From: Eubacteriaceae bacterium
Lineage (GTDB): Bacteria; Bacillota; Clostridia; Eubacteriales; Anaerofustaceae
Assembly (NCBI GenBank): GCA_017551505.1
Contig: JAFZLL010000050.1
Span: forward strand, 1-49,533
DNA: 49,533 bases
Reading direction: 5' to 3'
How positions within the stretch are numbered: position 1 is the first letter of the stretch; the number at the start of each line of letters is the position of its first letter. Below are positions 1 through 49,533 of the stretch, piece by piece. The translations under genes were made by a program, and so were the position numbers. A model generated the notes under the pieces. The model did not search any database. It worked only from the letters and a program-made list of their open reading frames with translations, and was not told where the DNA came from.

Positions 1-84
1 GGGACATCGCACGAGCGTGACATAAATGCCGCAATGAACATCCTTCAGGAAGGACTCAGAGAGTACCTGAGGGATACGGCATAG
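1..84 (+). CDS. tnpB: TnpB RNA-guided nuclease, C-terminal fragment
   Basis: The window opens in mid-gene. Frame 1 reads 27 residues to TAG, starting GTSHERDINAAMNIL and ending REYLRDTA. The HxRDxNAAxNI block is the conserved C-terminal stretch of TnpB, and its Asp is the third acidic residue of the RuvC nuclease site in this family. In IS200/IS605 elements TnpB is guided by an RNA made from the right end of the element and cuts donor sites, which favours retention of the element. About 90% of the protein is outside the window, so activity cannot be judged. The right-hand copy ends KEGLREYLRDTA, one residue different from this copy (Q to K). Confidence 0.88.
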   Translation, partial: GTSHERDINAAMNILQEGLREYLRDTA

Positions 85-242
85 GCATGTGATACAGCAT
101 ACCATCACGATAGGGCAGGAACTGTCCGAATCCGCAACGCCTGTGGAGCCGGCGGCCTCTGTGTACGGCGATACGTCGTCGTATGTAAGCTGCAGCGTTG
201 AAGCAGGAATCCCACACTTCTATAAGTGGCGGGAGTGTTCAA
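1..242 (+). mobile_element. IS200/IS605-family element, 3' part (left copy)
   Basis: This is the 3' part of an IS200/IS605 element. It holds the end of tnpB followed by a 158-base structured right end that finishes with a small hairpin (CACTT/AAGTG, 215-228) and TTCAA at 238-242. Family right ends are hairpins followed by a short cleavage tetranucleotide such as TCAA. The boundary at 242 is supported by the second copy: from the tnpB stop to TTCAA, 161 bases align without gaps to the opposite strand of 49336-49496, with five substitutions, and similarity stops beyond that. The 5' part lies outside the window. Whether a TnpA transposase is present cannot be seen. Confidence 0.88.
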
Positions 243-258
243 AATTCACTGTCGATCA
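85..258 (+). ncRNA. Putative omega (right-end) guide RNA of the left TnpB element
   Basis: In TnpB systems the guide RNA scaffold is transcribed from the end of tnpB through the right end, and the 16-20 bases just outside the element act as guide. Here the scaffold would be 85-242 and the guide about 243-258 (AATTCACTGTCGATCA). The region contains a clear hairpin at 164-183 (TACGGCGA, TACG loop, TCGTCGTA), with one G-U pair where the other copy has G-C. A second hairpin is at 215-228. The 5' end of the RNA is unknown. This is inference from family biology plus visible structure. Confidence 0.5.
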
Positions 259-740
259 GCACTACAGACCGGAATATAAAGCGGCAAAGAAGGATCTGCT
301 CCAAACCAAGTCTGGATATCCCGCTTTTGGCTTTCTTCATTTTGATCATTCCATCTGACATCATCTATCCAGCAAATGCCAAACACATACTGATCTCGTT
401 TTGAGTCTCTGGGGATCTTATATGACAGTCCGTTTTCCAGACAGACCGCTTCTTCACATTCGAGTCCGATAGACAATTTCTGATTGCTTTCGTTATAGAA
501 ACTCTGACATTCCAACCGTTCTCCGCTTTCCGGAGTCCTTTCATATGAAAAGTCAGAACTGAAGACGCAGGCTATGGTATGCTCCTCCATGTCAGGGGGA
601 AAACGGACCGAAATCCGGTATCTTTCCGAAACATGCGGGCATAGTACGTCCAGTTTTCTTCCCTCTTGTGCAGAGAAAGGGACCGGTTTTCCATCTATCA
701 GTACTGTGATTTCGCCAAAAGGGGTCGAGAGTGTATCCAT
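246..740 (-). CDS. Hypothetical protein, 164 aa, next to the left IS
   Basis: I do not recognise this family. The 164-residue protein starts MDTLSTPFGEITVLIDGKPV and looks like a soluble, acidic, beta-rich cytosolic protein, with no signal peptide or membrane segment. The ATG follows a GGAG ribosome binding site at six bases. It lies 21 bp downstream of the 762-1184 gene on the same strand, so the two are probably co-transcribed. Its TGA is only four bases from the IS end at 242. The last few residues may therefore be native, or may be the chance end of a gene cut by the insertion. The other side of the insertion is not in the window. Confidence 0.6.
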   Translation of the reverse strand: MDTLSTPFGEITVLIDGKPVPFSAQEGRKLDVLCPHVSERYRISVRFPPDMEEHTIACVFSSDFSYERTPESGERLECQSFYNESNQKLSIGLECEEAVCLENGLSYKIPRDSKRDQYVFGICWIDDVRWNDQNEESQKRDIQTWFGADPSLPLYIPVCSADRQ

Positions 741-761
741 ATTCTGCTCCGCAAACGGCGT

Positions 762-1184
762 TTATCTCTTTGCATATAGTATTTCGAGATCCCCATCCAC
801 AAAGCCGCAAGCTACAGCCTTCATCTCCTTTAATCTGTGTGAGTACTTTCCAGCTTCAAGATACTTAACGACTATATCATTAACCCCGGATAATACTTCT
901 TCCCAAGACGCATCTTCCTGCCACGAGAACGGATTCTCTCTCGTATTGAAATCTGTTGCTTCATCGCAGGCCCAGTCATCATCGCTTTCATCAACAGATG
1001 AAGTTCCTACGACTTCCGCGGCCCAATGACTATCCGTTTCCTCGTACAGGTTAAAAGCAATGCCTGCCACGTAATCCGGAATGCCTGCCTCGAACACGGC
1101 ATCCAGCCATCTTGCAACATCGTCATATTTTAAGCCCATGTTATCCGGCCTATCTATTTTCAGAAATTTTCTAAATAATCCCAT
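762..1184 (-). CDS. Hypothetical protein, 140 aa, acidic
   Basis: I do not recognise this protein. It begins MGLFRKFLKIDRPDNMGLKY, has no signal or membrane segment, and carries an acidic Ser/Asp stretch (SSVDESDDDWACDE) in its middle. The C-terminal half (from WEEVLSGVNDIVVKYLE) looks helical and ends with a short beta segment (GDLEILYAKR). It is the upstream partner of the 246-740 gene. The upstream ribosome binding site is weak, so the start is less certain than usual. Small acidic proteins of this kind are often immunity-type or accessory genes, but no toxin partner is visible here. Confidence 0.6.
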   Translation of the reverse strand: MGLFRKFLKIDRPDNMGLKYDDVARWLDAVFEAGIPDYVAGIAFNLYEETDSHWAAEVVGTSSVDESDDDWACDEATDFNTRENPFSWQEDASWEEVLSGVNDIVVKYLEAGKYSHRLKEMKAVACGFVDGDLEILYAKR

Positions 1185-1276
1185 GATACTTATCTCTGCA
1201 AATAACTTTTTATTTATTTCTTCATAATCACGCCGGCTCTTTCACGACGGTATGGAACAGAATACCGTATACCGCT

Positions 1277-2218
1277 TCACAGTTCACTGACGGAAAACTC
1301 CCGGCTCATCTCCATCAGACTGGCGGAAATTCTTTCAGCCTCCGTGCGTATTTTTGCATCGTACAGAGGATACAACCCGTGGCAGCGTGAATTACAGTAG
1401 GCCGAAACATTGGCCATTGCGACGGTTTTTGCCGGAGGAAAACCTTCTGCGAAGCCGATCAGAGCCGCAGCAGTAGAGGCGTTTCCGCACCCGGTGGCAT
1501 CCACAGATGTATCCGCCCCATATGACGGCACGAAGACAGCCCTGCCGTCTTCGATCCAGTAGGCCCCCGCCTCCCCTGCCCTCAGAAAGCACGGCATGCC
1601 GATCCTGCTTATGCTCTTTATGACATCTTTTTCATCAGCCGTTTCAAAAAAGGCTTTCCCTTCATTCATATTGATGGAAAAGCAGTCCGCCTGAGGGATC
1701 AGCCGGAGTATATCCGCTCTCAGGGCCGGTTCGTACAGGTCAGAAGCCTCGATCTCCCACATCAGCCTGGCATTCCCGATCACGCTTTTAAGCTCTCCGA
1801 AGCGGCGGACGATACCGGTATTCATGGCGGCTTCAAGATAAACGCCCTTCGTGTCTTTATCAACACCTCTTGAAAACAGCTCCGGTGTCAGTGCGCCAAG
1901 GATCCGCGCCTCGTTCTCATATCCATCGCCTTTCAGGCAGCTTTCCGTCCACGAGCCGTCCGGAGCATAGTGCAGGTCGTAATGCAGAGTCTCCTCCAGA
2001 GAGAACTCCATGAACAGCCTTATCCCGTTATCCCGGTAGAAGGGCCCGTAGAACTGACTGAAATCCTTGCCCGCAGTGCCGACGTATCCTACGCTGTCTC
2101 GCCACAGACGCATTCCGCCGGCGGCGTATGCGCTCCCTCCGGCATCGTTCATGCGGCAGGAGCCGTCCGCATAGTAAATATCTGATATCATCGTATATCC
2201 GCCGGCCAGGTATTCCAT
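1277..2218 (-). CDS. PfkB-family carbohydrate/nucleoside kinase, atypical active site
   Basis: A 313-residue sugar kinase of the ribokinase/PfkB superfamily. The N-terminal substrate region has the Gly-rich NDAGGSAYAAGG block near residue 24. The C-terminal signature near residue 235 reads VDATGCGNASTAAAL, where the family consensus is D-T-G-A-G-D. The final Asp, normally the catalytic base, is Asn here, so the enzyme may be an unusual subfamily or catalytically altered. The ATG has AAGGAG seven bases upstream. A promoter (TTGACA, 17-bp spacer, TATTTT) lies at 2238-2266, and the gene is divergent from a BtpA-family gene. BtpA/SgcQ proteins often sit beside sugar kinases, so a shared sugar or nucleoside pathway is likely. 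The substrate is unknown. Confidence 0.8.
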   Translation of the reverse strand: MEYLAGGYTMISDIYYADGSCRMNDAGGSAYAAGGMRLWRDSVGYVGTAGKDFSQFYGPFYRDNGIRLFMEFSLEETLHYDLHYAPDGSWTESCLKGDGYENEARILGALTPELFSRGVDKDTKGVYLEAAMNTGIVRRFGELKSVIGNARLMWEIEASDLYEPALRADILRLIPQADCFSINMNEGKAFFETADEKDVIKSISRIGMPCFLRAGEAGAYWIEDGRAVFVPSYGADTSVDATGCGNASTAAALIGFAEGFPPAKTVAMANVSAYCNSRCHGLYPLYDAKIRTEAERISASLMEMSREFSVSEL

Positions 2219-2237
2219 TTTCCCACTCCTTTTTTGT

Positions 2238-2266
2238 AAAATAGCATATCAGATCCTGCTTGTCAA
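2238..2266 (-). promoter_or_regulatory. Promoter of the PfkB kinase gene
   Basis: On the minus strand, TTGACA (2261-2266) is followed by a 17-base spacer and TATTTT (2238-2243), with TGC just before the -10. It lies about 20 bases upstream of the kinase start. No equally good promoter is visible for the divergent gene at 2284. Confidence 0.6.
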
Positions 2267-2283
2267 ATAAGGGGTGGGAAGGC

Positions 2284-3018
2284 ATGGAATTCAGGGACGT
2301 TTTCGGCATAAATAAACCGGTGATGGCGATGGTGCATCTGAAAGGCTACTCGGGCGAGGACAAGCGCCGGCGCTGGGAAAGGGAGATAGGCATCTACTAC
2401 CGCAATGATGTAGACGCAGTGATCGTCGAGGATTATTTCGGCAGCGTCCCGTACGTCCTTCAGGCGCTTGAATTCCTGCGGGATGCATATCCTGACAGGA
2501 TATACGGCGTGAACATACTGGACGAACCGGAGATGAGCATGAGCGCAGCCCTTGAATACGGCGCTGCGTTCATCCAGGTGGACTCCGTGTGCGGGCATCT
2601 GCCAAAGGATGCCGATATCCATTACGGAAATATGATGACAGAGCTGAAGAATAACCGCGTCCTCATCATGGGCGGGGTAAGGTTCAAATACCAGCCTGTG
2701 CTGTCTGGCAGGAGCCTTAAAGAGGATCTGGAACTGTCAAAAGAGCGCTGCGGCGCGGTGGTAGTGACCGGAGAAGCGACGGGCGTGAGCACAGACGAGG
2801 ACAAGATCAGGGAATTCCGCTCGATACTCGGAGATTTTCCCCTGATCGTCGGGGCAGGGCTCAATGATAAGAATGCATCGTCCCAGCTTACGGTCGCGGA
2901 CGGAGGGATCATAGGCAGCTGGCTGAAGGACGGGCACACCGCCACAGGCGAAGTCAACGAGGGCTATGTGAGGAGTTTCATGGATATCGTCCTCCGGCTC
3001 AGAGAACGCTGTATTTAA
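2284..3018 (+). CDS. BtpA/SgcQ family TIM-barrel protein
   Basis: This 244-residue protein belongs to the BtpA/SgcQ family (COG0434), a TIM-barrel group named after a photosystem I biogenesis factor but widespread in non-photosynthetic bacteria, where the reaction is unsettled. Recognisable segments are GINKPVMAMVHL at the start, DVDAVIVEDYFGS, then MGGVRFKYQP, AVVVTGEATG and PLIVGAGLNDKN, followed by the C-terminal GGIIGSWLKDGH phosphate-binding-like loop. I chose ATG 2284, preceded by GGGGTGGGAAGGC, over a TTG 24 bases upstream, because family members begin close to the xFGxxKPVxAMVHL motif. It is divergent from the PfkB kinase, suggesting a two-gene sugar or nucleoside utilisation unit. 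Confidence 0.85.
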   Translation: MEFRDVFGINKPVMAMVHLKGYSGEDKRRRWEREIGIYYRNDVDAVIVEDYFGSVPYVLQALEFLRDAYPDRIYGVNILDEPEMSMSAALEYGAAFIQVDSVCGHLPKDADIHYGNMMTELKNNRVLIMGGVRFKYQPVLSGRSLKEDLELSKERCGAVVVTGEATGVSTDEDKIREFRSILGDFPLIVGAGLNDKNASSQLTVADGGIIGSWLKDGHTATGEVNEGYVRSFMDIVLRLRERCI

Positions 3019-3041
3019 CGGAAAATTAACATAATAAGGGG

Positions 3042-3069
3042 TTGTCATTTAATACGGAAAGGCTATTAT
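3042..3069 (+). promoter_or_regulatory. Promoter of the LEA-like repeat protein gene
   Basis: TTGTCA (3042-3047), a 16-base spacer and TATTAT (3064-3069) precede the gene at 3105. The leader is about 28 bases and contains an AAGGAGG ribosome binding site. Confidence 0.65.
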
Positions 3070-3104
3070 AGTATCAGAAAATTATACAAGGAGGATTATT
3101 ATAA

Positions 3105-3884
3105 ATGGATGAAGATAAGCTGAATGAAGAACAGCAGCCCGGCGTTGCTGAGACCGCAGATGAAAAGAAGGAAGAGCTCAAGAAGGAATTCGAGCATTTT
3201 TCCAAGGACGCCATGGATAAGCTCTCCGAAGTCAAGGAAGAGCTGGGAGACAAAGTCTCCGATGTGGTAAAGGAAGCTCAGGATAATTTCTCGGTCCTCC
3301 TTAAAAAGTACACTGCAAAGTATGCCGAAGCCAAGGATTCCGCTGCCAAGACCATCAATGAATGGGCAGGCAAAGCCGGCGAATCCATCGGCAAATTGGC
3401 GGAAGAAGCCGCTAAAAAAGGCAAGGAGGCAGCAAGCAAGGTCGTAAAAGCCGCCGCCGAAAAGTACAGCGAACTGAAGGGAAAGGCCGGTGAAGCAGTA
3501 GACAAGTTTGCGGACAAGGCGGGAGATGCAGTTGATAAGTGGACGGATGACGCCGCGAAGAAAGGCAAGGAGACCGCTGACAAGGTAGCCGATAAAGCAG
3601 GCGAGCTGTACGGCGAATTGAAGGATAAAGCGGAAGACGCCGTGGATAAATTCACCGACAAAGCCGCCGACGCCCTCGACAAATGGTCCGACAACGTTTC
3701 AGGCGACCTTAAGGAATTCTACGAGGCAGCCAAAAAGAAGCTCGGCGAACTGTCCGACAAATACGGAGACAAGTTCTCCGATGTCATCGAAGACGCCAAA
3801 GACAAGCTGGGCGATGTAGTCGCCAAGTACGCCAAAAAGGAAAAAGCAGAAGAGAAGTCGGAAGACACAACCGAAGAAAAATAA
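3105..3884 (+). CDS. LEA/apolipoprotein-like amphipathic helical repeat protein
   Basis: A 259-residue protein made almost entirely of Lys, Glu, Asp and Ala, with no signal peptide. From about residue 125 it has consecutive 11-residue units such as KAGEAVDKFAD, KAGDAVDKWTD, ELKDKAEDAVD and KFTDKAADALD. An 11-residue period is typical of group 3 LEA proteins and apolipoprotein-like amphipathic helices, which coat membranes or protect proteins during desiccation or other stress. The ATG has AGGAGG ten bases upstream, its own promoter is at 3042-3069, and a strong terminator is at 3911-3938, so it is a single-gene unit. The family and the role are inferred from composition and period only. Phasin-like or YtxH-like stress proteins are alternatives. 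Confidence 0.75.
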   Translation: MDEDKLNEEQQPGVAETADEKKEELKKEFEHFSKDAMDKLSEVKEELGDKVSDVVKEAQDNFSVLLKKYTAKYAEAKDSAAKTINEWAGKAGESIGKLAEEAAKKGKEAASKVVKAAAEKYSELKGKAGEAVDKFADKAGDAVDKWTDDAAKKGKETADKVADKAGELYGELKDKAEDAVDKFTDKAADALDKWSDNVSGDLKEFYEAAKKKLGELSDKYGDKFSDVIEDAKDKLGDVVAKYAKKEKAEEKSEDTTEEK

Positions 3885-3910
3885 AGAATGATCTACGATC
3901 AACAGTAAAA

Positions 3911-3938
3911 AGAGAGGCGCAGCAGCCGCCTCTCTTTT
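3911..3938 (+). terminator. Rho-independent terminator after the LEA-like gene
   Basis: A perfect 9-bp stem AGAGAGGCG/CGCCTCTCT with a 7-base loop is followed by TTT. It lies about 27 bp after the stop codon. The 135 bp from here to 4075 holds no further feature I can support. Confidence 0.85.
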
Positions 3939-4074
3939 GTCGTTTCAGCATGTTTTGCAGGTGTATCTCCAAATCGATACCGGTAAACAGGCCGGAATAT
4001 GATTTCCCATAAACCGCCCGCCTGACAGCATGACGGCTCAGCGCATCATCTCTGTCAGCCCTACCTGCATATCT

Positions 4075-4581
4075 TCATATCTCATCCTGTCCAGATTCGG
4101 ACACTAATCCCCTGGCCTGCTTGCCTGTCATATGTTCCACAGTCATCTCGAACATGGCAAGGCGTGAGAACTCTTTATCGATCTCGGAAAGCCTCCCCTC
4201 CGGAGTGTCTCCGGGATTATACTTTTCTGCCAGGGTCTCGGCAGAGGATATCATCTCGTCTTTTCCGGTCAGCGCGCGGATACGTCCGAACACTATCACG
4301 CTTTTGTAATATGTGGCATACTCCTCGGGAATAACGTCATCCGCAGAGACCACGCAGAATGAAGCCTTTTCGTCCTTCATGACGCTGTCCATGCGGTGCC
4401 CGCTTCTGGCCCCGTGGAAATACAGTCTGTCATTTTCGTACACGTAGCTCATCGGCACGGCGTAAGGGTAATCATCGTCGCCGTGAAGCGCCAGGACGCC
4501 ATGGCTGGCGTTTTTGAGGATATCGATGCATTCCTCCCGGCTGAGTGCCTGGCCGTACCTCCTCATCTTCCTGAACATCAC
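4075..4581 (-). CDS. NimA-like pyridoxamine 5'-phosphate oxidase-family flavoprotein
   Basis: A 168-residue protein of the FMN-binding split-barrel family closest to NimA-type (nitroimidazole resistance-like) proteins. Visible family segments are RYGQALSREECIDIL near the start, ASHGVLALHGDD, YPYAVPMSYVYE, LYFHGARSGHRMD, and the VIVFGRIRAL strand. These proteins bind FMN or sometimes haem, and many reduce small electrophiles; the physiological substrate is unknown. The ATG overlaps the stop of the upstream deaminase gene by four bases (ATGA), so translation is probably coupled. It is the last gene of the ahcY-mtaD series. A role in SAH metabolism is not implied by its fold. Confidence 0.82.
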   Translation of the reverse strand: MMFRKMRRYGQALSREECIDILKNASHGVLALHGDDDYPYAVPMSYVYENDRLYFHGARSGHRMDSVMKDEKASFCVVSADDVIPEEYATYYKSVIVFGRIRALTGKDEMISSAETLAEKYNPGDTPEGRLSEIDKEFSRLAMFEMTVEHMTGKQARGLVSESGQDEI

Positions 4582-5840
4582 ACTATACCCAGTTCACGCG
4601 CCGTCGCATATGCTTCTTTCCTGACTTTATCGATATCGAGCGTTTTGAACTCACCGAAAGCGTAAAGGACTTTCCCGTTGACGATGTTCAGGATCACATC
4701 TTCCCCCGTTGCCGAATATACCGCATCAGCTGCCGGATCGACGCCCGGGAACATATTGAAGCTGGCGCTGTCCAGGACGATCATATCGGCGTCCATGCCG
4801 GCCTTGATCAGCCCTGCATTGCCGAATCCCAGGGCCCTGTAGCCGTTGAGCGAAGCGCACCTCAGCGATTCCTCGGCGCTCATGGCTTTCGGGTCATTGA
4901 GGCTGCCTTTCGCGAGAAGGCTCATGGCCTTTGTTTCCCTGAACATATCGAGGCTGTTGTTGCTGGATGCCCCGTCCGTTCCTACGGCGATGGCAGCTCC
5001 GGAGCCCATAAGGTCCCTGACCGGCGCGATGCCGTTGCCCAGCTTGAGGTTGCTTAACGGACAGTGGGCGATATTCACGTGCTTTGAACCCAGCAGAGCG
5101 ATATCGCTCCCGGTCAGATGCACGCAGTGGGCAGCTATCGTCGGCAGATCGAAGACTCCGAGCCTGTCGAAATACTCTACCGGAGAACAGCCGTGGCGTT
5201 CAACGCATCCGGCGACCTCGTACGCGCTTTCGGACACATGCACATGTATGCCTGTACCGAGCGAGGCTGCCGTATCCGCGGCGTAGGACACGATATCCTC
5301 ATCGCTCGTATACTCGGCATGGATGCCCATATATACGCGGAGATTGCCGTTTGCGGCGCCGTCATGATCCTTAAACCAGCTTACGTGCGAATCGACCCCT
5401 TCCCTTGAGGAGCTGCCCCGGGTTATGTTTGCCCTGATGCCGGTCTCAAGCACGGCGTCGATAACGCTGTGCATATGATAATACATATCCGCAAAGGCTG
5501 AGGTCCCCGTCCTGATCATCTGGGCGATGGCCAGCATCGTGCCGTCATGGATCATCTGCGGAGTGTACATCTCTTCGATCGGGACCACCTTGTCCAGCCA
5601 GTCGTTGAGATTCTCGTCGCTGGCGACTCCCCTGAGCAGCACCATAGCCGCGTGGGTGTGGGCGTTGACCATCGGAGGCATGCACAGCCCTCCCCTTCCG
5701 TCGATCACATCTGCGCGGAGCCCGTCGGTCAGAGCGCTCTGAGCGCCTGCGTAGACGATCCCTCCGTCATCGAAAGCGACCGCCCCTCTTTCAAAGTATT
5801 CTTCACCCGTATACAGCCGGACATTCTTTAACAGCTTCAT
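4578..5840 (-). CDS. mtaD: 5-methylthioadenosine/S-adenosylhomocysteine deaminase
   Basis: A 420-residue amidohydrolase of the MTA/SAH deaminase family, which deaminates the adenine of S-adenosylhomocysteine, methylthioadenosine or related nucleosides to the inosine form. Metal ligands are visible: NAHTHAAM near residue 60, GIHAEY, HVHVSES near 200, HCVHL, and the catalytic Asp in VGTDGASSNN near 290. Length and order fit the family. The start is one base beyond the ahcY stop, and the next gene overlaps by four bases, so ahcY-mtaD-nimA behave as one translation-coupled unit. The ribosome binding site is poor, which also suggests coupling. With ahcY it points to an SAH recycling route that may pass through S-inosylhomocysteine. 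Confidence 0.9.
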   Translation of the reverse strand: MKLLKNVRLYTGEEYFERGAVAFDDGGIVYAGAQSALTDGLRADVIDGRGGLCMPPMVNAHTHAAMVLLRGVASDENLNDWLDKVVPIEEMYTPQMIHDGTMLAIAQMIRTGTSAFADMYYHMHSVIDAVLETGIRANITRGSSSREGVDSHVSWFKDHDGAANGNLRVYMGIHAEYTSDEDIVSYAADTAASLGTGIHVHVSESAYEVAGCVERHGCSPVEYFDRLGVFDLPTIAAHCVHLTGSDIALLGSKHVNIAHCPLSNLKLGNGIAPVRDLMGSGAAIAVGTDGASSNNSLDMFRETKAMSLLAKGSLNDPKAMSAEESLRCASLNGYRALGFGNAGLIKAGMDADMIVLDSASFNMFPGVDPAADAVYSATGEDVILNIVNGKVLYAFGEFKTLDIDKVRKEAYATARELGIV

Positions 5841-5841
5841 C

Positions 5842-7086
5842 TCAGTTTGCCGAATGGATGTACCTGTACTGTTCGTCGGTCAGGCGGTCGATCCTGATTC
5901 CCATGGTCTCAAGCTTCATCTCGGCCACCCAGTTGTCTATGTCTCCCGGGACCTCCTGGATAGTCTTCTCAAGCTTATCCGCATTCTTTGCCAGGTATTC
6001 GGCGCAGAGCACCTGGAGTGCGAAGCTGATATCCATGATCTCCGCGGGATGGCCGTCGCCTGCGGCAAGGTTCACTAGTCTGCCTTCCGCGATAAGATAG
6101 ACGTAATGGCCGCCTTCAAACTCGAATCTTTCGATATTGTTGCGCGCGGCATAGGTCTTGACCGCCGCCTTCCGCATCTCGGCTACAGCCACCTCCACAT
6201 CGAAATGGCCGGCATTGCACAGGATGGCGCCGTCCTTCATCTTTTCTATATGCTCCATGCGCACGACATCCTTGCATCCGGTTACGGTGACGAAAACGTC
6301 GCCCAAAGGCGCGGCCTGTTCCATGGTCATCACGGTAAAACCGTCCATGACGGCTTCAACGGCCTTGACAGGGTCGACTTCCGTGACGATCACCCTCGCC
6401 CCCATTCCCTTTGCCCTCATGGATACGCCCTTCCCGCACCATCCGTAACCGGCAACGACGAAGGTCTTTCCGGCAACGACCAGGTTTGTGGAGGCCATGA
6501 TGGCGGTCATTACGCTCTGTCCCGTGCCGTAACGGTTGTCGAACATGTACTTCATCATCGCATCATTTACGCAGACCATCGGGAAAGGCAGCCCCTCGTC
6601 GGAAGCGGCCCTGGCCTTGAGCCTGAGCACGCCGGTCGTGGTCTCCTCGCTGCCCCCCTTGAGATTGACGGCCAGATCCGGCCTTTCCTCGCATAGGATA
6701 TGGGTCAGGTCCCCTCCGTCATCGATCATGATATCGGGCTTGCAGGAAAGCGCCGCGACCAGGTGATCGTGATATTCCTGTTCCGTCGCGCCGTACCAGG
6801 CGTAGACGTTAACACCGCGGGAATCCAGAGCGGCAGCCACGTCGTCCTGGGTAGATAACGGATTGCTTCCCGTGGCATGGACCTCGGCTCCGCCGGCGGC
6901 CAAAAGCAGCGCTGTACGCGCCGTCTTGGCTTCCAGATGGATCGATGTGGTTATCTTCAGCCCTTCAAAGGGTCTTTCCTTCTTAAAGCGCTCTTCTATC
7001 AGGGCGCAGATGGGCATATGGTCATATACCCAGTCTATCTTCAGATTGCCGGCTGCGGCTAAGGATCTGTCTCTCAGAATACTCAT
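5842..7086 (-). CDS. ahcY: Adenosylhomocysteinase (S-adenosyl-L-homocysteine hydrolase)
   Basis: This 414-residue protein is an NAD-dependent S-adenosylhomocysteine hydrolase, which splits SAH into homocysteine and adenosine and so relieves product inhibition of methyltransferases. Seen are the substrate segment TSIHLEAKTA, the catalytic Asp in DDGGDLTH, Glu in GGSEETTTG, the Lys and Asp in NDAMMKYMFDNRYGTGQS, and the Rossmann loop GYGWCGKG. It is the short form with YGTGQ, common in thermophiles, archaea and clostridia, lacking the insertion of the roughly 430-470-residue enzymes. The ATG follows GGAGGAAG. The tight link to a SAH deaminase raises the possibility that the real substrate is S-inosylhomocysteine, as reported for a methanogen homologue. 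That is inference. Confidence 0.95.
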   Translation of the reverse strand: MSILRDRSLAAAGNLKIDWVYDHMPICALIEERFKKERPFEGLKITTSIHLEAKTARTALLLAAGGAEVHATGSNPLSTQDDVAAALDSRGVNVYAWYGATEQEYHDHLVAALSCKPDIMIDDGGDLTHILCEERPDLAVNLKGGSEETTTGVLRLKARAASDEGLPFPMVCVNDAMMKYMFDNRYGTGQSVMTAIMASTNLVVAGKTFVVAGYGWCGKGVSMRAKGMGARVIVTEVDPVKAVEAVMDGFTVMTMEQAAPLGDVFVTVTGCKDVVRMEHIEKMKDGAILCNAGHFDVEVAVAEMRKAAVKTYAARNNIERFEFEGGHYVYLIAEGRLVNLAAGDGHPAEIMDISFALQVLCAEYLAKNADKLEKTIQEVPGDIDNWVAEMKLETMGIRIDRLTDEQYRYIHSAN

Positions 7087-7105
7087 TTCTTCCTCCGTAG
7101 ATGTT

Positions 7106-7891
7106 TCAGGACACGTCGATGGTCTTTTTCCCTTTATTGACGGTCATTATGACCATTAAGGCTACCAATCCGACCACAACGGCGCCGATGACGAACATGA
7201 GGACAGTTTTTCCTGCAGGTTCTTTCGCAGGTTCGACGACATCTCCGCCGCCTCCCTGGTTTCCCGGATCGTCATTACCGCCGCCTCCCTGGTTTCCCGG
7301 ATCATCGTTTCCGCCGGGGACGACATCCTGTACGGGATACTGGTTAACCTTGAAGCCGGTGTAATCGAACACGTTCTCCACCCATCCGTGCTGTCCGCGG
7401 TAGCTGATATAGAACCAGCCGTAGGGCGACTGATAAGAGGTAGAGAGCCCCGTGATGTTGAATACGTCCCCTCTGGGGATGACGAAGTCAGCCTTGCCGT
7501 AGCCGTATGAAGGTCCTTTGAAGACCGTGATGTCGTGGTCGCCTTCGACGCTGCCGGACCATTCGACTGCGGTAGGTATTTTGCTGTCGTCATACTGCTT
7601 CGTGGCCTGGATATCCGAGCATTTAACGTAATAATATCCGTTGTCGTAATTGAAGCTGGCATAGTAATCGCCATTGACAATCTCCTCATACGTTATGGTC
7701 AGTATGACTCCGGACTTCAGCTCGCCGGCTTTTACCAGTCCGTTATTGCCCCATTTGTAATAATCCGCACCGTTTTTGTTGACTATCTTCGCGTCATACG
7801 GGTCTATGGCCGGCGCGCCCATATCGGCAAAGACGGCGTTCCCTGACGCGATGATCACCAGAGTCAGGATAAGAATGAACAGTTTTTTCAT
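7106..7891 (-). CDS. Exported SH3-domain protein with C-terminal membrane anchor
   Basis: A 261-residue protein with a signal peptide (MKKLFILILTLVIIASGNAVFA), SH3b-like beta-rich segments (about residues 30-95 and 105-180, the second with GWFYISYRGQHGWV), a low-complexity linker holding two copies of GGNDDPGNQGGG, and a C-terminal transmembrane helix (VLMFVIGAVVVGLVALMVIM) followed by KGKK. It is therefore expected on the outer face of the cytoplasmic membrane, tethered at the C terminus; bacterial SH3 domains usually bind peptidoglycan. The ATG has AGGAGG four bases upstream. It lies 19 bp upstream of ahcY on the same strand, but a functional link is not evident. Confidence 0.82.
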   Translation of the reverse strand: MKKLFILILTLVIIASGNAVFADMGAPAIDPYDAKIVNKNGADYYKWGNNGLVKAGELKSGVILTITYEEIVNGDYYASFNYDNGYYYVKCSDIQATKQYDDSKIPTAVEWSGSVEGDHDITVFKGPSYGYGKADFVIPRGDVFNITGLSTSYQSPYGWFYISYRGQHGWVENVFDYTGFKVNQYPVQDVVPGGNDDPGNQGGGGNDDPGNQGGGGDVVEPAKEPAGKTVLMFVIGAVVVGLVALMVIMTVNKGKKTIDVS

Positions 7892-7919
7892 GATTCCTCC
7901 TAATATATATAGTATATGC

Positions 7920-8276
7920 TTACAGTCCGTTTATGATAACGCCGCAAAAGTAGGACATGGCGTTGAGTACGATCGACAATACGAGAGGACGGAGCTTTTC
8001 ATACCGTAAAAACCTCTTGTATACCGCCGCTTCCGAGAGCACCGCGAATGCCTCCAGTGCGGCAAGCGCCGCGTGGCGGGCGCCTATCCCGTATCTTATG
8101 TTCATATAGACCGGCAGGACAGCGACGACGGGATTGGTCATGACATTCACGAGGATGACATTGAGAAAGTCTCGTTTATCCCTTACCCCCAATACGGCTG
8201 CTCCGGCAGTCTCGATAAGTACGGTGCATACCAGGCACCGGGCCATTATCCGCGGGAGCTCGACTATGACGTTCAT
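7920..8276 (-). CDS. Small integral membrane protein, 118 aa
   Basis: I do not recognise a named family. The protein has three or four hydrophobic segments (LVCTVLIETAGAAVLGV, VILVNVMTNPVVAVLPVYM, ALAALEAFAVLSEAAVYK, LVLSIVLNAMSYFCGVII) and few charged residues, so it is a polytopic membrane protein. Conserved-looking TNP and E residues within the helices resemble small permease-like proteins. Its ATG overlaps the stop of the 42-residue upstream gene by four bases, which itself overlaps the MFS gene. The three probably form one translation-coupled unit and perhaps one membrane complex. The function is unknown. Confidence 0.7.
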   Translation of the reverse strand: MNVIVELPRIMARCLVCTVLIETAGAAVLGVRDKRDFLNVILVNVMTNPVVAVLPVYMNIRYGIGARHAALAALEAFAVLSEAAVYKRFLRYEKLRPLVLSIVLNAMSYFCGVIINGL

Positions 8277-8401
8277 CGCTTCAAGCGCCTGTATGCGATA
8301 ATAAACGAAACGGCGATAAGGAGCGCCAGCACTGCCAGGCAGCCCCAGAAGAAGGCGGCGTTCGCGGATAAATACCGCGGATCGAATACGAATCTTATCA
8401 T
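8273..8401 (-). CDS. 42-residue single-pass membrane peptide
   Basis: A short gene that routine calling would miss. It reads MIRFVFDPRYLSANAAFFWG and continues with one hydrophobic helix (CLAVLALLIAVSFIIAY) ending RRLKR, which suggests a single transmembrane segment with a positive cytoplasmic tail. Both ends are tied to neighbours: its ATG overlaps the MFS stop (ATGA) and its TGA overlaps the ATG of the 118-residue membrane protein. Such double ATGA overlap with sensible membrane peptide composition argues that it is real. It could be a small regulatory or structural subunit of the permease. I know of no family match. Confidence 0.65.
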   Translation of the reverse strand: MIRFVFDPRYLSANAAFFWGCLAVLALLIAVSFIIAYRRLKR

Positions 8402-9456
8402 CTTTCAGGCTCCTTCAAGATCCGGTTCAGCAGCAGCGAGCACACCGCCGACATGATAGATATAAAGGCTATATCGGCCCCTTTGGAAAGGCGGACGAAG
8501 AATATCGGCGCGGTGCCAAGGAACAGCCCTATCGTGGTCAGTCCGAATGCCAGGCCGGGAGTGTCGCTCATCACTGACACGAGTATTGCCAGGGTGACGG
8601 ACATGGTCATCGAGAAGAACATGACGCCTATCAGAGAGACGAACATGAGCTTATCGCCGAGGCACAGAAAGGGTATCGCCAGCAGAGTCGAGGCGACAGC
8701 GACCTTCCTGATCCCGAATGCGTCCGAGAGTATCCCTCCCAGGGCTTTGCCCAATCCCATTATCACGAACATATATACCGACTGCGCAAGGGTCTTGTTC
8801 CAGGATGTCGGTATCCCGTAGCCCATATAGCCCCTGATGATCACGACGGCAACGGCTACGGCTGCCGCGCAGAGCGGCGACTTGCCGGGTTTGACGTAAT
8901 CGAAGCCGCGAGCCTTGCTTTCCTTCGTCCCTTCATAGCCGAAGGATGCGGCGATAAACGGGATCACGGAGACGCCCATGAGCAGGACGAACCAGACAGG
9001 GACACCGTAGATCGCCAGGACGCGCCCTGTGATGACGCCGAAGGATCCACCGGACACGAAGATGGCGCTGTGGGACAGCCTGCCGAAACTGTTTTTCAGC
9101 GTCGCCTCCGCGGCATCCACGTGCACCAGGGCATTCCCCAGGCACATCAGCACGAGCGAGATGTATATACTGGCGGACATGAAGCCGAAGACGGTCAGCG
9201 ACAGGAGCATAAGAGCGAAACCCGGTACAGTAAGCGCCATTCCCGGACGCCTGTCAGCGGCATAGCCGATCACGCCCTGAGGGACGAAGGCAAGGCCGTC
9301 GTATATGAAAGGGATCATCCATGCGTTCAGCACGCCCTTCGTTGCCCTCGTCAGGTAATAGAAGCAGATCACCTCGGTTATGAAGTGGATATAGCAGCAG
9401 ATATAGGCTATCCCGATGTTCTTCAGTCCGTATAATCTCTTAATGCCGTCCTTCAT
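8398..9456 (-). CDS. Major facilitator superfamily permease
   Basis: A 352-residue polytopic membrane protein with about ten to twelve hydrophobic helices. It carries MFS features such as the short loop with GYAADRRPG between helices 2 and 3 and the second-half loop GGILSDAFGIRKV. The length is slightly short for MFS (usually about 400). The substrate cannot be read from the sequence; YGLKNIGIAYICCYIHFITE at the start is unusual. The gene sits six bases after a 65-residue gene and overlaps the following 42-residue peptide gene by four bases. Context with an ECF vitamin-type transporter upstream hints at nutrient uptake or export but does not define it. Confidence 0.78.
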   Translation of the reverse strand: MKDGIKRLYGLKNIGIAYICCYIHFITEVICFYYLTRATKGVLNAWMIPFIYDGLAFVPQGVIGYAADRRPGMALTVPGFALMLLSLTVFGFMSASIYISLVLMCLGNALVHVDAAEATLKNSFGRLSHSAIFVSGGSFGVITGRVLAIYGVPVWFVLLMGVSVIPFIAASFGYEGTKESKARGFDYVKPGKSPLCAAAVAVAVVIIRGYMGYGIPTSWNKTLAQSVYMFVIMGLGKALGGILSDAFGIRKVAVASTLLAIPFLCLGDKLMFVSLIGVMFFSMTMSVTLAILVSVMSDTPGLAFGLTTIGLFLGTAPIFFVRLSKGADIAFISIMSAVCSLLLNRILKEPER

Positions 9457-9462
9457 CGACCA

Positions 9463-9660
9463 TCAGATGTAGTTTACGAACTTGCCGTTCTTGATATACT
9501 CAAAGGCTATACCGGCTTCTTCATCGGTTATCTCTATGCCGTACTCAGCGGTCTTCTCCTTGAGCCACTGCGCGGAAGGGCATTCGATTATCTCCCGCTT
9601 CTCTTCCTCGCTCATGTTCTTTACGATCTTTCTGATCTTAGCTATCGTGAATAGATTCAT
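9463..9660 (-). CDS. Small hypothetical protein, 65 aa
   Basis: A 65-residue, charged, probably all-helical protein (MNLFTIAKIRKIVKNMSEEE at the start, EEAGIAFEYIKNGKFVNYI at the end). I do not recognise it. The ATG follows GGTGGTGG four bases upstream, which is an adequate ribosome binding site. It lies 37 bp after ecfT and six bp before the MFS gene, in the same orientation. The C-terminal part, with an acidic IxITDEEAGIAFEYI segment, resembles small helical proteins of Clostridia whose role is unknown. The intergenic stretch carries a TATAAT on the minus strand (9680-9685) but no convincing -35. Confidence 0.6.
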   Translation of the reverse strand: MNLFTIAKIRKIVKNMSEEEKREIIECPSAQWLKEKTAEYGIEITDEEAGIAFEYIKNGKFVNYI

Positions 9661-9697
9661 TTTTCCACCACCTGCAGCAATTATACACTAACGCGGC

Positions 9698-10528
9698 TCA
9701 CACGAAGGGATTATAATAGCGCGAACCGTTTATTTTAATCAAAATCACGGTTATGCCCAACAGACACGCGCACAGCAGCATGCAGATGTAATCCCCCGCC
9801 CTGAACGGCCTTGCGCTGTACCATGTTCGCTTGGGCTTCTCGCCGAATCGGCGCAGCTCCATTGCATTGGCAATGATCTCGATGCGGTCCATGGAGGACA
9901 TGATGAGGGGAAATATTATCGCTGCGGCGTTCTTCAGCCGGCTCATCAGGCTTATCTTCCGGCTGTCCATCTCGATGCCCCTGGCCTGATTGGCCTTGGA
10001 TATCTCGCGGTATTCCTTGGTGATGTCGGGGATATAGCGCAGGGCTATGGATACGGAATAGGCGATGCGGTAGCTTATGCCGATGCGGTTCAGGCTGGCG
10101 GCGAACTCGCTTGGTTGCGTGGTGGACACGAAAAGGATCACCACCGGCATTGAGGCGAAATACTTCAGTATCACGTTGAGCTGATAGAAGAGCTGTTCTT
10201 TTGTCAGGGCATATTTTCCCGGCAGGTCGCAGATAACGTTTCTGGTGCCGTATATCTCCACCCCGTGTTCCGGGGAGAAGATGAAGAGCATTATGGCGGA
10301 AAGCATCATGAAGCCCATGGTGAAAAGCAGCGTCCCCCTGATATCGGAGAACCTGATCTTCGAGACGGCAAAGGCGATTATTCCAAGCACTATAAGAAAA
10401 CCGAGATACCTGGTGTCGAAGGTGGTCATGGCTGCAAAGGTCCACAGTACCAGACAGGTCAGCTTGGTCGCGCCGGTGAGCGAATGCACGGGAGAAGGCC
10501 TGTCTATGTAATTGAAGAAGTTATTCAT
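9698..10528 (-). CDS. ecfT: ECF transporter transmembrane coupling protein EcfT
   Basis: A 276-residue membrane protein of the EcfT family, the scaffold that links the S component to the two ATPases in energy-coupling-factor vitamin and metal transporters. It has several transmembrane helices and the two cytoplasmic coupling motifs, QARGIEM near residue 175 and the A-x-x-x-R type NAMELRRFG near 225. I take ATG 10528 (MNNFFNYIDRPSPVHSL), because an AGGAGGAAAAGGGG ribosome binding region precedes it and family members start near this motif. Codons upstream would lie inside the ATPase gene. It overlaps the stop of the double ATPase gene by eight bases, so the two are co-translated. Confidence 0.9.
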   Translation of the reverse strand: MNNFFNYIDRPSPVHSLTGATKLTCLVLWTFAAMTTFDTRYLGFLIVLGIIAFAVSKIRFSDIRGTLLFTMGFMMLSAIMLFIFSPEHGVEIYGTRNVICDLPGKYALTKEQLFYQLNVILKYFASMPVVILFVSTTQPSEFAASLNRIGISYRIAYSVSIALRYIPDITKEYREISKANQARGIEMDSRKISLMSRLKNAAAIIFPLIMSSMDRIEIIANAMELRRFGEKPKRTWYSARPFRAGDYICMLLCACLLGITVILIKINGSRYYNPFV

Positions 10529-12239
10529 GGCCCCTTTTCCTCCTGTCGTCATTGATGAAGGTACCCACGAAGCCGCCCGCGTCATCGATCCCGCACTTTA
10601 TGGCCAGCTCATACAGCGAGGTCTCCTTTAAAGCCGCCTTTTCTATTATATCCCGGTCGGTCAGTATGTTCTCCGGCTTGTCATCAGCGATGATCCTGCC
10701 GTCCAGCAGCACCACGCTTCTTTCGCAGTACTCGAGCATGAGGTGCATGTCATGAGTGATCATGAGGATCGTGACACCTCTTGAATTGACGTCCTTTAAA
10801 AATTCCATTATTTCGGTGTAGTGTCCGAGATCCTGGCCTGCCGTCGGCTCGTCCAGGATGATCATCTCCGGATCATAGACCAGGATAGAGGCGATGGTGA
10901 CTCTTTTTTTCTGACCGTAGCTCAGAGCCCCAACCGGCCAGTTGCGGTATTCGTACAGCCCGCACACTTTGAGCATCTCTTCGCTGCGTTTAGAGGCCTG
11001 CTCCTTGGACATGCCTCTCGCGATAAGGCCCCACGCGACCTCGTCGGCGATCATGGTCTTCGACAGCATTGAGTTCGGGTTCTGCATGACGTAGCCTATA
11101 TGCATCGCCCTCTCCTTTATGGACATTTCTGAAGCGTCCCTTCCGGATATCAGGATGCTGCCCTCAGTGCTGTCCTCAAAACCGCATATGACCTTCGCCA
11201 GAGTGGATTTGCCCGCGCCGTTCTTACCCACAAGGCTGAGCATCTCCCCTTTTTTAATGTCAAGGCTGACGTCGCTCAGGGCTTTTTTTCCGGTCGCATA
11301 CGTAAAGGATACGTTCCGCAGGGATACGATCGTCTCCCTCTCGGGCTTTTTTTCCGGGGCAGGCACGCTCTCCATCCATCTGACGACTTTTGCCTTATCC
11401 TCTCCGCACAGCTCGATCTCCCTGACGGAGGAGACCTTCATTTCGGGCTTCAGTTCCACACCGGCGTATTTGAGGGCGGTTATGTAAAGAGGCTCCCTTA
11501 TCCTGTTGATGTTCAGATATGAAGAGCACAGCATCTCGTTCGGAGGCAGGTCCGCGGTGATCCTCCCGTCGTTCATCAGCACTATCCTGTCTGCCCCGCA
11601 GTACAGCGCGTCCTCCAGGCGGTGCTCAATGATTATGACGGCGGCGTTCTTTTCCCTTCGGATCTTCTCGATGAGAACCATGGCGCTCTTGCCGGTGGCG
11701 GGATCGAGATTTGCCAGAGGCTCGTCGAACAGGAGTATCGGCACTTCGTCCACCAGCACGCCCGCTATCGAGACCCTCTGCTTCTGCCCTCCCGAAAGCT
11801 CCTGGGGGGAATACAGGATATGGTCTGCAACTCCGACTTCGCCCGCAGCGTTCAGAGCCCTTGCCTTCATCGTGTCCTGATCAACGCAGTCGTTCTCCAT
11901 GGCGAAGGAGATATCCTCCCCCACGGTGAGCCCGATGAACTGGTTGTCGGAATCCTGCAGGACGGTGCCCACGTATCGGGAGAGCTCGGCGATGCTCATC
12001 TCGCTCGTCTGCCTTCCGAAGATCCTCACAGAGCCCGTCATCTCCCCCTTGTAGGAGAACGGGACGAGGCCGTTGATGCAGTTGGCCAGGGTGGATTTGC
12101 CGCACCCCGAGGGTCCGGCCAGGATTATCTTTTCCCCGCGCCTGACTGTAAGATTTATGTTTTTCAGCGTCGGTTCGCTCTGGGCGTCGTATTTGAAGGA
12201 AAAGTCCTCGAATACGACGGCTGTTGATTCATTGTCCAT
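10521..12239 (-). CDS. ECF transporter double ATP-binding subunit (two ABC domains in one chain)
   Basis: A 572-residue protein with two complete ABC ATPase domains. Domain 1 has Walker A GPSGCGKST at 42-50, signature LSGGQKQRV, and Walker B ILLFDEPLANLD. Domain 2 has Walker A GKNGAGKST, a variant signature LSYGQKKRV, and Walker B MIILDEPTAGQD. Fused EcfA-type ATPases of this size typically accompany UPF0397 S components, exactly the neighbour found here. Together with EcfT they power uptake of a small nutrient bound by the S component. The ribosome binding site is weak (AAATAGG directly before ATG), and an intrinsic terminator ends only a few bases upstream of the start, so expression may be lower than that of the S gene. 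Confidence 0.92.
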   Translation of the reverse strand: MDNESTAVVFEDFSFKYDAQSEPTLKNINLTVRRGEKIILAGPSGCGKSTLANCINGLVPFSYKGEMTGSVRIFGRQTSEMSIAELSRYVGTVLQDSDNQFIGLTVGEDISFAMENDCVDQDTMKARALNAAGEVGVADHILYSPQELSGGQKQRVSIAGVLVDEVPILLFDEPLANLDPATGKSAMVLIEKIRREKNAAVIIIEHRLEDALYCGADRIVLMNDGRITADLPPNEMLCSSYLNINRIREPLYITALKYAGVELKPEMKVSSVREIELCGEDKAKVVRWMESVPAPEKKPERETIVSLRNVSFTYATGKKALSDVSLDIKKGEMLSLVGKNGAGKSTLAKVICGFEDSTEGSILISGRDASEMSIKERAMHIGYVMQNPNSMLSKTMIADEVAWGLIARGMSKEQASKRSEEMLKVCGLYEYRNWPVGALSYGQKKRVTIASILVYDPEMIILDEPTAGQDLGHYTEIMEFLKDVNSRGVTILMITHDMHLMLEYCERSVVLLDGRIIADDKPENILTDRDIIEKAALKETSLYELAIKCGIDDAGGFVGTFINDDRRKRGHE

Positions 12240-12246
12240 CCTATTT

Positions 12247-12276
12247 AAAAAATGACAGAGGCTTTACGCCTCTGTC
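12247..12276 (-). terminator. Intrinsic terminator between the ECF S gene and the ATPase gene
   Basis: On the minus strand a perfect 9-bp stem (GACAGAGGC/GCCTCTGTC, loop GTAAA) is followed by A and six Ts. It lies after the S component stop (12298) and before the ATPase start (12239), inside what would otherwise be one operon. It should reduce read-through from the S gene into ecfA and ecfT. Confidence 0.85.
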
Positions 12277-12297
12277 GGCTCCAAAAGTGTTTTATGA

Positions 12298-12849
12298 TCA
12301 GTTTTCCTTCTTGAGGCTGCCCTTTGCGGGTCTTGACTTGGCATATGCGAAGCACAGCAGCGTGCCTACGATAGCCGTCGTGACGATGTTGGCCACACCC
12401 GCGGTCAGTCCCTGGACGAATACCTTGTTCGCGGGCTCCGCGTAAATGAGGATATCGAGGACAGGCGCGACTGCCAGCCATGCGACAAGATGAGCGATGA
12501 CCTGGACGACGTTGAAGGTCACGATCTCCTTGCCGCCGAATTTTCCGTCGGCCAGATTGACCTTCTTGGCGGCAAAGCCCATGACGCATCCCGCCACTCC
12601 GGACGCGATGACCCAGCTCCACCATACTCCCCAGCCGAAGGAGAAGTCGGAGAGCGCGTGGCCTATGAAGGCCATCAGGGCTGCGGCGACAGGTCCGAAC
12701 AGGACGGCCATGAAGCTCAGAAAGCCGTACTGGATAGAGATATTGGTATTGGGCACCGGGCTCGGGATCGCGACGAAGCGCGAGAGCACGAAGAACAGGG
12801 CTGCGCCGATGCCGACGGCAACGATAGTGACAACAGGTGTTTTTTTCAT
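12298..12849 (-). CDS. UPF0397-family ECF transporter S component
   Basis: A 183-residue membrane protein of the UPF0397 family, the substrate-binding S component of an ECF transporter, often labelled riboflavin-type although the substrate has not been settled to my knowledge. Family hallmarks are VAVGIGAALFFVLSRFVAIP at the N terminus, the PVPNTNISIQY loop, and LFGPVAAALMAFIGHALSD and WWSWVIASGVAGCVMG. It has about six hydrophobic segments. The ATG has GGAGG four to five bases upstream. Downstream genes supply the matching double ATPase and EcfT. A promoter is at 12921-12949. No known riboswitch was recognised in the short leader, so regulation gives no clue to the substrate. Confidence 0.85.
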   Translation of the reverse strand: MKKTPVVTIVAVGIGAALFFVLSRFVAIPSPVPNTNISIQYGFLSFMAVLFGPVAAALMAFIGHALSDFSFGWGVWWSWVIASGVAGCVMGFAAKKVNLADGKFGGKEIVTFNVVQVIAHLVAWLAVAPVLDILIYAEPANKVFVQGLTAGVANIVTTAIVGTLLCFAYAKSRPAKGSLKKEN

Positions 12850-12894
12850 GATTTCCTCCGAATGATATGTTCTTTTATAATAACTTCAATGAAA

Positions 12895-12912
12895 CGGGAA
12901 AAGGCTTTCCCG
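12895..12912 (-). promoter_or_regulatory. Stem-loop at the predicted 5' end of the ECF S transcript
   Basis: A perfect 7-bp stem (CGGGAAA/TTTCCCG, 4-base loop) lies just downstream of the predicted transcription start at about 12914 on the minus strand. It could stabilise the 5' end of the message. It also lies after the AI-2E-family gene stop, so it may instead be that gene's weak terminator; only TTTC follows it. Confidence 0.5.
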
Positions 12913-12920
12913 CAAATAGA

Positions 12921-12949
12921 AAGATAGCACTTTCGGGTGAACGATTCAA
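12921..12949 (-). promoter_or_regulatory. Promoter of the ECF S component gene
   Basis: On the minus strand, TTGAAT (12944-12949), a 17-base spacer and TATCTT (12921-12926) lie about 70 bases upstream of the S component start. The leader is too short for a large riboswitch. Confidence 0.6.
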
Positions 12950-12959
12950 CAAAAGACGC

Positions 12960-14180
12960 TCATATTTCCTCATTATCCGCATCGAACATCGGCTCGTCCG
13001 GTGTGAGGACGCGCTGTCTTACGAGCTTATTGTCGATTGCCTCGTCGATGAGAGTCTTTATGACCGAGAAGAACGGGATCGCGACGACCATCCCGAATAC
13101 GCCGCAGATACTGCCGGAGACGATGACGGTGACGAAGACCCAGAAGCCGCTCAGATCCACCATGTCGCCGAGGACCTTCGGCGTGAGTATGTTGTTGTCC
13201 AGTATCTGGCCGGCCTCCACTATGATGAGGACGATTATCATCTTGTCCACTCCTGCCAGAAGGGATATCAGCCCGCAGATGATGCCTCCTATCCACGGAC
13301 CGACGATGGGGATCATATTGCTCACGCACCAGATCAGTCCGATCATCGGCGCGTAGGGCACGCGGAATATCAGGCAGAATATGCAGGCGAAAAGGCCTAT
13401 GACGGCGCTGGTGGTGATCTTGCCCTCGAGGTATACTGTGAATGTCCTGTCGAAAAGGCCGGCGATATAGGAGACCCTGTCGTAGCGTCTGCCAAGGACG
13501 GCTCTGAAGGCTCTGGAGAAGTCCTTCTTAAGCTGATCCCACTCGAGGTTCATGTATACCGAGATGACGAAGCCGATGACGAAATTGTATAGGAAGGCCC
13601 CGGTGTCCAGCGCAAAGGAGTAGATGTAGGTGCCGATATTGGACAGGTATTTCTGCCCCATGCCGATCAGATCCATTATCAGAGTGGTCGGATCCGAGCC
13701 GGCTATATCGATGTGAAACAGACTCATGAGCCTGACGAAAAGCTCGTTGCGGGCAAGGCGGTAGTATATGCGTTCCAACGGTGTTCTCAGGTCCGTCATG
13801 CGGGAGATGAGAAGGGTGATGCTGTCCACCGTATTGGGGATGACGGCGAAAAGGAATCCAACGAGAAGAGCCATCGCAAGAAAAGAGGTCAGAAGCACCG
13901 AGACGGTATGTGCTCCTTTCGGACGCTCCGCGAAGAATCTGCTCTTCATCAGAAGACCCTTTATCTTTCGGCCAGGGTTCTTGAGCAGGTAGGCGATCAC
14001 CGATCCCACGATGATGGGAGTGATGACTTTGACGAATTTTCCCAGGACCTTTCCGAGCCAGCCTAGGAATTTCGGCAGGTCGCTGGATACCTGGTAAAAG
14101 GCTATGATGAGGCATACTCCGAGAACTGCGGCCCAGAAATACCTGAAGACCTTCTTCTCATCTTTCAATACATTTTTCAT
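12960..14180 (-). CDS. AI-2E family transporter
   Basis: A 406-residue polytopic membrane protein of the AI-2E transporter family (PF01594), a large group with eight predicted helices that includes exporters of varied small molecules and Na+/H+ antiporters. The best marks are the C-terminal block YAPMIGLIWCVSNMIPIVGP followed by WIGGIICGLISLL, then the ILTPKVLGDMVDLSGFWVFV segment. I choose ATG 14180 because GGAG lies six bases upstream; a GTG 21 bases further out lacks a site. It is divergent from lspA across a 94-bp region with overlapping promoters. The substrate is unknown; the family name should not be taken as proof of AI-2 transport. Confidence 0.88.
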   Translation of the reverse strand: MKNVLKDEKKVFRYFWAAVLGVCLIIAFYQVSSDLPKFLGWLGKVLGKFVKVITPIIVGSVIAYLLKNPGRKIKGLLMKSRFFAERPKGAHTVSVLLTSFLAMALLVGFLFAVIPNTVDSITLLISRMTDLRTPLERIYYRLARNELFVRLMSLFHIDIAGSDPTTLIMDLIGMGQKYLSNIGTYIYSFALDTGAFLYNFVIGFVISVYMNLEWDQLKKDFSRAFRAVLGRRYDRVSYIAGLFDRTFTVYLEGKITTSAVIGLFACIFCLIFRVPYAPMIGLIWCVSNMIPIVGPWIGGIICGLISLLAGVDKMIIVLIIVEAGQILDNNILTPKVLGDMVDLSGFWVFVTVIVSGSICGVFGMVVAIPFFSVIKTLIDEAIDNKLVRQRVLTPDEPMFDADNEEI

Positions 14181-14213
14181 CGCTCGCTCCGATTTGCACA
14201 CTTGTCATGTTTA

Positions 14214-14242
14214 ATTATACCCTGCGTGCTATAATCAGATAA
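14214..14242 (-). promoter_or_regulatory. Promoter of the AI-2E-family gene, overlapping the lspA promoter
   Basis: Minus strand TTATCT (14237-14242), 17-base spacer and TATAAT (14214-14219). The -35 lies directly beside the divergent -10 of lspA, so the two promoters overlap and may compete for polymerase. Confidence 0.5.
14227..14235 (+). promoter_or_regulatory. Extended -10 promoter of lspA
   Basis: TGC followed directly by TATAAT (14230-14235) forms an extended -10 element. The -35 (TGTTTA at 16 bp) is weak. Transcription would start near 14242, about 33 bases before lspA. Confidence 0.55.
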
Positions 14243-14274
14243 AGGACTAATCGCATTAAAATGAGGTAAAGAAT

Positions 14275-14730
14275 ATGTGGTTCATTCTTATAACCGCGAT
14301 AATGCTCGCGGATCTTGTAACGAAATTCGCCGCCTTCAGGCTGCTGAGAAATAAAGTCGGGCTCACGCTTATCAAGGGAGTGATCGACCTGGAATATGTG
14401 GAGAACACCGGGGCGGCCTTCGGCATCCTCCAGGGGAAGAGCTATTACCTGGGGATATTCAGCCTTGCGGTATCTTTCGCGCTGATACTGTTCATGCTCA
14501 TAGAGAAAAAGCGCAACCCCGGCAAGAGATTCTTTTCATACACACTTGCGATGATCATAGGCGGGGCTCTTGCCAACGGGATAGAACGCGTCTATCACAA
14601 CTACGTCACTGACTTTCTGAAGTTCGCGTTCATCGATTTCCCCGTATTCAATGTTGCCGATTCATTCATCACCGTCGGCGGGATACTGCTCTGCCTCATC
14701 CTGATCTTCGACAGACAGATCGAACTGTAA
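14275..14730 (+). CDS. lspA: Lipoprotein signal peptidase II
   Basis: A 151-residue integral membrane aspartyl protease that removes the signal peptide from diacylated prolipoproteins. Conserved regions are [11 protein letters not shown], the [20 protein letters not shown] block with its catalytic Asp, and [14 protein letters not shown] with the second catalytic Asp. Four transmembrane helices and the length match LspA. The ribosome binding site GAGG is eight bases upstream. It is followed four bases later by uvrB and belongs to the lspA-uvrB-methyltransferase-GNAT operon. A lipoprotein substrate is encoded in this window at 24669-25100. Confidence 0.95.
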
Positions 14731-14734
14731 GCCC

Positions 14735-16735
14735 ATGGAATTATTCAAGGTACATAGCGAATACTCACCTGCAGGAGACCAGCCCAGAGCCATAGAAGAA
14801 CTCTCCCAAGGTATCCTTAAAGGGATGAAGGCCCAGACGCTGCTCGGAGTCACCGGCAGCGGCAAGACGTTCACCATGGCCAAGGTCATAGAGCAGGTCA
14901 AGAAGCCTACTCTCGTCCTGGCGCACAACAAGACCCTTGCCGCGCAGCTATACAACGAATTCAAGAGCTTCTTCCCGGAAAGCGCGGTGGAATTCTTCGT
15001 TTCATATTACGATTATTACCAGCCGGAAGCATACGTGCCCGGCAGGGATCTTTACATCGAAAAAGATTCCTCGATCAACGACGATATCGACAAGCTGCGC
15101 CACTCGGCAACCTGCGCCCTTTCCGAAAGGGAGGACGTCATCATAGTCGCTTCCGTCAGCTGCATTTACGGCCTGGGCAACCCTATCGATTACCGTACGA
15201 TGGTCCTATCCCTGCGCCCGGGAATGATAAAGCCAAGGGAGGACATCATCAGGAAGCTGGTCGACATCCAATACAGCAGGAATGAGACGGACTTCAAGCG
15301 GGGCACCTTCCGCGTCAAGGGGGACACCATAGAGATCTACCCCGCCGACAGCGACGGTTATGCTCTGAGGATAGAGCTGTTCGGCGATGAGGTGGATGAG
15401 CTTTCCGAGATCAACGCCCTCACCGGCAAGGTCATACGGAAAAGAAACCATATAAGCGTATATCCCGCCAGCCATTATGTCGCCGGGGCGGAGGCTCTGG
15501 AGAGGGCCATAGGGACCATCCAGACCGAACTGGACGAGAGGGTAAAGTATTTCAAGGATAACGGGAAGCTGCTCGAGGCGCAGAGGATCGCGCAGCGCAC
15601 GAATTACGATATCGAGATGCTCAGGGAGATCGGCTACTGCAAGGGCATCGAAAACTATACGCGCCATATGAACGGCACAGCGCCCGGCATGCCTCCGTAT
15701 ACACTGCTGGATTATTTTCCCGATGACTTTCTGATGTTCATCGACGAATCCCACGTCACGCTCCCCCAGGTGAGAGGGATGTACGGCGGGGATTACAGCA
15801 GGAAGAAGAACCTGGTGGATTACGGGTTCAGACTGCCTTCGGCCTATGACAACCGCCCTCTGAACTTTTCCGAATTCGAGGGAAAGATCAATCAGGTGGT
15901 CTTTGTGTCCGCCACCCCCGGGGATTACGAGGCAGAGCATTCCGAACAGACTGCGGAGCTCATCGTACGCCCGACCGGACTGGTGGATCCGGATGTGAAG
16001 ATCGTTCCCACCGAAGGACAGATCGACGACCTCATCGGCAGGATCAACGAGGAGACCTCCAAAGGAAACAAGGTCCTGGTCACGACCTTAACGAAGAGGA
16101 TGGCGGAGGACCTGACGCAGTTCCTTTCCAAGGCCGGCATAGCCTGCCAGTACCTCCATTCCGACATCGACACCGTGGAGCGCATGGACATTATCAACGA
16201 CCTGCGCAGCGGCGTATTCGACGTGCTGGTGGGAATAAACCTGCTCAGAGAAGGACTGGATATCCCCGAGGTTAGCCTGGTGGCCATCCTTGACGCCGAC
16301 AAGGAAGGCTTTTTAAGGAGCGAGACCTCCCTGATCCAGACCATCGGGAGAGCCGCAAGGAACGTGAGCGGCCACGTCGTCATGTACGCGGACGAAGTGA
16401 CCGATTCCATGGAGAGAGCGATACGCGAGACCGAACGGCGGCGCGATAAGCAGAAGAACTACAATGAAGAGCACGGCATCACGCCGAAGGGGATCACGAA
16501 GGCGATATCTGGAGGGATACAGGACGCCATCGCGCCGAAAGAAACGCAGAGAGCCAGGGGACGCAAAGATGACAGGCCCCTGCCGAAAACGCTTGCCGCA
16601 AAGGACGTCTCAGAGGTGATAGCCCAGCTGGAGGAACAGATGAAGCAGGCAGCCAAAGCCCTCGATTTCGAAAGGGCCATGGTGCTCAGGGACAGGATAA
16701 AGACCATTAAGGGGCAACTTGGCGGGGATGAATGA
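14735..16735 (+). CDS. uvrB: Excinuclease ABC subunit B
   Basis: UvrB, the 666-residue damage-verifying helicase of nucleotide excision repair, which receives lesions from UvrA and recruits UvrC. Walker A GVTGSGKT is at 38-45, the beta-hairpin that clamps DNA has [12 protein letters not shown] near 90, the DESH box follows near 340, and helicase motif VI reads QTIGRAARN near 540. The C-terminal UVR domain that binds UvrC ([18 protein letters not shown]) is present, so the protein is complete. It is translated just after lspA, and its final codons overlap the start of the following methyltransferase gene. uvrA is not in the window. Confidence 0.97.
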
Positions 16736-17867
16736 GTTTACTGTCAGACTGACCACGTCGTTCGGCCTGGAGAGCATACTTAAAAAAGAGGCGAACCGCC
16801 TGGGATACGCCCCTGTAAAGACAGAGGACGGATCTGTATTCGTCAAAGGCGGCTATGAGGATATCCTCAGGCTGGACCTCAGCCTGCGCACGGCAAACAG
16901 GGTGCTCATTCAAGTCGCAGAGGGGAAAGCCTCATCTTTCGACGAGCTCTACGATCTCGTATACTCAATTGACTGGAAGGAGCACCTGCCGAAGGACGCG
17001 GCCTTTTCAGTCGAAAAGATCACGAGCGTTTCTTCCGCCCTGTTCTCCAGAAGCGACTGTCAGGCAATCATCAAAAAGGCTGCCGTCGAAAAGCTGAAGA
17101 AGCAATACGCCGCAGGCGCCATAAGCGAGACCGGGCCGTATTATCCCTTGATCGCAAGGATAAAGAACGACGTCTGTTCGATATACCTCAACGCCAGCGG
17201 GGAGCCGCTGAATAAGCGGGGATACCGCCTCAATAAGCTGAAGGCGCCCATCTCCGAGACCCTGGCTGCCGGGATAGTGCTCCTTTCGGGCTATACGGGC
17301 AAAAGAGAATTTGCGGACATAATGTGCGGCAGCGGGACGATAGCCATAGAAGCCGCGATGATCGCATCAGATATGGCTCCGGGGCTCAACAGGAGATTCT
17401 CCGTAGACGATTGGCATGTGGTCGACACAAACAGGTCAAAGGAGATCCGCGAGCGGGCAAGGGATATGATCCACAGGCCGGATTACCGCATCCTCGCGTC
17501 GGATATAGACAGGAACGCAGTGCGCACCAGCATCAGCAATGCCAAAAGGTGCGGGACAGACAGCTTCATCGCCTTCCAGAAGGCGGATATGCGGGATTTC
17601 CGCAGCAGGGCAAAGTTCGGCACGATAGTCACCAACCCGCCATACGGAGAGAGGCTCTCGGATCGGAGAGAAGCGGAGGAGCTCTATAAAGACCTGAGAA
17701 ATGTCTTCGATTCGCTGACAGGCTGGCAGATGAGCATAATAACGGCAAACCCGGAATTCCAGCGCTGCTTCGGCAAAAAGGCCGACAGGAACCGCAAGCT
17801 GTATAACGGGAACATGCTGACATACCTATATTCATATAATGAGAACACAGGAGAAAAATATGGATGA
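16728..17867 (+). CDS. THUMP-domain class I rRNA/tRNA guanine N2-methyltransferase (RlmL/Trm-like)
   Basis: A 379-residue protein with an N-terminal ferredoxin-like/THUMP RNA-binding region (about 1-160) and a C-terminal Rossmann methyltransferase domain. The SAM-binding motif reads [14 protein letters not shown] near residue 200 and the catalytic motif NPPYGERL near 305, as in RlmL/RlmK-type enzymes that methylate guanine N2 in rRNA or tRNA. ATG 16728 overlaps the uvrB stop by eight bases and is preferred to a TTG nine bases earlier. The next gene overlaps its stop by eight bases. The exact target base is not evident. Single-domain members are common in Firmicutes, unlike the fused enterobacterial RlmKL. 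Confidence 0.88.
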
Positions 17868-18384
17868 TACAGACGATATCCTGTTCAAGGCAGCGCCGAG
17901 CGACCTGGATGAGATCGGCCGGATGTTCGACGACGCCATCGCGGAGATGGAAAAGAACGGGATACACCTATGGAACGAGCATTATCCCAGGGAAGTCCTC
18001 CCGGAGGACATAGAAAAGCAGCGGCTGTATATACTCAGGCGCGGCGGGAAGGTCATCGGGGCGTTCGCTCTGGCTAACGATGAAGACGAGGAATACGAGC
18101 CCGGGACATGGGAAGACGATAACGCCCCGTGCAGGTTTCTGAACAGACTGGCAGTCGATCCTTCATGTCAGAGACAGGGCATCGCCAGAAGGCTTATCGC
18201 CGATGCCTGCCGGATCGCAAAGGATGAAGGGGCCGGATACCTGAGGCTTTTCGTCGCAGACTTCAACCAGCCCGCGGTCAGCCTGTATGAAAAGACCGGC
18301 TTCAAGCGCAGTCCGGTCATTAAAGAGGCTTACCTGTATAAGGACAAAGTCGTAATGTTCGGATATGAAAAAAAGCTGAGCTGA
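17860..18384 (+). CDS. GNAT family N-acetyltransferase
   Basis: A 174-residue GNAT acetyltransferase. The acetyl-CoA loop is visible as LAVDPSCQRQGIARRLIADA (near 90-110), followed by the SLYEKTGFKR segment typical of motif B. I choose ATG 17860, because AGGAG lies six bases upstream, rather than the in-frame ATG 21 bases earlier. It overlaps the methyltransferase stop (ATGGATGA), so translation is coupled. The substrate could be a small amine, a peptide or a protein and cannot be told. It is the last gene of the lspA operon, followed by a terminator. Confidence 0.85.
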   Translation: MDDTDDILFKAAPSDLDEIGRMFDDAIAEMEKNGIHLWNEHYPREVLPEDIEKQRLYILRRGGKVIGAFALANDEDEEYEPGTWEDDNAPCRFLNRLAVDPSCQRQGIARRLIADACRIAKDEGAGYLRLFVADFNQPAVSLYEKTGFKRSPVIKEAYLYKDKVVMFGYEKKLS

Positions 18385-18392
18385 CAAAATAA

Positions 18393-18455
18393 ACCGCCTT
18401 CGGCCCGGATGCTGAGATGAGCAGCTTGCCTGACCAAAGGCGGTCTTTTGTTTTA
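18393..18455 (+). terminator. Terminator of the lspA-uvrB operon
   Basis: ACCGCCTT (18393-18400) pairs with AAGGCGGT (18437-18444), enclosing a 36-base internal region, and is followed by CTTTTGTTTT. It separates this operon from the converging gene that ends at 18472 and may serve both. Confidence 0.7.
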
Positions 18456-18471
18456 TTATCGGAATTACGTT

Positions 18472-19839
18472 TTAGAAGCCTTCGCGGCCTACGTTCTTGC
18501 TGCCTACGTTTCCGCCTGAGCTGACGCCGATCGTAAGCTTCCAGCTGCCTGCCGTAAGCTTGAAGGAGGTTGCGCCGCTGATATCGAGCAGCATATAGGA
18601 ACCGTCGTCACCGAACATCTCCTCCGTGCCGTACCATTTGGTGCCGGCTGCTTCCTTGATCGTGTACGTGCCTGCGGGGACCTTGACCGTCCCGCTCTTG
18701 TCCGCAGCGATGAAGGCGGTCGCTACCAGATCTCCCTTCTCATTGTACATCTTGATGTAATAGTTCTGGGTCCCGCCCTTTACAGCGATGGTGAGCGAAA
18801 CGCTCTTGGAGGAATATGCGGGATTCCTGTAGACCGTTCCGTTGGAAGGATTGGGCTGGACGCATTTGTCTATCATCTCCGAAGCATCCATGAAGCCTGC
18901 GATATCCTCGAAGATCTCATGAGCGGAGTAATACAGTCCCTTATCCATAAAGCTGCGGGCCTCCGCATATTTCGAGATCTTGTAGGAATCAGCGTAATCA
19001 AGATCCTTCAGCGGAGAGGCCAGTTCCACAGCGGCGTCATAGCTGCCTGCACTCAGCTTTTCCATCGCGAGATCATACTGGGCTTTAAGGCACGCCTCGG
19101 CTCTTTCAGATGCGCCTTCGACAGCGGGAGCATCCGTAAAGCAGCCATAAGCTTCCATATAATATCCGTTTCTCATGGCGTTCTCGCCGTTGATGAAGTT
19201 CACATAGGAATCAGAGTCCTTGTAATCCTCATCGGAGAGCGGTGCAAGCAGCCCGAAAGCCTGATCATAATCCCCTGAAGTGAAAGCGCTGACGCCTTTT
19301 CTGTATGCCAGCTCCTTCTTCAGGTACGGATACCCGAACACGGCTCCGCCTATCAGAGCTGCGACAAGGAGCAGTAAGACGACGACTGTTCCCGCTTTTC
19401 CCTTCTTCTTTGCCGGCTGGACATAGTCCGGAGTATACCCCGTATATGCGCCGTATGTATTGCCGGCATTTGACGGGCTCTGATACCCTGTGCCTGCCTG
19501 GCCGGGCCGGCCTTCACCCTGAGCGGGCTCAGCGGCTGCCGTATCAGCGGGAGCTCCTTCGAATCCGACCTCTCCCCATGTCTGAGGGGCTTCCTCTCCC
19601 TCGCCGCCTTCGGCGGAAAAACCTGCCGGCTCGCCTGCCTCGGCACCCGCAGGGCCTGCCTGCTCGCCTATCATCGTGCTCTCGGCCACGTGATCCGCGG
19701 TCTCAAGCCCGTAGTCTCTCACATCCTCTGCGGTATCCTGAAGGCCTTCCGCAATATCCTCATTCTGCACTGCGCCGCAGTATATGCAGAATTTTGCGTC
19801 GTCCGACAATTCTTTTCCGCAATTACCGCATTTTTTCAT
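18472..19839 (-). CDS. Zinc-ribbon membrane protein with TPR-like extracytoplasmic domain
   Basis: A 455-residue protein. The N-terminal zinc ribbon has CGNCGKELSDDAKFCIYCG. A long Ala/Gly/Glu-rich linker follows (about 30-135), then one transmembrane helix (GTVVVLLLLVAALIGGAVFG), then TPR-like helical repeats (AFTSGDYDQAFGLLAPLSDE; AMEKLSAGSYDAAVELASPL), and a C-terminal beta domain ending in a Gly-rich tail. Zinc-ribbon/TM/helical-repeat proteins are frequent in Clostridia, but their task is unknown. I choose ATG 19839 (GGAG seven bases upstream) over an ATG two codons earlier that nearly touches the site. It is read in the same direction as cvpA and the DUF951 gene. Confidence 0.75.
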   Translation of the reverse strand: MKKCGNCGKELSDDAKFCIYCGAVQNEDIAEGLQDTAEDVRDYGLETADHVAESTMIGEQAGPAGAEAGEPAGFSAEGGEGEEAPQTWGEVGFEGAPADTAAAEPAQGEGRPGQAGTGYQSPSNAGNTYGAYTGYTPDYVQPAKKKGKAGTVVVLLLLVAALIGGAVFGYPYLKKELAYRKGVSAFTSGDYDQAFGLLAPLSDEDYKDSDSYVNFINGENAMRNGYYMEAYGCFTDAPAVEGASERAEACLKAQYDLAMEKLSAGSYDAAVELASPLKDLDYADSYKISKYAEARSFMDKGLYYSAHEIFEDIAGFMDASEMIDKCVQPNPSNGTVYRNPAYSSKSVSLTIAVKGGTQNYYIKMYNEKGDLVATAFIAADKSGTVKVPAGTYTIKEAAGTKWYGTEEMFGDDGSYMLLDISGATSFKLTAGSWKLTIGVSSGGNVGSKNVGREGF

Positions 19840-19866
19840 TGACATGCTCCTTTCTTTTCCAATGAC

Positions 19867-20070
19867 TTATGATACTGGATCAGCAGACTTTTTTATAATG
19901 CTTTTAAGCTTTTTATTGAATTCATTCCTCGGCAGCATGACTATATGAGAGCATCCGAGGCATCTTATCTTTATGTCGGCTCCGGTGCGTATGATCTCCC
20001 AGAGACTGCTCCCGCAGGGATGGGGCTTTTTCATCCGCGCCGTATCACCGACGGAATAATCGTTTATCAT
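19867..20070 (-). CDS. DUF951 domain protein (YyzM-like)
   Basis: A 67-residue protein with the DUF951 pattern: VGDTARMKKPHPCGSSLWEI followed by ADIKIRCLGCSHIVMLPR. The Cys residues (PHPCG and CLGC) suggest metal binding. DUF951 is a small family found almost only in Firmicutes, often near ychF or rpsF, and its function is unknown. The gene starts one base after the cvpA stop, so the two are probably translated together. Confidence 0.88.
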   Translation of the reverse strand: MINDYSVGDTARMKKPHPCGSSLWEIIRTGADIKIRCLGCSHIVMLPRNEFNKKLKSIIKKSADPVS

Positions 20071-20071
20071 A

Positions 20072-20743
20072 TCAATCGAACAGCATACTGATATAGAAGT
20101 ATTTGATCAGTATGGAGTTGTTGATCGCCGTGGACAGTGAATCCATGTGCAGGAATACATTCAGCGAATAGATGACTGTTGCGATGACGAACAGGAACAA
20201 TGCCCCCTCTGCGGCGCCGATGACAAGGCCGCCGAGGCGGTCTATGAACCTGATAGCGGGCACTTCCGTCAGCTTCCCGATTATGAAGGAGACGAGCCAT
20301 CCTGCTATCATGACAGCCAGGAATATCCCGAGGAACGATATGACGTTCATGATGAGGCCTGCGGCGTATTCGCCGAAGGCATCCGCCCCTCCCCCCAGTG
20401 CATTCCCCGGCTTGTTTAAGTATTTGGTTATGAGATTCCACAATGCCCTGGGGATATTGTGGAGCTCGGCCGAATCCGTGACGGCCTCTGAGGTCGCCTC
20501 CCCTGCTATCCCGCTGAAGATGGACCGGTACTTATCCGCAACATATCTCTTTATGCTCTCGAAAAGATCGCTCTTTTCCCTGAGGATATCCGTGACTGCC
20601 GGACTGAAGACTTTGGCGGCAATGCCCGCGCCGATCACCAGGAACAGGGATATCACGGATTTTGCGAATCCGCGGATAAGCCCGGAGATGGCGCACACGG
20701 CGAAAACTATCAGGAATAAAATGTCTATCCAGGAGAAATTCAT
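20072..20743 (-). CDS. CvpA family membrane protein
   Basis: A 223-residue protein with four N-terminal-biased transmembrane helices. It starts MNFSWIDILFLIVFAVCAIS and has GLIRGFAKSVISLFLVIGAG, the typical opening of the CvpA family (colicin V production protein, PF02674). The homologue in enterobacteria affects envelope processes, but the biochemical role is unclear. ATG 20743 is chosen (GAGGGAATC upstream) over a more distal ATG that would add residues outside the family alignment. It is followed directly by the DUF951 gene. Confidence 0.82.
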   Translation of the reverse strand: MNFSWIDILFLIVFAVCAISGLIRGFAKSVISLFLVIGAGIAAKVFSPAVTDILREKSDLFESIKRYVADKYRSIFSGIAGEATSEAVTDSAELHNIPRALWNLITKYLNKPGNALGGGADAFGEYAAGLIMNVISFLGIFLAVMIAGWLVSFIIGKLTEVPAIRFIDRLGGLVIGAAEGALFLFVIATVIYSLNVFLHMDSLSTAINNSILIKYFYISMLFD

Positions 20744-20936
20744 GATTCCCTCTCTGCCGGATCTTCTGCTGAAATCCGACAGCAATATATTATAATAAAA
20801 TCCGACCATATGCAATAATTAATTGCGCTGCAGCCGCCCGGGCTGATGACCCGCATCACCGTTTCCGATCCCTTCCCCGGCAATCCCCCGATTGCCAGAT
20901 TTGCTGGGCGGGATATGAAAAAAATGCAAAAAAAGC

Positions 20937-20964
20937 TTGAAAACAGCGGAGCAGATGGTATAAT
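20937..20964 (+). promoter_or_regulatory. Promoter of the rpmG-secE-nusG-ribosomal cluster
   Basis: TTGAAA (20937-20942), a 16-base spacer and TATAAT (20959-20964). The 20744-20936 stretch upstream has no gene; it holds a 7-bp hairpin GGCAATC/GATTGCC at about 20879-20896 of unknown role. Confidence 0.75.
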
Positions 20965-20973
20965 AACTTCTGC

Positions 20974-20994
20974 AAAGGCGAAGAGCCTTTTTTT
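20974..20994 (+). terminator. Promoter-proximal attenuator-like hairpin
   Basis: AAAGGC, loop GAAGA, GCCTTT, then a run of Ts (seven in a row at 20988-20994). It starts about ten bases after the -10 of the rpmG promoter, so it lies at the very 5' end of the transcript. The stem is short, so read-through would be substantial; it may be an attenuator. Confidence 0.5.
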
Positions 20995-21027
20995 AGTGTG
21001 AATTAAAGGATCAAGGAGTTGACGGCA

Positions 21028-21177
21028 ATGAGAGTAAAGATAACGCTCGAATGCACAGAATGCAAGCAGAAGAACTACGACACGAAGAAGGAAAAGGACA
21101 GCCCGAAAGAAAGGCTTGAGATCAAAAAATACTGCAGGTTCTGCCGCAAGCACACGGTTCACAGGGAAACCAAATAG
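21028..21177 (+). CDS. rpmG: 50S ribosomal protein L33
   Basis: A 49-residue L33. It starts [20 protein letters not shown] and ends [17 protein letters not shown]. Both CxxC pairs (CTEC and CRFC) are present, so this is the zinc-binding form. The ATG has AAGGAG nine bases upstream. The rpmG-secE-nusG order is standard in Firmicutes. Confidence 0.96.
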
Positions 21178-21185
21178 GACATAAA

Positions 21186-21434
21186 ATGGCAAAGAATACA
21201 AAGAGCAAAGACGCAGCCAAAAGACCGTTCTTCCTCGTACGCTGGTTTATAGCCATAAAGGATTACATAGCCGGCAGCATCAAGGAGCTTAAGAAAGTCA
21301 CCTGGCCCACGAGAAAAGAGCTTATCAAAAGTACCTGGGTGGTATTGATACTCGTACTTATCATCGCAGCACTCACCTTCGGATTCGATACGTTATTCGA
21401 CATAATAACCGGCTGGGCCTATGACCTCGTATAA
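21186..21434 (+). CDS. secE: Preprotein translocase subunit SecE
   Basis: An 82-residue SecE, the small clamp subunit of the SecYEG channel. After a basic N terminus it has the conserved cytoplasmic helix SIKELKKVTWPTRKELIKST and one transmembrane helix (VVLILVLIIAALTFGFDTLF). The single-helix form and length are typical of Firmicutes. It lies eight bp after rpmG and 12 bp before nusG. Confidence 0.95.
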   Translation: MAKNTKSKDAAKRPFFLVRWFIAIKDYIAGSIKELKKVTWPTRKELIKSTWVVLILVLIIAALTFGFDTLFDIITGWAYDLV

Positions 21435-21446
21435 GGAGGGCGCGCG

Positions 21447-21992
21447 ATGAGCGAACAGAAAGTCGACAGCGGTCCCAAGTGGTATGTGGCCCATACCTAT
21501 TCCGGATACGAGAACAAGGTCAAGGCGACCATAGAAGCCACGGTCCAGAGCCGCGGCATGGAGGATGTGATACTCGAGGTGGTCGTTCCCCTGCACGATG
21601 TCGAGGAAACGAAAGCCGGAGTGCGCAAGACCGTTTCGAAAAAGATATTCCCAGGATATGTACTGGTCAAGATGTACATGACGGACGAATCGTGGTATGT
21701 GGTACGCAACACCCGCGGGGTAACAGGATTCGTAGGGCCTGCCAGCAAGCCCGTGCCTCTGACCGACGAGGAGCTCACGAACCTCGGCATAAAGAAAGCC
21801 CAGGTGGTCCCCACGATAGATGTCAGAGTCGGTGAGAACATATCGATAATAAGCGGACCCTTTGAGGGATTCGACGGCATCGTCGACGAGATCAATCCCG
21901 CAGGACGCAAGATCAAGGTGACCATTTCCATGTTTGGCAGGGACACCCCTGTGGAACTGGATTTTTCCCAAATAAAGAAAGCAACATATTAA
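21447..21992 (+). CDS. nusG: Transcription termination/antitermination protein NusG
   Basis: A 181-residue NusG. The N-terminal NGN domain has KWYVAHTYSGYENKVKATIE and the FPGYVLVKMYMTDESWYVVR strand that contacts RNA polymerase. The C-terminal KOW domain has VGENISIISGPFEGFDGIVD and ends VELDFSQIKKA. It couples RNA polymerase to the ribosome or Rho. AGGAGGGCGCGCG precedes the ATG. It lies between secE and rplK as is usual. Confidence 0.97.
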   Translation: MSEQKVDSGPKWYVAHTYSGYENKVKATIEATVQSRGMEDVILEVVVPLHDVEETKAGVRKTVSKKIFPGYVLVKMYMTDESWYVVRNTRGVTGFVGPASKPVPLTDEELTNLGIKKAQVVPTIDVRVGENISIISGPFEGFDGIVDEINPAGRKIKVTISMFGRDTPVELDFSQIKKATY

Positions 21993-22012
21993 TTTTCGGA
22001 GGATAGTTAGAA

Positions 22013-22438
22013 ATGGCAAAGAAAGTCGTAGGGATAGTCAAGCTGCAGATAGCTGCAGGAAAAGCGACACCGGCTCCGCCGGTCGGACCGGCACTGGGCA
22101 AATACAGCCTGAATATCGCGCAGTTCTGCAAGGAATACAACGCAAGAACTGAGAAAATGGCCGGATACGTGGTGCCGGTAGTCATCACGGTATATCAGGA
22201 TGCATCCTTCACATTCGTGACAAAGATGCCCCCTGTGGCGGATCTCATCAAAAAGACTCTCAATCTGGAGAGCGCTTCCGCAAAGCCCAACACCACAAAG
22301 GTCGGGACTCTGACAGCACAGCAGGCCAGAGAGATCGCCGAGCAGAAGATGCCGGACCTTAATGCATCTTCGATCGAAACAGCCATCAAGATGGTAAAAG
22401 GGACAGCCCGTTCGATGGGAGTCCTGGTAGAAGACTGA
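22013..22438 (+). CDS. rplK: 50S ribosomal protein L11
   Basis: A 141-residue L11, which with L10/L12 forms the GTPase-associated centre. Signature segments are [20 protein letters not shown] at the N terminus and the C-terminal RNA-binding domain with [20 protein letters not shown], then RSMGV. Length is normal. GGAGG lies upstream of the ATG. Confidence 0.97.
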
Positions 22439-22504
22439 TAAACTGATAAAACAATCATAAACGCCGTTAAAGTGGAAGGCGAAAAGACCACAGAAAGGTA
22501 AACA

Positions 22505-23197
22505 ATGCAGACACAGAAGAATTACCTCAATAAGAAAAAGCTCATCGAACCCGGAAAGCTATACGATTTTGACGAAGGCGTAGCCCTCTTGAAGAAGCTC
22601 GCATCCGCAAAATTCAACGAGACCGTGGAACTCCACGTACGCCTGGGCGTTGACTCCCGTCACGCCGACCAGCAGGTCAGAGGCGCCATCGTGCTGCCGA
22701 ACGGGACCGGAAAGACCACCAGAGTCCTTGCATTTGCCAAAGGCGCCAAGGCAGAGGAAGCCAAGGAAGCAGGAGCCGACTATGTCGGAGCTGAGGAACT
22801 GGCAGAAAAGATCCAGAAGGAAAACTGGATGGAATTCGACGCCGTAGTCGCCACCCCCGACATGATGGGCGTAGTCGGAAGACTCGGTAAGATCCTCGGA
22901 CCCAGAGGCCTCATGCCGAACCCCAAGACCGGAACGGTCACCCAGGAGATCGGACAGGCAATAAAGGACGCCAAAGCCGGTAAGGTGGAATACAGACTGG
23001 ACAAGTCCAACATCATCCACTGCCCCGTCGGAAAAGCCGACTTCACGGATGAGGCGCTGCTGGAGAATATCAACACCTTAGTCGATACTATCAAAAGAGC
23101 AAAGCCCGCCGCGGCCAAGGGACAGTATTTCAAGAGCATCACCCTCGCATCGACGATGAGCCCCGGCATCAAGCTTAATGTATCCAAGATAGTCTGA
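22505..23197 (+). CDS. rplA: 50S ribosomal protein L1
   Basis: A 230-residue L1 of the ribosomal stalk. Marks are [32 protein letters not shown], and [21 protein letters not shown]1 also represses its own operon by binding mRNA in many bacteria; no obvious L1-binding hairpin was recognised in the 66-bp rplK-rplA gap. The following rplJL genes have their own promoter and leader. Confidence 0.97.
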
Positions 23198-23201
23198 GCT
23201 A

Positions 23202-23230
23202 TTGACTATTATCCGAAAATACGCTATATT
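23202..23230 (+). promoter_or_regulatory. Promoter of the L10 leader-rplJL unit
   Basis: TTGACT (23202-23207), a 17-base spacer and TATATT (23225-23230), only four bases after the rplA stop. It sits just before the L10 leader, so rplJL can be transcribed independently of rplKA. Confidence 0.7.
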
Positions 23231-23245
23231 ATCAATTGTATGAAA

Positions 23246-23350
23246 CAGCCGCAGACAACAGGTGCTTGAAAAAGCTTAAATATCCTGTCGAGGTGAACAA
23301 GAGTGCTTAACAACGAGCGCTTCGCCTGGCGGTGAAGCGCTTTTCTTTTT
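23246..23350 (+). ncRNA. L10 (ribosomal protein) leader with terminator
   Basis: The L10 leader binds the L10-L12 complex and lets it repress its own synthesis. The core is recognisable: GCAGACAACAGGTGC (23251-23265) and AAGCTTAAATATCCTGTCG (23272-23290). ACAGG pairs with CCTGT, and GCTT with AAGC forms an inner stem, as in Bacillus-type leaders. It is followed by a terminator (AGCGCTTC at 23316-23323 with GAAGCGCT at 23334-23341, then TTTCTTTTT), so control is likely by transcription attenuation before rplJ. Confidence 0.85.
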
Positions 23351-23395
23351 AGCTTATCGCTGCTGTTATCATAAATAATCAAAGGAGGTACAGCA

Positions 23396-23908
23396 TTGGC
23401 TAACGAACAGGTTTTAGACGCGAAAAAGGCCGTTGTCTCCGAGATCGTCGACAAGATCAAGAAAGCGCAGTCTTTCGTAATGGTCGATTACAAGGGCCTT
23501 ACGGTCGAAAATGCCACAGCGCTCAGGGCGAAAGCCAGAGAGATGGGCGTAGATTACAAAGTCTACAAGAACACTTTGATGAGATTAGCCGCCAAAGAGA
23601 CCGGTTATGATGACCTCATTCCATTACTCGAAGGCATCACCGCGGTCGCGTTTTCCGACAGTGACGCTGTCGCGCCGGCAAAGCTCATCTACGATTTCGT
23701 CAAGGACAAAAGACTCAACACCCTCACATTCAAGGGCGGAGTCGTTGAAAACGAGATCAAGGACGCAGACTCCGTCGCACAGATCGCGCAGCTGCCCAGC
23801 AAGGACGTGCTCATCGCCAGAGTGCTTGGAAGCATCAACGCTCCTCTGTCGAAGCTCGTGTACGTTATTGACGCTATTGCGAAACAGAAGGAAGAACAGG
23901 CGGTCTGA
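23396..23908 (+). CDS. rplJ: 50S ribosomal protein L10
   Basis: A 170-residue L10, the base of the ribosomal stalk that holds L7/L12. It begins (M)ANEQVLDAKKAVVSEIVDKI and has SFVMVDYKGLTVENATALRA and VDYKVYKNTLMRLAA. The start codon is TTG (23396) with AAAGGAGG seven bases upstream; no better in-frame ATG lies near. A TTG start on a highly expressed gene may hold L10 below L12. Expression is preceded by the L10 leader. Confidence 0.96.
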   Translation: MANEQVLDAKKAVVSEIVDKIKKAQSFVMVDYKGLTVENATALRAKAREMGVDYKVYKNTLMRLAAKETGYDDLIPLLEGITAVAFSDSDAVAPAKLIYDFVKDKRLNTLTFKGGVVENEIKDADSVAQIAQLPSKDVLIARVLGSINAPLSKLVYVIDAIAKQKEEQAV

Positions 23909-23940
23909 CCGCAAAATCCAGATAAGGAAAGGAATTCATA

Positions 23941-24312
23941 ATGGACGAAAAATTTGAAAAGATCATAGAAGAAATCAAGGGAATGACCGTTTTAGAGCTC
24001 AATGAGCTCGTGAAGGCTATGGAAGAGACATTCGGTGTCTCCGCAGCAGCGCCCGTAGCAGCCGGAGGACCCGCAGCTGAAGCTGCACCCGCAGAAGAGA
24101 AGACAGAATGGAACGTCGTGCTCACCGATGCCGGTCCCGAAAAGCTCAAGGTCGTCAAGGCCGTCAGAGAAGCCACAGGACTCGCCCTCAAGGATGCCAA
24201 GGCCCTCGTTGACGGAGCGCCCAGCACCCTCAAGGAAGGCGTATCCAAGGAAGAAGCAGACGCCATCGTCGCCAAGGTCGCAGAAGTCGGCGGCAAGTGC
24301 GAACTCAAATAA
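23941..24312 (+). CDS. rplL: 50S ribosomal protein L7/L12
   Basis: A 123-residue L7/L12. The N-terminal dimer domain ([20 protein letters not shown]) is joined by an Ala/Pro/Gly hinge ([20 protein letters not shown]) to the C-terminal domain that recruits translational GTPases ([20 protein letters not shown]). A strong ribosome binding site AAGGAAAGG is upstream. A perfect terminator follows and rpoB is not next, unlike the order common in bacteria. Confidence 0.97.
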
Positions 24313-24328
24313 TAATTTCGGATCACAA

Positions 24329-24353
24329 AAGCGGATCGAAAGATCCGCTTTTT
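24329..24353 (+). terminator. Strong terminator after rplL
   Basis: AAGCGGATC, GAAA tetraloop, GATCCGCTT, then more Ts. A perfect 9-bp stem with a GNRA loop directly after rplL, marking the end of the ribosomal protein cluster. Confidence 0.93.
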
Positions 24354-24668
24354 ATTATGCTCTCGACCAAGGCAGTCCTTCCCTTCTGGGATCTGTTGAC
24401 AAGTAGTGCAATTATTCTCATATACAGCGGCATTAACAATTCATCTAGGGTTCAACAGCCTAGTATCTTATTTCAAGCCGGCCGATCTTCAGGATAATAT
24501 ATAATGAAGCAATGACTTATCCGTTTATGACATAGCAGCTGGCTTTGAAGATGAACCGACGGCTTCAGGCCCGGCACACAGCCACTTGCTTTCTTCGCTT
24601 TATGCTCATCTCTCTACTCTTTTTTGCAGTAATCTGCGTCATGGTGGTCACCCCGTCAAGCGATGTTT
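24354..24668. other. Gene-free stretch after the ribosomal cluster
   Basis: No convincing gene. A TTGACA at 24395-24400 has no good -10 at 16-18 bp. A small hairpin CTAGG/CCTAG (24445-24463) has no T-run. There is no recognisable tRNA or riboswitch. Short frames on the minus strand near 24562-24640 have no supporting composition. It may be the site of a past rearrangement that separated rplL from rpoBC. Confidence 0.5.
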
Positions 24669-25100
24669 TTATTCAGCCTCATATGTCTTCATAAAATACT
24701 CGAATTTCATTTCTGCCCAACCAAGTATGTTGCCATAATCTACACCTTCTTCTGGCAGATAATAATCCGGACCGATCTGAAGATAGTCGCTATGGAAGGA
24801 GACCACGATCTCCTCGCCGTTGATCACCTTTTCCTTTGGATTATAGGTAATACGATACAGCCAGTCATCTTCTTTGTCGGTAGGCTCCAGAGGATGTTTT
24901 TCTATCCGCATTGATGCGAGTGAAGCAAGGTCCAGCCTACTCCACACATAGATCTTGCGTCCATCTGATGATTCCATTAAGGCAACCGGGCTTTCCAGCA
25001 TTTTCTCAAACACGGATTTCTCCTTTTCTTTTGAAAAAGAACAGGCAGTTAATCCCGCGATCATTATTATAGTCAGTAGCACCAATAACGTTTTCTTCAT
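24669..25100 (-). CDS. Putative lipoprotein of unknown function, 143 aa
   Basis: A 143-residue protein with a lipoprotein signal peptide ending in the lipobox LTAC (MKKTLLVLLTIIMIAGLTAC), so it should be lipid-anchored on the outer membrane face after LspA processing. The mature part is charged and includes KIYVWSRLDLASLASMRIEK and YRITYNPKEKVINGEEIVVS, a beta-rich look. I know no family. Its own strong promoter lies at 25124-25152, and the start follows AGAGGAATAGAC. It stands alone in an AT-richer patch. Confidence 0.78.
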   Translation of the reverse strand: MKKTLLVLLTIIMIAGLTACSFSKEKEKSVFEKMLESPVALMESSDGRKIYVWSRLDLASLASMRIEKHPLEPTDKEDDWLYRITYNPKEKVINGEEIVVSFHSDYLQIGPDYYLPEEGVDYGNILGWAEMKFEYFMKTYEAE

Positions 25101-25123
25101 GTCTATTCCTCTAGCAAACAGAT

Positions 25124-25152
25124 ATTATATTTCAGTTATTATATTATGTCAA
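25124..25152 (-). promoter_or_regulatory. Strong promoter of the lipoprotein gene
   Basis: Minus strand TTGACA (25147-25152), a 17-base spacer and TATAAT (25124-25129): both hexamers match the consensus exactly. Confidence 0.85.
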
Positions 25153-25322
25153 AGGATGATTTGACGCAACATCCTAACTATAAGTACACGAGCGACTACA
25201 ATAAAAACACCTTTGACATCAGAACTATCTGCACCGGAGCATGAAGCTGAGAGCCGATGATGAATACGATGCCATGAAGGAAGCCTTTGCGCCGTCTCTC
25301 ACAAACGTTTAGAATAATATGG

Positions 25323-25328
25323 TATAAT
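25323..25328 (+). promoter_or_regulatory. Candidate -10 for the DUF4177-like pseudogene
   Basis: TATAAT preceded by TGG, an extended -10, about 60 bases upstream of 25387. No good -35 is visible. Just upstream (about 25239-25311) a 23-codon frame reads MKLRADDEYDAMKEAFAPSL and on to NV; it looks like a gene remnant, but I cannot identify it. Confidence 0.4.
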
Positions 25329-25386
25329 GATGCCGGATTTGAGGTCTGTATCATTTACAGATCACAACTTATTAAGGTAAATTCTG

Positions 25387-25592
25387 ATGTACAAGTATGA
25401 ATATAAAACGATCGAATCCAGCTTCTCCGGCTGGCTCCCATTCGCCGGCAACATATATGATACCGATAATTATAGGGATCTGATCAACAAACGCGCATGG
25501 GTGGATGGCGGTTCGTCTGCATCGTGCCGACTACTCAAAGAGGCACCGGTCATATAGAGGAAATGGACCTGGTTTTCGAAAAACAGTTTTGA
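25387..25592 (+). pseudogene. Frameshifted DUF4177-like small protein gene
   Basis: Frame from ATG 25387 reads MYKYEYKTIESSFSGWLPFA and on to NKRAW, then becomes nonsense and stops at 25555. From about 25505 another frame gives WRFVCIVPTTQRGTGHIEEM and ends FEKQF at TGA 25590-25592. Joined, they form one ~68-residue protein of DUF4177 type (MxxxEYKxxE at the start, GWxFV before the last strand). A one-base indel near 25498-25510 explains it. I see no slippery heptamer that would support programmed frameshifting, so a pseudogene or a sequencing error is more likely. Its role would be unknown in any case. Confidence 0.75.
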
Positions 25593-25629
25593 TCATAAAC
25601 CGGGATAAATCTACACTTGAGAGGAAGAA

Positions 25630-27186
25630 ATGGGTAATTACAGGATCAATGCCAGGTCTTTTATCGCCCCGGGACTTGTCTGGGCGGCGGGGCTGATCGT
25701 TGTCGTCATATATGCTCCTAAGACTGTTTACCTGAACGGCATGGTCGCGTTGGGATTTCTCATGCTGTGCGGCGCTACCTTCTGGGCACTGTATACGCTA
25801 TATAAGGAATACGACAAGACCGGGAAAGAATGGCCGGCAGATCTCGACATGTTTTTCCCGAATTATCCGATCGTGGATGACAGCAATGAACTTATGCAAA
25901 GGCTGAGCGGGTTCCGCAGGAGCTACAGCGCTTTTTTATCAGCAGAGCGGGAAGAACAGAACAGCGCTCTTCAGAATTATGCGTCCCTGCTCATGTGGCA
26001 CGGCGCTGCGCTTCAGAAAAAACGCCTTATGAAAAAACATCTGACGCTTGAGATGGATTCCGTGCGCAGAGCCTATTCCGACAGACGCAGCTGCGTCAGG
26101 GAAAACGAATACTTTGACGGAAGATACCGGGTAAGCGATATATACGAGGAGATCTCGGCTGTAAGGAAAATCAAGCAGGACGGCAGGATCATCAAACGCA
26201 TCAGGGACAGTGAAGTGGCGCACTTTACTCTGCTTTCCGCGGATCAGGCAGGGGGTGACATGATAATCTGCCCATCATGCGGGAATACGACTACAAGAGA
26301 GAACCTTCTTGACGGCTGTGATTATTGCGGAACACGATTTACCGTCGAAGATATGCAGAACAGAGTCGACAGTTTCGGATTGAGACGGGATTTCCATACA
26401 AATGCCAGCAAGAAAGAAGCTGTCCGGGAGCTGCTGTTCCCCTGGACGACTCTGATCGTGATGCTGCCTCTGATCTATTTCGGGCTGATCGGTGCGTTCG
26501 TATATATGCCGGACACCAACATCTTCCTCAGACTTTTCACGGGGCTTCTGGCCTCCGGCCTGCTGGGGCTTCTCGGCTGGAGCCTCAAGTCGATATTCCT
26601 GACGCTGATAATGCCGTTGCTGCTGATCATCAGCTGTTTTTCTAAGTCGATGGACCGTAAGATGATCTACAGCAGCAAACAGGAAAATGAACGGGAAAAG
26701 AGGCTGGCGGAGCAGGTCCGAAAGACAGATCCCCTCTTCTCTCTCCAGAGCTTTTACGGCGGTATACAGAACAAGCTTTCCGCCATTCATTACGCGGAAT
26801 TCCCGAAGGAGATCAACGCCTTTTCCGAAAAGGACTTATCTAAGCTGATAGAGCTATATAAGAACGTAGTGGATGTTGATATTCTGAAAATCACGATGGA
26901 ATCCTACAGCGCGGACGAAAAGCTGCAGAGCGCGGATGTGAGCGCCGACCTTCGCCTTTTGGAGCTGAAGGGCGGAAGGATAATAGAACGGTACGAAAGA
27001 CTGAAGATGAAGATGATAAAGGATGCCGGATGCAAGACTCAGGCTGTCTGCGGCCCTTCTGTGCTGAAGTGCGGAGGCTGCGGTGCAAGCATCTCGCTGA
27101 TGGAAGGCAAGACCTGCAGCTACTGCGGCAGGGATCTGGATCTAAAATCATACGACTGGGTTATCGATAAATACGACATCGTGTGA
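25630..27186 (+). CDS. Membrane protein with two zinc ribbons, 518 aa
   Basis: A 518-residue protein with two transmembrane helices near residues 10-60, a charged cytosolic region, a zinc ribbon (CPSCGNTTTRENLLDGCDYC near 213), three more hydrophobic helices (about 267-340), a helical and beta C-terminal part, and a second zinc ribbon (CGGCGASISLMEGKTCSYCG near 485). The part before the second ribbon (SFYGGIQNKLSAIHYAEFPK onward) resembles Tim44-like domains found in some Firmicute membrane proteins. That likeness is by eye. GAGAGGAAG precedes the ATG. It stands alone after the frameshifted gene. The function is unknown; it is one of three unrelated-looking zinc-ribbon membrane proteins in the window. 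Confidence 0.72.
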   Translation: MGNYRINARSFIAPGLVWAAGLIVVVIYAPKTVYLNGMVALGFLMLCGATFWALYTLYKEYDKTGKEWPADLDMFFPNYPIVDDSNELMQRLSGFRRSYSAFLSAEREEQNSALQNYASLLMWHGAALQKKRLMKKHLTLEMDSVRRAYSDRRSCVRENEYFDGRYRVSDIYEEISAVRKIKQDGRIIKRIRDSEVAHFTLLSADQAGGDMIICPSCGNTTTRENLLDGCDYCGTRFTVEDMQNRVDSFGLRRDFHTNASKKEAVRELLFPWTTLIVMLPLIYFGLIGAFVYMPDTNIFLRLFTGLLASGLLGLLGWSLKSIFLTLIMPLLLIISCFSKSMDRKMIYSSKQENEREKRLAEQVRKTDPLFSLQSFYGGIQNKLSAIHYAEFPKEINAFSEKDLSKLIELYKNVVDVDILKITMESYSADEKLQSADVSADLRLLELKGGRIIERYERLKMKMIKDAGCKTQAVCGPSVLKCGGCGASISLMEGKTCSYCGRDLDLKSYDWVIDKYDIV

Positions 27187-27231
27187 AGTGAATAATCACC
27201 AGGATAAGGTGCGACAGGGATATAAACAGTC

Positions 27232-27264
27232 AAAGGGACGGGACCGATGATCCCGTCCCTTTCC
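27232..27264 (+). terminator. Terminator after the zinc-ribbon membrane protein
   Basis: A perfect 12-bp stem AAAGGGACGGGA/TCCCGTCCCTTT with a 7-base loop at 27232-27262. The T-run is weak, but the stem is very strong. Confidence 0.75.
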
Positions 27265-27320
27265 CCTTATACCTTTGGCATTTGGGTATAACACGGGGAT
27301 AAAGATCTGACAGGCGCAGC

Positions 27321-27416
27321 TTAAATCATCCATATCGGCACGATCAGAAGGATCGCGGAATAGGACTTGCTCAATTCGAGGATACAGGATTCCATGTGTC
27401 GACTGATATATTCCAT
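27321..27416 (-). CDS. Candidate 31-residue small protein
   Basis: A short frame in an otherwise gene-free stretch (27265-27620). It has ATG 27414-27416 with AAAGGTG six bases upstream and reads MEYISRHMESCILELSKSYS with a hydrophobic C terminus (AILLIVPIWMI). Directly upstream a 9-bp inverted repeat (TTTCGGCTG/CAGCCGAAA, 27427-27465) would fold in its mRNA and partly cover the ribosome binding site. It could be a small membrane or toxin-like peptide, or chance. The rest of the stretch shows nothing else, and no T-box precedes asnS. Confidence 0.3.
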   Translation of the reverse strand: MEYISRHMESCILELSKSYSAILLIVPIWMI

Positions 27417-27620
27417 GTTGATCACCTTTCGGCTGATCTGTATTTCGACCATGTTACAGCCGAAATACGAGTGCTTATCAACAAGATTTAGGCAGTTTTT
27501 TGAATTTGCTGCAGATCTGCCGCAACACCGGCTGGATTCCAATAGTGCCGCGATTCGGAACGGCGGATTGACGGAGGGAGTTATAAACACCTTCAAATCT
27601 GCAGGAAAGGATTATTTTAT

Positions 27621-27648
27621 TTGATTATTCCTGCAATGATGATATAAT
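27621..27648 (+). promoter_or_regulatory. Promoter of asnS-aspS
   Basis: TTGATT (27621-27626), a 16-base spacer and TATAAT (27643-27648). The start would be near 27655, leaving a leader of about 15 bases, so no T-box riboswitch can be present. Confidence 0.7.
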
Positions 27649-27670
27649 CTTCAAAAGGAGATTTTTGAAT

Positions 27671-29056
27671 ATGGAACACATCGATATTTGCGATCTGAAA
27701 CGCGATTATGAAAAGTATAAAGACGGCGTCGTGACCGTCTGCGGATGGGTCAGGACGATGCGCAATTCAAAGCAGACATGCTTTATCGAGCTGAATGACG
27801 GGACGGCGCTCAGCAACGTACAGATAGTTGTAGACAAGAATACTTTCAGCGATGCAGACAATATTGTCAGGCAGACTATAGGGACCTCACTCAAGGTAGA
27901 AGGCGATATGGTGCTGACCCCCGAGAACAAGCAGCCTTTCGAGATCTCCGCACGCAATATCGAAGTACTGGGAGAATCTCCTTCGGATTACCCGCTTCAG
28001 AAAAAAGCCCAGACGCTTGAATTCCTGCGTACCATACCCCACCTGAGGGTGCGTACGAATACCTTCAACGCGATGTTCCGTTTAAGGAGCGAGCTCGCTT
28101 ACGGGATACATGATTTCTTCCGTGCGAACAACTTCACCTATGTCCACACCCCGATCATCACGGGAAGCGACTGCGAAGGTGCAGGCGAAGTGTTCAACGT
28201 TACCGCACATAAATACGGCGAGAAATTCGAAAGCGAAGAAGAATTCGACGCCACTGACTTCTTCCGCAGAAAAGCCTACCTGACCGTTTCGGGACAGCTG
28301 GAAGGCGAAACGATGGCGATGGGACTTGGCAAGATATATACCTTCGGCCCCACCTTCAGGGCAGAAAACTCCTATACACCGAAGCACGCTGCGGAGTTCT
28401 GGATGATCGAGCCGGAAGTTGCTTTCGCAGATCTCGAAGACATCCTGGACCTGGCGCAGAGGATGATAAAGCATATCACAAAGCACTGTCTGGACAAATG
28501 CGGCGATGAGCTGGTCTTCTTCCGCGATTTCTACGAGAAGGGACTGCTCGACAAGCTGGATATCGTCGCAAACAGCGACTATGCCATGTGCGAATACTCT
28601 GAAGCTGTTGAGCTTCTCAATAAAGCCGATAAGAAGTTCGAATACCCGGTCAGCTGGGGGACCGACCTGCAGACCGAACATGAGAGATACCTGACTGAAG
28701 AGATCTTCAAGCGCCCGACTTTCGTCATAAACTATCCGAAAGACATCAAGGCCTTCTATATGAAGCAGAACCCGGACGGAAAGACCGTTGCTGCCAGCGA
28801 CCTGCTCGTTCCCGGCATAGGAGAGATAATCGGAGGCAGCCAGAGGGAGGACGATTATGACAAGCTCACCTCCGCGATGACGGACAGGGGCATGGACCTT
28901 TCCCTGTACACTAACTACCTCGACCTGCGCAAATACGGCAGCGTCCCCCACGCCGGCTACGGGCTCGGCTTCGACAGGATGCTCATGTATATCACGGGCA
29001 TCGGCAATATCAGAGACACTATCCCCTACCCGAGAACAACGGGCAGCATGGCATAA
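27671..29056 (+). CDS. asnS: Asparaginyl-tRNA synthetase
   Basis: A 461-residue class IIb AsnRS. The N-terminal OB-fold anticodon-binding domain has VTVCGWVRTMRNSKQTCFIE and NDGTALSNVQIV. Motif 2 (TFGPTFRAENSYTPKHAAEF) and motif 3 (GYGLGFDRMLMYITGIGNIR, then DTIPYPR) are intact, and the AsnRS-type TPIITGSDCEGAGEVF is present. I choose ATG 27671 with AAGGAG ten bases upstream; a TTG at 27665 is less likely. It is 11 bp before aspS in one operon, so the cell can charge tRNA-Asn directly. Confidence 0.96.
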   Translation: MEHIDICDLKRDYEKYKDGVVTVCGWVRTMRNSKQTCFIELNDGTALSNVQIVVDKNTFSDADNIVRQTIGTSLKVEGDMVLTPENKQPFEISARNIEVLGESPSDYPLQKKAQTLEFLRTIPHLRVRTNTFNAMFRLRSELAYGIHDFFRANNFTYVHTPIITGSDCEGAGEVFNVTAHKYGEKFESEEEFDATDFFRRKAYLTVSGQLEGETMAMGLGKIYTFGPTFRAENSYTPKHAAEFWMIEPEVAFADLEDILDLAQRMIKHITKHCLDKCGDELVFFRDFYEKGLLDKLDIVANSDYAMCEYSEAVELLNKADKKFEYPVSWGTDLQTEHERYLTEEIFKRPTFVINYPKDIKAFYMKQNPDGKTVAASDLLVPGIGEIIGGSQREDDYDKLTSAMTDRGMDLSLYTNYLDLRKYGSVPHAGYGLGFDRMLMYITGIGNIRDTIPYPRTTGSMA

Positions 29057-29067
29057 AGGAGAACACA

Positions 29068-30384
29068 ATGATCAGAATATCCGAAGCGAAACAGCATGAC
29101 GGCGAAATCATCGAGATCGGAGGCTTCGTCAAGCAGGTAAGGGACTTAAAGAAGATGCAGTTCGTCATCATCGAGGATGTGAGCGGGCAGATCCAGCTTT
29201 CCCTGCAGAAGAACGAAGAGAACGCAGAACTGAATCAATTATGCACTTCGGTCACTCCCGAAAGTGCGGTGAGAGTGACGGGCAAGGTGCACGTCGACGA
29301 TTTCGTCAAACTGGGCGGAGTAGAGATCTGGCCCAGCGAGATCGTTATTGAAAGCCTGAGCGATTCTCCCCTGCCGATCGATATGGGGGACTATATCACG
29401 ACCAACCGTGACCTGCGTCTGGACTGGAGATACCTTGACCTGAGAAGGCGCGACCACAGACTCATCTTCAAGGTACAGACCGCAGCCGAGATGGCAATGA
29501 GGGAATACTGGATCGCAAACAACTTCATCGAGATCCATTCCCCGAAGATCGTCGGAGCGGCAACGGAGGGCGGAGCGGAAGTCTTCAAGATCCAGTATTA
29601 CGATAAGGATGCCTACCTGGCTCAAAGCCCGCAGTTCTATAAGCAGATGGCCATAGCCGCAGGCTTTGAGAGAGTATTCGAGGTCGGACCTGCCTTCAGA
29701 GCGGAAAACTCCAACACCAACAGGCACGCAGCCGAATTCATCAGCCTGGATATGGAGATGGCCTGGATCAAGAGCCACGAGGACATCATGGCCTTTGAGG
29801 AAAGATGGCTCAATTATACGATAGCCAAGGTAAAGGAACTCTACGGCGAAGAGATCAAGGAAGTCTTCGGCAAGGAGCTGGTAGTGCCTGAAGTGCCTTT
29901 CCCGAGAGTCACCATCGAACAGGCGAAGAAGATCATCGCCGATTACGGATATACAGTACCGCCCGAGACCAAAGGGGATCTGGATCCCGAAGCCGAGAGG
30001 CTGATGGGCAGATATGCCAGGGAGAATTTCGGGCATGAGTTCATCTTCGTCACAGAGTATCCCGCAGCCGTGCGCGCTTTCTACCAGATGCGCAGGGAGG
30101 ATGACCCGACAAAGACCAAGAGCTTTGACCTCATCTGGGACGGCATCGAAGTGACCACCGGATCCCAGAGGGAGCACAGATACGACAAGCTGCGTGCTCA
30201 GGCGATCGAAAAAGGCATTTCGCCCGAGTCGCTCCAGAGCTACCTCGATTACTTCAGGTACGGTTGCCCGCCTCACGGAGGTTTCGGATTCGGAGCAGCA
30301 CGCTTCATGATGAACCTGCTCGGTATCGACAACATAAGGGAAGTCGCTTTCGTTCACAGAGGAGTCGACAGGTTATTCCCCTGA
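29068..30384 (+). CDS. aspS: Aspartyl-tRNA synthetase, archaeal/eukaryotic type
   Basis: A 438-residue AspRS. Bacterial-type AspRS is about 590 residues with an inserted GAD domain; this one lacks the insertion and matches the short archaeal/eukaryotic type. Marks are the OB-fold (IIEIGGFVKQVRDLKKMQFV), HSPKIVGAATEGGAEVFKIQ, YLAQSPQFYKQM, motif 2 (GPAFRAENSNTNRHAAEFIS) and motif 3 (GGFGFGAARFMMNLLGIDNI). Archaeal-type AspRSs can be discriminating or also charge tRNA-Asn; since asnS is directly upstream, a discriminating enzyme is plausible, but the sequence does not decide it. A strong terminator follows. Such genes are known in Clostridia and are probably of ancient transfer origin. Confidence 0.94.
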   Translation: MIRISEAKQHDGEIIEIGGFVKQVRDLKKMQFVIIEDVSGQIQLSLQKNEENAELNQLCTSVTPESAVRVTGKVHVDDFVKLGGVEIWPSEIVIESLSDSPLPIDMGDYITTNRDLRLDWRYLDLRRRDHRLIFKVQTAAEMAMREYWIANNFIEIHSPKIVGAATEGGAEVFKIQYYDKDAYLAQSPQFYKQMAIAAGFERVFEVGPAFRAENSNTNRHAAEFISLDMEMAWIKSHEDIMAFEERWLNYTIAKVKELYGEEIKEVFGKELVVPEVPFPRVTIEQAKKIIADYGYTVPPETKGDLDPEAERLMGRYARENFGHEFIFVTEYPAAVRAFYQMRREDDPTKTKSFDLIWDGIEVTTGSQREHRYDKLRAQAIEKGISPESLQSYLDYFRYGCPPHGGFGFGAARFMMNLLGIDNIREVAFVHRGVDRLFP

Positions 30385-30403
30385 TAAAGACTGCATATGA
30401 TCA

Positions 30404-30436
30404 GATACCACCTATACACGGGTGGTATCTTTTTTT
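30404..30436 (+). terminator. Terminator after aspS
   Basis: GATACCACC/GGTGGTATC, a perfect 9-bp stem with an 8-base loop, followed by seven Ts. Confidence 0.95.
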
Positions 30437-30514
30437 GTTCTGTCAATCGAATAACTCATGTAATAACGGTGTTTATGATAGAATACTTTGGGATAATTCC
30501 CGGGATAAGATAAT

Positions 30515-32290
30515 ATGGGCGACACATACAGGATAAAAGATATACTTAAAAATGTCATGAAACCTTCCCGGTATACCGGGGGCGAGTTCAACGAAGAGAC
30601 CATGAAGGAAGGGGACGTCATCAATTATGCGCTCGCCTTCCCCGACACCTATGAGGTCGGCATGTCGCACCTCGGCATGAAGATACTGTACCATCTTCTG
30701 AACGGAATGCCCAATGTCAACTGCGAAAGGGCTTTTGCCCCGCAGGACGATATGGCTGAGGAGCTCAGGAAGCATAATATGCCTCTGTTTTCACTGGAGA
30801 CCTACAAAAGCCTCAAGGATTTCGATTTCATAGGATTCTCCCTCCAATATGAAATGTGCATGACGACCGTGCTCCACATGCTCTCCCTCTCAAATATTCC
30901 TTTCTACCGGGAGGACAGGGGCATAGATGATCCTATATTAATGGCAGGAGGCTCGGTGACCGTCAACCCTCTCCCATATAACAAGATCTTCGATATGTTC
31001 ATCATCGGCGAAGCGGAGGAAGTCCTGCCTGAACTGATGGATCTGTACGACTCTAACAGGAATAAGGAAGCTTTCCTAAAGACCGCAGCGCAGGTGGAGG
31101 GAGTATATATTCCCTCTGTCCATGGGGAAGAAGCGAGAGTCAGGCGCCTTTATGTGAAGGACATGGATAAGGCTTTCTTTCCGGATAAGTTCATAGTGCC
31201 GTTTACCGAGGCCATCTTTGACAGGGCTGCAGTCGAAGTGATGCGCGGCTGTCCGAGAGGCTGCCGTTTCTGTCAGGCGGGGATGATCTACCGCCCGGTA
31301 AGGCAAAAGAATGTCTCCACACTTTACGATCAGGCTGAAAAGCTGATCGCATCCACCGGCTATAACGAGATATCCCTCTCATCCCTGTCCACAACGGATT
31401 ACATGGGCTGCGAGAAACTGGTGAATGATCTTTATGACAGGTTCGCATCGGAAAAAACGACCGTAAATCTGCCGTCCCTGAGGATAGACGCGTTTTCGAT
31501 GAAGCTGGCAAAGAAGCTCCAGACAACGAGGACAATCGCCCTCACCTTTGCCCCTGAAGCGGGGAGCCAGCGTATGCGGGACGTGATAAACAAGAACATC
31601 ACGGAAGATGAGATAATGGCGACCCTCTCGGAGGCCTTCGCCTCCGGCTACAATAAGATAAAGCTTTATTTCATGATAGGGCTCCCCTATGAGACTGACG
31701 AGGACGTGCTCGACATAAGCCGGCTGCTGAAGAAGATCTACTATTCCTATAAAACTGCAGCGCCGAACGGTAAGCCTCTGGCGCTCAGCGCCAGTGTCGC
31801 CTGCTTCGTGCCGAAGCCGCATACCCCGTTTGAATTCTTCCCGCAGGACTCTGCCGAGGAATTCAAACGCAAGATAAGGCTGCTTCTGGACAGCGTCCCC
31901 AAGAAGATCAAGCTTAGTTATCACGAGCCGGACCTGTCGATCATCGAGGGGGCCTTTGCCAGGGGCGACGAAAGGCTGAACGATGTAATCGTCAGTGCGT
32001 ATAACAAAGGCTGCATCTTCGATTCATGGACGGATCATTTTGACGCCGGCAAATGGGGGGAAGCCTTTGCGGACTGCGGTCTTTCCGTCAGTGAATTCGC
32101 CGAGAGGAGATTCGGATACGACGAAAGGCTGCCTTGGGATATCATCGATATAGGCGTGAGCAGGGCTTTTCTCGTCAAAGAGGCCGAAAAGGCCGGGAGG
32201 GCCGAGACGACCCCCAACTGCTTTGAAAAGTGTTCGGCCTGCGGAATAAGCGAAAAGGACGGTAAATGCCGCTTTGAGATACAGGATTAA
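30515..32290 (+). CDS. Radical SAM protein, TIGR03960 family
   Basis: A 591-residue radical SAM enzyme of the TIGR03960 family. The 4Fe-4S motif is RGCPRGCRFCQAG (CX3CX2C, near residue 248), preceded by an N-terminal B12-binding-like domain (VGMSHLGMKILYHLLNG; PILMAGGSVTVNPLPY). The C terminus has a small Cys cluster (CFEKCSACGISEKDGKC), possibly binding another metal or cluster. The family is common in Firmicutes with a DUF2344 partner and its reaction is unknown. The partner gene overlaps the 3' end here. The ribosome binding site is weak. Confidence 0.9.
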   Translation: MGDTYRIKDILKNVMKPSRYTGGEFNEETMKEGDVINYALAFPDTYEVGMSHLGMKILYHLLNGMPNVNCERAFAPQDDMAEELRKHNMPLFSLETYKSLKDFDFIGFSLQYEMCMTTVLHMLSLSNIPFYREDRGIDDPILMAGGSVTVNPLPYNKIFDMFIIGEAEEVLPELMDLYDSNRNKEAFLKTAAQVEGVYIPSVHGEEARVRRLYVKDMDKAFFPDKFIVPFTEAIFDRAAVEVMRGCPRGCRFCQAGMIYRPVRQKNVSTLYDQAEKLIASTGYNEISLSSLSTTDYMGCEKLVNDLYDRFASEKTTVNLPSLRIDAFSMKLAKKLQTTRTIALTFAPEAGSQRMRDVINKNITEDEIMATLSEAFASGYNKIKLYFMIGLPYETDEDVLDISRLLKKIYYSYKTAAPNGKPLALSASVACFVPKPHTPFEFFPQDSAEEFKRKIRLLLDSVPKKIKLSYHEPDLSIIEGAFARGDERLNDVIVSAYNKGCIFDSWTDHFDAGKWGEAFADCGLSVSEFAERRFGYDERLPWDIIDIGVSRAFLVKEAEKAGRAETTPNCFEKCSACGISEKDGKCRFEIQD

Positions 32291-32930
32291 TTACAGGAAG
32301 ATCGCTTCGGCAATATACATTTCCCACCTGGATATCCAGAGGGCTTTCCAGAGGGCTTTCCACAGGGCCAAGCTCCCCCTGGAATACACGATGGGCTATA
32401 ACCCCCATGAAAAGATGAGCTATTCCCCTCCCCTGCCGCTGTTCGTTTCCAGTGACGATGAATACCTCGATCTGGACCTTGCCGGCGACGAACCGGCAAA
32501 GGAGATCTACGACAGGCTCAGTCCCCAGATGCCCAAAGGATTGATCCTGAATGGGGTAACGAAGCTTCTGCCGACTGAAAAGCCGCTTTCCAAGACCTTC
32601 AAATGGGCTGATTACGAATTCACGCTGGAAGTGGATGACCCGGCCGGAGCCGCCCTGGAGACGAAAGGATACTACGAAGACCCTGAAAAACCTCTTGCGA
32701 CTACCAAAAGGACCAAGACAAACAAGGAAGCCCTCGTGGATATAAGACCTCTGACCTGCGAATTCGATGCCAGGGAATCTGACGGCAGGCTGATAATCAG
32801 CAGCTTCCTCAATATGTCCAACGAATCTCTGCTCAATCCTCTGACCTTTTTGAAAGCCCTGCAGGAGAACATACCCGCGCTCAAGGAATCAGAGACGGTC
32901 AAAATTCATAAAATCAAAGCATACCGCTAA
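32274..32930 (+). CDS. TIGR03936/DUF2344 protein, partner of the radical SAM gene
   Basis: A 218-residue protein whose N terminus (MRYRINYRKIASAIYISHLD) and the motifs RAFHRAKLPLEYTMGYNPHE and MSYSPPLPLFVSSDDEYLDL are diagnostic of TIGR03936. The start is a TTG at 32274 that overlaps the 3' end of the radical SAM gene by 17 bases; no suitable ATG exists. The pair is almost always adjacent or fused, suggesting a shared RNA- or protein-modifying role that is still unassigned. In many Firmicutes the pair precedes rng and rplU; here it precedes efp instead. Confidence 0.9.
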   Translation: MRYRINYRKIASAIYISHLDIQRAFQRAFHRAKLPLEYTMGYNPHEKMSYSPPLPLFVSSDDEYLDLDLAGDEPAKEIYDRLSPQMPKGLILNGVTKLLPTEKPLSKTFKWADYEFTLEVDDPAGAALETKGYYEDPEKPLATTKRTKTNKEALVDIRPLTCEFDARESDGRLIISSFLNMSNESLLNPLTFLKALQENIPALKESETVKIHKIKAYR

Positions 32931-32957
32931 AACAGATATACAAAGATGCGGATTATA

Positions 32958-32966
32958 TGCTATACT
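32958..32966 (+). promoter_or_regulatory. Extended -10 promoter of efp
   Basis: TGC followed by TATACT (32961-32966), an extended -10. The -35 is weak. The start would lie near 32973, about 30 bases before efp. Confidence 0.55.
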
Positions 32967-33002
32967 GACTAAGTAATTGTATTATCAGATAAGGAGAATA
33001 AT

Positions 33003-33566
33003 ATGGTATCAGCAGGTGATTTCAAAAAAGGCGTAACATTCGTCATGGACGGTGCCGTTTATACGATAGTGGATTTCCAGCATGTCAAACCGGGCAAGGG
33101 CAGCGCATTTGTCAGGGCTAAGATAAAGAACATCATGACTGGCTCCACCACCGAGCGCACTTTCAACCCCGAAGAAAAATTCGAGAATGCCGTTATCACG
33201 ACCAAGGAGATGGAGTACCTCTACAACGACGGCACGCTCTATTACTTCATGGATCCCGAGACATATGAGCAGATCCCCCTGGGAGAAGACCTCGTAAGCG
33301 ATGCCATGCAGTATATCAAGGAGAACATGACGGCCACGATCAGGTTCTATGAGGAGAAGGCTTTCAGCGTCGTCCCGCCCAACTTTGTGACTCTGCTCAT
33401 CACCGAATGCGAGCCCGGAGTAAAGGGAGATACGGCTACTGGAGCCAACAAACCCGCAACACTGGAGACCGGAGCCAAGGTCAACGTTCCCCTTTTCGTG
33501 AACGAAGGCGAATACATCCGCATCGACACACGTACGGGCGAATATATGGAAAGAGTTAAAGAGTGA
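33003..33566 (+). CDS. efp: Elongation factor P
   Basis: A 187-residue EF-P, which rescues ribosomes stalled at consecutive prolines. The three beta-barrel domains are complete. The tip loop is [10 protein letters not shown] with Lys32, the residue that carries a modification in other EF-Ps. No modifying enzyme gene (EpmA/B or EarP) is nearby. The domain II-III join reads [20 protein letters not shown] and the C terminus is [26 protein letters not shown] is seven bases before the ATG. It is a single-gene unit with its own promoter and terminator. Confidence 0.97.
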
Positions 33567-33591
33567 CCGAAAACCAGTCTGATCATCAAAA

Positions 33592-33620
33592 CCGGCGTGC
33601 CAGCGCACGCCGGTTTTTTT
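33592..33620 (+). terminator. Terminator after efp
   Basis: CCGGCGTGC, CAGC loop, GCACGCCGG, then seven Ts (33614-33620). The 113 bp from here to the holA stop at 33734 shows no other feature. Confidence 0.95.
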
Positions 33621-33733
33621 AATGCAATAAAACAGAGGTCCTCAATGACGAGATGATCATCTCATCCGGCAGAAATCGATCAGAACGATGACCGGAATGC
33701 CACAGCCATGTTCCGCTTTCCGAAAAGAACCGG

Positions 33734-34771
33734 TCATCTGCGCGCCAGTGAACACAGAGTCTTCGTCATTATCATAAACGCGTCCTGATCTTTCAAGGCG
33801 CTCGTTTTGAGCTTCATATCGACAGCGGCCAGCTCGCTGATCGCCTTGAGTGAATCCGATGCGCTCATCCTGCTTTTTTCAAGCGTCTTTTTCACAACAT
33901 AGGGATTTGCTCCGTATCTGGAAGCTATCTTCGCCTCTCTCTCCCCTTTATCGGCGGCGTTCCTCCACAAAGCGTTGTTCTGCATCACCCTGGCCGTGTT
34001 GTATATTATGAGCTGCATGGGCACCTTATTGAAGCTCAGCCTCCACATAGCCCTGCAGGCTTCCCTGAAATCGCCGGAAATGACACTGTCGGTATATTTG
34101 AAGATATCCGAGGAAACGTTCTCGCTGCACACGGAGGCGATCATCTCTTCGTCTATAGTCTTACTTCCAGCGAAGCTTACCAGCTTATCTATCTCGTTTT
34201 TTACATACCCAAGGTCTATCTGGCTGTCCCTCCCGTTATAGTCACAGTAGCTTAACAGAAGGCTCACCGCTCTGGGCGTGATCTTGCCTTTTTCCTTTGC
34301 GACCCTGTTGTTCACCCACGCAGTAAGCTCCCTGTCCAGCAGCTTCGGAAATTCCACCACTTTTGCGCCGGAGGCAAAGGCCTTGTACAGCGACAGCCTT
34401 TTATCGGCTTTAGGGGTGAGCACGATAAGCACGCAGTTTGCCTGGGAGACTGCGAGCGAGGAGATATAATCGGAGATCACATCGGCCACTCCGAGATTAG
34501 AGCAAAGGGCGCTCATGGAATCGCAGCGCACCAGCACGAATCTCGCGTTCCCCATCACGGGGACCGCGTACAGAGCTTCCCGCAGGGCGTCGGCATCCAC
34601 CTTTTTGTCCTCAAAAACACTGCGGTTCACGGAAGCAAATTCGCCCCTGGTGACCATGTCCCTGATCAGCCGCACGTAGGTAGAGGCTATATAGCCGTCG
34701 GAATAGACGAAGAGGTACGCGCCGGTGACCACACCGTTATTCAGTTGTACTTGCAGGGCCTTATAATCCAT
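33734..34771 (-). CDS. holA: DNA polymerase III subunit delta
   Basis: A 345-residue HolA, the clamp-loader subunit that opens the sliding clamp. Seen are the N-terminal YLFVYSDGYIASTYVRLIRD region, the VPVMGNARFVLVRCD strand, and the C-terminal helical segments DIFKYTDSVISGDFREACRA and RSMSASDSLKAI-like stretch typical of the family. The chosen start is ATG 34771 (MDYKALQVQLNNG), since upstream residues are Arg/Pro-rich and outside the usual start; the ribosome binding site is weak. The gene stands alone between efp and the protease gene. comEC and rpsT, its usual neighbours, are not here. Confidence 0.85.
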   Translation of the reverse strand: MDYKALQVQLNNGVVTGAYLFVYSDGYIASTYVRLIRDMVTRGEFASVNRSVFEDKKVDADALREALYAVPVMGNARFVLVRCDSMSALCSNLGVADVISDYISSLAVSQANCVLIVLTPKADKRLSLYKAFASGAKVVEFPKLLDRELTAWVNNRVAKEKGKITPRAVSLLLSYCDYNGRDSQIDLGYVKNEIDKLVSFAGSKTIDEEMIASVCSENVSSDIFKYTDSVISGDFREACRAMWRLSFNKVPMQLIIYNTARVMQNNALWRNAADKGEREAKIASRYGANPYVVKKTLEKSRMSASDSLKAISELAAVDMKLKTSALKDQDAFMIMTKTLCSLARR

Positions 34772-34937
34772 CGCCGGTATACCAGTCTCACACGGCACAA
34801 GCCTTTTATCCCTTCGGGGCGCCACGAAGGCTCTGCCGTGAGTAAGTTATCGATATCTCCATTATATCATAAAGCGATTCGCCTTTTGCAGATTAAGAGG
34901 CATGACGGTTCATGCTGATAATCGATGCAGGGCGTTA

Positions 34938-34966
34938 TTGCAAATCGCTCACTCAAAATGTATAAT
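34938..34966 (+). promoter_or_regulatory. Promoter of the CPBP protease gene
   Basis: TTGCAA (34938-34943), a 17-base spacer and TATAAT (34961-34966); the start of the gene is 17 bases later, so the leader is very short (about 11 bases). Confidence 0.7.
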
Positions 34967-34983
34967 ACCGGGGAGGTATACTG

Positions 34984-36276
34984 ATGAAGAAAAACGCCAT
35001 CCTCGAAAAAATAGCTCTTCCCGTCACTGCCGCAGCATCCATGGCAGCTCTCCTGCTGCCCGGCTATTATATGCAGGCGAACTGGGGGACATTAGGCCTT
35101 GTTGCATCCGAAGTGCTGCTGCTCATCGTGGCGGTCCTTTCGGTCGTCATCTTCAACGGCTCATTGAAGGGGGCTTTCCCCTTTAACAAAATATCGCTGC
35201 GCTCTGTCTTCGGCAGCCTGCTGACGTTTGCCGGCGGATACATACTGATGATAAGCGCCACGATCGTCGTCTACTACTTCTTCCCTGAGGATTTCGTGAA
35301 GGTGCAGGAAAGCCTTGCCCATGTCATAGACAGCGATTCGATGCTCGTATCGATGGCAGTCGTGGCCCTGACCCCAGCCATCTGCGAGGAATCACTGTTC
35401 AGGGGGGCTCTGAGATATTTTTCCGGGTGGATGAAGAACATCTATCTGAGGAGCCTGGTGATCGGGATACTGTTCGGCATTTTCCATATGAACCCCATCA
35501 GATTCGTGCCTACCGCCATACTGGGTGTCGTCCTCACCTTTATAGCCCTGAAGACCGACAATATGATCTACCCGATGCTGCTCCACTTCACGAATAATGC
35601 TCTGTCCGTACTGAGCTCTTTCGTCTCGGGCACTGAAGCTGCTTCCGAGATGGCATATATCCCCAAAACGGCTGTGGCTTCCTACATCACGATATGTGCT
35701 GCCGCTCCGCTCCTCATCCACGCAGGCTCCCGCCTGATGGACCCCAAGGGCGAAGGATACCTTAAATACGTAAAGGGCGGGGCGGATGAGAAGACCAGAA
35801 GCATAAGGAAAAGGCGCGCCGTTGCATTCATCTGCGCGCTGGCGTTTTTCATCACCGGCACCACGCTCATGTACAGCGAGATGACCAGCCGCAGGCCGGC
35901 TCTCAAGACTGCATTCACCAGAAGCGTCAACTGCGACACTTCCTATGACAGCCTGAGCTTTTCCATCAATGAGGATAATGTCTATATCTTTTCATGCAGC
36001 ATCTCCAACTACAGGGGGCTCATCGAGATGCAGGTGCTCGATGAGAAAGGCGAAGTGATAGAACGGGAGATATTCAAGGATATCAACGCGCAGTGGCAGT
36101 ATTATCTGACAAAGGGCGATTATTCGATAAAGCTCATCTACCATATCGCCGACCTTTGGGATTTCTGCAGGGAGAACGACCTCGGCTACACCAGAGAGGG
36201 CGACCTGATCGAACTGCATATGGACGGGGACTTAAGCGAATACACCGAGGTCTCCGTTGATATAAAAATACAATAA
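34984..36276 (+). CDS. CPBP-family intramembrane metalloprotease with a C-terminal exported domain
   Basis: A 430-residue protein. The N-terminal ~270 residues hold eight or so hydrophobic helices with the CPBP motifs: EESLFRGALRYF (EExxxR), the FGIFHMN histidine and the HFTNNALSVL histidine-asparagine block. CPBP (Abi/CAAX-like) proteases cleave within membranes and act in bacteriocin immunity or signalling. After a further helix (RAVAFICALAFFITGTTLMY) comes a roughly 140-residue soluble, beta-rich domain outside the membrane, which ordinary CPBP proteins lack. GGGGAGG is upstream of the ATG. It is followed 41 bp later by lemA. Confidence 0.85.
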   Translation: MKKNAILEKIALPVTAAASMAALLLPGYYMQANWGTLGLVASEVLLLIVAVLSVVIFNGSLKGAFPFNKISLRSVFGSLLTFAGGYILMISATIVVYYFFPEDFVKVQESLAHVIDSDSMLVSMAVVALTPAICEESLFRGALRYFSGWMKNIYLRSLVIGILFGIFHMNPIRFVPTAILGVVLTFIALKTDNMIYPMLLHFTNNALSVLSSFVSGTEAASEMAYIPKTAVASYITICAAAPLLIHAGSRLMDPKGEGYLKYVKGGADEKTRSIRKRRAVAFICALAFFITGTTLMYSEMTSRRPALKTAFTRSVNCDTSYDSLSFSINEDNVYIFSCSISNYRGLIEMQVLDEKGEVIEREIFKDINAQWQYYLTKGDYSIKLIYHIADLWDFCRENDLGYTREGDLIELHMDGDLSEYTEVSVDIKIQ

Positions 36277-36317
36277 TAGAATATCCGGCAAGGATACACA
36301 TTAAAGGAGGCATAACG

Positions 36318-36866
36318 ATGCTTTGGGTATTATTGGTTATAGTTGTCCTCATAGCGGTCTACGGGATCGCGACGTACAACTCTTTTGTCAGGCTCTCCAG
36401 CCAGGTGGATGAAGCTTTTGCGACTATGGACGTCTATCTCAAGAAGAGATATGACCTCATCCCCAACCTCGTGGAGGTCGTTAAAAAGTACGCCGCCCAT
36501 GAGGCGGACACCCTGACGAGCGTAGTACAGGCAAGGAACGCGGCCATGGGCGCGAACGGGATGGCTGCCCGTGAGCAGGCCGAAGCCGAGCTCTCTACCG
36601 GACTGAAGAACATCTTCGCCATTGCAGAAAGCTATCCGGAGCTTCGCTCCAGCGACAACTACGCAGCCCTGCAGGAGCAGCTGACGACCACAGAGGAGGA
36701 TATCGCTTCCGCCCGCAAATACTACAATGCAGTGGTCAAAAATCTGAACAGCAAGCTGATGATGTTCCCCGCAAGCTTCATAGCAGGCACTTTCGGCTTC
36801 CAGCCGAGGGAATTCTTCATGGTGTCTGCTCCCGAGGAAAGGGAAAACGTCAAGGTACAGCTGTAA
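36318..36866 (+). CDS. LemA family protein
   Basis: A 182-residue LemA protein: an N-terminal transmembrane helix (VLLVIVVLIAVYGIATYN), followed by the long coiled-coil helices (VDEAFATMDVYLKKRYDLIP and NLVEVVKKYAAHE) and a C-terminal PREFF segment (FGFQPREFFMV). LemA proteins are membrane-anchored and of uncertain task, and usually neighbour a DUF2207 or TPM-domain gene, as here. AAAGGAGG lies upstream. It is six bp before the DUF2207 gene, so a complex is likely. Confidence 0.93.
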   Translation: MLWVLLVIVVLIAVYGIATYNSFVRLSSQVDEAFATMDVYLKKRYDLIPNLVEVVKKYAAHEADTLTSVVQARNAAMGANGMAAREQAEAELSTGLKNIFAIAESYPELRSSDNYAALQEQLTTTEEDIASARKYYNAVVKNLNSKLMMFPASFIAGTFGFQPREFFMVSAPEERENVKVQL

Positions 36867-36872
36867 ACAGCC

Positions 36873-38735
36873 ATGAAAAAAAGACTGATGACGGCGCTGC
36901 TTATCTTTGCATGCGCCGTTTTGCTTCTGATCCCCTCAGAGGTCAGTGCTCAGGAGGCCTTCAATATCAGCGGGTTCGATGTAAATATCGATATCTCCGC
37001 AGCAAACGTGCTCTCCGTAAGGGAAACGATCAAAGTCGACTATACCGAATACCGCCACGGGATCATACGCTACATTCCTGCCAGGACTTACAACGGTCTG
37101 AGGGTAAAGATAGGCCACGTCAACGTGGAAGGATACAAATTCCAAACGGAATATGAGAACGGGTATCTGCTCATACAGATAGGTGATCCCGACCGTTATG
37201 CCGATGAGCATGAGGTATACGTAATAACCTATACCTACGATATCGGTGATGACAACTGGGAAGAGGGAGACGAGGTCTACTTCAACCTGATCGGAGATCA
37301 GTGGGACTGCTCGATAGACGATATCACCTTCGATATCACTCTCCCCTACGACTTTTCAGCAGAGCCGAACTTCACTCACGGAGCCAGGGGATCCAAGGAC
37401 AACACCGGAGTCAAGTACAAGGTAAACGGAAGGAACATCTCAGGGAGATTCCCGCACCTCGACAACAACGAGGCATTGACGATAGCCTTAACGCTGCCCC
37501 AGGGATACTTCGACCAGGTCAAAAAACGTGTGGATTACTCCCCCTACATACTGTGGGGAGCGTTCGCTGCGTGCTCCGTCATCGGAGTCGGCCTTTGGCT
37601 CAGGCTCGGCAAAGCCGAATTCACGCCGGTGGAAACAGTGGAATTCTATCCTCCCGACGGCCTGACGCCCGCGGAAGCGGGATATATCGTCGACGGGGCC
37701 GTCGACAGCTACGACATAACATCCCTGCTGATATACTGGGCCAGCAGAGGCTATATGCGGATCGACGAATCCAAATGGAAAATGCGCAAGACCTATATCT
37801 TCACTAAGCTGGCAGACCTTCCTCAGGATTCAAAGGCCTTCGAGCGCATCATGTTCTATTCCATCTTCAATGATTACGGAAACGGGACGGCTGCGGACAG
37901 CCGCAGGATGGTCAACAAGTTCTACAAAACGGTCAATACCGTAAAGGCGAGGATCACTTCCGATTATTCCGAAGGAGGCAGGAACGGCATTTTCGCCAAG
38001 GGCAATCTTTTCTGTTCGATCATGCTGATAGTCCTGGGAGCCCTTTCCTTCGCAGCGGTATTCATGACAGGTATCTACGGCTCGGGGGAATTCTTTGGAG
38101 TATCTCTGGGTCTCGGAGGGCTTCTTTCGATATTCATGAGCGCTGCGATGCTGTATTCGGTCTACCTTGTAGATAACTGCTTCCCTCTGAGAAAGTCAGC
38201 TTCATGGCTACTGAAGATCCCCTTCGCGATGCTGTTTGCAGCAATCGTGCTGTTTGCGGCCTATGCCTTCAGTGTGAAGATCGCTCTGCCGGCATACTTC
38301 TGCTGCCTTGCAGGAGGGATACTCCTGTTCATCCTGAGCGTCAACTGCAAAAAGCGCACGTATTACGGCGCGCAGATCTACGGGAGAGTCAGAGGCTTTA
38401 GGAACTTTCTGGAAGCGACCGAAAAGGACAGGATCAGGCTTCTGTGCGATGAAGACCCTCAGTACTTCTACAAGATACTTCCCTACGCCATGGTCTTCAG
38501 GATAACGAAGAAATACGTCAAGGCTTTCGAAGGGCTGACCATGGAGCCTCCCGACTGGTACGGACCCTATGACAGCGGATACTTCAACGCAACAAGCTTC
38601 GTGCGCGACATCGACAGCAATATGCATTCGATATCAAATACCCTGTCGTCGTCGCCCTCCAGCGATTCCGGAGGTTCCTCCGGCGGAGGTTCTTCCGGAG
38701 GCGGAAGCGGAGGCGGAGGCGGAAGCAGCTGGTAA
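36873..38735 (+). CDS. DUF2207 membrane protein, LemA partner
   Basis: A 620-residue protein: signal peptide (MTALLIFACAVLLLIPSEVSA), an exported beta-rich DUF2207 domain (about 28-220, with YTEYRHGIIRYIPAR and YVITYTYDIGDDNWEEGDEV), transmembrane helices near 225-245, 380-480, cytosolic segments with YPPDGLTPAEAGYIVDGAVD, and a Ser/Gly-rich C-terminal tail (SGGGSSGGGSGGGGGSSW). This architecture and the upstream lemA are the common pair in Firmicutes. Function is unproven; an envelope maintenance role is suspected. It ends before a strong terminator. Confidence 0.92.
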   Translation: MKKRLMTALLIFACAVLLLIPSEVSAQEAFNISGFDVNIDISAANVLSVRETIKVDYTEYRHGIIRYIPARTYNGLRVKIGHVNVEGYKFQTEYENGYLLIQIGDPDRYADEHEVYVITYTYDIGDDNWEEGDEVYFNLIGDQWDCSIDDITFDITLPYDFSAEPNFTHGARGSKDNTGVKYKVNGRNISGRFPHLDNNEALTIALTLPQGYFDQVKKRVDYSPYILWGAFAACSVIGVGLWLRLGKAEFTPVETVEFYPPDGLTPAEAGYIVDGAVDSYDITSLLIYWASRGYMRIDESKWKMRKTYIFTKLADLPQDSKAFERIMFYSIFNDYGNGTAADSRRMVNKFYKTVNTVKARITSDYSEGGRNGIFAKGNLFCSIMLIVLGALSFAAVFMTGIYGSGEFFGVSLGLGGLLSIFMSAAMLYSVYLVDNCFPLRKSASWLLKIPFAMLFAAIVLFAAYAFSVKIALPAYFCCLAGGILLFILSVNCKKRTYYGAQIYGRVRGFRNFLEATEKDRIRLLCDEDPQYFYKILPYAMVFRITKKYVKAFEGLTMEPPDWYGPYDSGYFNATSFVRDIDSNMHSISNTLSSSPSSDSGGSSGGGSSGGGSGGGGGSSW

Positions 38736-38803
38736 AATCGTATAAATAAGCCGTGAAAAAATGAGAAATAATATATTGAACTGACCATAATAGTCAGACT
38801 TTT

Positions 38804-38832
38804 GCTCCAGCGAGAGATCGCTGGAGCTTTTC
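38804..38832 (+). terminator. Terminator after the DUF2207 gene
   Basis: GCTCCAGCG/CGCTGGAGC, a perfect 9-bp stem with a 6-base loop (38804-38827), then TTTTC. Confidence 0.93.
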
Positions 38833-39228
38833 TATGCCTTTAGTCCACAGTTCCTCTGTTTCAAATGGATACATGAAGCTTCTGTCACTGCTGTTGTACG
38901 ACGCAGATACCGTTCTGCAGTACTTCTCCTTTGCAGTGAAACTGAAGAATAAAAACATAAGGAAGCATAATCATGCCTAGCGCATTATAAAATCAGTCCG
39001 CTAGACTGCTGAGGCTTGCGGTATGCCTGCAGGGCCTTTCTATATATAGGCACGAAAACTCGAGAATAAAGTTCAAAGAAACCAGATCGGTTGTTTGGAA
39101 ATGTTTACATTTTGAAAGTGTATTTTTATAGGTTGATTTTACCAGGAAACGCTGCGTTTTCTAATGAATTGTATTTCAAATACACAAAATACCATCAAAA
39201 ATCGCCATGTTTAATCCGACTTTTATAT
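38833..39228. other. Gene-poor AT-rich stretch before the DUF6273 genes
   Basis: No clear gene. On the minus strand 38794-38958 has a 54-codon frame (starts MFLFFSFTAKEKYC, ends ELWTKGIEKLQRSLAGAKV) that overlaps the terminator and has no ribosome binding site; it may be a remnant. The stretch turns AT-rich after about 39050 and holds a 13-base palindrome GTATTTCAAATAC (39171-39183). Nothing else is supported. Confidence 0.45.
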
Positions 39229-39254
39229 GTATCAAAAGGTAAAAATTTTGATAC
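39229..39254. promoter_or_regulatory. Operator-like inverted repeat upstream of the DUF6273 pair
   Basis: GTATCAAAA (39229-39237) and TTTTGATAC (39246-39254) are perfect 9-base arms with an 8-base spacer. It lies 28 bases before the start codon of 39283, in the expected position of a repressor site. No linked regulator gene is in the window. Confidence 0.55.
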
Positions 39255-39282
39255 GTGCAGAAAATTATAAGGAGGCTGAAAA

Positions 39283-39612
39283 ATGGATCTGAATAAGATC
39301 AGGAACACCGGCGAAAACATTTATTCCAAGGCATTAATCTATTTAGGTTGGGTAGTAATTGCATGTGGCATATTTGATTCATTTTGGCTTGTTGTCTATT
39401 TTAGCTCCATCCGTGCTACAGGGGGAACGGTAATCATGGTATTCCTTGTATGTCTTGGTGCAACTGCAATGTCAGGACTTTCGTTTTTTGGATTAGCTGA
39501 GGTCATTACTATCCTGCATGACAGCAGAAGGCTGTTGGCTGAAATGGTTCAGAACAATAATGTGGAAGATGGATCGGCTGGCAATATCGATGAAGAACTG
39601 CCTGACCTCTAA
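39283..39612 (+). CDS. Small two-helix membrane protein, 109 aa
   Basis: A 109-residue protein with two transmembrane helices (ALIYLGWVVIACGIFDSFWL and VIMVFLVCLGATAMSGLSFF) and a charged C-terminal tail (SAGNIDEELPDL). I do not recognise a named family. It starts after AAGGAGG with an operator-like repeat upstream. It is 25 bp before the DUF6273 gene and is probably co-transcribed, so it may be a membrane partner of that protein. The region is AT-richer than the neighbouring genes. Confidence 0.7.
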   Translation: MDLNKIRNTGENIYSKALIYLGWVVIACGIFDSFWLVVYFSSIRATGGTVIMVFLVCLGATAMSGLSFFGLAEVITILHDSRRLLAEMVQNNNVEDGSAGNIDEELPDL

Positions 39613-39637
39613 TCTGATTTAGGAAAGGAAAAAAACA

Positions 39638-41125
39638 ATGGCAGAACGTTTTCAGAGACTGTTTGCTCTTCCATCCGATCTGTACTCCAAGGATTGCCCT
39701 GTGATGATTGAAGCAGGGGCTTTACTTAAGGATACTTTAAACAATAAAGTGCTGGCACAGGTCAAAATGAAGAATATTGGTGGTAAGACTGTCTCATCAT
39801 GCAAAGTGTCCATTAAAGCATATGAGAATAACGGCAATGAAGTCGAGGGAGTAAGCGATTTTTCATACCTGGATGTCAATGCGAAAGCAGGAGAGAGTTT
39901 TGGAAACAAGACCCCTGTATATCTTCCTGAGCAGATAACGCGGAGCTATTCGGCTTTCGTCAGCGAAGTAGTGTTTGATGACGGAACTGTTTTGAATGTA
40001 CAGGAGGATGGTTGGCGCCCGGTGCCTGACCGCAGGCCTGTGACGGAAGAACTCTCATCAGAACAGATACAGCTGCTTTCACAGGAGATAGGACATGAAG
40101 CGAAATTTGTTCCTGAGGTCAAAGACGGACTGTTCTTATGTCCTTGCGGAGAGATCAATCTTGAGAGTGTTGAGAGATGTAATTGCTGCGGCAATTCAGT
40201 TAAATCGCTGAATGGTCTGAAAAGCTGGATTGAAGAAATCAAAGCACGCAAAGAAGAGGAGCGAATTGAACAGGAACGCATTGCTGAGCAAAGGGGTGAG
40301 CAAAGGCGCATCGCGGCGAAGAAGCTCAAGCGGATCATCGCCATCACCGCACCGATAGTTGTAGCATGCATAGCGTTCTTGATTGTTCTGACAACGGTTA
40401 TCATCCCTCAGCACAAACTGAATAAAGCAATAGCGCTGATTGATTCCGGAGATTATAAAGCCGCGTATCTTCTTCTAGACGAAATAAATTACAAGAACAG
40501 CAAGGATCTTCAAGAAAGCATCAAACCGCAATACCAAAAAGTGTTGTTGTCCGAAGCTAAAATCGGTTCTTATTTCGTGTTTGGCGCATTTGAGCAGGAT
40601 AACAATACTTCAAACGGAAAAGAAGATATAGAGTGGATCGTACTTGCCCGGGAGGGTGACCGAGTTCTCTTGGTCAGTCGTTACGCTCTGGATTGTCAAC
40701 CGTACAATACATCCTTAAAGACATGGGATACCAACTGGGAAACCTGTTCACTACGTAAATGGCTGAACGGGACGTTCCTGAATTATGCATTTACTGAAAG
40801 TGAAAGGAGTATGATTCCCATGACGGGTTATGAAACAGTTAATTTTACGACGACGGACCAAGTGTTCCTGTTAACTTATGATGAAGCAATAAAGTACTTT
40901 CATACGGATAATGCTCGTCAGTGCCAAGGAACAACATATTGCTATGCACGAGGTGCATATGAATACAATCTCAATTGCTGTTGGTGGGTGAGAACGGGCG
41001 GCATGGGAAAATATTCCGCTGGGATTGTCTTTTTCGACGGCCAAACCTCATATGGTGTCGATAGCGGCGAATTACTCGACGATGTTGCAGTTCGGCCCGC
41101 TTTGTGGATAAATCTCGGACATTGA
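39638..41125 (+). CDS. Zinc-ribbon membrane protein with C-terminal DUF6273 domain
   Basis: A 495-residue protein. The N-terminal beta-sandwich (about 1-130) is followed by a zinc ribbon (LFLCPCGEINLESVERCNCC, near 165), a basic helix, one transmembrane helix (IIAITAPIVVACIAFLIVLT), a short TPR-like helix pair and a C-terminal DUF6273 domain (EDIEWIVLAREGDRVLLVSR; TWETCSLRKWLNGTFLNYAF; CWWVRTGG; VRPALWINLGH). DUF6273 has the fold look of a C-type lectin or formylglycine-type module and is found on many clostridial surface proteins, with ligand unknown. The zinc ribbon should be cytosolic and DUF6273 outside, as in a sensor. It stands with the 109-aa gene. Confidence 0.8.
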   Translation: MAERFQRLFALPSDLYSKDCPVMIEAGALLKDTLNNKVLAQVKMKNIGGKTVSSCKVSIKAYENNGNEVEGVSDFSYLDVNAKAGESFGNKTPVYLPEQITRSYSAFVSEVVFDDGTVLNVQEDGWRPVPDRRPVTEELSSEQIQLLSQEIGHEAKFVPEVKDGLFLCPCGEINLESVERCNCCGNSVKSLNGLKSWIEEIKARKEEERIEQERIAEQRGEQRRIAAKKLKRIIAITAPIVVACIAFLIVLTTVIIPQHKLNKAIALIDSGDYKAAYLLLDEINYKNSKDLQESIKPQYQKVLLSEAKIGSYFVFGAFEQDNNTSNGKEDIEWIVLAREGDRVLLVSRYALDCQPYNTSLKTWDTNWETCSLRKWLNGTFLNYAFTESERSMIPMTGYETVNFTTTDQVFLLTYDEAIKYFHTDNARQCQGTTYCYARGAYEYNLNCCWWVRTGGMGKYSAGIVFFDGQTSYGVDSGELLDDVAVRPALWINLGH

Positions 41126-41191
41126 CTTATTAAACCTTCAATCTTAAACAACTCTAAAGGCGATGATTTGAAACGAGTGAAGCTTGCAAAT

Positions 41192-41227
41192 AAGGGGATG
41201 CGATAATAATCTCGCATCCCCTTTTGC
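41192..41227. terminator. Bidirectional terminator between DUF6273 gene and pepT
   Basis: A perfect 12-bp stem, AAGGGGATGCGA/TCGCATCCCCTT, with an 8-base loop. Ts follow on the plus strand, and As precede the stem, so it can serve the converging pepT gene as well. Confidence 0.92.
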
Positions 41228-41238
41228 TATATAGAATG

Positions 41239-42474
41239 TCATGCTTTCTTTGCGACCTTTGTGAACTTCTCGGCGATCCTGATGATGAGCTCGACGCCCT
41301 GTTCCATTTCTTTGACGCTGGCATATTCCATTACGCCGTGGCAGTTGCCGCCTCCGGTGCCCAGGTTCGGGCACGGCAGGCCCATGAACGACAGCGTACA
41401 TCCGTCCGTGCCTCCCCTGACGGGAGCCGATACAGGTTCGATCCCCATCTCCCTTAAAGCCTCGAAAGGCAGATCGATGAGGAACATGTTGGGCAGGATC
41501 ATCTCCCTCATGTTTCGGTAGTTGTCGTTTGTTTCAACAGTAACCGTCCCCTCGCCGTATTTGAAATTCAGATAATCCGCGGCTTTCTGGGCAACGTCCT
41601 TGCGGTGATCCAGAACAGTCTTGTCATGGTCCCTGAGGATATACATCAGCTCAGCATCCTCCACAGAGCCTTTCATGAACACCATGTGGTAGAAGCCCTC
41701 ATAGCCTTCAGTGTATTCAGGCTTTTCATTCTCAGGCAGGAGGCTGTTGAATTCCATGGCGATCAGGGCTGCATTCTTCATCTTGTTCTTTGCGGAGCCT
41801 GGATGGATGTTGAAGCCCTTGACAGTGACCTTGAGCGAGGCCGCATTGAAGGTCTCATAGCTGACCTCGTTGACATAGCCGCCGTCACAGGTGTAGGCAT
41901 AATCCGCGCCGAAAGCCTTGACGTCGAACTTGTCTGCCCCCCTGCCTATCTCTTCGTCGGGGGTAAAGCCTATGCGCAGCCTGCCGTGCTTGATCGAAGG
42001 ATCGTTTATCATCCTCTCGCACGCGGTCATTATATTTGCTATGCCCGCCTTGTCGTCAGCGCCGAGCAGGGTCGTGCCGTCCGTGACTATCAGCCTGTCT
42101 CCCTTGTAGCGCTGCATCTGGGGGAAGCTTTCCGCCTTCATGACGATATTCTTTTCCGCATTCAGGACGATATCCCCGCCGTCATAATCCTCTACTATCC
42201 TTGTCTTGATATCCGCATAAGGCACATCACGGACCACATCCATATGGGAGATGAACCCTAAAGTGGGGCAGTCCGTTTCGCAGTTGGCTTCAAGTGTCCC
42301 GAAAACGTATCCGTTCTCGTCGATGGTGACGTCCGTCAGGCCGATCGCTTTCATCTCCTCAGCCAGTGCCTTGCCGAAGACGAGCTGCTCCGGGCTGCTC
42401 GGGCAGTCGGGACAGCTGCTGTCCGAGCCTGTCGCATAAGCGGTATACCTGATAAGTCTTTCAAATGCTTCCAT
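41239..42474 (-). CDS. pepT: Peptidase T (tripeptide aminopeptidase)
   Basis: A 411-residue M20-family zinc tripeptidase. Metal and catalytic residues are in GFISHMDVVRDVP (His and Asp), TTLLGADDKAG (Asp), FTPDEEIGRGADKFD (Glu-Glu), and the C-terminal GGTDGCTLSFMGLPCPNLGT with its His in GGGNCHG. The family segment FNIHPGSAKNKMKNA is clear. Length matches. AAAAGGAGG lies just upstream of the start. It lies 15 bp after the GNAT-fRMsr fusion gene in the same orientation, and both could share a promoter. Confidence 0.95.
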   Translation of the reverse strand: MEAFERLIRYTAYATGSDSSCPDCPSSPEQLVFGKALAEEMKAIGLTDVTIDENGYVFGTLEANCETDCPTLGFISHMDVVRDVPYADIKTRIVEDYDGGDIVLNAEKNIVMKAESFPQMQRYKGDRLIVTDGTTLLGADDKAGIANIMTACERMINDPSIKHGRLRIGFTPDEEIGRGADKFDVKAFGADYAYTCDGGYVNEVSYETFNAASLKVTVKGFNIHPGSAKNKMKNAALIAMEFNSLLPENEKPEYTEGYEGFYHMVFMKGSVEDAELMYILRDHDKTVLDHRKDVAQKAADYLNFKYGEGTVTVETNDNYRNMREMILPNMFLIDLPFEALREMGIEPVSAPVRGGTDGCTLSFMGLPCPNLGTGGGNCHGVMEYASVKEMEQGVELIIRIAEKFTKVAKKA

Positions 42475-42489
42475 ATTCCGATCCTCCTT

Positions 42490-43494
42490 TTATTTATCCA
42501 GTGAATCGCGTGGCCAGATCCCCTCGATCACAGCCGCACACTTTTCGAGCTCTGTCTTTTCTTCGCTTTTGAAGCGTCTCCTTACAGGGCTGTCTATATC
42601 GAGCACGCCGATAAGCTTCCCGCCGGCATACATCGGCACTACAGTCTCGCTCAGGGAAGCGCTGTCGCAGGCGATGTGACCAGGAAAGAGATGCACGTCG
42701 TCCACTACGATGGTCTTTCCGCTCTCGGCGGCTTTCCCGCATACGCCCTTGCCCATTTCTATCGTAGTGCACGCAGGTTTGCCGCAGAAGGGCCCGAGCT
42801 TTAACAAGCCATCCCTCCACAGATAGAATCCTGCCCAGTTGACATTGATCATCTCATCGTAGATCAGCGCCGCCGCATTGGCCAGATTGGTCATTATCCA
42901 CAGATTGTCATCTACGATAAGGGCGAGTTTCTCCGAAAGGCTCGGTCCGTCCTCACCTTCCTTGATGCGCTGCCAGTCTTCGCTCATCATGATATACTGG
43001 ACAGTGCTCAGGACCCTGCCGTTATACAGCCGGTAGCTGTAATTGAGCATCCCTTCTTTTCTGAAACCGCACTTTTCCAATACGCGGCGCGATGCGTCGT
43101 TGCCGGGAAAATGCGCAGCGCTTATACACCTTAGCCCTGCGGTCTCGAATCCGTAGTCGATGACCGCTCTGGCAGCTTCGGTCATAAGCCCCATGCCCCA
43201 GTAATCTGCTGAGAGGGCGTATCCGAGTTCCCTACAGTCCACATCGCGTCGGGCAGCATCCTTATCGAGACTTATGGAGCCGATAACCTTGTTGTTTTCC
43301 TTATACTCTATCGCCCAGACGCATCCGTTCTTTATGAAATCAGCCAGCACCACGACGGATTCCTCTTTGCTGAAGTGCGGCTTCCAGCCTGCAGGCGGGC
43401 CCACCCTCATATCGGAGCTGTAGTCGTGCAGATCCTCGAGATCATCCGCCTCCCACCCCCTGAGGATGAGGCGCTTCGTTTCCAATGTATCCAT
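42490..43494 (-). CDS. GNAT acetyltransferase fused to a free methionine-R-sulfoxide reductase (GAF) domain
   Basis: A 334-residue fusion. Residues 1-170 are a GNAT domain of the RimJ/RimL type (METKRLILRGWEADDL-like start, YWGMGLMTEAARAVIDYGFE, NDASRRVLEKCGFRKEGM). Residues 190-334 are a GAF domain of the free Met-R-sulfoxide reductase (fRMsr/MsrC) family: NWAGFYLWRDGLLKLGPFCG, KPACTTIEMGKGVCGKAAES, FPGHIACDSASLSETVVPM, GVLDIDSPVRRRF. The three Cys have spacing 10 and 24, equal to the catalytic set of the E. coli enzyme (C84, C94, C118), so the reductase half should be active. AGAGGAAATAA precedes the ATG. The fusion is unusual to my knowledge. Confidence 0.88.
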   Translation of the reverse strand: MDTLETKRLILRGWEADDLEDLHDYSSDMRVGPPAGWKPHFSKEESVVVLADFIKNGCVWAIEYKENNKVIGSISLDKDAARRDVDCRELGYALSADYWGMGLMTEAARAVIDYGFETAGLRCISAAHFPGNDASRRVLEKCGFRKEGMLNYSYRLYNGRVLSTVQYIMMSEDWQRIKEGEDGPSLSEKLALIVDDNLWIMTNLANAAALIYDEMINVNWAGFYLWRDGLLKLGPFCGKPACTTIEMGKGVCGKAAESGKTIVVDDVHLFPGHIACDSASLSETVVPMYAGGKLIGVLDIDSPVRRRFKSEEKTELEKCAAVIEGIWPRDSLDK

Positions 43495-43563
43495 TTATTT
43501 CCTCTTTGGGCTATTATAACACCATGAATAATAATTCAGGAAGAAATGAGAATAATAATGGAA

Positions 43564-43592
43564 TTGACAAAAATAGGGCAATGCTGTAAAAT
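43564..43592 (+). promoter_or_regulatory. Strong promoter of the DUF1508 gene
   Basis: TTGACA (43564-43569), a 17-base spacer and TAAAAT (43587-43592). The start is about 30 bases upstream of the ATG. Confidence 0.8.
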
Positions 43593-43623
43593 TGGAAAAA
43601 GAATATAACTAAAAGGAGCAGGT

Positions 43624-43998
43624 ATGGGCAAATTTGAAGTTAAAGCAGCGAATAACGGCGGATTTGTTTTCAATTTAAAGGCCGGAAACGGCGAAGTCAT
43701 CGGGGTCTCCGAGGTCTACACGACAGAAGACAACTGCAAGGCGGGAGTTGAATCCGTCAGGAGAATAGCGGCAGGCGCGCCGGTCGAAGACCAGACAGTG
43801 GAGGGCTTCGCCACGGAAAAGAACCCCAAGTTCGAGGTATACAAGGACAAGGCCGGAGAATTCCGCTTCAGACTCAAGGCCAGCAACGGACAGATCGTAC
43901 TGACAGGAGAAGGATATAAATCAAAGGCAGGATGCATGAACGGCATCGAGAGCATCAAGAAGAACGCTCCCGATTCGCCGGTCGTAAAACTTGACTGA
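43624..43998 (+). CDS. YegP-like protein (DUF1508, two repeats)
   Basis: A 124-residue protein made of two DUF1508 (YegP) repeats: KFEVKAANNGGFVFNLKAGN with NGEVIGVSEVYTTEDNCKAG, and KFEVYKDKAGEFRFRLKASN with NGQIVLTGEGYKSKAGCMNG. DUF1508 proteins are small dimeric beta proteins, often stress related, with unknown function. AAAAGGAG lies before the ATG. It has its own strong promoter and terminator, so it is likely well expressed. Confidence 0.92.
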   Translation: MGKFEVKAANNGGFVFNLKAGNGEVIGVSEVYTTEDNCKAGVESVRRIAAGAPVEDQTVEGFATEKNPKFEVYKDKAGEFRFRLKASNGQIVLTGEGYKSKAGCMNGIESIKKNAPDSPVVKLD

Positions 43999-44011
43999 AC
44001 GAACCAGGCAG

Positions 44012-44048
44012 GATTCCGTATTATACATACGGAATCTTTTATTTTTTT
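44012..44048 (+). terminator. Terminator after the DUF1508 gene
   Basis: GATTCCGTAT/ATACGGAATC, a perfect 10-bp stem with a 5-base loop (44012-44036), followed by TTTT and a further run of Ts. Confidence 0.93.
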
Positions 44049-44056
44049 GCCATAAT

Positions 44057-44065
44057 TGCTATAAT
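44057..44065 (+). promoter_or_regulatory. Extended -10 promoter of guaA
   Basis: TGC then TATAAT (44060-44065). The -35 is weak, but the extended -10 is exact. The leader would be about 20 bases, so no purine riboswitch is present. Confidence 0.6.
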
Positions 44066-44093
44066 TAGCTATCAGAAAGAAAGAAGAGAGAAA

Positions 44094-45344
44094 ATGGATA
44101 AACAAAAGGTCGTGATCCTCGATTTCGGGAAGAGCGTCAAACAGCTGACTGCGCGCAGGGTGCGTGACATGAAAGTGTATTCTGAGCTGATGGCAGGCGC
44201 TTCCTCCTTAGACGACATTAAAAAGGCCTCACCGATCGGCCTGATCTTCACAGGCGGGACATCGAATGATTATACCGCAAAGGAAAGAGAGCTTTCCGAG
44301 CTCGGTCTTCCGATCATGAAGGTATTCGGAAGCGAACCTGCAGACAGCGAACTGGAAACATTCCTCACCGACAGATGCAGGGCTGCCCACGATTGGAACA
44401 TGAGGCAGTATGCCGAAGTATTGGTGGAGGAGATAAAGCAGCAGGTCGGAGACAACAAGGTGCTGCTGGCCCTGTCCGGCGGAGTGGACTCCTCCGTATG
44501 CGCCGCACTGCTCTCGAAAGCCATCGGCAAAAACCTGACATGCATACTTGTCAACCACGGGCTCATGCGCAAGAATGAGCCTCAGGAGGTACAGGACGCC
44601 TTCAGGGACAAGGACATGAACTTTATATACAAGGACGCCTCTGACAGGTTCTTGGCCAAACTGGACGGCGTCACGGATCCCGAAAAGAAAAGGAAGATCA
44701 TCGGGGAAGAATTCATCAGGGTCTTCGAGGAAGAAGCCGGAAAGATCGGCAAGGTCGATTACCTGGCCCAGGGGACCATCTATCCGGATATCATCGAAAG
44801 CGGTCTGATAAACGGCGAAGGACTGATCAAAAGCCATCATAATGTCGGCGGGCTGCCTGAAAACATCGGCTTCAAGGGACTCATCGAACCCATAAAGCTG
44901 CTCTTCAAGGACGAAGTGAGGGCACTGGGAAAGGAACTGGGGCTGCCTGAGAACATCGTAACGCGCCAGCCGTTCCCCGGACCGGGACTCGGAGTGAGGA
45001 TCATCGGACCTATCACAAAGGAAAAGCTCGATATACTGCGCGATGCGGATTATATCTTCCGTGACGAGATCGCCAAGGCGGGACTGGCTCCGGATATAAG
45101 CCAATACTTCGTGGTACTTACAGACACGAGATCTACCGGGGTGGACAGGGATACACGTACTTATAAATTTACAGCAGCCTTAAGGGCGATAATCTCCTCG
45201 GATTTCATGACGGCCAAATGGGCGCGCATCCCGTTCGACGTACTGGAGAAAGTCTCTGAGAGGATCACTACTGAGGTCACGGATATCAGCAGAGTGGTCT
45301 ATGACATCACATCCAAGCCGCCTTCGACTGTAGAGTGGGAATAA
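44094..45344 (+). CDS. guaA: GMP synthase with degenerate glutaminase domain
   Basis: GMP synthase, which aminates XMP to GMP. The ATP-pyrophosphatase half is intact: LLALSGGVDSSV at residues 128-134, the FPGPGLGVRIIG loop, and the C-terminal TSKPPSTVEWE. Usual GuaA is about 510-525 residues, with SGGVDSS near 225-235. This protein is 416 residues. Its N terminus starts like a normal glutamine amidotransferase (VVILDFGKSVKQLTARRVRD; GLIFTGGT) but jumps from ELGLPIMKV straight to the linker (FLTDRC...DWNM), so about 100 residues with the nucleophile Cys and catalytic His/Glu are absent. It has an intact reading frame, so it probably uses ammonia directly or takes it from another glutaminase. 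No separate glutaminase gene is in the window. Confidence 0.93.
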   Translation: MDKQKVVILDFGKSVKQLTARRVRDMKVYSELMAGASSLDDIKKASPIGLIFTGGTSNDYTAKERELSELGLPIMKVFGSEPADSELETFLTDRCRAAHDWNMRQYAEVLVEEIKQQVGDNKVLLALSGGVDSSVCAALLSKAIGKNLTCILVNHGLMRKNEPQEVQDAFRDKDMNFIYKDASDRFLAKLDGVTDPEKKRKIIGEEFIRVFEEEAGKIGKVDYLAQGTIYPDIIESGLINGEGLIKSHHNVGGLPENIGFKGLIEPIKLLFKDEVRALGKELGLPENIVTRQPFPGPGLGVRIIGPITKEKLDILRDADYIFRDEIAKAGLAPDISQYFVVLTDTRSTGVDRDTRTYKFTAALRAIISSDFMTAKWARIPFDVLEKVSERITTEVTDISRVVYDITSKPPSTVEWE

Positions 45345-45390
45345 TACACTTCTTGACTCAACATGTGCTGAATTATCCTGAATTGCTTGA

Positions 45391-45424
45391 AACAGCAGAC
45401 ATTCTTCGGAGTGTCTGCTGTTTT
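45391..45424 (+). terminator. Terminator after guaA
   Basis: AACAGCAGACA/TGTCTGCTGTT, an 11-bp stem with a 10-base loop (45391-45422), then TT. Confidence 0.85.
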
Positions 45425-45426
45425 GC

Positions 45427-45459
45427 GTTATCAGCGTTGATACCGATTTGATAACAGAA
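45427..45459 (+). repeat. Direct repeat A (left copy flanking the TA/HIT segment)
   Basis: 33 bases starting GTTATCAGCGTTGATA and ending TTTGATAACAGAA. It matches the same-strand copy at 46914-46946 at 26 of 33 positions. Both contain TTATCA...TGATA half-sites. The 45460-45512 stretch up to the next promoter shows nothing else. Confidence 0.65.
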
Positions 45460-45512
45460 CCAAATCAATCTCCACCGCTTTCGTCCCCGCACAAAAAAAA
45501 TTCAGACAGCAG

Positions 45513-45540
45513 TTGATTTTTCACGATTTCGTGATATAAT
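45513..45540 (+). promoter_or_regulatory. Promoter with internal operator, upstream of DUF4160/DUF2442 genes
   Basis: TTGATT (45513-45518), a 16-base spacer and TATAAT (45535-45540). The spacer contains a perfect 14-base palindrome TCACGATTTCGTGA (45521-45534), so a repressor there would block polymerase directly. Autorepression by the DNA-binding member of the module is likely. Confidence 0.75.
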
Positions 45541-45570
45541 ATAAGTGACTACAAACAGGAGGTTTCAGCC

Positions 45571-45825
45571 ATGCCGGTATTGTCCAGATTCTACGGGATC
45601 ATTATTCGTATGTATTTCCAGCAGGCGGAGCATAACCCGCCGCATATTCACGCACTTTACAGCGAAGATATGGCAGCCATTGACATTCAGACGGGCGAGG
45701 TGCTGGAAGGTCATCTGCCGCCAAAGGCGCTTGCTATGGTCCGGGAATGGGCGGCGATCCACAAAAACGATCTTCTGCATATGTGGGAGACGCAGGAGTT
45801 CAAGGCCCTTTCTCCCCTTGAGTAA
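45571..45825 (+). CDS. DUF4160 family protein, possible toxin of a two-gene module
   Basis: An 84-residue protein with the DUF4160 pattern: MPVLSRFYGIIIRMYFQQAE, then HNPPHIHALYSED and the ALAMVREWAAIHKNDLL helix. DUF4160 genes are commonly next to a DUF2442 gene in accessory DNA, and the pair is suspected to be a toxin-antitoxin-like unit; which is the toxin is not proven. AGGAGG precedes the ATG by eight bases. The gene is 12 bp before the DUF2442 gene and downstream of an operator-containing promoter. Confidence 0.85.
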   Translation: MPVLSRFYGIIIRMYFQQAEHNPPHIHALYSEDMAAIDIQTGEVLEGHLPPKALAMVREWAAIHKNDLLHMWETQEFKALSPLE

Positions 45826-45837
45826 GGAGTTGATACT

Positions 45838-46278
45838 ATGTTCCATAAGGTCAAAGCGGTCAACGCTCTGCCGGACTATCGCCTAAGCGTTCAGTTTACG
45901 GAGGGCGTAACGAAAATCTATGATGTAAAGCCCCTGTTTGTAAAATGGGCGCCGTTCAAGGCGTTGGAGAATGCTCCAGAGCTGTTCTCCGGTGTGGAGG
46001 TCGATATGGGCGGCTACGGGATCATCTGGAATGATGATCTTGACCTGTCCTGCGACGAGCTGTTTGAAAACGGCGAGACGGTCAAGACGCCATTTGACGG
46101 GCTCATGGCCTTTACAGACGCCACACAGCTTTGGGGGCTGAACGAAAGCACGCTGCGGAAAGCGATTGCCTACGGCAAGCTGGTCAACGGCGTGGACGCA
46201 TGTAAATACGGCAAGCAGTGGGTCATTTCAACTGAGGCTATGAAGCGGGAATACGGCCAACCAAAAGCAGTGAAATAG
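45838..46278 (+). CDS. DUF2442 protein with C-terminal helix-turn-helix-like domain
   Basis: A 146-residue protein. The N-terminal ~80 residues are DUF2442 (FHKVKAVNALPDYRLSVQFT, KPLFVKWAPFKALEN, GIIWNDDLDLSCDELFENGE). The C-terminal part (DATQLWGLNESTLRKAIAYG, then KLVNGVDACKYGKQWVISTE) looks like the excisionase/MerR type of winged helix that reads a DNA site. This suits it as the repressor of its own promoter palindrome at 45521-45534 and as the antitoxin-like partner. AAGGAG lies eight bases before the ATG. Confidence 0.83.
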   Translation: MFHKVKAVNALPDYRLSVQFTEGVTKIYDVKPLFVKWAPFKALENAPELFSGVEVDMGGYGIIWNDDLDLSCDELFENGETVKTPFDGLMAFTDATQLWGLNESTLRKAIAYGKLVNGVDACKYGKQWVISTEAMKREYGQPKAVK

Positions 46279-46323
46279 AAGAGGATCTATATTATGGGCA
46301 GAACTCGCTGTTACGGACTGCAA

Positions 46324-46324
46324 T
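46324..46324. other. Palindrome marker before the HIT gene
   Basis: A 14-base palindrome AATAACAAGTTATT spans 46322-46335 in the 46279-46355 gap before the HIT gene. Its role is unknown; it may mark a regulatory site. Confidence 0.35.
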
Positions 46325-46355
46325 AACAAGTTATTGGTTATAAGTGGAGACAAAT

Positions 46356-46766
46356 ATGGAAGACTGTGTATTTTGCAAAATAGCTTCCGGTGAGATACAG
46401 GGACTCAGAATCTGTGAGGATGACGAGGCTCTCGCATTCATGGACATCTCAAAGGATTATGACGGACATATTCTTGTTATACCCAGGAAGCACTATCGAT
46501 ACGCGACAGATTGTCCAGAGAATGTGGCTTGTAAGGTTTGGTCCATGGTACAGAAGGTCAGTAAACATCTGACTGAAGACTGCGGTTACGACGGGGCCGA
46601 TATCATGTCAGCCAACAGTCCCGTGAGTCAATCACTCCCTCATTTTCATGTACACATAATCCCGAGAAAAATCGGGGATCGACTAGGAAATCCTGGAGAA
46701 TGGCCTACACCGACAGGGGCTAAGGAAGATTTGCTCGTTATGCATGAAAGGCTGAAAATGATCTGA
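46356..46766 (+). CDS. HIT family protein (histidine triad hydrolase)
   Basis: A 136-residue HIT protein, nucleotide-binding hydrolase or transferase. The N-terminal CVFCKIASGEI with its Cys pair and the catalytic HFHVHIIPR triad are intact, near residue 102. The start is ATG 46356 with GTGGAG six bases upstream. An earlier GTG is less likely. Substrates of such bacterial HIT proteins are usually AMP conjugates. It lies between two copies of a 33-base repeat together with the DUF4160/DUF2442 pair. A second HIT gene of a different subgroup, broken, lies at 49068-49335. Confidence 0.9.
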   Translation: MEDCVFCKIASGEIQGLRICEDDEALAFMDISKDYDGHILVIPRKHYRYATDCPENVACKVWSMVQKVSKHLTEDCGYDGADIMSANSPVSQSLPHFHVHIIPRKIGDRLGNPGEWPTPTGAKEDLLVMHERLKMI

Positions 46767-46849
46767 TGTATTCAAGGATGATAGGAAAGAAAAGCGTTTT
46801 CTTCCCTGTTCATTTCCTTTTGAATGACAAGTCTTGCTTCCGGTTTGTA

Positions 46850-46878
46850 TTGCGCTTCTGAAGTGAATCAAGTATAAT
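46850..46878 (+). promoter_or_regulatory. Orphan promoter
   Basis: TTGCGC (46850-46855), a 17-base spacer and TATAAT (46873-46878). No sizeable gene follows; the transcript would run into the terminator at 47075-47106. See the finding on an orphan unit. Confidence 0.6.
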
Positions 46879-46913
46879 ATTGGCACAGTTGTCCGCAACG
46901 ATCTCCCGTCTCT

Positions 46914-46946
46914 GTTATCAACGCTGATAACAAAATGATAACAGAT
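46914..46946 (+). repeat. Direct repeat B (right copy flanking the TA/HIT segment)
   Basis: 33 bases beginning GTTATCAACGCTGATAAC; its first 18 bases are a perfect inverted repeat with 4-base loop. It matches repeat A (45427-45459) at 26 of 33 positions, on the same strand. Confidence 0.65.
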
Positions 46947-47074
46947 AGGGTGATAGGCTGGATAATATGGACAGATCAAATAATCAAAGGAACTACGAAC
47001 AGGACGAGCAATAATTCCTAAACGGAATCAGTTAAGTCCTGTCGAGTGGGAGTAAAGCGTACAAAAATCATAAC

Positions 47075-47106
47075 AGTGGGTGCATGAAGTGTGCCCACTT
47101 TTTTTT
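47075..47106 (+). terminator. Terminator of the orphan unit
   Basis: AGTGGGTGCA/TGTGCCCACT forms a 10-bp stem with two G-U pairs and a 5-base loop, followed by seven Ts (47100-47106). Confidence 0.8.
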
Positions 47107-47600
47107 GTATCTCCTTTTCTTGACTGTTAGTTAGACTTTTCCGAAAATCATATATATCCCGCCTTGGTTTTTCCGAAAGATAGAGTAGTGTGCAGGTGGT
47201 GAAGTCAGTGGTCAATTGTCCCAGTCAAGTGACCAAGCTCGAAATACCACAGTTCATCTTCCGTTTATTCCCCAGATCAGAAATCGCAAACCGGGGAATA
47301 GTATTGGGGAATAAACGACCACGTCGTGGTCAGCTTTTTACCACGAAATAGCAACGAGATTTTTCCGAAACATAGAAAAGTGGCGAAAACAGTACCGTTT
47401 TCAGCCCCTGAACACATGATAATCCCGTGTTTTTCGTTCTTCGTGACCATGAAATGTGCCGTAAACGGCCTCGGCGGGAGAGTGGGAATAATATAGATCG
47501 ATTAACCAGAGCCCGGAAGCCATTTTTCAATGGATTCCGTGCTTTTGTTTATTGTGTGAGGCGGATTCTCAACGCTTATACAACATGAAAAGCCCATTTG
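47107..47600. other. Gene-free stretch with dyads and repeated TTTTTCCGAAA
   Basis: No gene is supported. The stretch has three copies of TTTTCCGAAA (47137-47146, 47169-47178, 47361-47370), the last two extended alike (TTTTTCCGAAA then ATAGA). It has a 13-bp inverted repeat CGTTTATTCCCCA/TGGGGAATAAACG (47262-47274 and 47305-47317) and a 15-base palindrome GACCACGTCGTGGTC (47317-47331) with another ACCACG at 47340. The cluster may be a regulatory or replication-like site, or remnant of a mobile element. Confidence 0.5.
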
Positions 47601-47636
47601 TCGATTAAAACTATAGTCGACTATTGTTTTAATCGA
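47601..47636. promoter_or_regulatory. 36-bp palindrome upstream of the ATPase gene
   Basis: TCGATTAAAAC (47601-47611) and GTTTTAATCGA (47626-47636) are exact inverted arms, and the centre contains TAGTCGACTA. Over the whole 36 bases only one pair is mismatched. It ends 42 bases before the ATPase start, so it is probably its operator or a recombination-type site. Confidence 0.75.
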
Positions 47637-47678
47637 ATCCATATGCTATTCTATGTTTGGGAAGGCGGTGGAGACAGC

Positions 47679-48935
47679 ATGTACATGAGAAGAGATATAG
47701 AGAAAATCTTGTTAAAGGCCGCAGAGTCATTCCAGGTAATCACTTTGTTTGGCAGCAGACAGGTGGGGAAAACGACCACAGCGGACCATCTGTTTGGTGA
47801 TGAATTCGGTTTTGTAACCTTGGATGATTCCGATGAACTGATTTTGGCTCACAATAATCCAAAAGGGTTTTTCGAGTCTCACCCATGGCCTCTCATTATC
47901 GACGAAGTCCAGAAAGAGCCCTGTCTCTTAAGTGAAATCAAAAGAATCGTGGATGAGCAGCGACGTATCTGGATGCGGAACGGAGAACAGAGAAAACTGA
48001 TGTTCGTTCTGACCGGATCGAATCAGTTTGAGCTTCAGGAGGGAATATCTGAGTCGCTTGCCGGGAGGACTGCCGTGATCAATATGGCAGGATTTACACA
48101 AATGGAGAAAAGAGGCATAGAAGGTTCCCTATTTGAAGTTGATTTTGAAAGCTCAATCGCAAAACAACATGCACATCCGGATTTTTATAAAAGCAGTATA
48201 GCTGTATTTGAGGATATATTTCAGGGAGGAATGCCGGATGTGTGCACCGGAGAATCTGAACGGAATACGTACTATAAAGCATATGTTGATACATACATTG
48301 AGAAAGATGTCCGAAAATTTATTTCAGCATCCAGCGAGATGCAGTTCAGACGTTTTATTGAAATACTGGCACTTAGGACTGCCCAGGAACTTGTATACAG
48401 CGATATTTCGAGGGATCTGGGAATCAATGTTGACACATGCAAGAGATGGATCTCGATATTGCAGACATCTGGGATAATCTACCTGCTTCAGCCATATATG
48501 TCAAATATGTCAAAGAGAATAATTAAGTCACCTAAGCTGTATTTTATGGATACAGGCCTGTGTTCATTTCTGTGTAAATGGCCGTCTGCCGAAATGCTGA
48601 GAGATGGAATAATGAACGGAGCGTTCTTTGAGACTTATGTAGTAAGCGAGGTGATAAAGAGCTTTCTGAACAATGGTGTGGATCCGGCTCAGTATTTGTA
48701 TTACTACAGGGACATAGATAAAAAAGAGGTAGATATACTTCTTGTAAAGGAAGGAACACTTTACCCTGTCGAAGTAAAAAAAGGCATTTCCCCCACAAAA
48801 CCGACAAAGAACTTTACCGTGTTGAAAAAATACGAGATGCCGATCGCTCGAGGAATGGTAATAGATAACACCGACGCAGTAAGGGCAATAAACGATAAAG
48901 CTTTCTGTTTCCCTGTTTCCCTGTTAGGAGTGTAA
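47679..48935 (+). CDS. AAA ATPase with DUF4143 C-terminal domain
   Basis: A 418-residue protein of the AAA_14/DUF4143 family. The ATPase has Walker A FGSRQVGKTT (near 25), Walker B WPLIIDEVQKEP and the sensor VLTGSNQFEL. DUF4143 in the C-terminal half ends with a PD-(D/E)XK-like nuclease pattern (EVDILLVKEGTLYPVEVKKG). The start is ATG 47679 with GGTGGAG upstream, near YMRRDIEKIL, the family start. These proteins are widespread in accessory DNA of gut anaerobes, and their role is unproven; a link to mobile elements or defence is suspected. A 36-bp palindrome lies upstream. Confidence 0.85.
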   Translation: MYMRRDIEKILLKAAESFQVITLFGSRQVGKTTTADHLFGDEFGFVTLDDSDELILAHNNPKGFFESHPWPLIIDEVQKEPCLLSEIKRIVDEQRRIWMRNGEQRKLMFVLTGSNQFELQEGISESLAGRTAVINMAGFTQMEKRGIEGSLFEVDFESSIAKQHAHPDFYKSSIAVFEDIFQGGMPDVCTGESERNTYYKAYVDTYIEKDVRKFISASSEMQFRRFIEILALRTAQELVYSDISRDLGINVDTCKRWISILQTSGIIYLLQPYMSNMSKRIIKSPKLYFMDTGLCSFLCKWPSAEMLRDGIMNGAFFETYVVSEVIKSFLNNGVDPAQYLYYYRDIDKKEVDILLVKEGTLYPVEVKKGISPTKPTKNFTVLKKYEMPIARGMVIDNTDAVRAINDKAFCFPVSLLGV

Positions 48936-49058
48936 CACCATAAATGCTGTGTATATAATGACAGTGGAAGGACAACGCTCGGGTTTAGTCAGGCATTATA
49001 CCTTCCAACTTATGACGCCGAAGAGCGGCTGGATAAATCGCTGAATCAGTATTTATAG
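48936..49058 (+). pseudogene. Gene remnant, C-terminal tail
   Basis: Between the ATPase stop and TAG 49056-49058, in the same frame, translation gives a sensible tail, TTLGFSQALYLPTYDAEERL then DKSLNQYL, but no start codon. It looks like the end of a lost gene; the family is not recognised. It ends nine bases before the HIT pseudogene start. Confidence 0.45.
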
Positions 49059-49067
49059 GGAAACAAC

Positions 49068-49335
49068 ATGGATAATTGTGAATGGTGCAGACTATCTGAA
49101 GAAGAAAAGCAGTTTCAGGTATACGAAGGCAGATCATGGTCTGTCTTCCTGTCTGATTAACAAGATTATATCGGACGGTGCATATTGGTCTTGAAGCGTC
49201 ATTGCAGTTCATTGTCAGGACTGACGGATGATGAATGGGAGGAGCTTCGCGATCTGGTCTGCAAAGTGGAGGCATGCCTGAAGGCTGCTTTGGGAGCAGC
49301 TCTATGTAACTGGAGCTGTCTGATGAACAGTTTCT
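49068..49335 (+). pseudogene. HIT-family gene, broken by a stop codon and by the IS
   Basis: ATG 49068 (AGGG nearby) starts MDNCEWCRLSEEEKQFQVYE and ends SVFLSD before TAA 49158-49160. Read-through gives a coherent continuation (QDYIGRCILVLKRHCSSLSG, then LTDDEWEELRDLVCKVEACL and LCNWSCLMNSFF), typical of a clostridial HIT subgroup whose next part is the catalytic His triad. The stop is one substitution from AAA (K in the usual ADKQDY). The gene is then cut at 49335 by the IS copy, so the catalytic histidines lie beyond it or are lost. It is a true double-hit pseudogene. Confidence 0.85.
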
Positions 49336-49493
49336 TTGAACACTCCCGCCACTTAGAGAAGTGGGGGATTCCTGCTTCAACGCTGCAGCTTACATACGGC
49401 GACGTATCGCCGTATACAGAGGCCGCCGGCTCCACAGGCGTTGTGGATTCGGACAGTTCCTGCCCTATCGTGATGGTATGCTGTATCACATGC
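49320..49493 (-). ncRNA. Putative omega (right-end) guide RNA of the right TnpB element
   Basis: On the minus strand the scaffold would run from 49493 to 49336 and the guide would be about 49335-49320 (AGAAACTGTTCATCAG), taken from the broken HIT gene. The hairpin at 49395-49414 is TACGGCGA, TACG, TCGCCGTA, perfectly paired, and a second hairpin CCACTT/AAGTGG is at 49349-49364. Inference from family biology. Confidence 0.5.
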
Positions 49494-49533
49494 CTATGCC
49501 GTATCCCTCAGGTACTCTCTGAGTCCTTCTTTA
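49336..49533 (-). mobile_element. IS200/IS605-family element, 3' part (right copy)
   Basis: The same element as at 1-242, in the opposite orientation. Minus strand 49496-49336 matches the left copy at 156 of 161 positions and ends at TTCAA (TTGAA on the plus strand at 49336-49340). It has interrupted a HIT-family gene. Only the last 198 bases lie in the window. Confidence 0.88.
49494..49533 (-). CDS. tnpB: TnpB C-terminal fragment, right copy
   Basis: The last 12 codons plus stop of tnpB, reading KEGLREYLRDTA then TAG. It differs from the left copy by Lys for Gln at the first residue. The rest of the gene lies beyond the window. Confidence 0.8.
   Translation of the reverse strand, partial: KEGLREYLRDTA

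What the first reader, a model, noticed from the sequence alone, without database searches (positions are those of the whole stretch)
1..258. Two inward-facing TnpB element ends with a guide-RNA hairpin in which a base change keeps pairing
Seen: both window ends are 3' ends of one IS200/IS605 element, 156 of 161 bases identical. One of the five differences lies in an 8-bp hairpin (164-183 left, 49395-49414 right) and turns a G-C pair into G-U, so pairing is kept. Known: the right end of TnpB elements encodes the guide RNA scaffold, and flanking bases form the guide. Inference: both copies could still make guide RNAs with different guides (243-258 and 49335-49320). Another difference lies at the foot of the terminal hairpin and loses a pair in the left copy.
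Basis: partly seen in the sequence, partly recalled or inferred. Interest (0 to 1): 0.62.

Follow-up and report, generated by a model that had tools for sequence, protein, structure and literature searches.

The report
Ordinary TnpB element ends with guide-RNA scaffold
Both ends of this contig lie inside copies of one multi-copy bacterial jumping gene whose end encodes the scaffold of a guide RNA for the TnpB DNA-cutting enzyme; the scaffold matches the well-studied Deinococcus one part by part, so this is a new member of a known kind and not a surprise.

Summary
Window 1-242 and 49336-49533 are right (3') ends of one IS200/IS605-type TnpB element (7 differences in 198 aligned bases; 156/161 identical over 82-242). 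The window is one whole contig. The genome has nine such right ends and ten left ends, all near contig ends, so the 'inward-facing pair' is an assembly effect. Each right end stops at ...GTGTTCAA before a different flank; all ten left ends follow TTTATCAA.

Compensatory changes in relatives support these pairings, except stem 3.

Better evidence: stem 1, stem 2 and the pseudoknot are invariant in all nine copies. Guide-RNA capacity of both copies is likely but unshown. No tnpA is visible in the element. New member of a known kind.

The parts
1..84 (+). 3' end of tnpB, left copy (RuvC-III motif ...HERDINAAMNILQEGLREYLRDTA*; stop TAG 82-84); rest lies beyond the contig end
   Evidence: C-terminal parts of other copies hit PF07282 and PDB TnpB chains 8bf8/8h1j
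113..127 (+). omega-RNA stem 1 (113-117/123-127) with loop 118-122 GGAAC, left copy
   Evidence: invariant in nine copies; compensatory changes in relatives
118..122 (+). 5' strand of the pseudoknot, GGAAC; pairs with 237-241
   Evidence: same letters as ISDra2 -106..-102 but for the last; GAA/UUC, GAC/GUC, GGC/GUC pairs in relatives
140..144 (+). stem 2, 5' strand CCTGT; pairs with 203-207
203..207 (+). stem 2, 3' strand GCAGG
207..210 (+). GAAT, right guide sequence G_R of the TnpA DNA-recognition type
   Evidence: G_R/C_R coupling GAAT-TCAA and GAAG-TCAC in relatives; IS608 rule PMC5934647
210..234 (+). stem 4 / right-end subterminal DNA hairpin; pair 214-229 lost in this copy
237..241 (+). 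3' strand of the pseudoknot, GTTCA
239..242 (+). TCAA, right cleavage site C_R and end of element
   Evidence: all nine copies diverge after it
243..258 (+). flank that would serve as guide (16 nt), left copy
   Evidence: differs in every copy; 16-nt guide length from ISDra2
49494..49533 (-). 3' end of tnpB, right copy (last codons; stop 49496-49494)
49336..49465 (-). omega-RNA scaffold, right copy: stem 1 49465-49451, stem 2 49438-49434/49375-49371, stem 3 49418-49391, stem 4 49368-49344, pseudoknot 49460-49456/49341-49337
49320..49335 (-). flank that would serve as guide, right copy

Best explanation
The two window ends are the right ends of two copies of one small tnpB-only IS200/IS605-type (IS1341-like) element present in about ten copies in this genome. 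The right end has two roles. As RNA, the end of the tnpB transcript folds into an ISDra2-type omega-RNA scaffold, and the next ~16 nt of host flank become the guide. TnpB with this RNA would cut the TTTATCAA-type motif plus guide, which is the site re-sealed when the element leaves, so the element is kept or copied back. As single-stranded DNA, stem 4 with GAAT upstream and TCAA downstream is the recognition hairpin for a Y1 transposase acting in trans. Shown: repeat, ends, insertion motif, scaffold homology, compensatory changes. Inferred: expression, processing, cleavage, mobilisation in trans.
For: Nine right ends 95-98% identical ending at ...GTTCAA with nine different flanks. Ten left ends all preceded by TTTATCAA, 0 mismatches. 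TnpB C-terminus with RuvC-II E, RuvC-III D and zinc ribbon, E = 1.5e-25 to ISDra2 TnpB in the PDB. A covariance model built from the nine copies finds full-length matches after the tnpB of Lachnospiraceae and others at E about 1e-10 to 1e-5. Tree-aware null for stems 1, 2 and 4 together: 0 of 1000 simulations reach the observed paired share or double changes; singly: stem 1 7 of 2000, stem 4 0 of 2000 on changed cells. Stem 2 over distant relatives: 42 of 47 distinct loci keep a 5-bp partner, permuted mean 14.5, maximum 23. Pseudoknot 14 of 16 distinct, 2 of 2000 permutations reach it. G_R/C_R coupling GAAG-TCAC 50, GAAT-TCAA 8, GAAA-TCAC 2 of 60. Pairing letters agree with the ISDra2 cryo-EM structure, including G139.A208 and U144.G203 as its G-85.A-31 and U-80.G-36.
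Against: No full-length copy is in the assembly: the middle of tnpB, including RuvC-I, is missing from every copy, so integrity of the nuclease is not shown. No tnpA in the element; the only Y1 gene in the genome belongs to another element. No empty site was recovered in relatives, so TAM plus guide was not seen joined. Rfam has no match here. Stem 2 alone is not significant among the 27 closest sequences.
Confidence: 0.88

Rival explanations
1. The copies are inert relics: they were spread by a transposase now lost, tnpB is broken or silent, and the RNA fold is only left over from recent common descent. (This rivals the claim of present activity, not the identification.)
For: No tnpA in the element and one unrelated Y1 gene in the genome; middle of tnpB unseen; one stem 3 pair and one stem 4 pair are broken in several copies.
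Against: The C-terminal reading frame is open in the copies read, and stem 1, stem 2 and pseudoknot strands are invariant in all nine while other sites vary; relatives keep intact tnpB with GLDY, VE and RD motifs.
Confidence: 0.3
2. The hairpins are kept only as single-stranded DNA structures for a Y1 transposase; the RNA fold is incidental.
For: Stem 4 carries GAAT and TCAA exactly as the IS608 right end does, and G_R/C_R letters co-vary in relatives. Stem 4 alone gives most of the covariation.
Against: Stem 1, stem 2 and the pseudoknot are not part of the known DNA recognition hairpin, and they co-vary over relatives and match the solved ISDra2 RNA.
Confidence: 0.06
3. The two ends are an assembly artefact such as one copy duplicated by circularisation or mis-joining.
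For: The contig ends inside the repeat on both sides.
Against: The copies differ at seven sites and have unrelated flanks.
Confidence: 0.03

Closest known systems
ISDra2 TnpB / omega-RNA (reRNA), Deinococcus radiodurans (PMC8612924, PMC10097598)
   Same: Order and letters of stem 1, pseudoknot GGAA(U/C) x GUUCA, stem 2 with flanking G.A and U.G, stem 3, stem 4, -1A before the guide; TnpB C-terminus homologous
   Different: Insertion motif TTTATCAA instead of TTGAT; stem 1 has a 5-nt loop; no tnpA in the element
IS608 right end (Helicobacter pylori; PMC5934647)
   Same: C_R TCAA and G_R GAAT identical; subterminal hairpin
   Different: C_L here reads TCAA with a GAAT upstream of the left hairpin, IS608 has TTAC/AAAG; IS608 carries tnpA
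tnpB elements of Eubacterium ruminantium, Butyrivibrio, Clostridium vitabionis and other Lachnospiraceae (L059-L075)
   Same: 63-68% identical TnpB C-terminus, same scaffold by covariance model
   Different: Left flank TTTAAC, right end TCAC with GAAG; shorter stem 3

Membership tests
IS200/IS605 family (tnpB-only, IS1341-like) | Subterminal hairpins and insertion 3' of a fixed short motif, without target duplication | tested here: met
   Left and right hairpins; 10/10 left ends after TTTATCAA; right ends followed by unrelated flanks. Absence of target duplication could not be checked directly because no copy has both flanks
IS200/IS605 family (tnpB-only, IS1341-like) | G_R/C_R pairing of the IS608 kind | tested here: met
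   GAAT/TCAA; coupling over 60 loci
IS200/IS605 family, autonomous (IS605-like) | Y1 transposase TnpA in the element | tested here: not met
   None in the left or right parts; the only Y1 gene lies in another element on C20. tnpB-only members are known to lack it (general knowledge)
TnpB RNA-guided nuclease | RuvC D-E-D triad and zinc ribbon | tested here: inconclusive
   E, last D and CxxC pairs present in copies C19R (whole C-terminus) and, for the parts covered, C38L and C38R; first D lies in the part missing from the assembly; present in relatives
Omega-RNA / reRNA of the ISDra2 type | Stem 1, stem 2, stem 4 and a pseudoknot just before the guide | tested here: met
Omega-RNA / reRNA of the ISDra2 type | Transcribed RNA with ~16 nt of flank, bound by TnpB | not testable with these tools
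   needs RNA sequencing
TnpB RNA-guided nuclease | TAM equal to the left-flank insertion motif, cleavage of the empty site | not testable with these tools
   motif known from 10 left ends; cleavage not testable; empty site not found in relatives

The most novel reading that the evidence does not exclude
The element uses an unusually long fixed insertion site, TTTATCAA in 10 of 10 left ends, in which a TnpA-type TCAA (C_L equal to C_R, with GAAT at both ends) is joined to a TTTA part that may be read by TnpB as TAM, so that transposase and nuclease specificities overlap in one 8-nt motif.
Probability: 0.3. Interest if true: 0.35.

Novelty: new member of a known kind. Interest (0 to 1): 0.2.

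Why it matters
It adds a multi-copy TnpB family with a candidate insertion motif (TTTATCAA) and a scaffold that can be placed on the ISDra2 structure, including a pseudoknot and a stem 2 that co-vary across Bacillota. Nine copies with nine different guides in one small genome would be a natural test of how copies with one nuclease and many guides behave. It does not change the understanding of the family.

Tried and rejected
Empty sites: 500-base right flanks of seven copies searched in 13 relatives gave only partial matches of one gene (76% in the same genus) starting over 200 bases past the junction. Joining left and right flanks by reading frame gave no convincing pair. A short ORF cut by the right copy had no relative in 20 genomes and no Pfam hit. 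Near or distant DNA matches in phages and plasmids: none. The first viral scan used a wrong reading frame of L005 and is void; the second found only distant TnpB. Stem 3 could not be tested for covariation: the model skips it in most relatives; within Lachnospiraceae a smaller hairpin stands there, with mostly one-sided changes. A hairpin 131-136/142-147 predicted by energy is not kept in relatives and overlaps stem 2; rejected. An energy-predicted pairing 61-66 with 235-240 overlaps the pseudoknot strand and has no counterpart in relatives by eye; rejected. Energy z-scores are weak (-0.5 and -2.5), so energy alone is no argument.

Full report
What was checked. The window is the whole contig C49 of a 1.56-Mb, 63-contig assembly. 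Its first 242 bases and its last 198 bases (reverse strand) are the right ends of one element. The two copies differ at seven of 198 aligned positions: left-copy positions 46, 48, 134, 163, 179, 214 and 222. The genome holds nine such right ends and ten left ends, all close to contig ends. The contig ends inside a repeat at both sides, so 'two inward-facing ends' has no biological meaning in itself.

The element. All nine right ends stop at ...GGGAGTGTTCAA and then have unrelated flanks. All ten left ends are preceded by TTTATCAA without a mismatch, while the base before it varies. Left ends run through about 230 bases into the start of a tnpB gene; right ends carry its last codons, a stop and 158 more bases. 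The middle of tnpB is not in the assembly. Fragments match HTH_OrfB_IS605, weakly OrfB_IS605 and Cas12f1-like_TNB, and the C-terminal 128 residues match ISDra2 TnpB of the PDB at 1.5e-25. No tnpA lies in the parts of the element that can be read. The only Y1 gene of the genome is in a different IS605 element on contig C20, which has an intact 366-aa tnpB frame.

Relatives. A scan of genome contigs with the TnpB C-terminus gave 80 loci, the nearest (63-68%) in Lachnospiraceae. A covariance model built from the nine own right ends found full-length matches after tnpB in these loci and in a genome of the same order. The left ends of the Lachnospiraceae elements follow TTTAAC.

Structure. In ISDra2 the solved RNA has stem 1, a pseudoknot of -106..-102 with -6..-2, stem 2 of -84..-81 with -35..-32 flanked by G-85.A-31 and U-80.G-36, stems 3a/3b, and stem 4 (PMC10097598). 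Counting back from the guide (-1 = 242), the window shows GTTCA at -6..-2 (237-241) and GGAAC in the loop of stem 1 (118-122); CCTGT 140-144 opposite GCAGG 203-207, flanked by G139 and A208 and ending with U144.G203; then stem 4 at 210-234. In ISDra2 stem 3b is disordered and its deletion raises editing activity, so stem 3 is the arm where changes are least telling.

Tests of pairing. Among the nine own copies there is no covariation at all: four variable stem sites keep pairing, all by transitions, and two break it (178 G to T in four copies, 214 C to A in four copies). Across 27 distinct sequences, 20 of 33 pairs show changes on both sides and 94.8% of cells pair; no shuffle of 500 and no slid register comes near. 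As relatedness inflates such counts, substitutions were re-placed at random on the sequences' own tree: for stems 1, 2 and 4 none of 1000 simulations reached the observed values. Separately, stem 4 is very strong, stem 1 moderate (7 of 2000 on changed cells, 70 of 2000 on pairs with double changes), stem 2 not significant among these close sequences. Over the wider set of TnpB loci, 42 of 47 distinct sequences have a 5-bp stem 2 partner against 14.5 expected by permutation (maximum 23 in 2000). The pseudoknot strands pair in 14 of 16 distinct combinations (mostly GAA/UUC, GAC/GUC, GGC/GUC), reached by 2 of 2000 permutations. The permutations do not correct for relatedness. The exceptions are one genome with GAC/UUC (Geobacillus jurassicus) and a mis-parsed loop in L062/L069. 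Sixty of 83 loci could be parsed automatically in that call.

DNA role of the same end. GAAT before stem 4 and TCAA at the end are the G_R and C_R of IS608 (PMC5934647). In 60 parsed loci the last letters are coupled: GAAG with TCAC (50), GAAT with TCAA (8), GAAA with TCAC (2), never GAAT with TCAC or GAAG with TCAA. By the same rule the GAAT before the left hairpin fits a left cleavage site TCAA, the end of TTTATCAA (inference). Stem 4 is therefore under selection as DNA and probably also as RNA, and its covariation alone cannot prove a guide RNA; stem 1, stem 2 and the pseudoknot speak for it.

Mechanism. By homology (PMC8612924) TnpB bound to this RNA would cut the re-sealed donor site, TTTATCAA followed by the 16-nt flank, and repair from the sister would restore the element. 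For the two window copies these guides are 243-258 and 49335-49320. Both scaffolds have intact stem 1, stem 2 and pseudoknot; the left copy lacks one stem 4 pair (A214.G229), which three other copies lack too. Expression, processing and cleavage were not testable.

Verdict. This is a new member of a well-known kind, with ordinary interest. The one point slightly out of the ordinary is the 8-nt invariant left-flank motif.

Noticed in passing
G000 contig C20, about 4000-5600 (L031): A second, different IS605 element with tnpA and an intact 366-aa tnpB; right end GGTCAC with GAAG.
   Followed up: partly
49069-49335: Short ORF cut by the right copy; it also has an in-frame TAA near 49159. Looks like a HIT-family protein from memory only; no Pfam hit or close relative for the fragment.
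   Followed up: partly
47598-48935: AAA_14/DUF4143 ATPase gene near the right copy; the left flanks on contigs C14 and C53 appear to lie next to similar genes.
   Followed up: no
L038:2040-2240: In a genome of the same class (G091) a 24-base exact match to the window's terminal hairpin stands in an intergenic repeat without tnpB nearby, like an orphan REP- or MITE-like hairpin.
   Followed up: no
L072:1213, L067:1211, L070:1211, L064:1216: The model of the right end also picks up the left-end hairpins of Lachnospiraceae elements, each preceded by TTTAAC.
   Followed up: partly
23231-23355: Ribosomal protein L10 leader (Rfam RF00557), ordinary.
   Followed up: no
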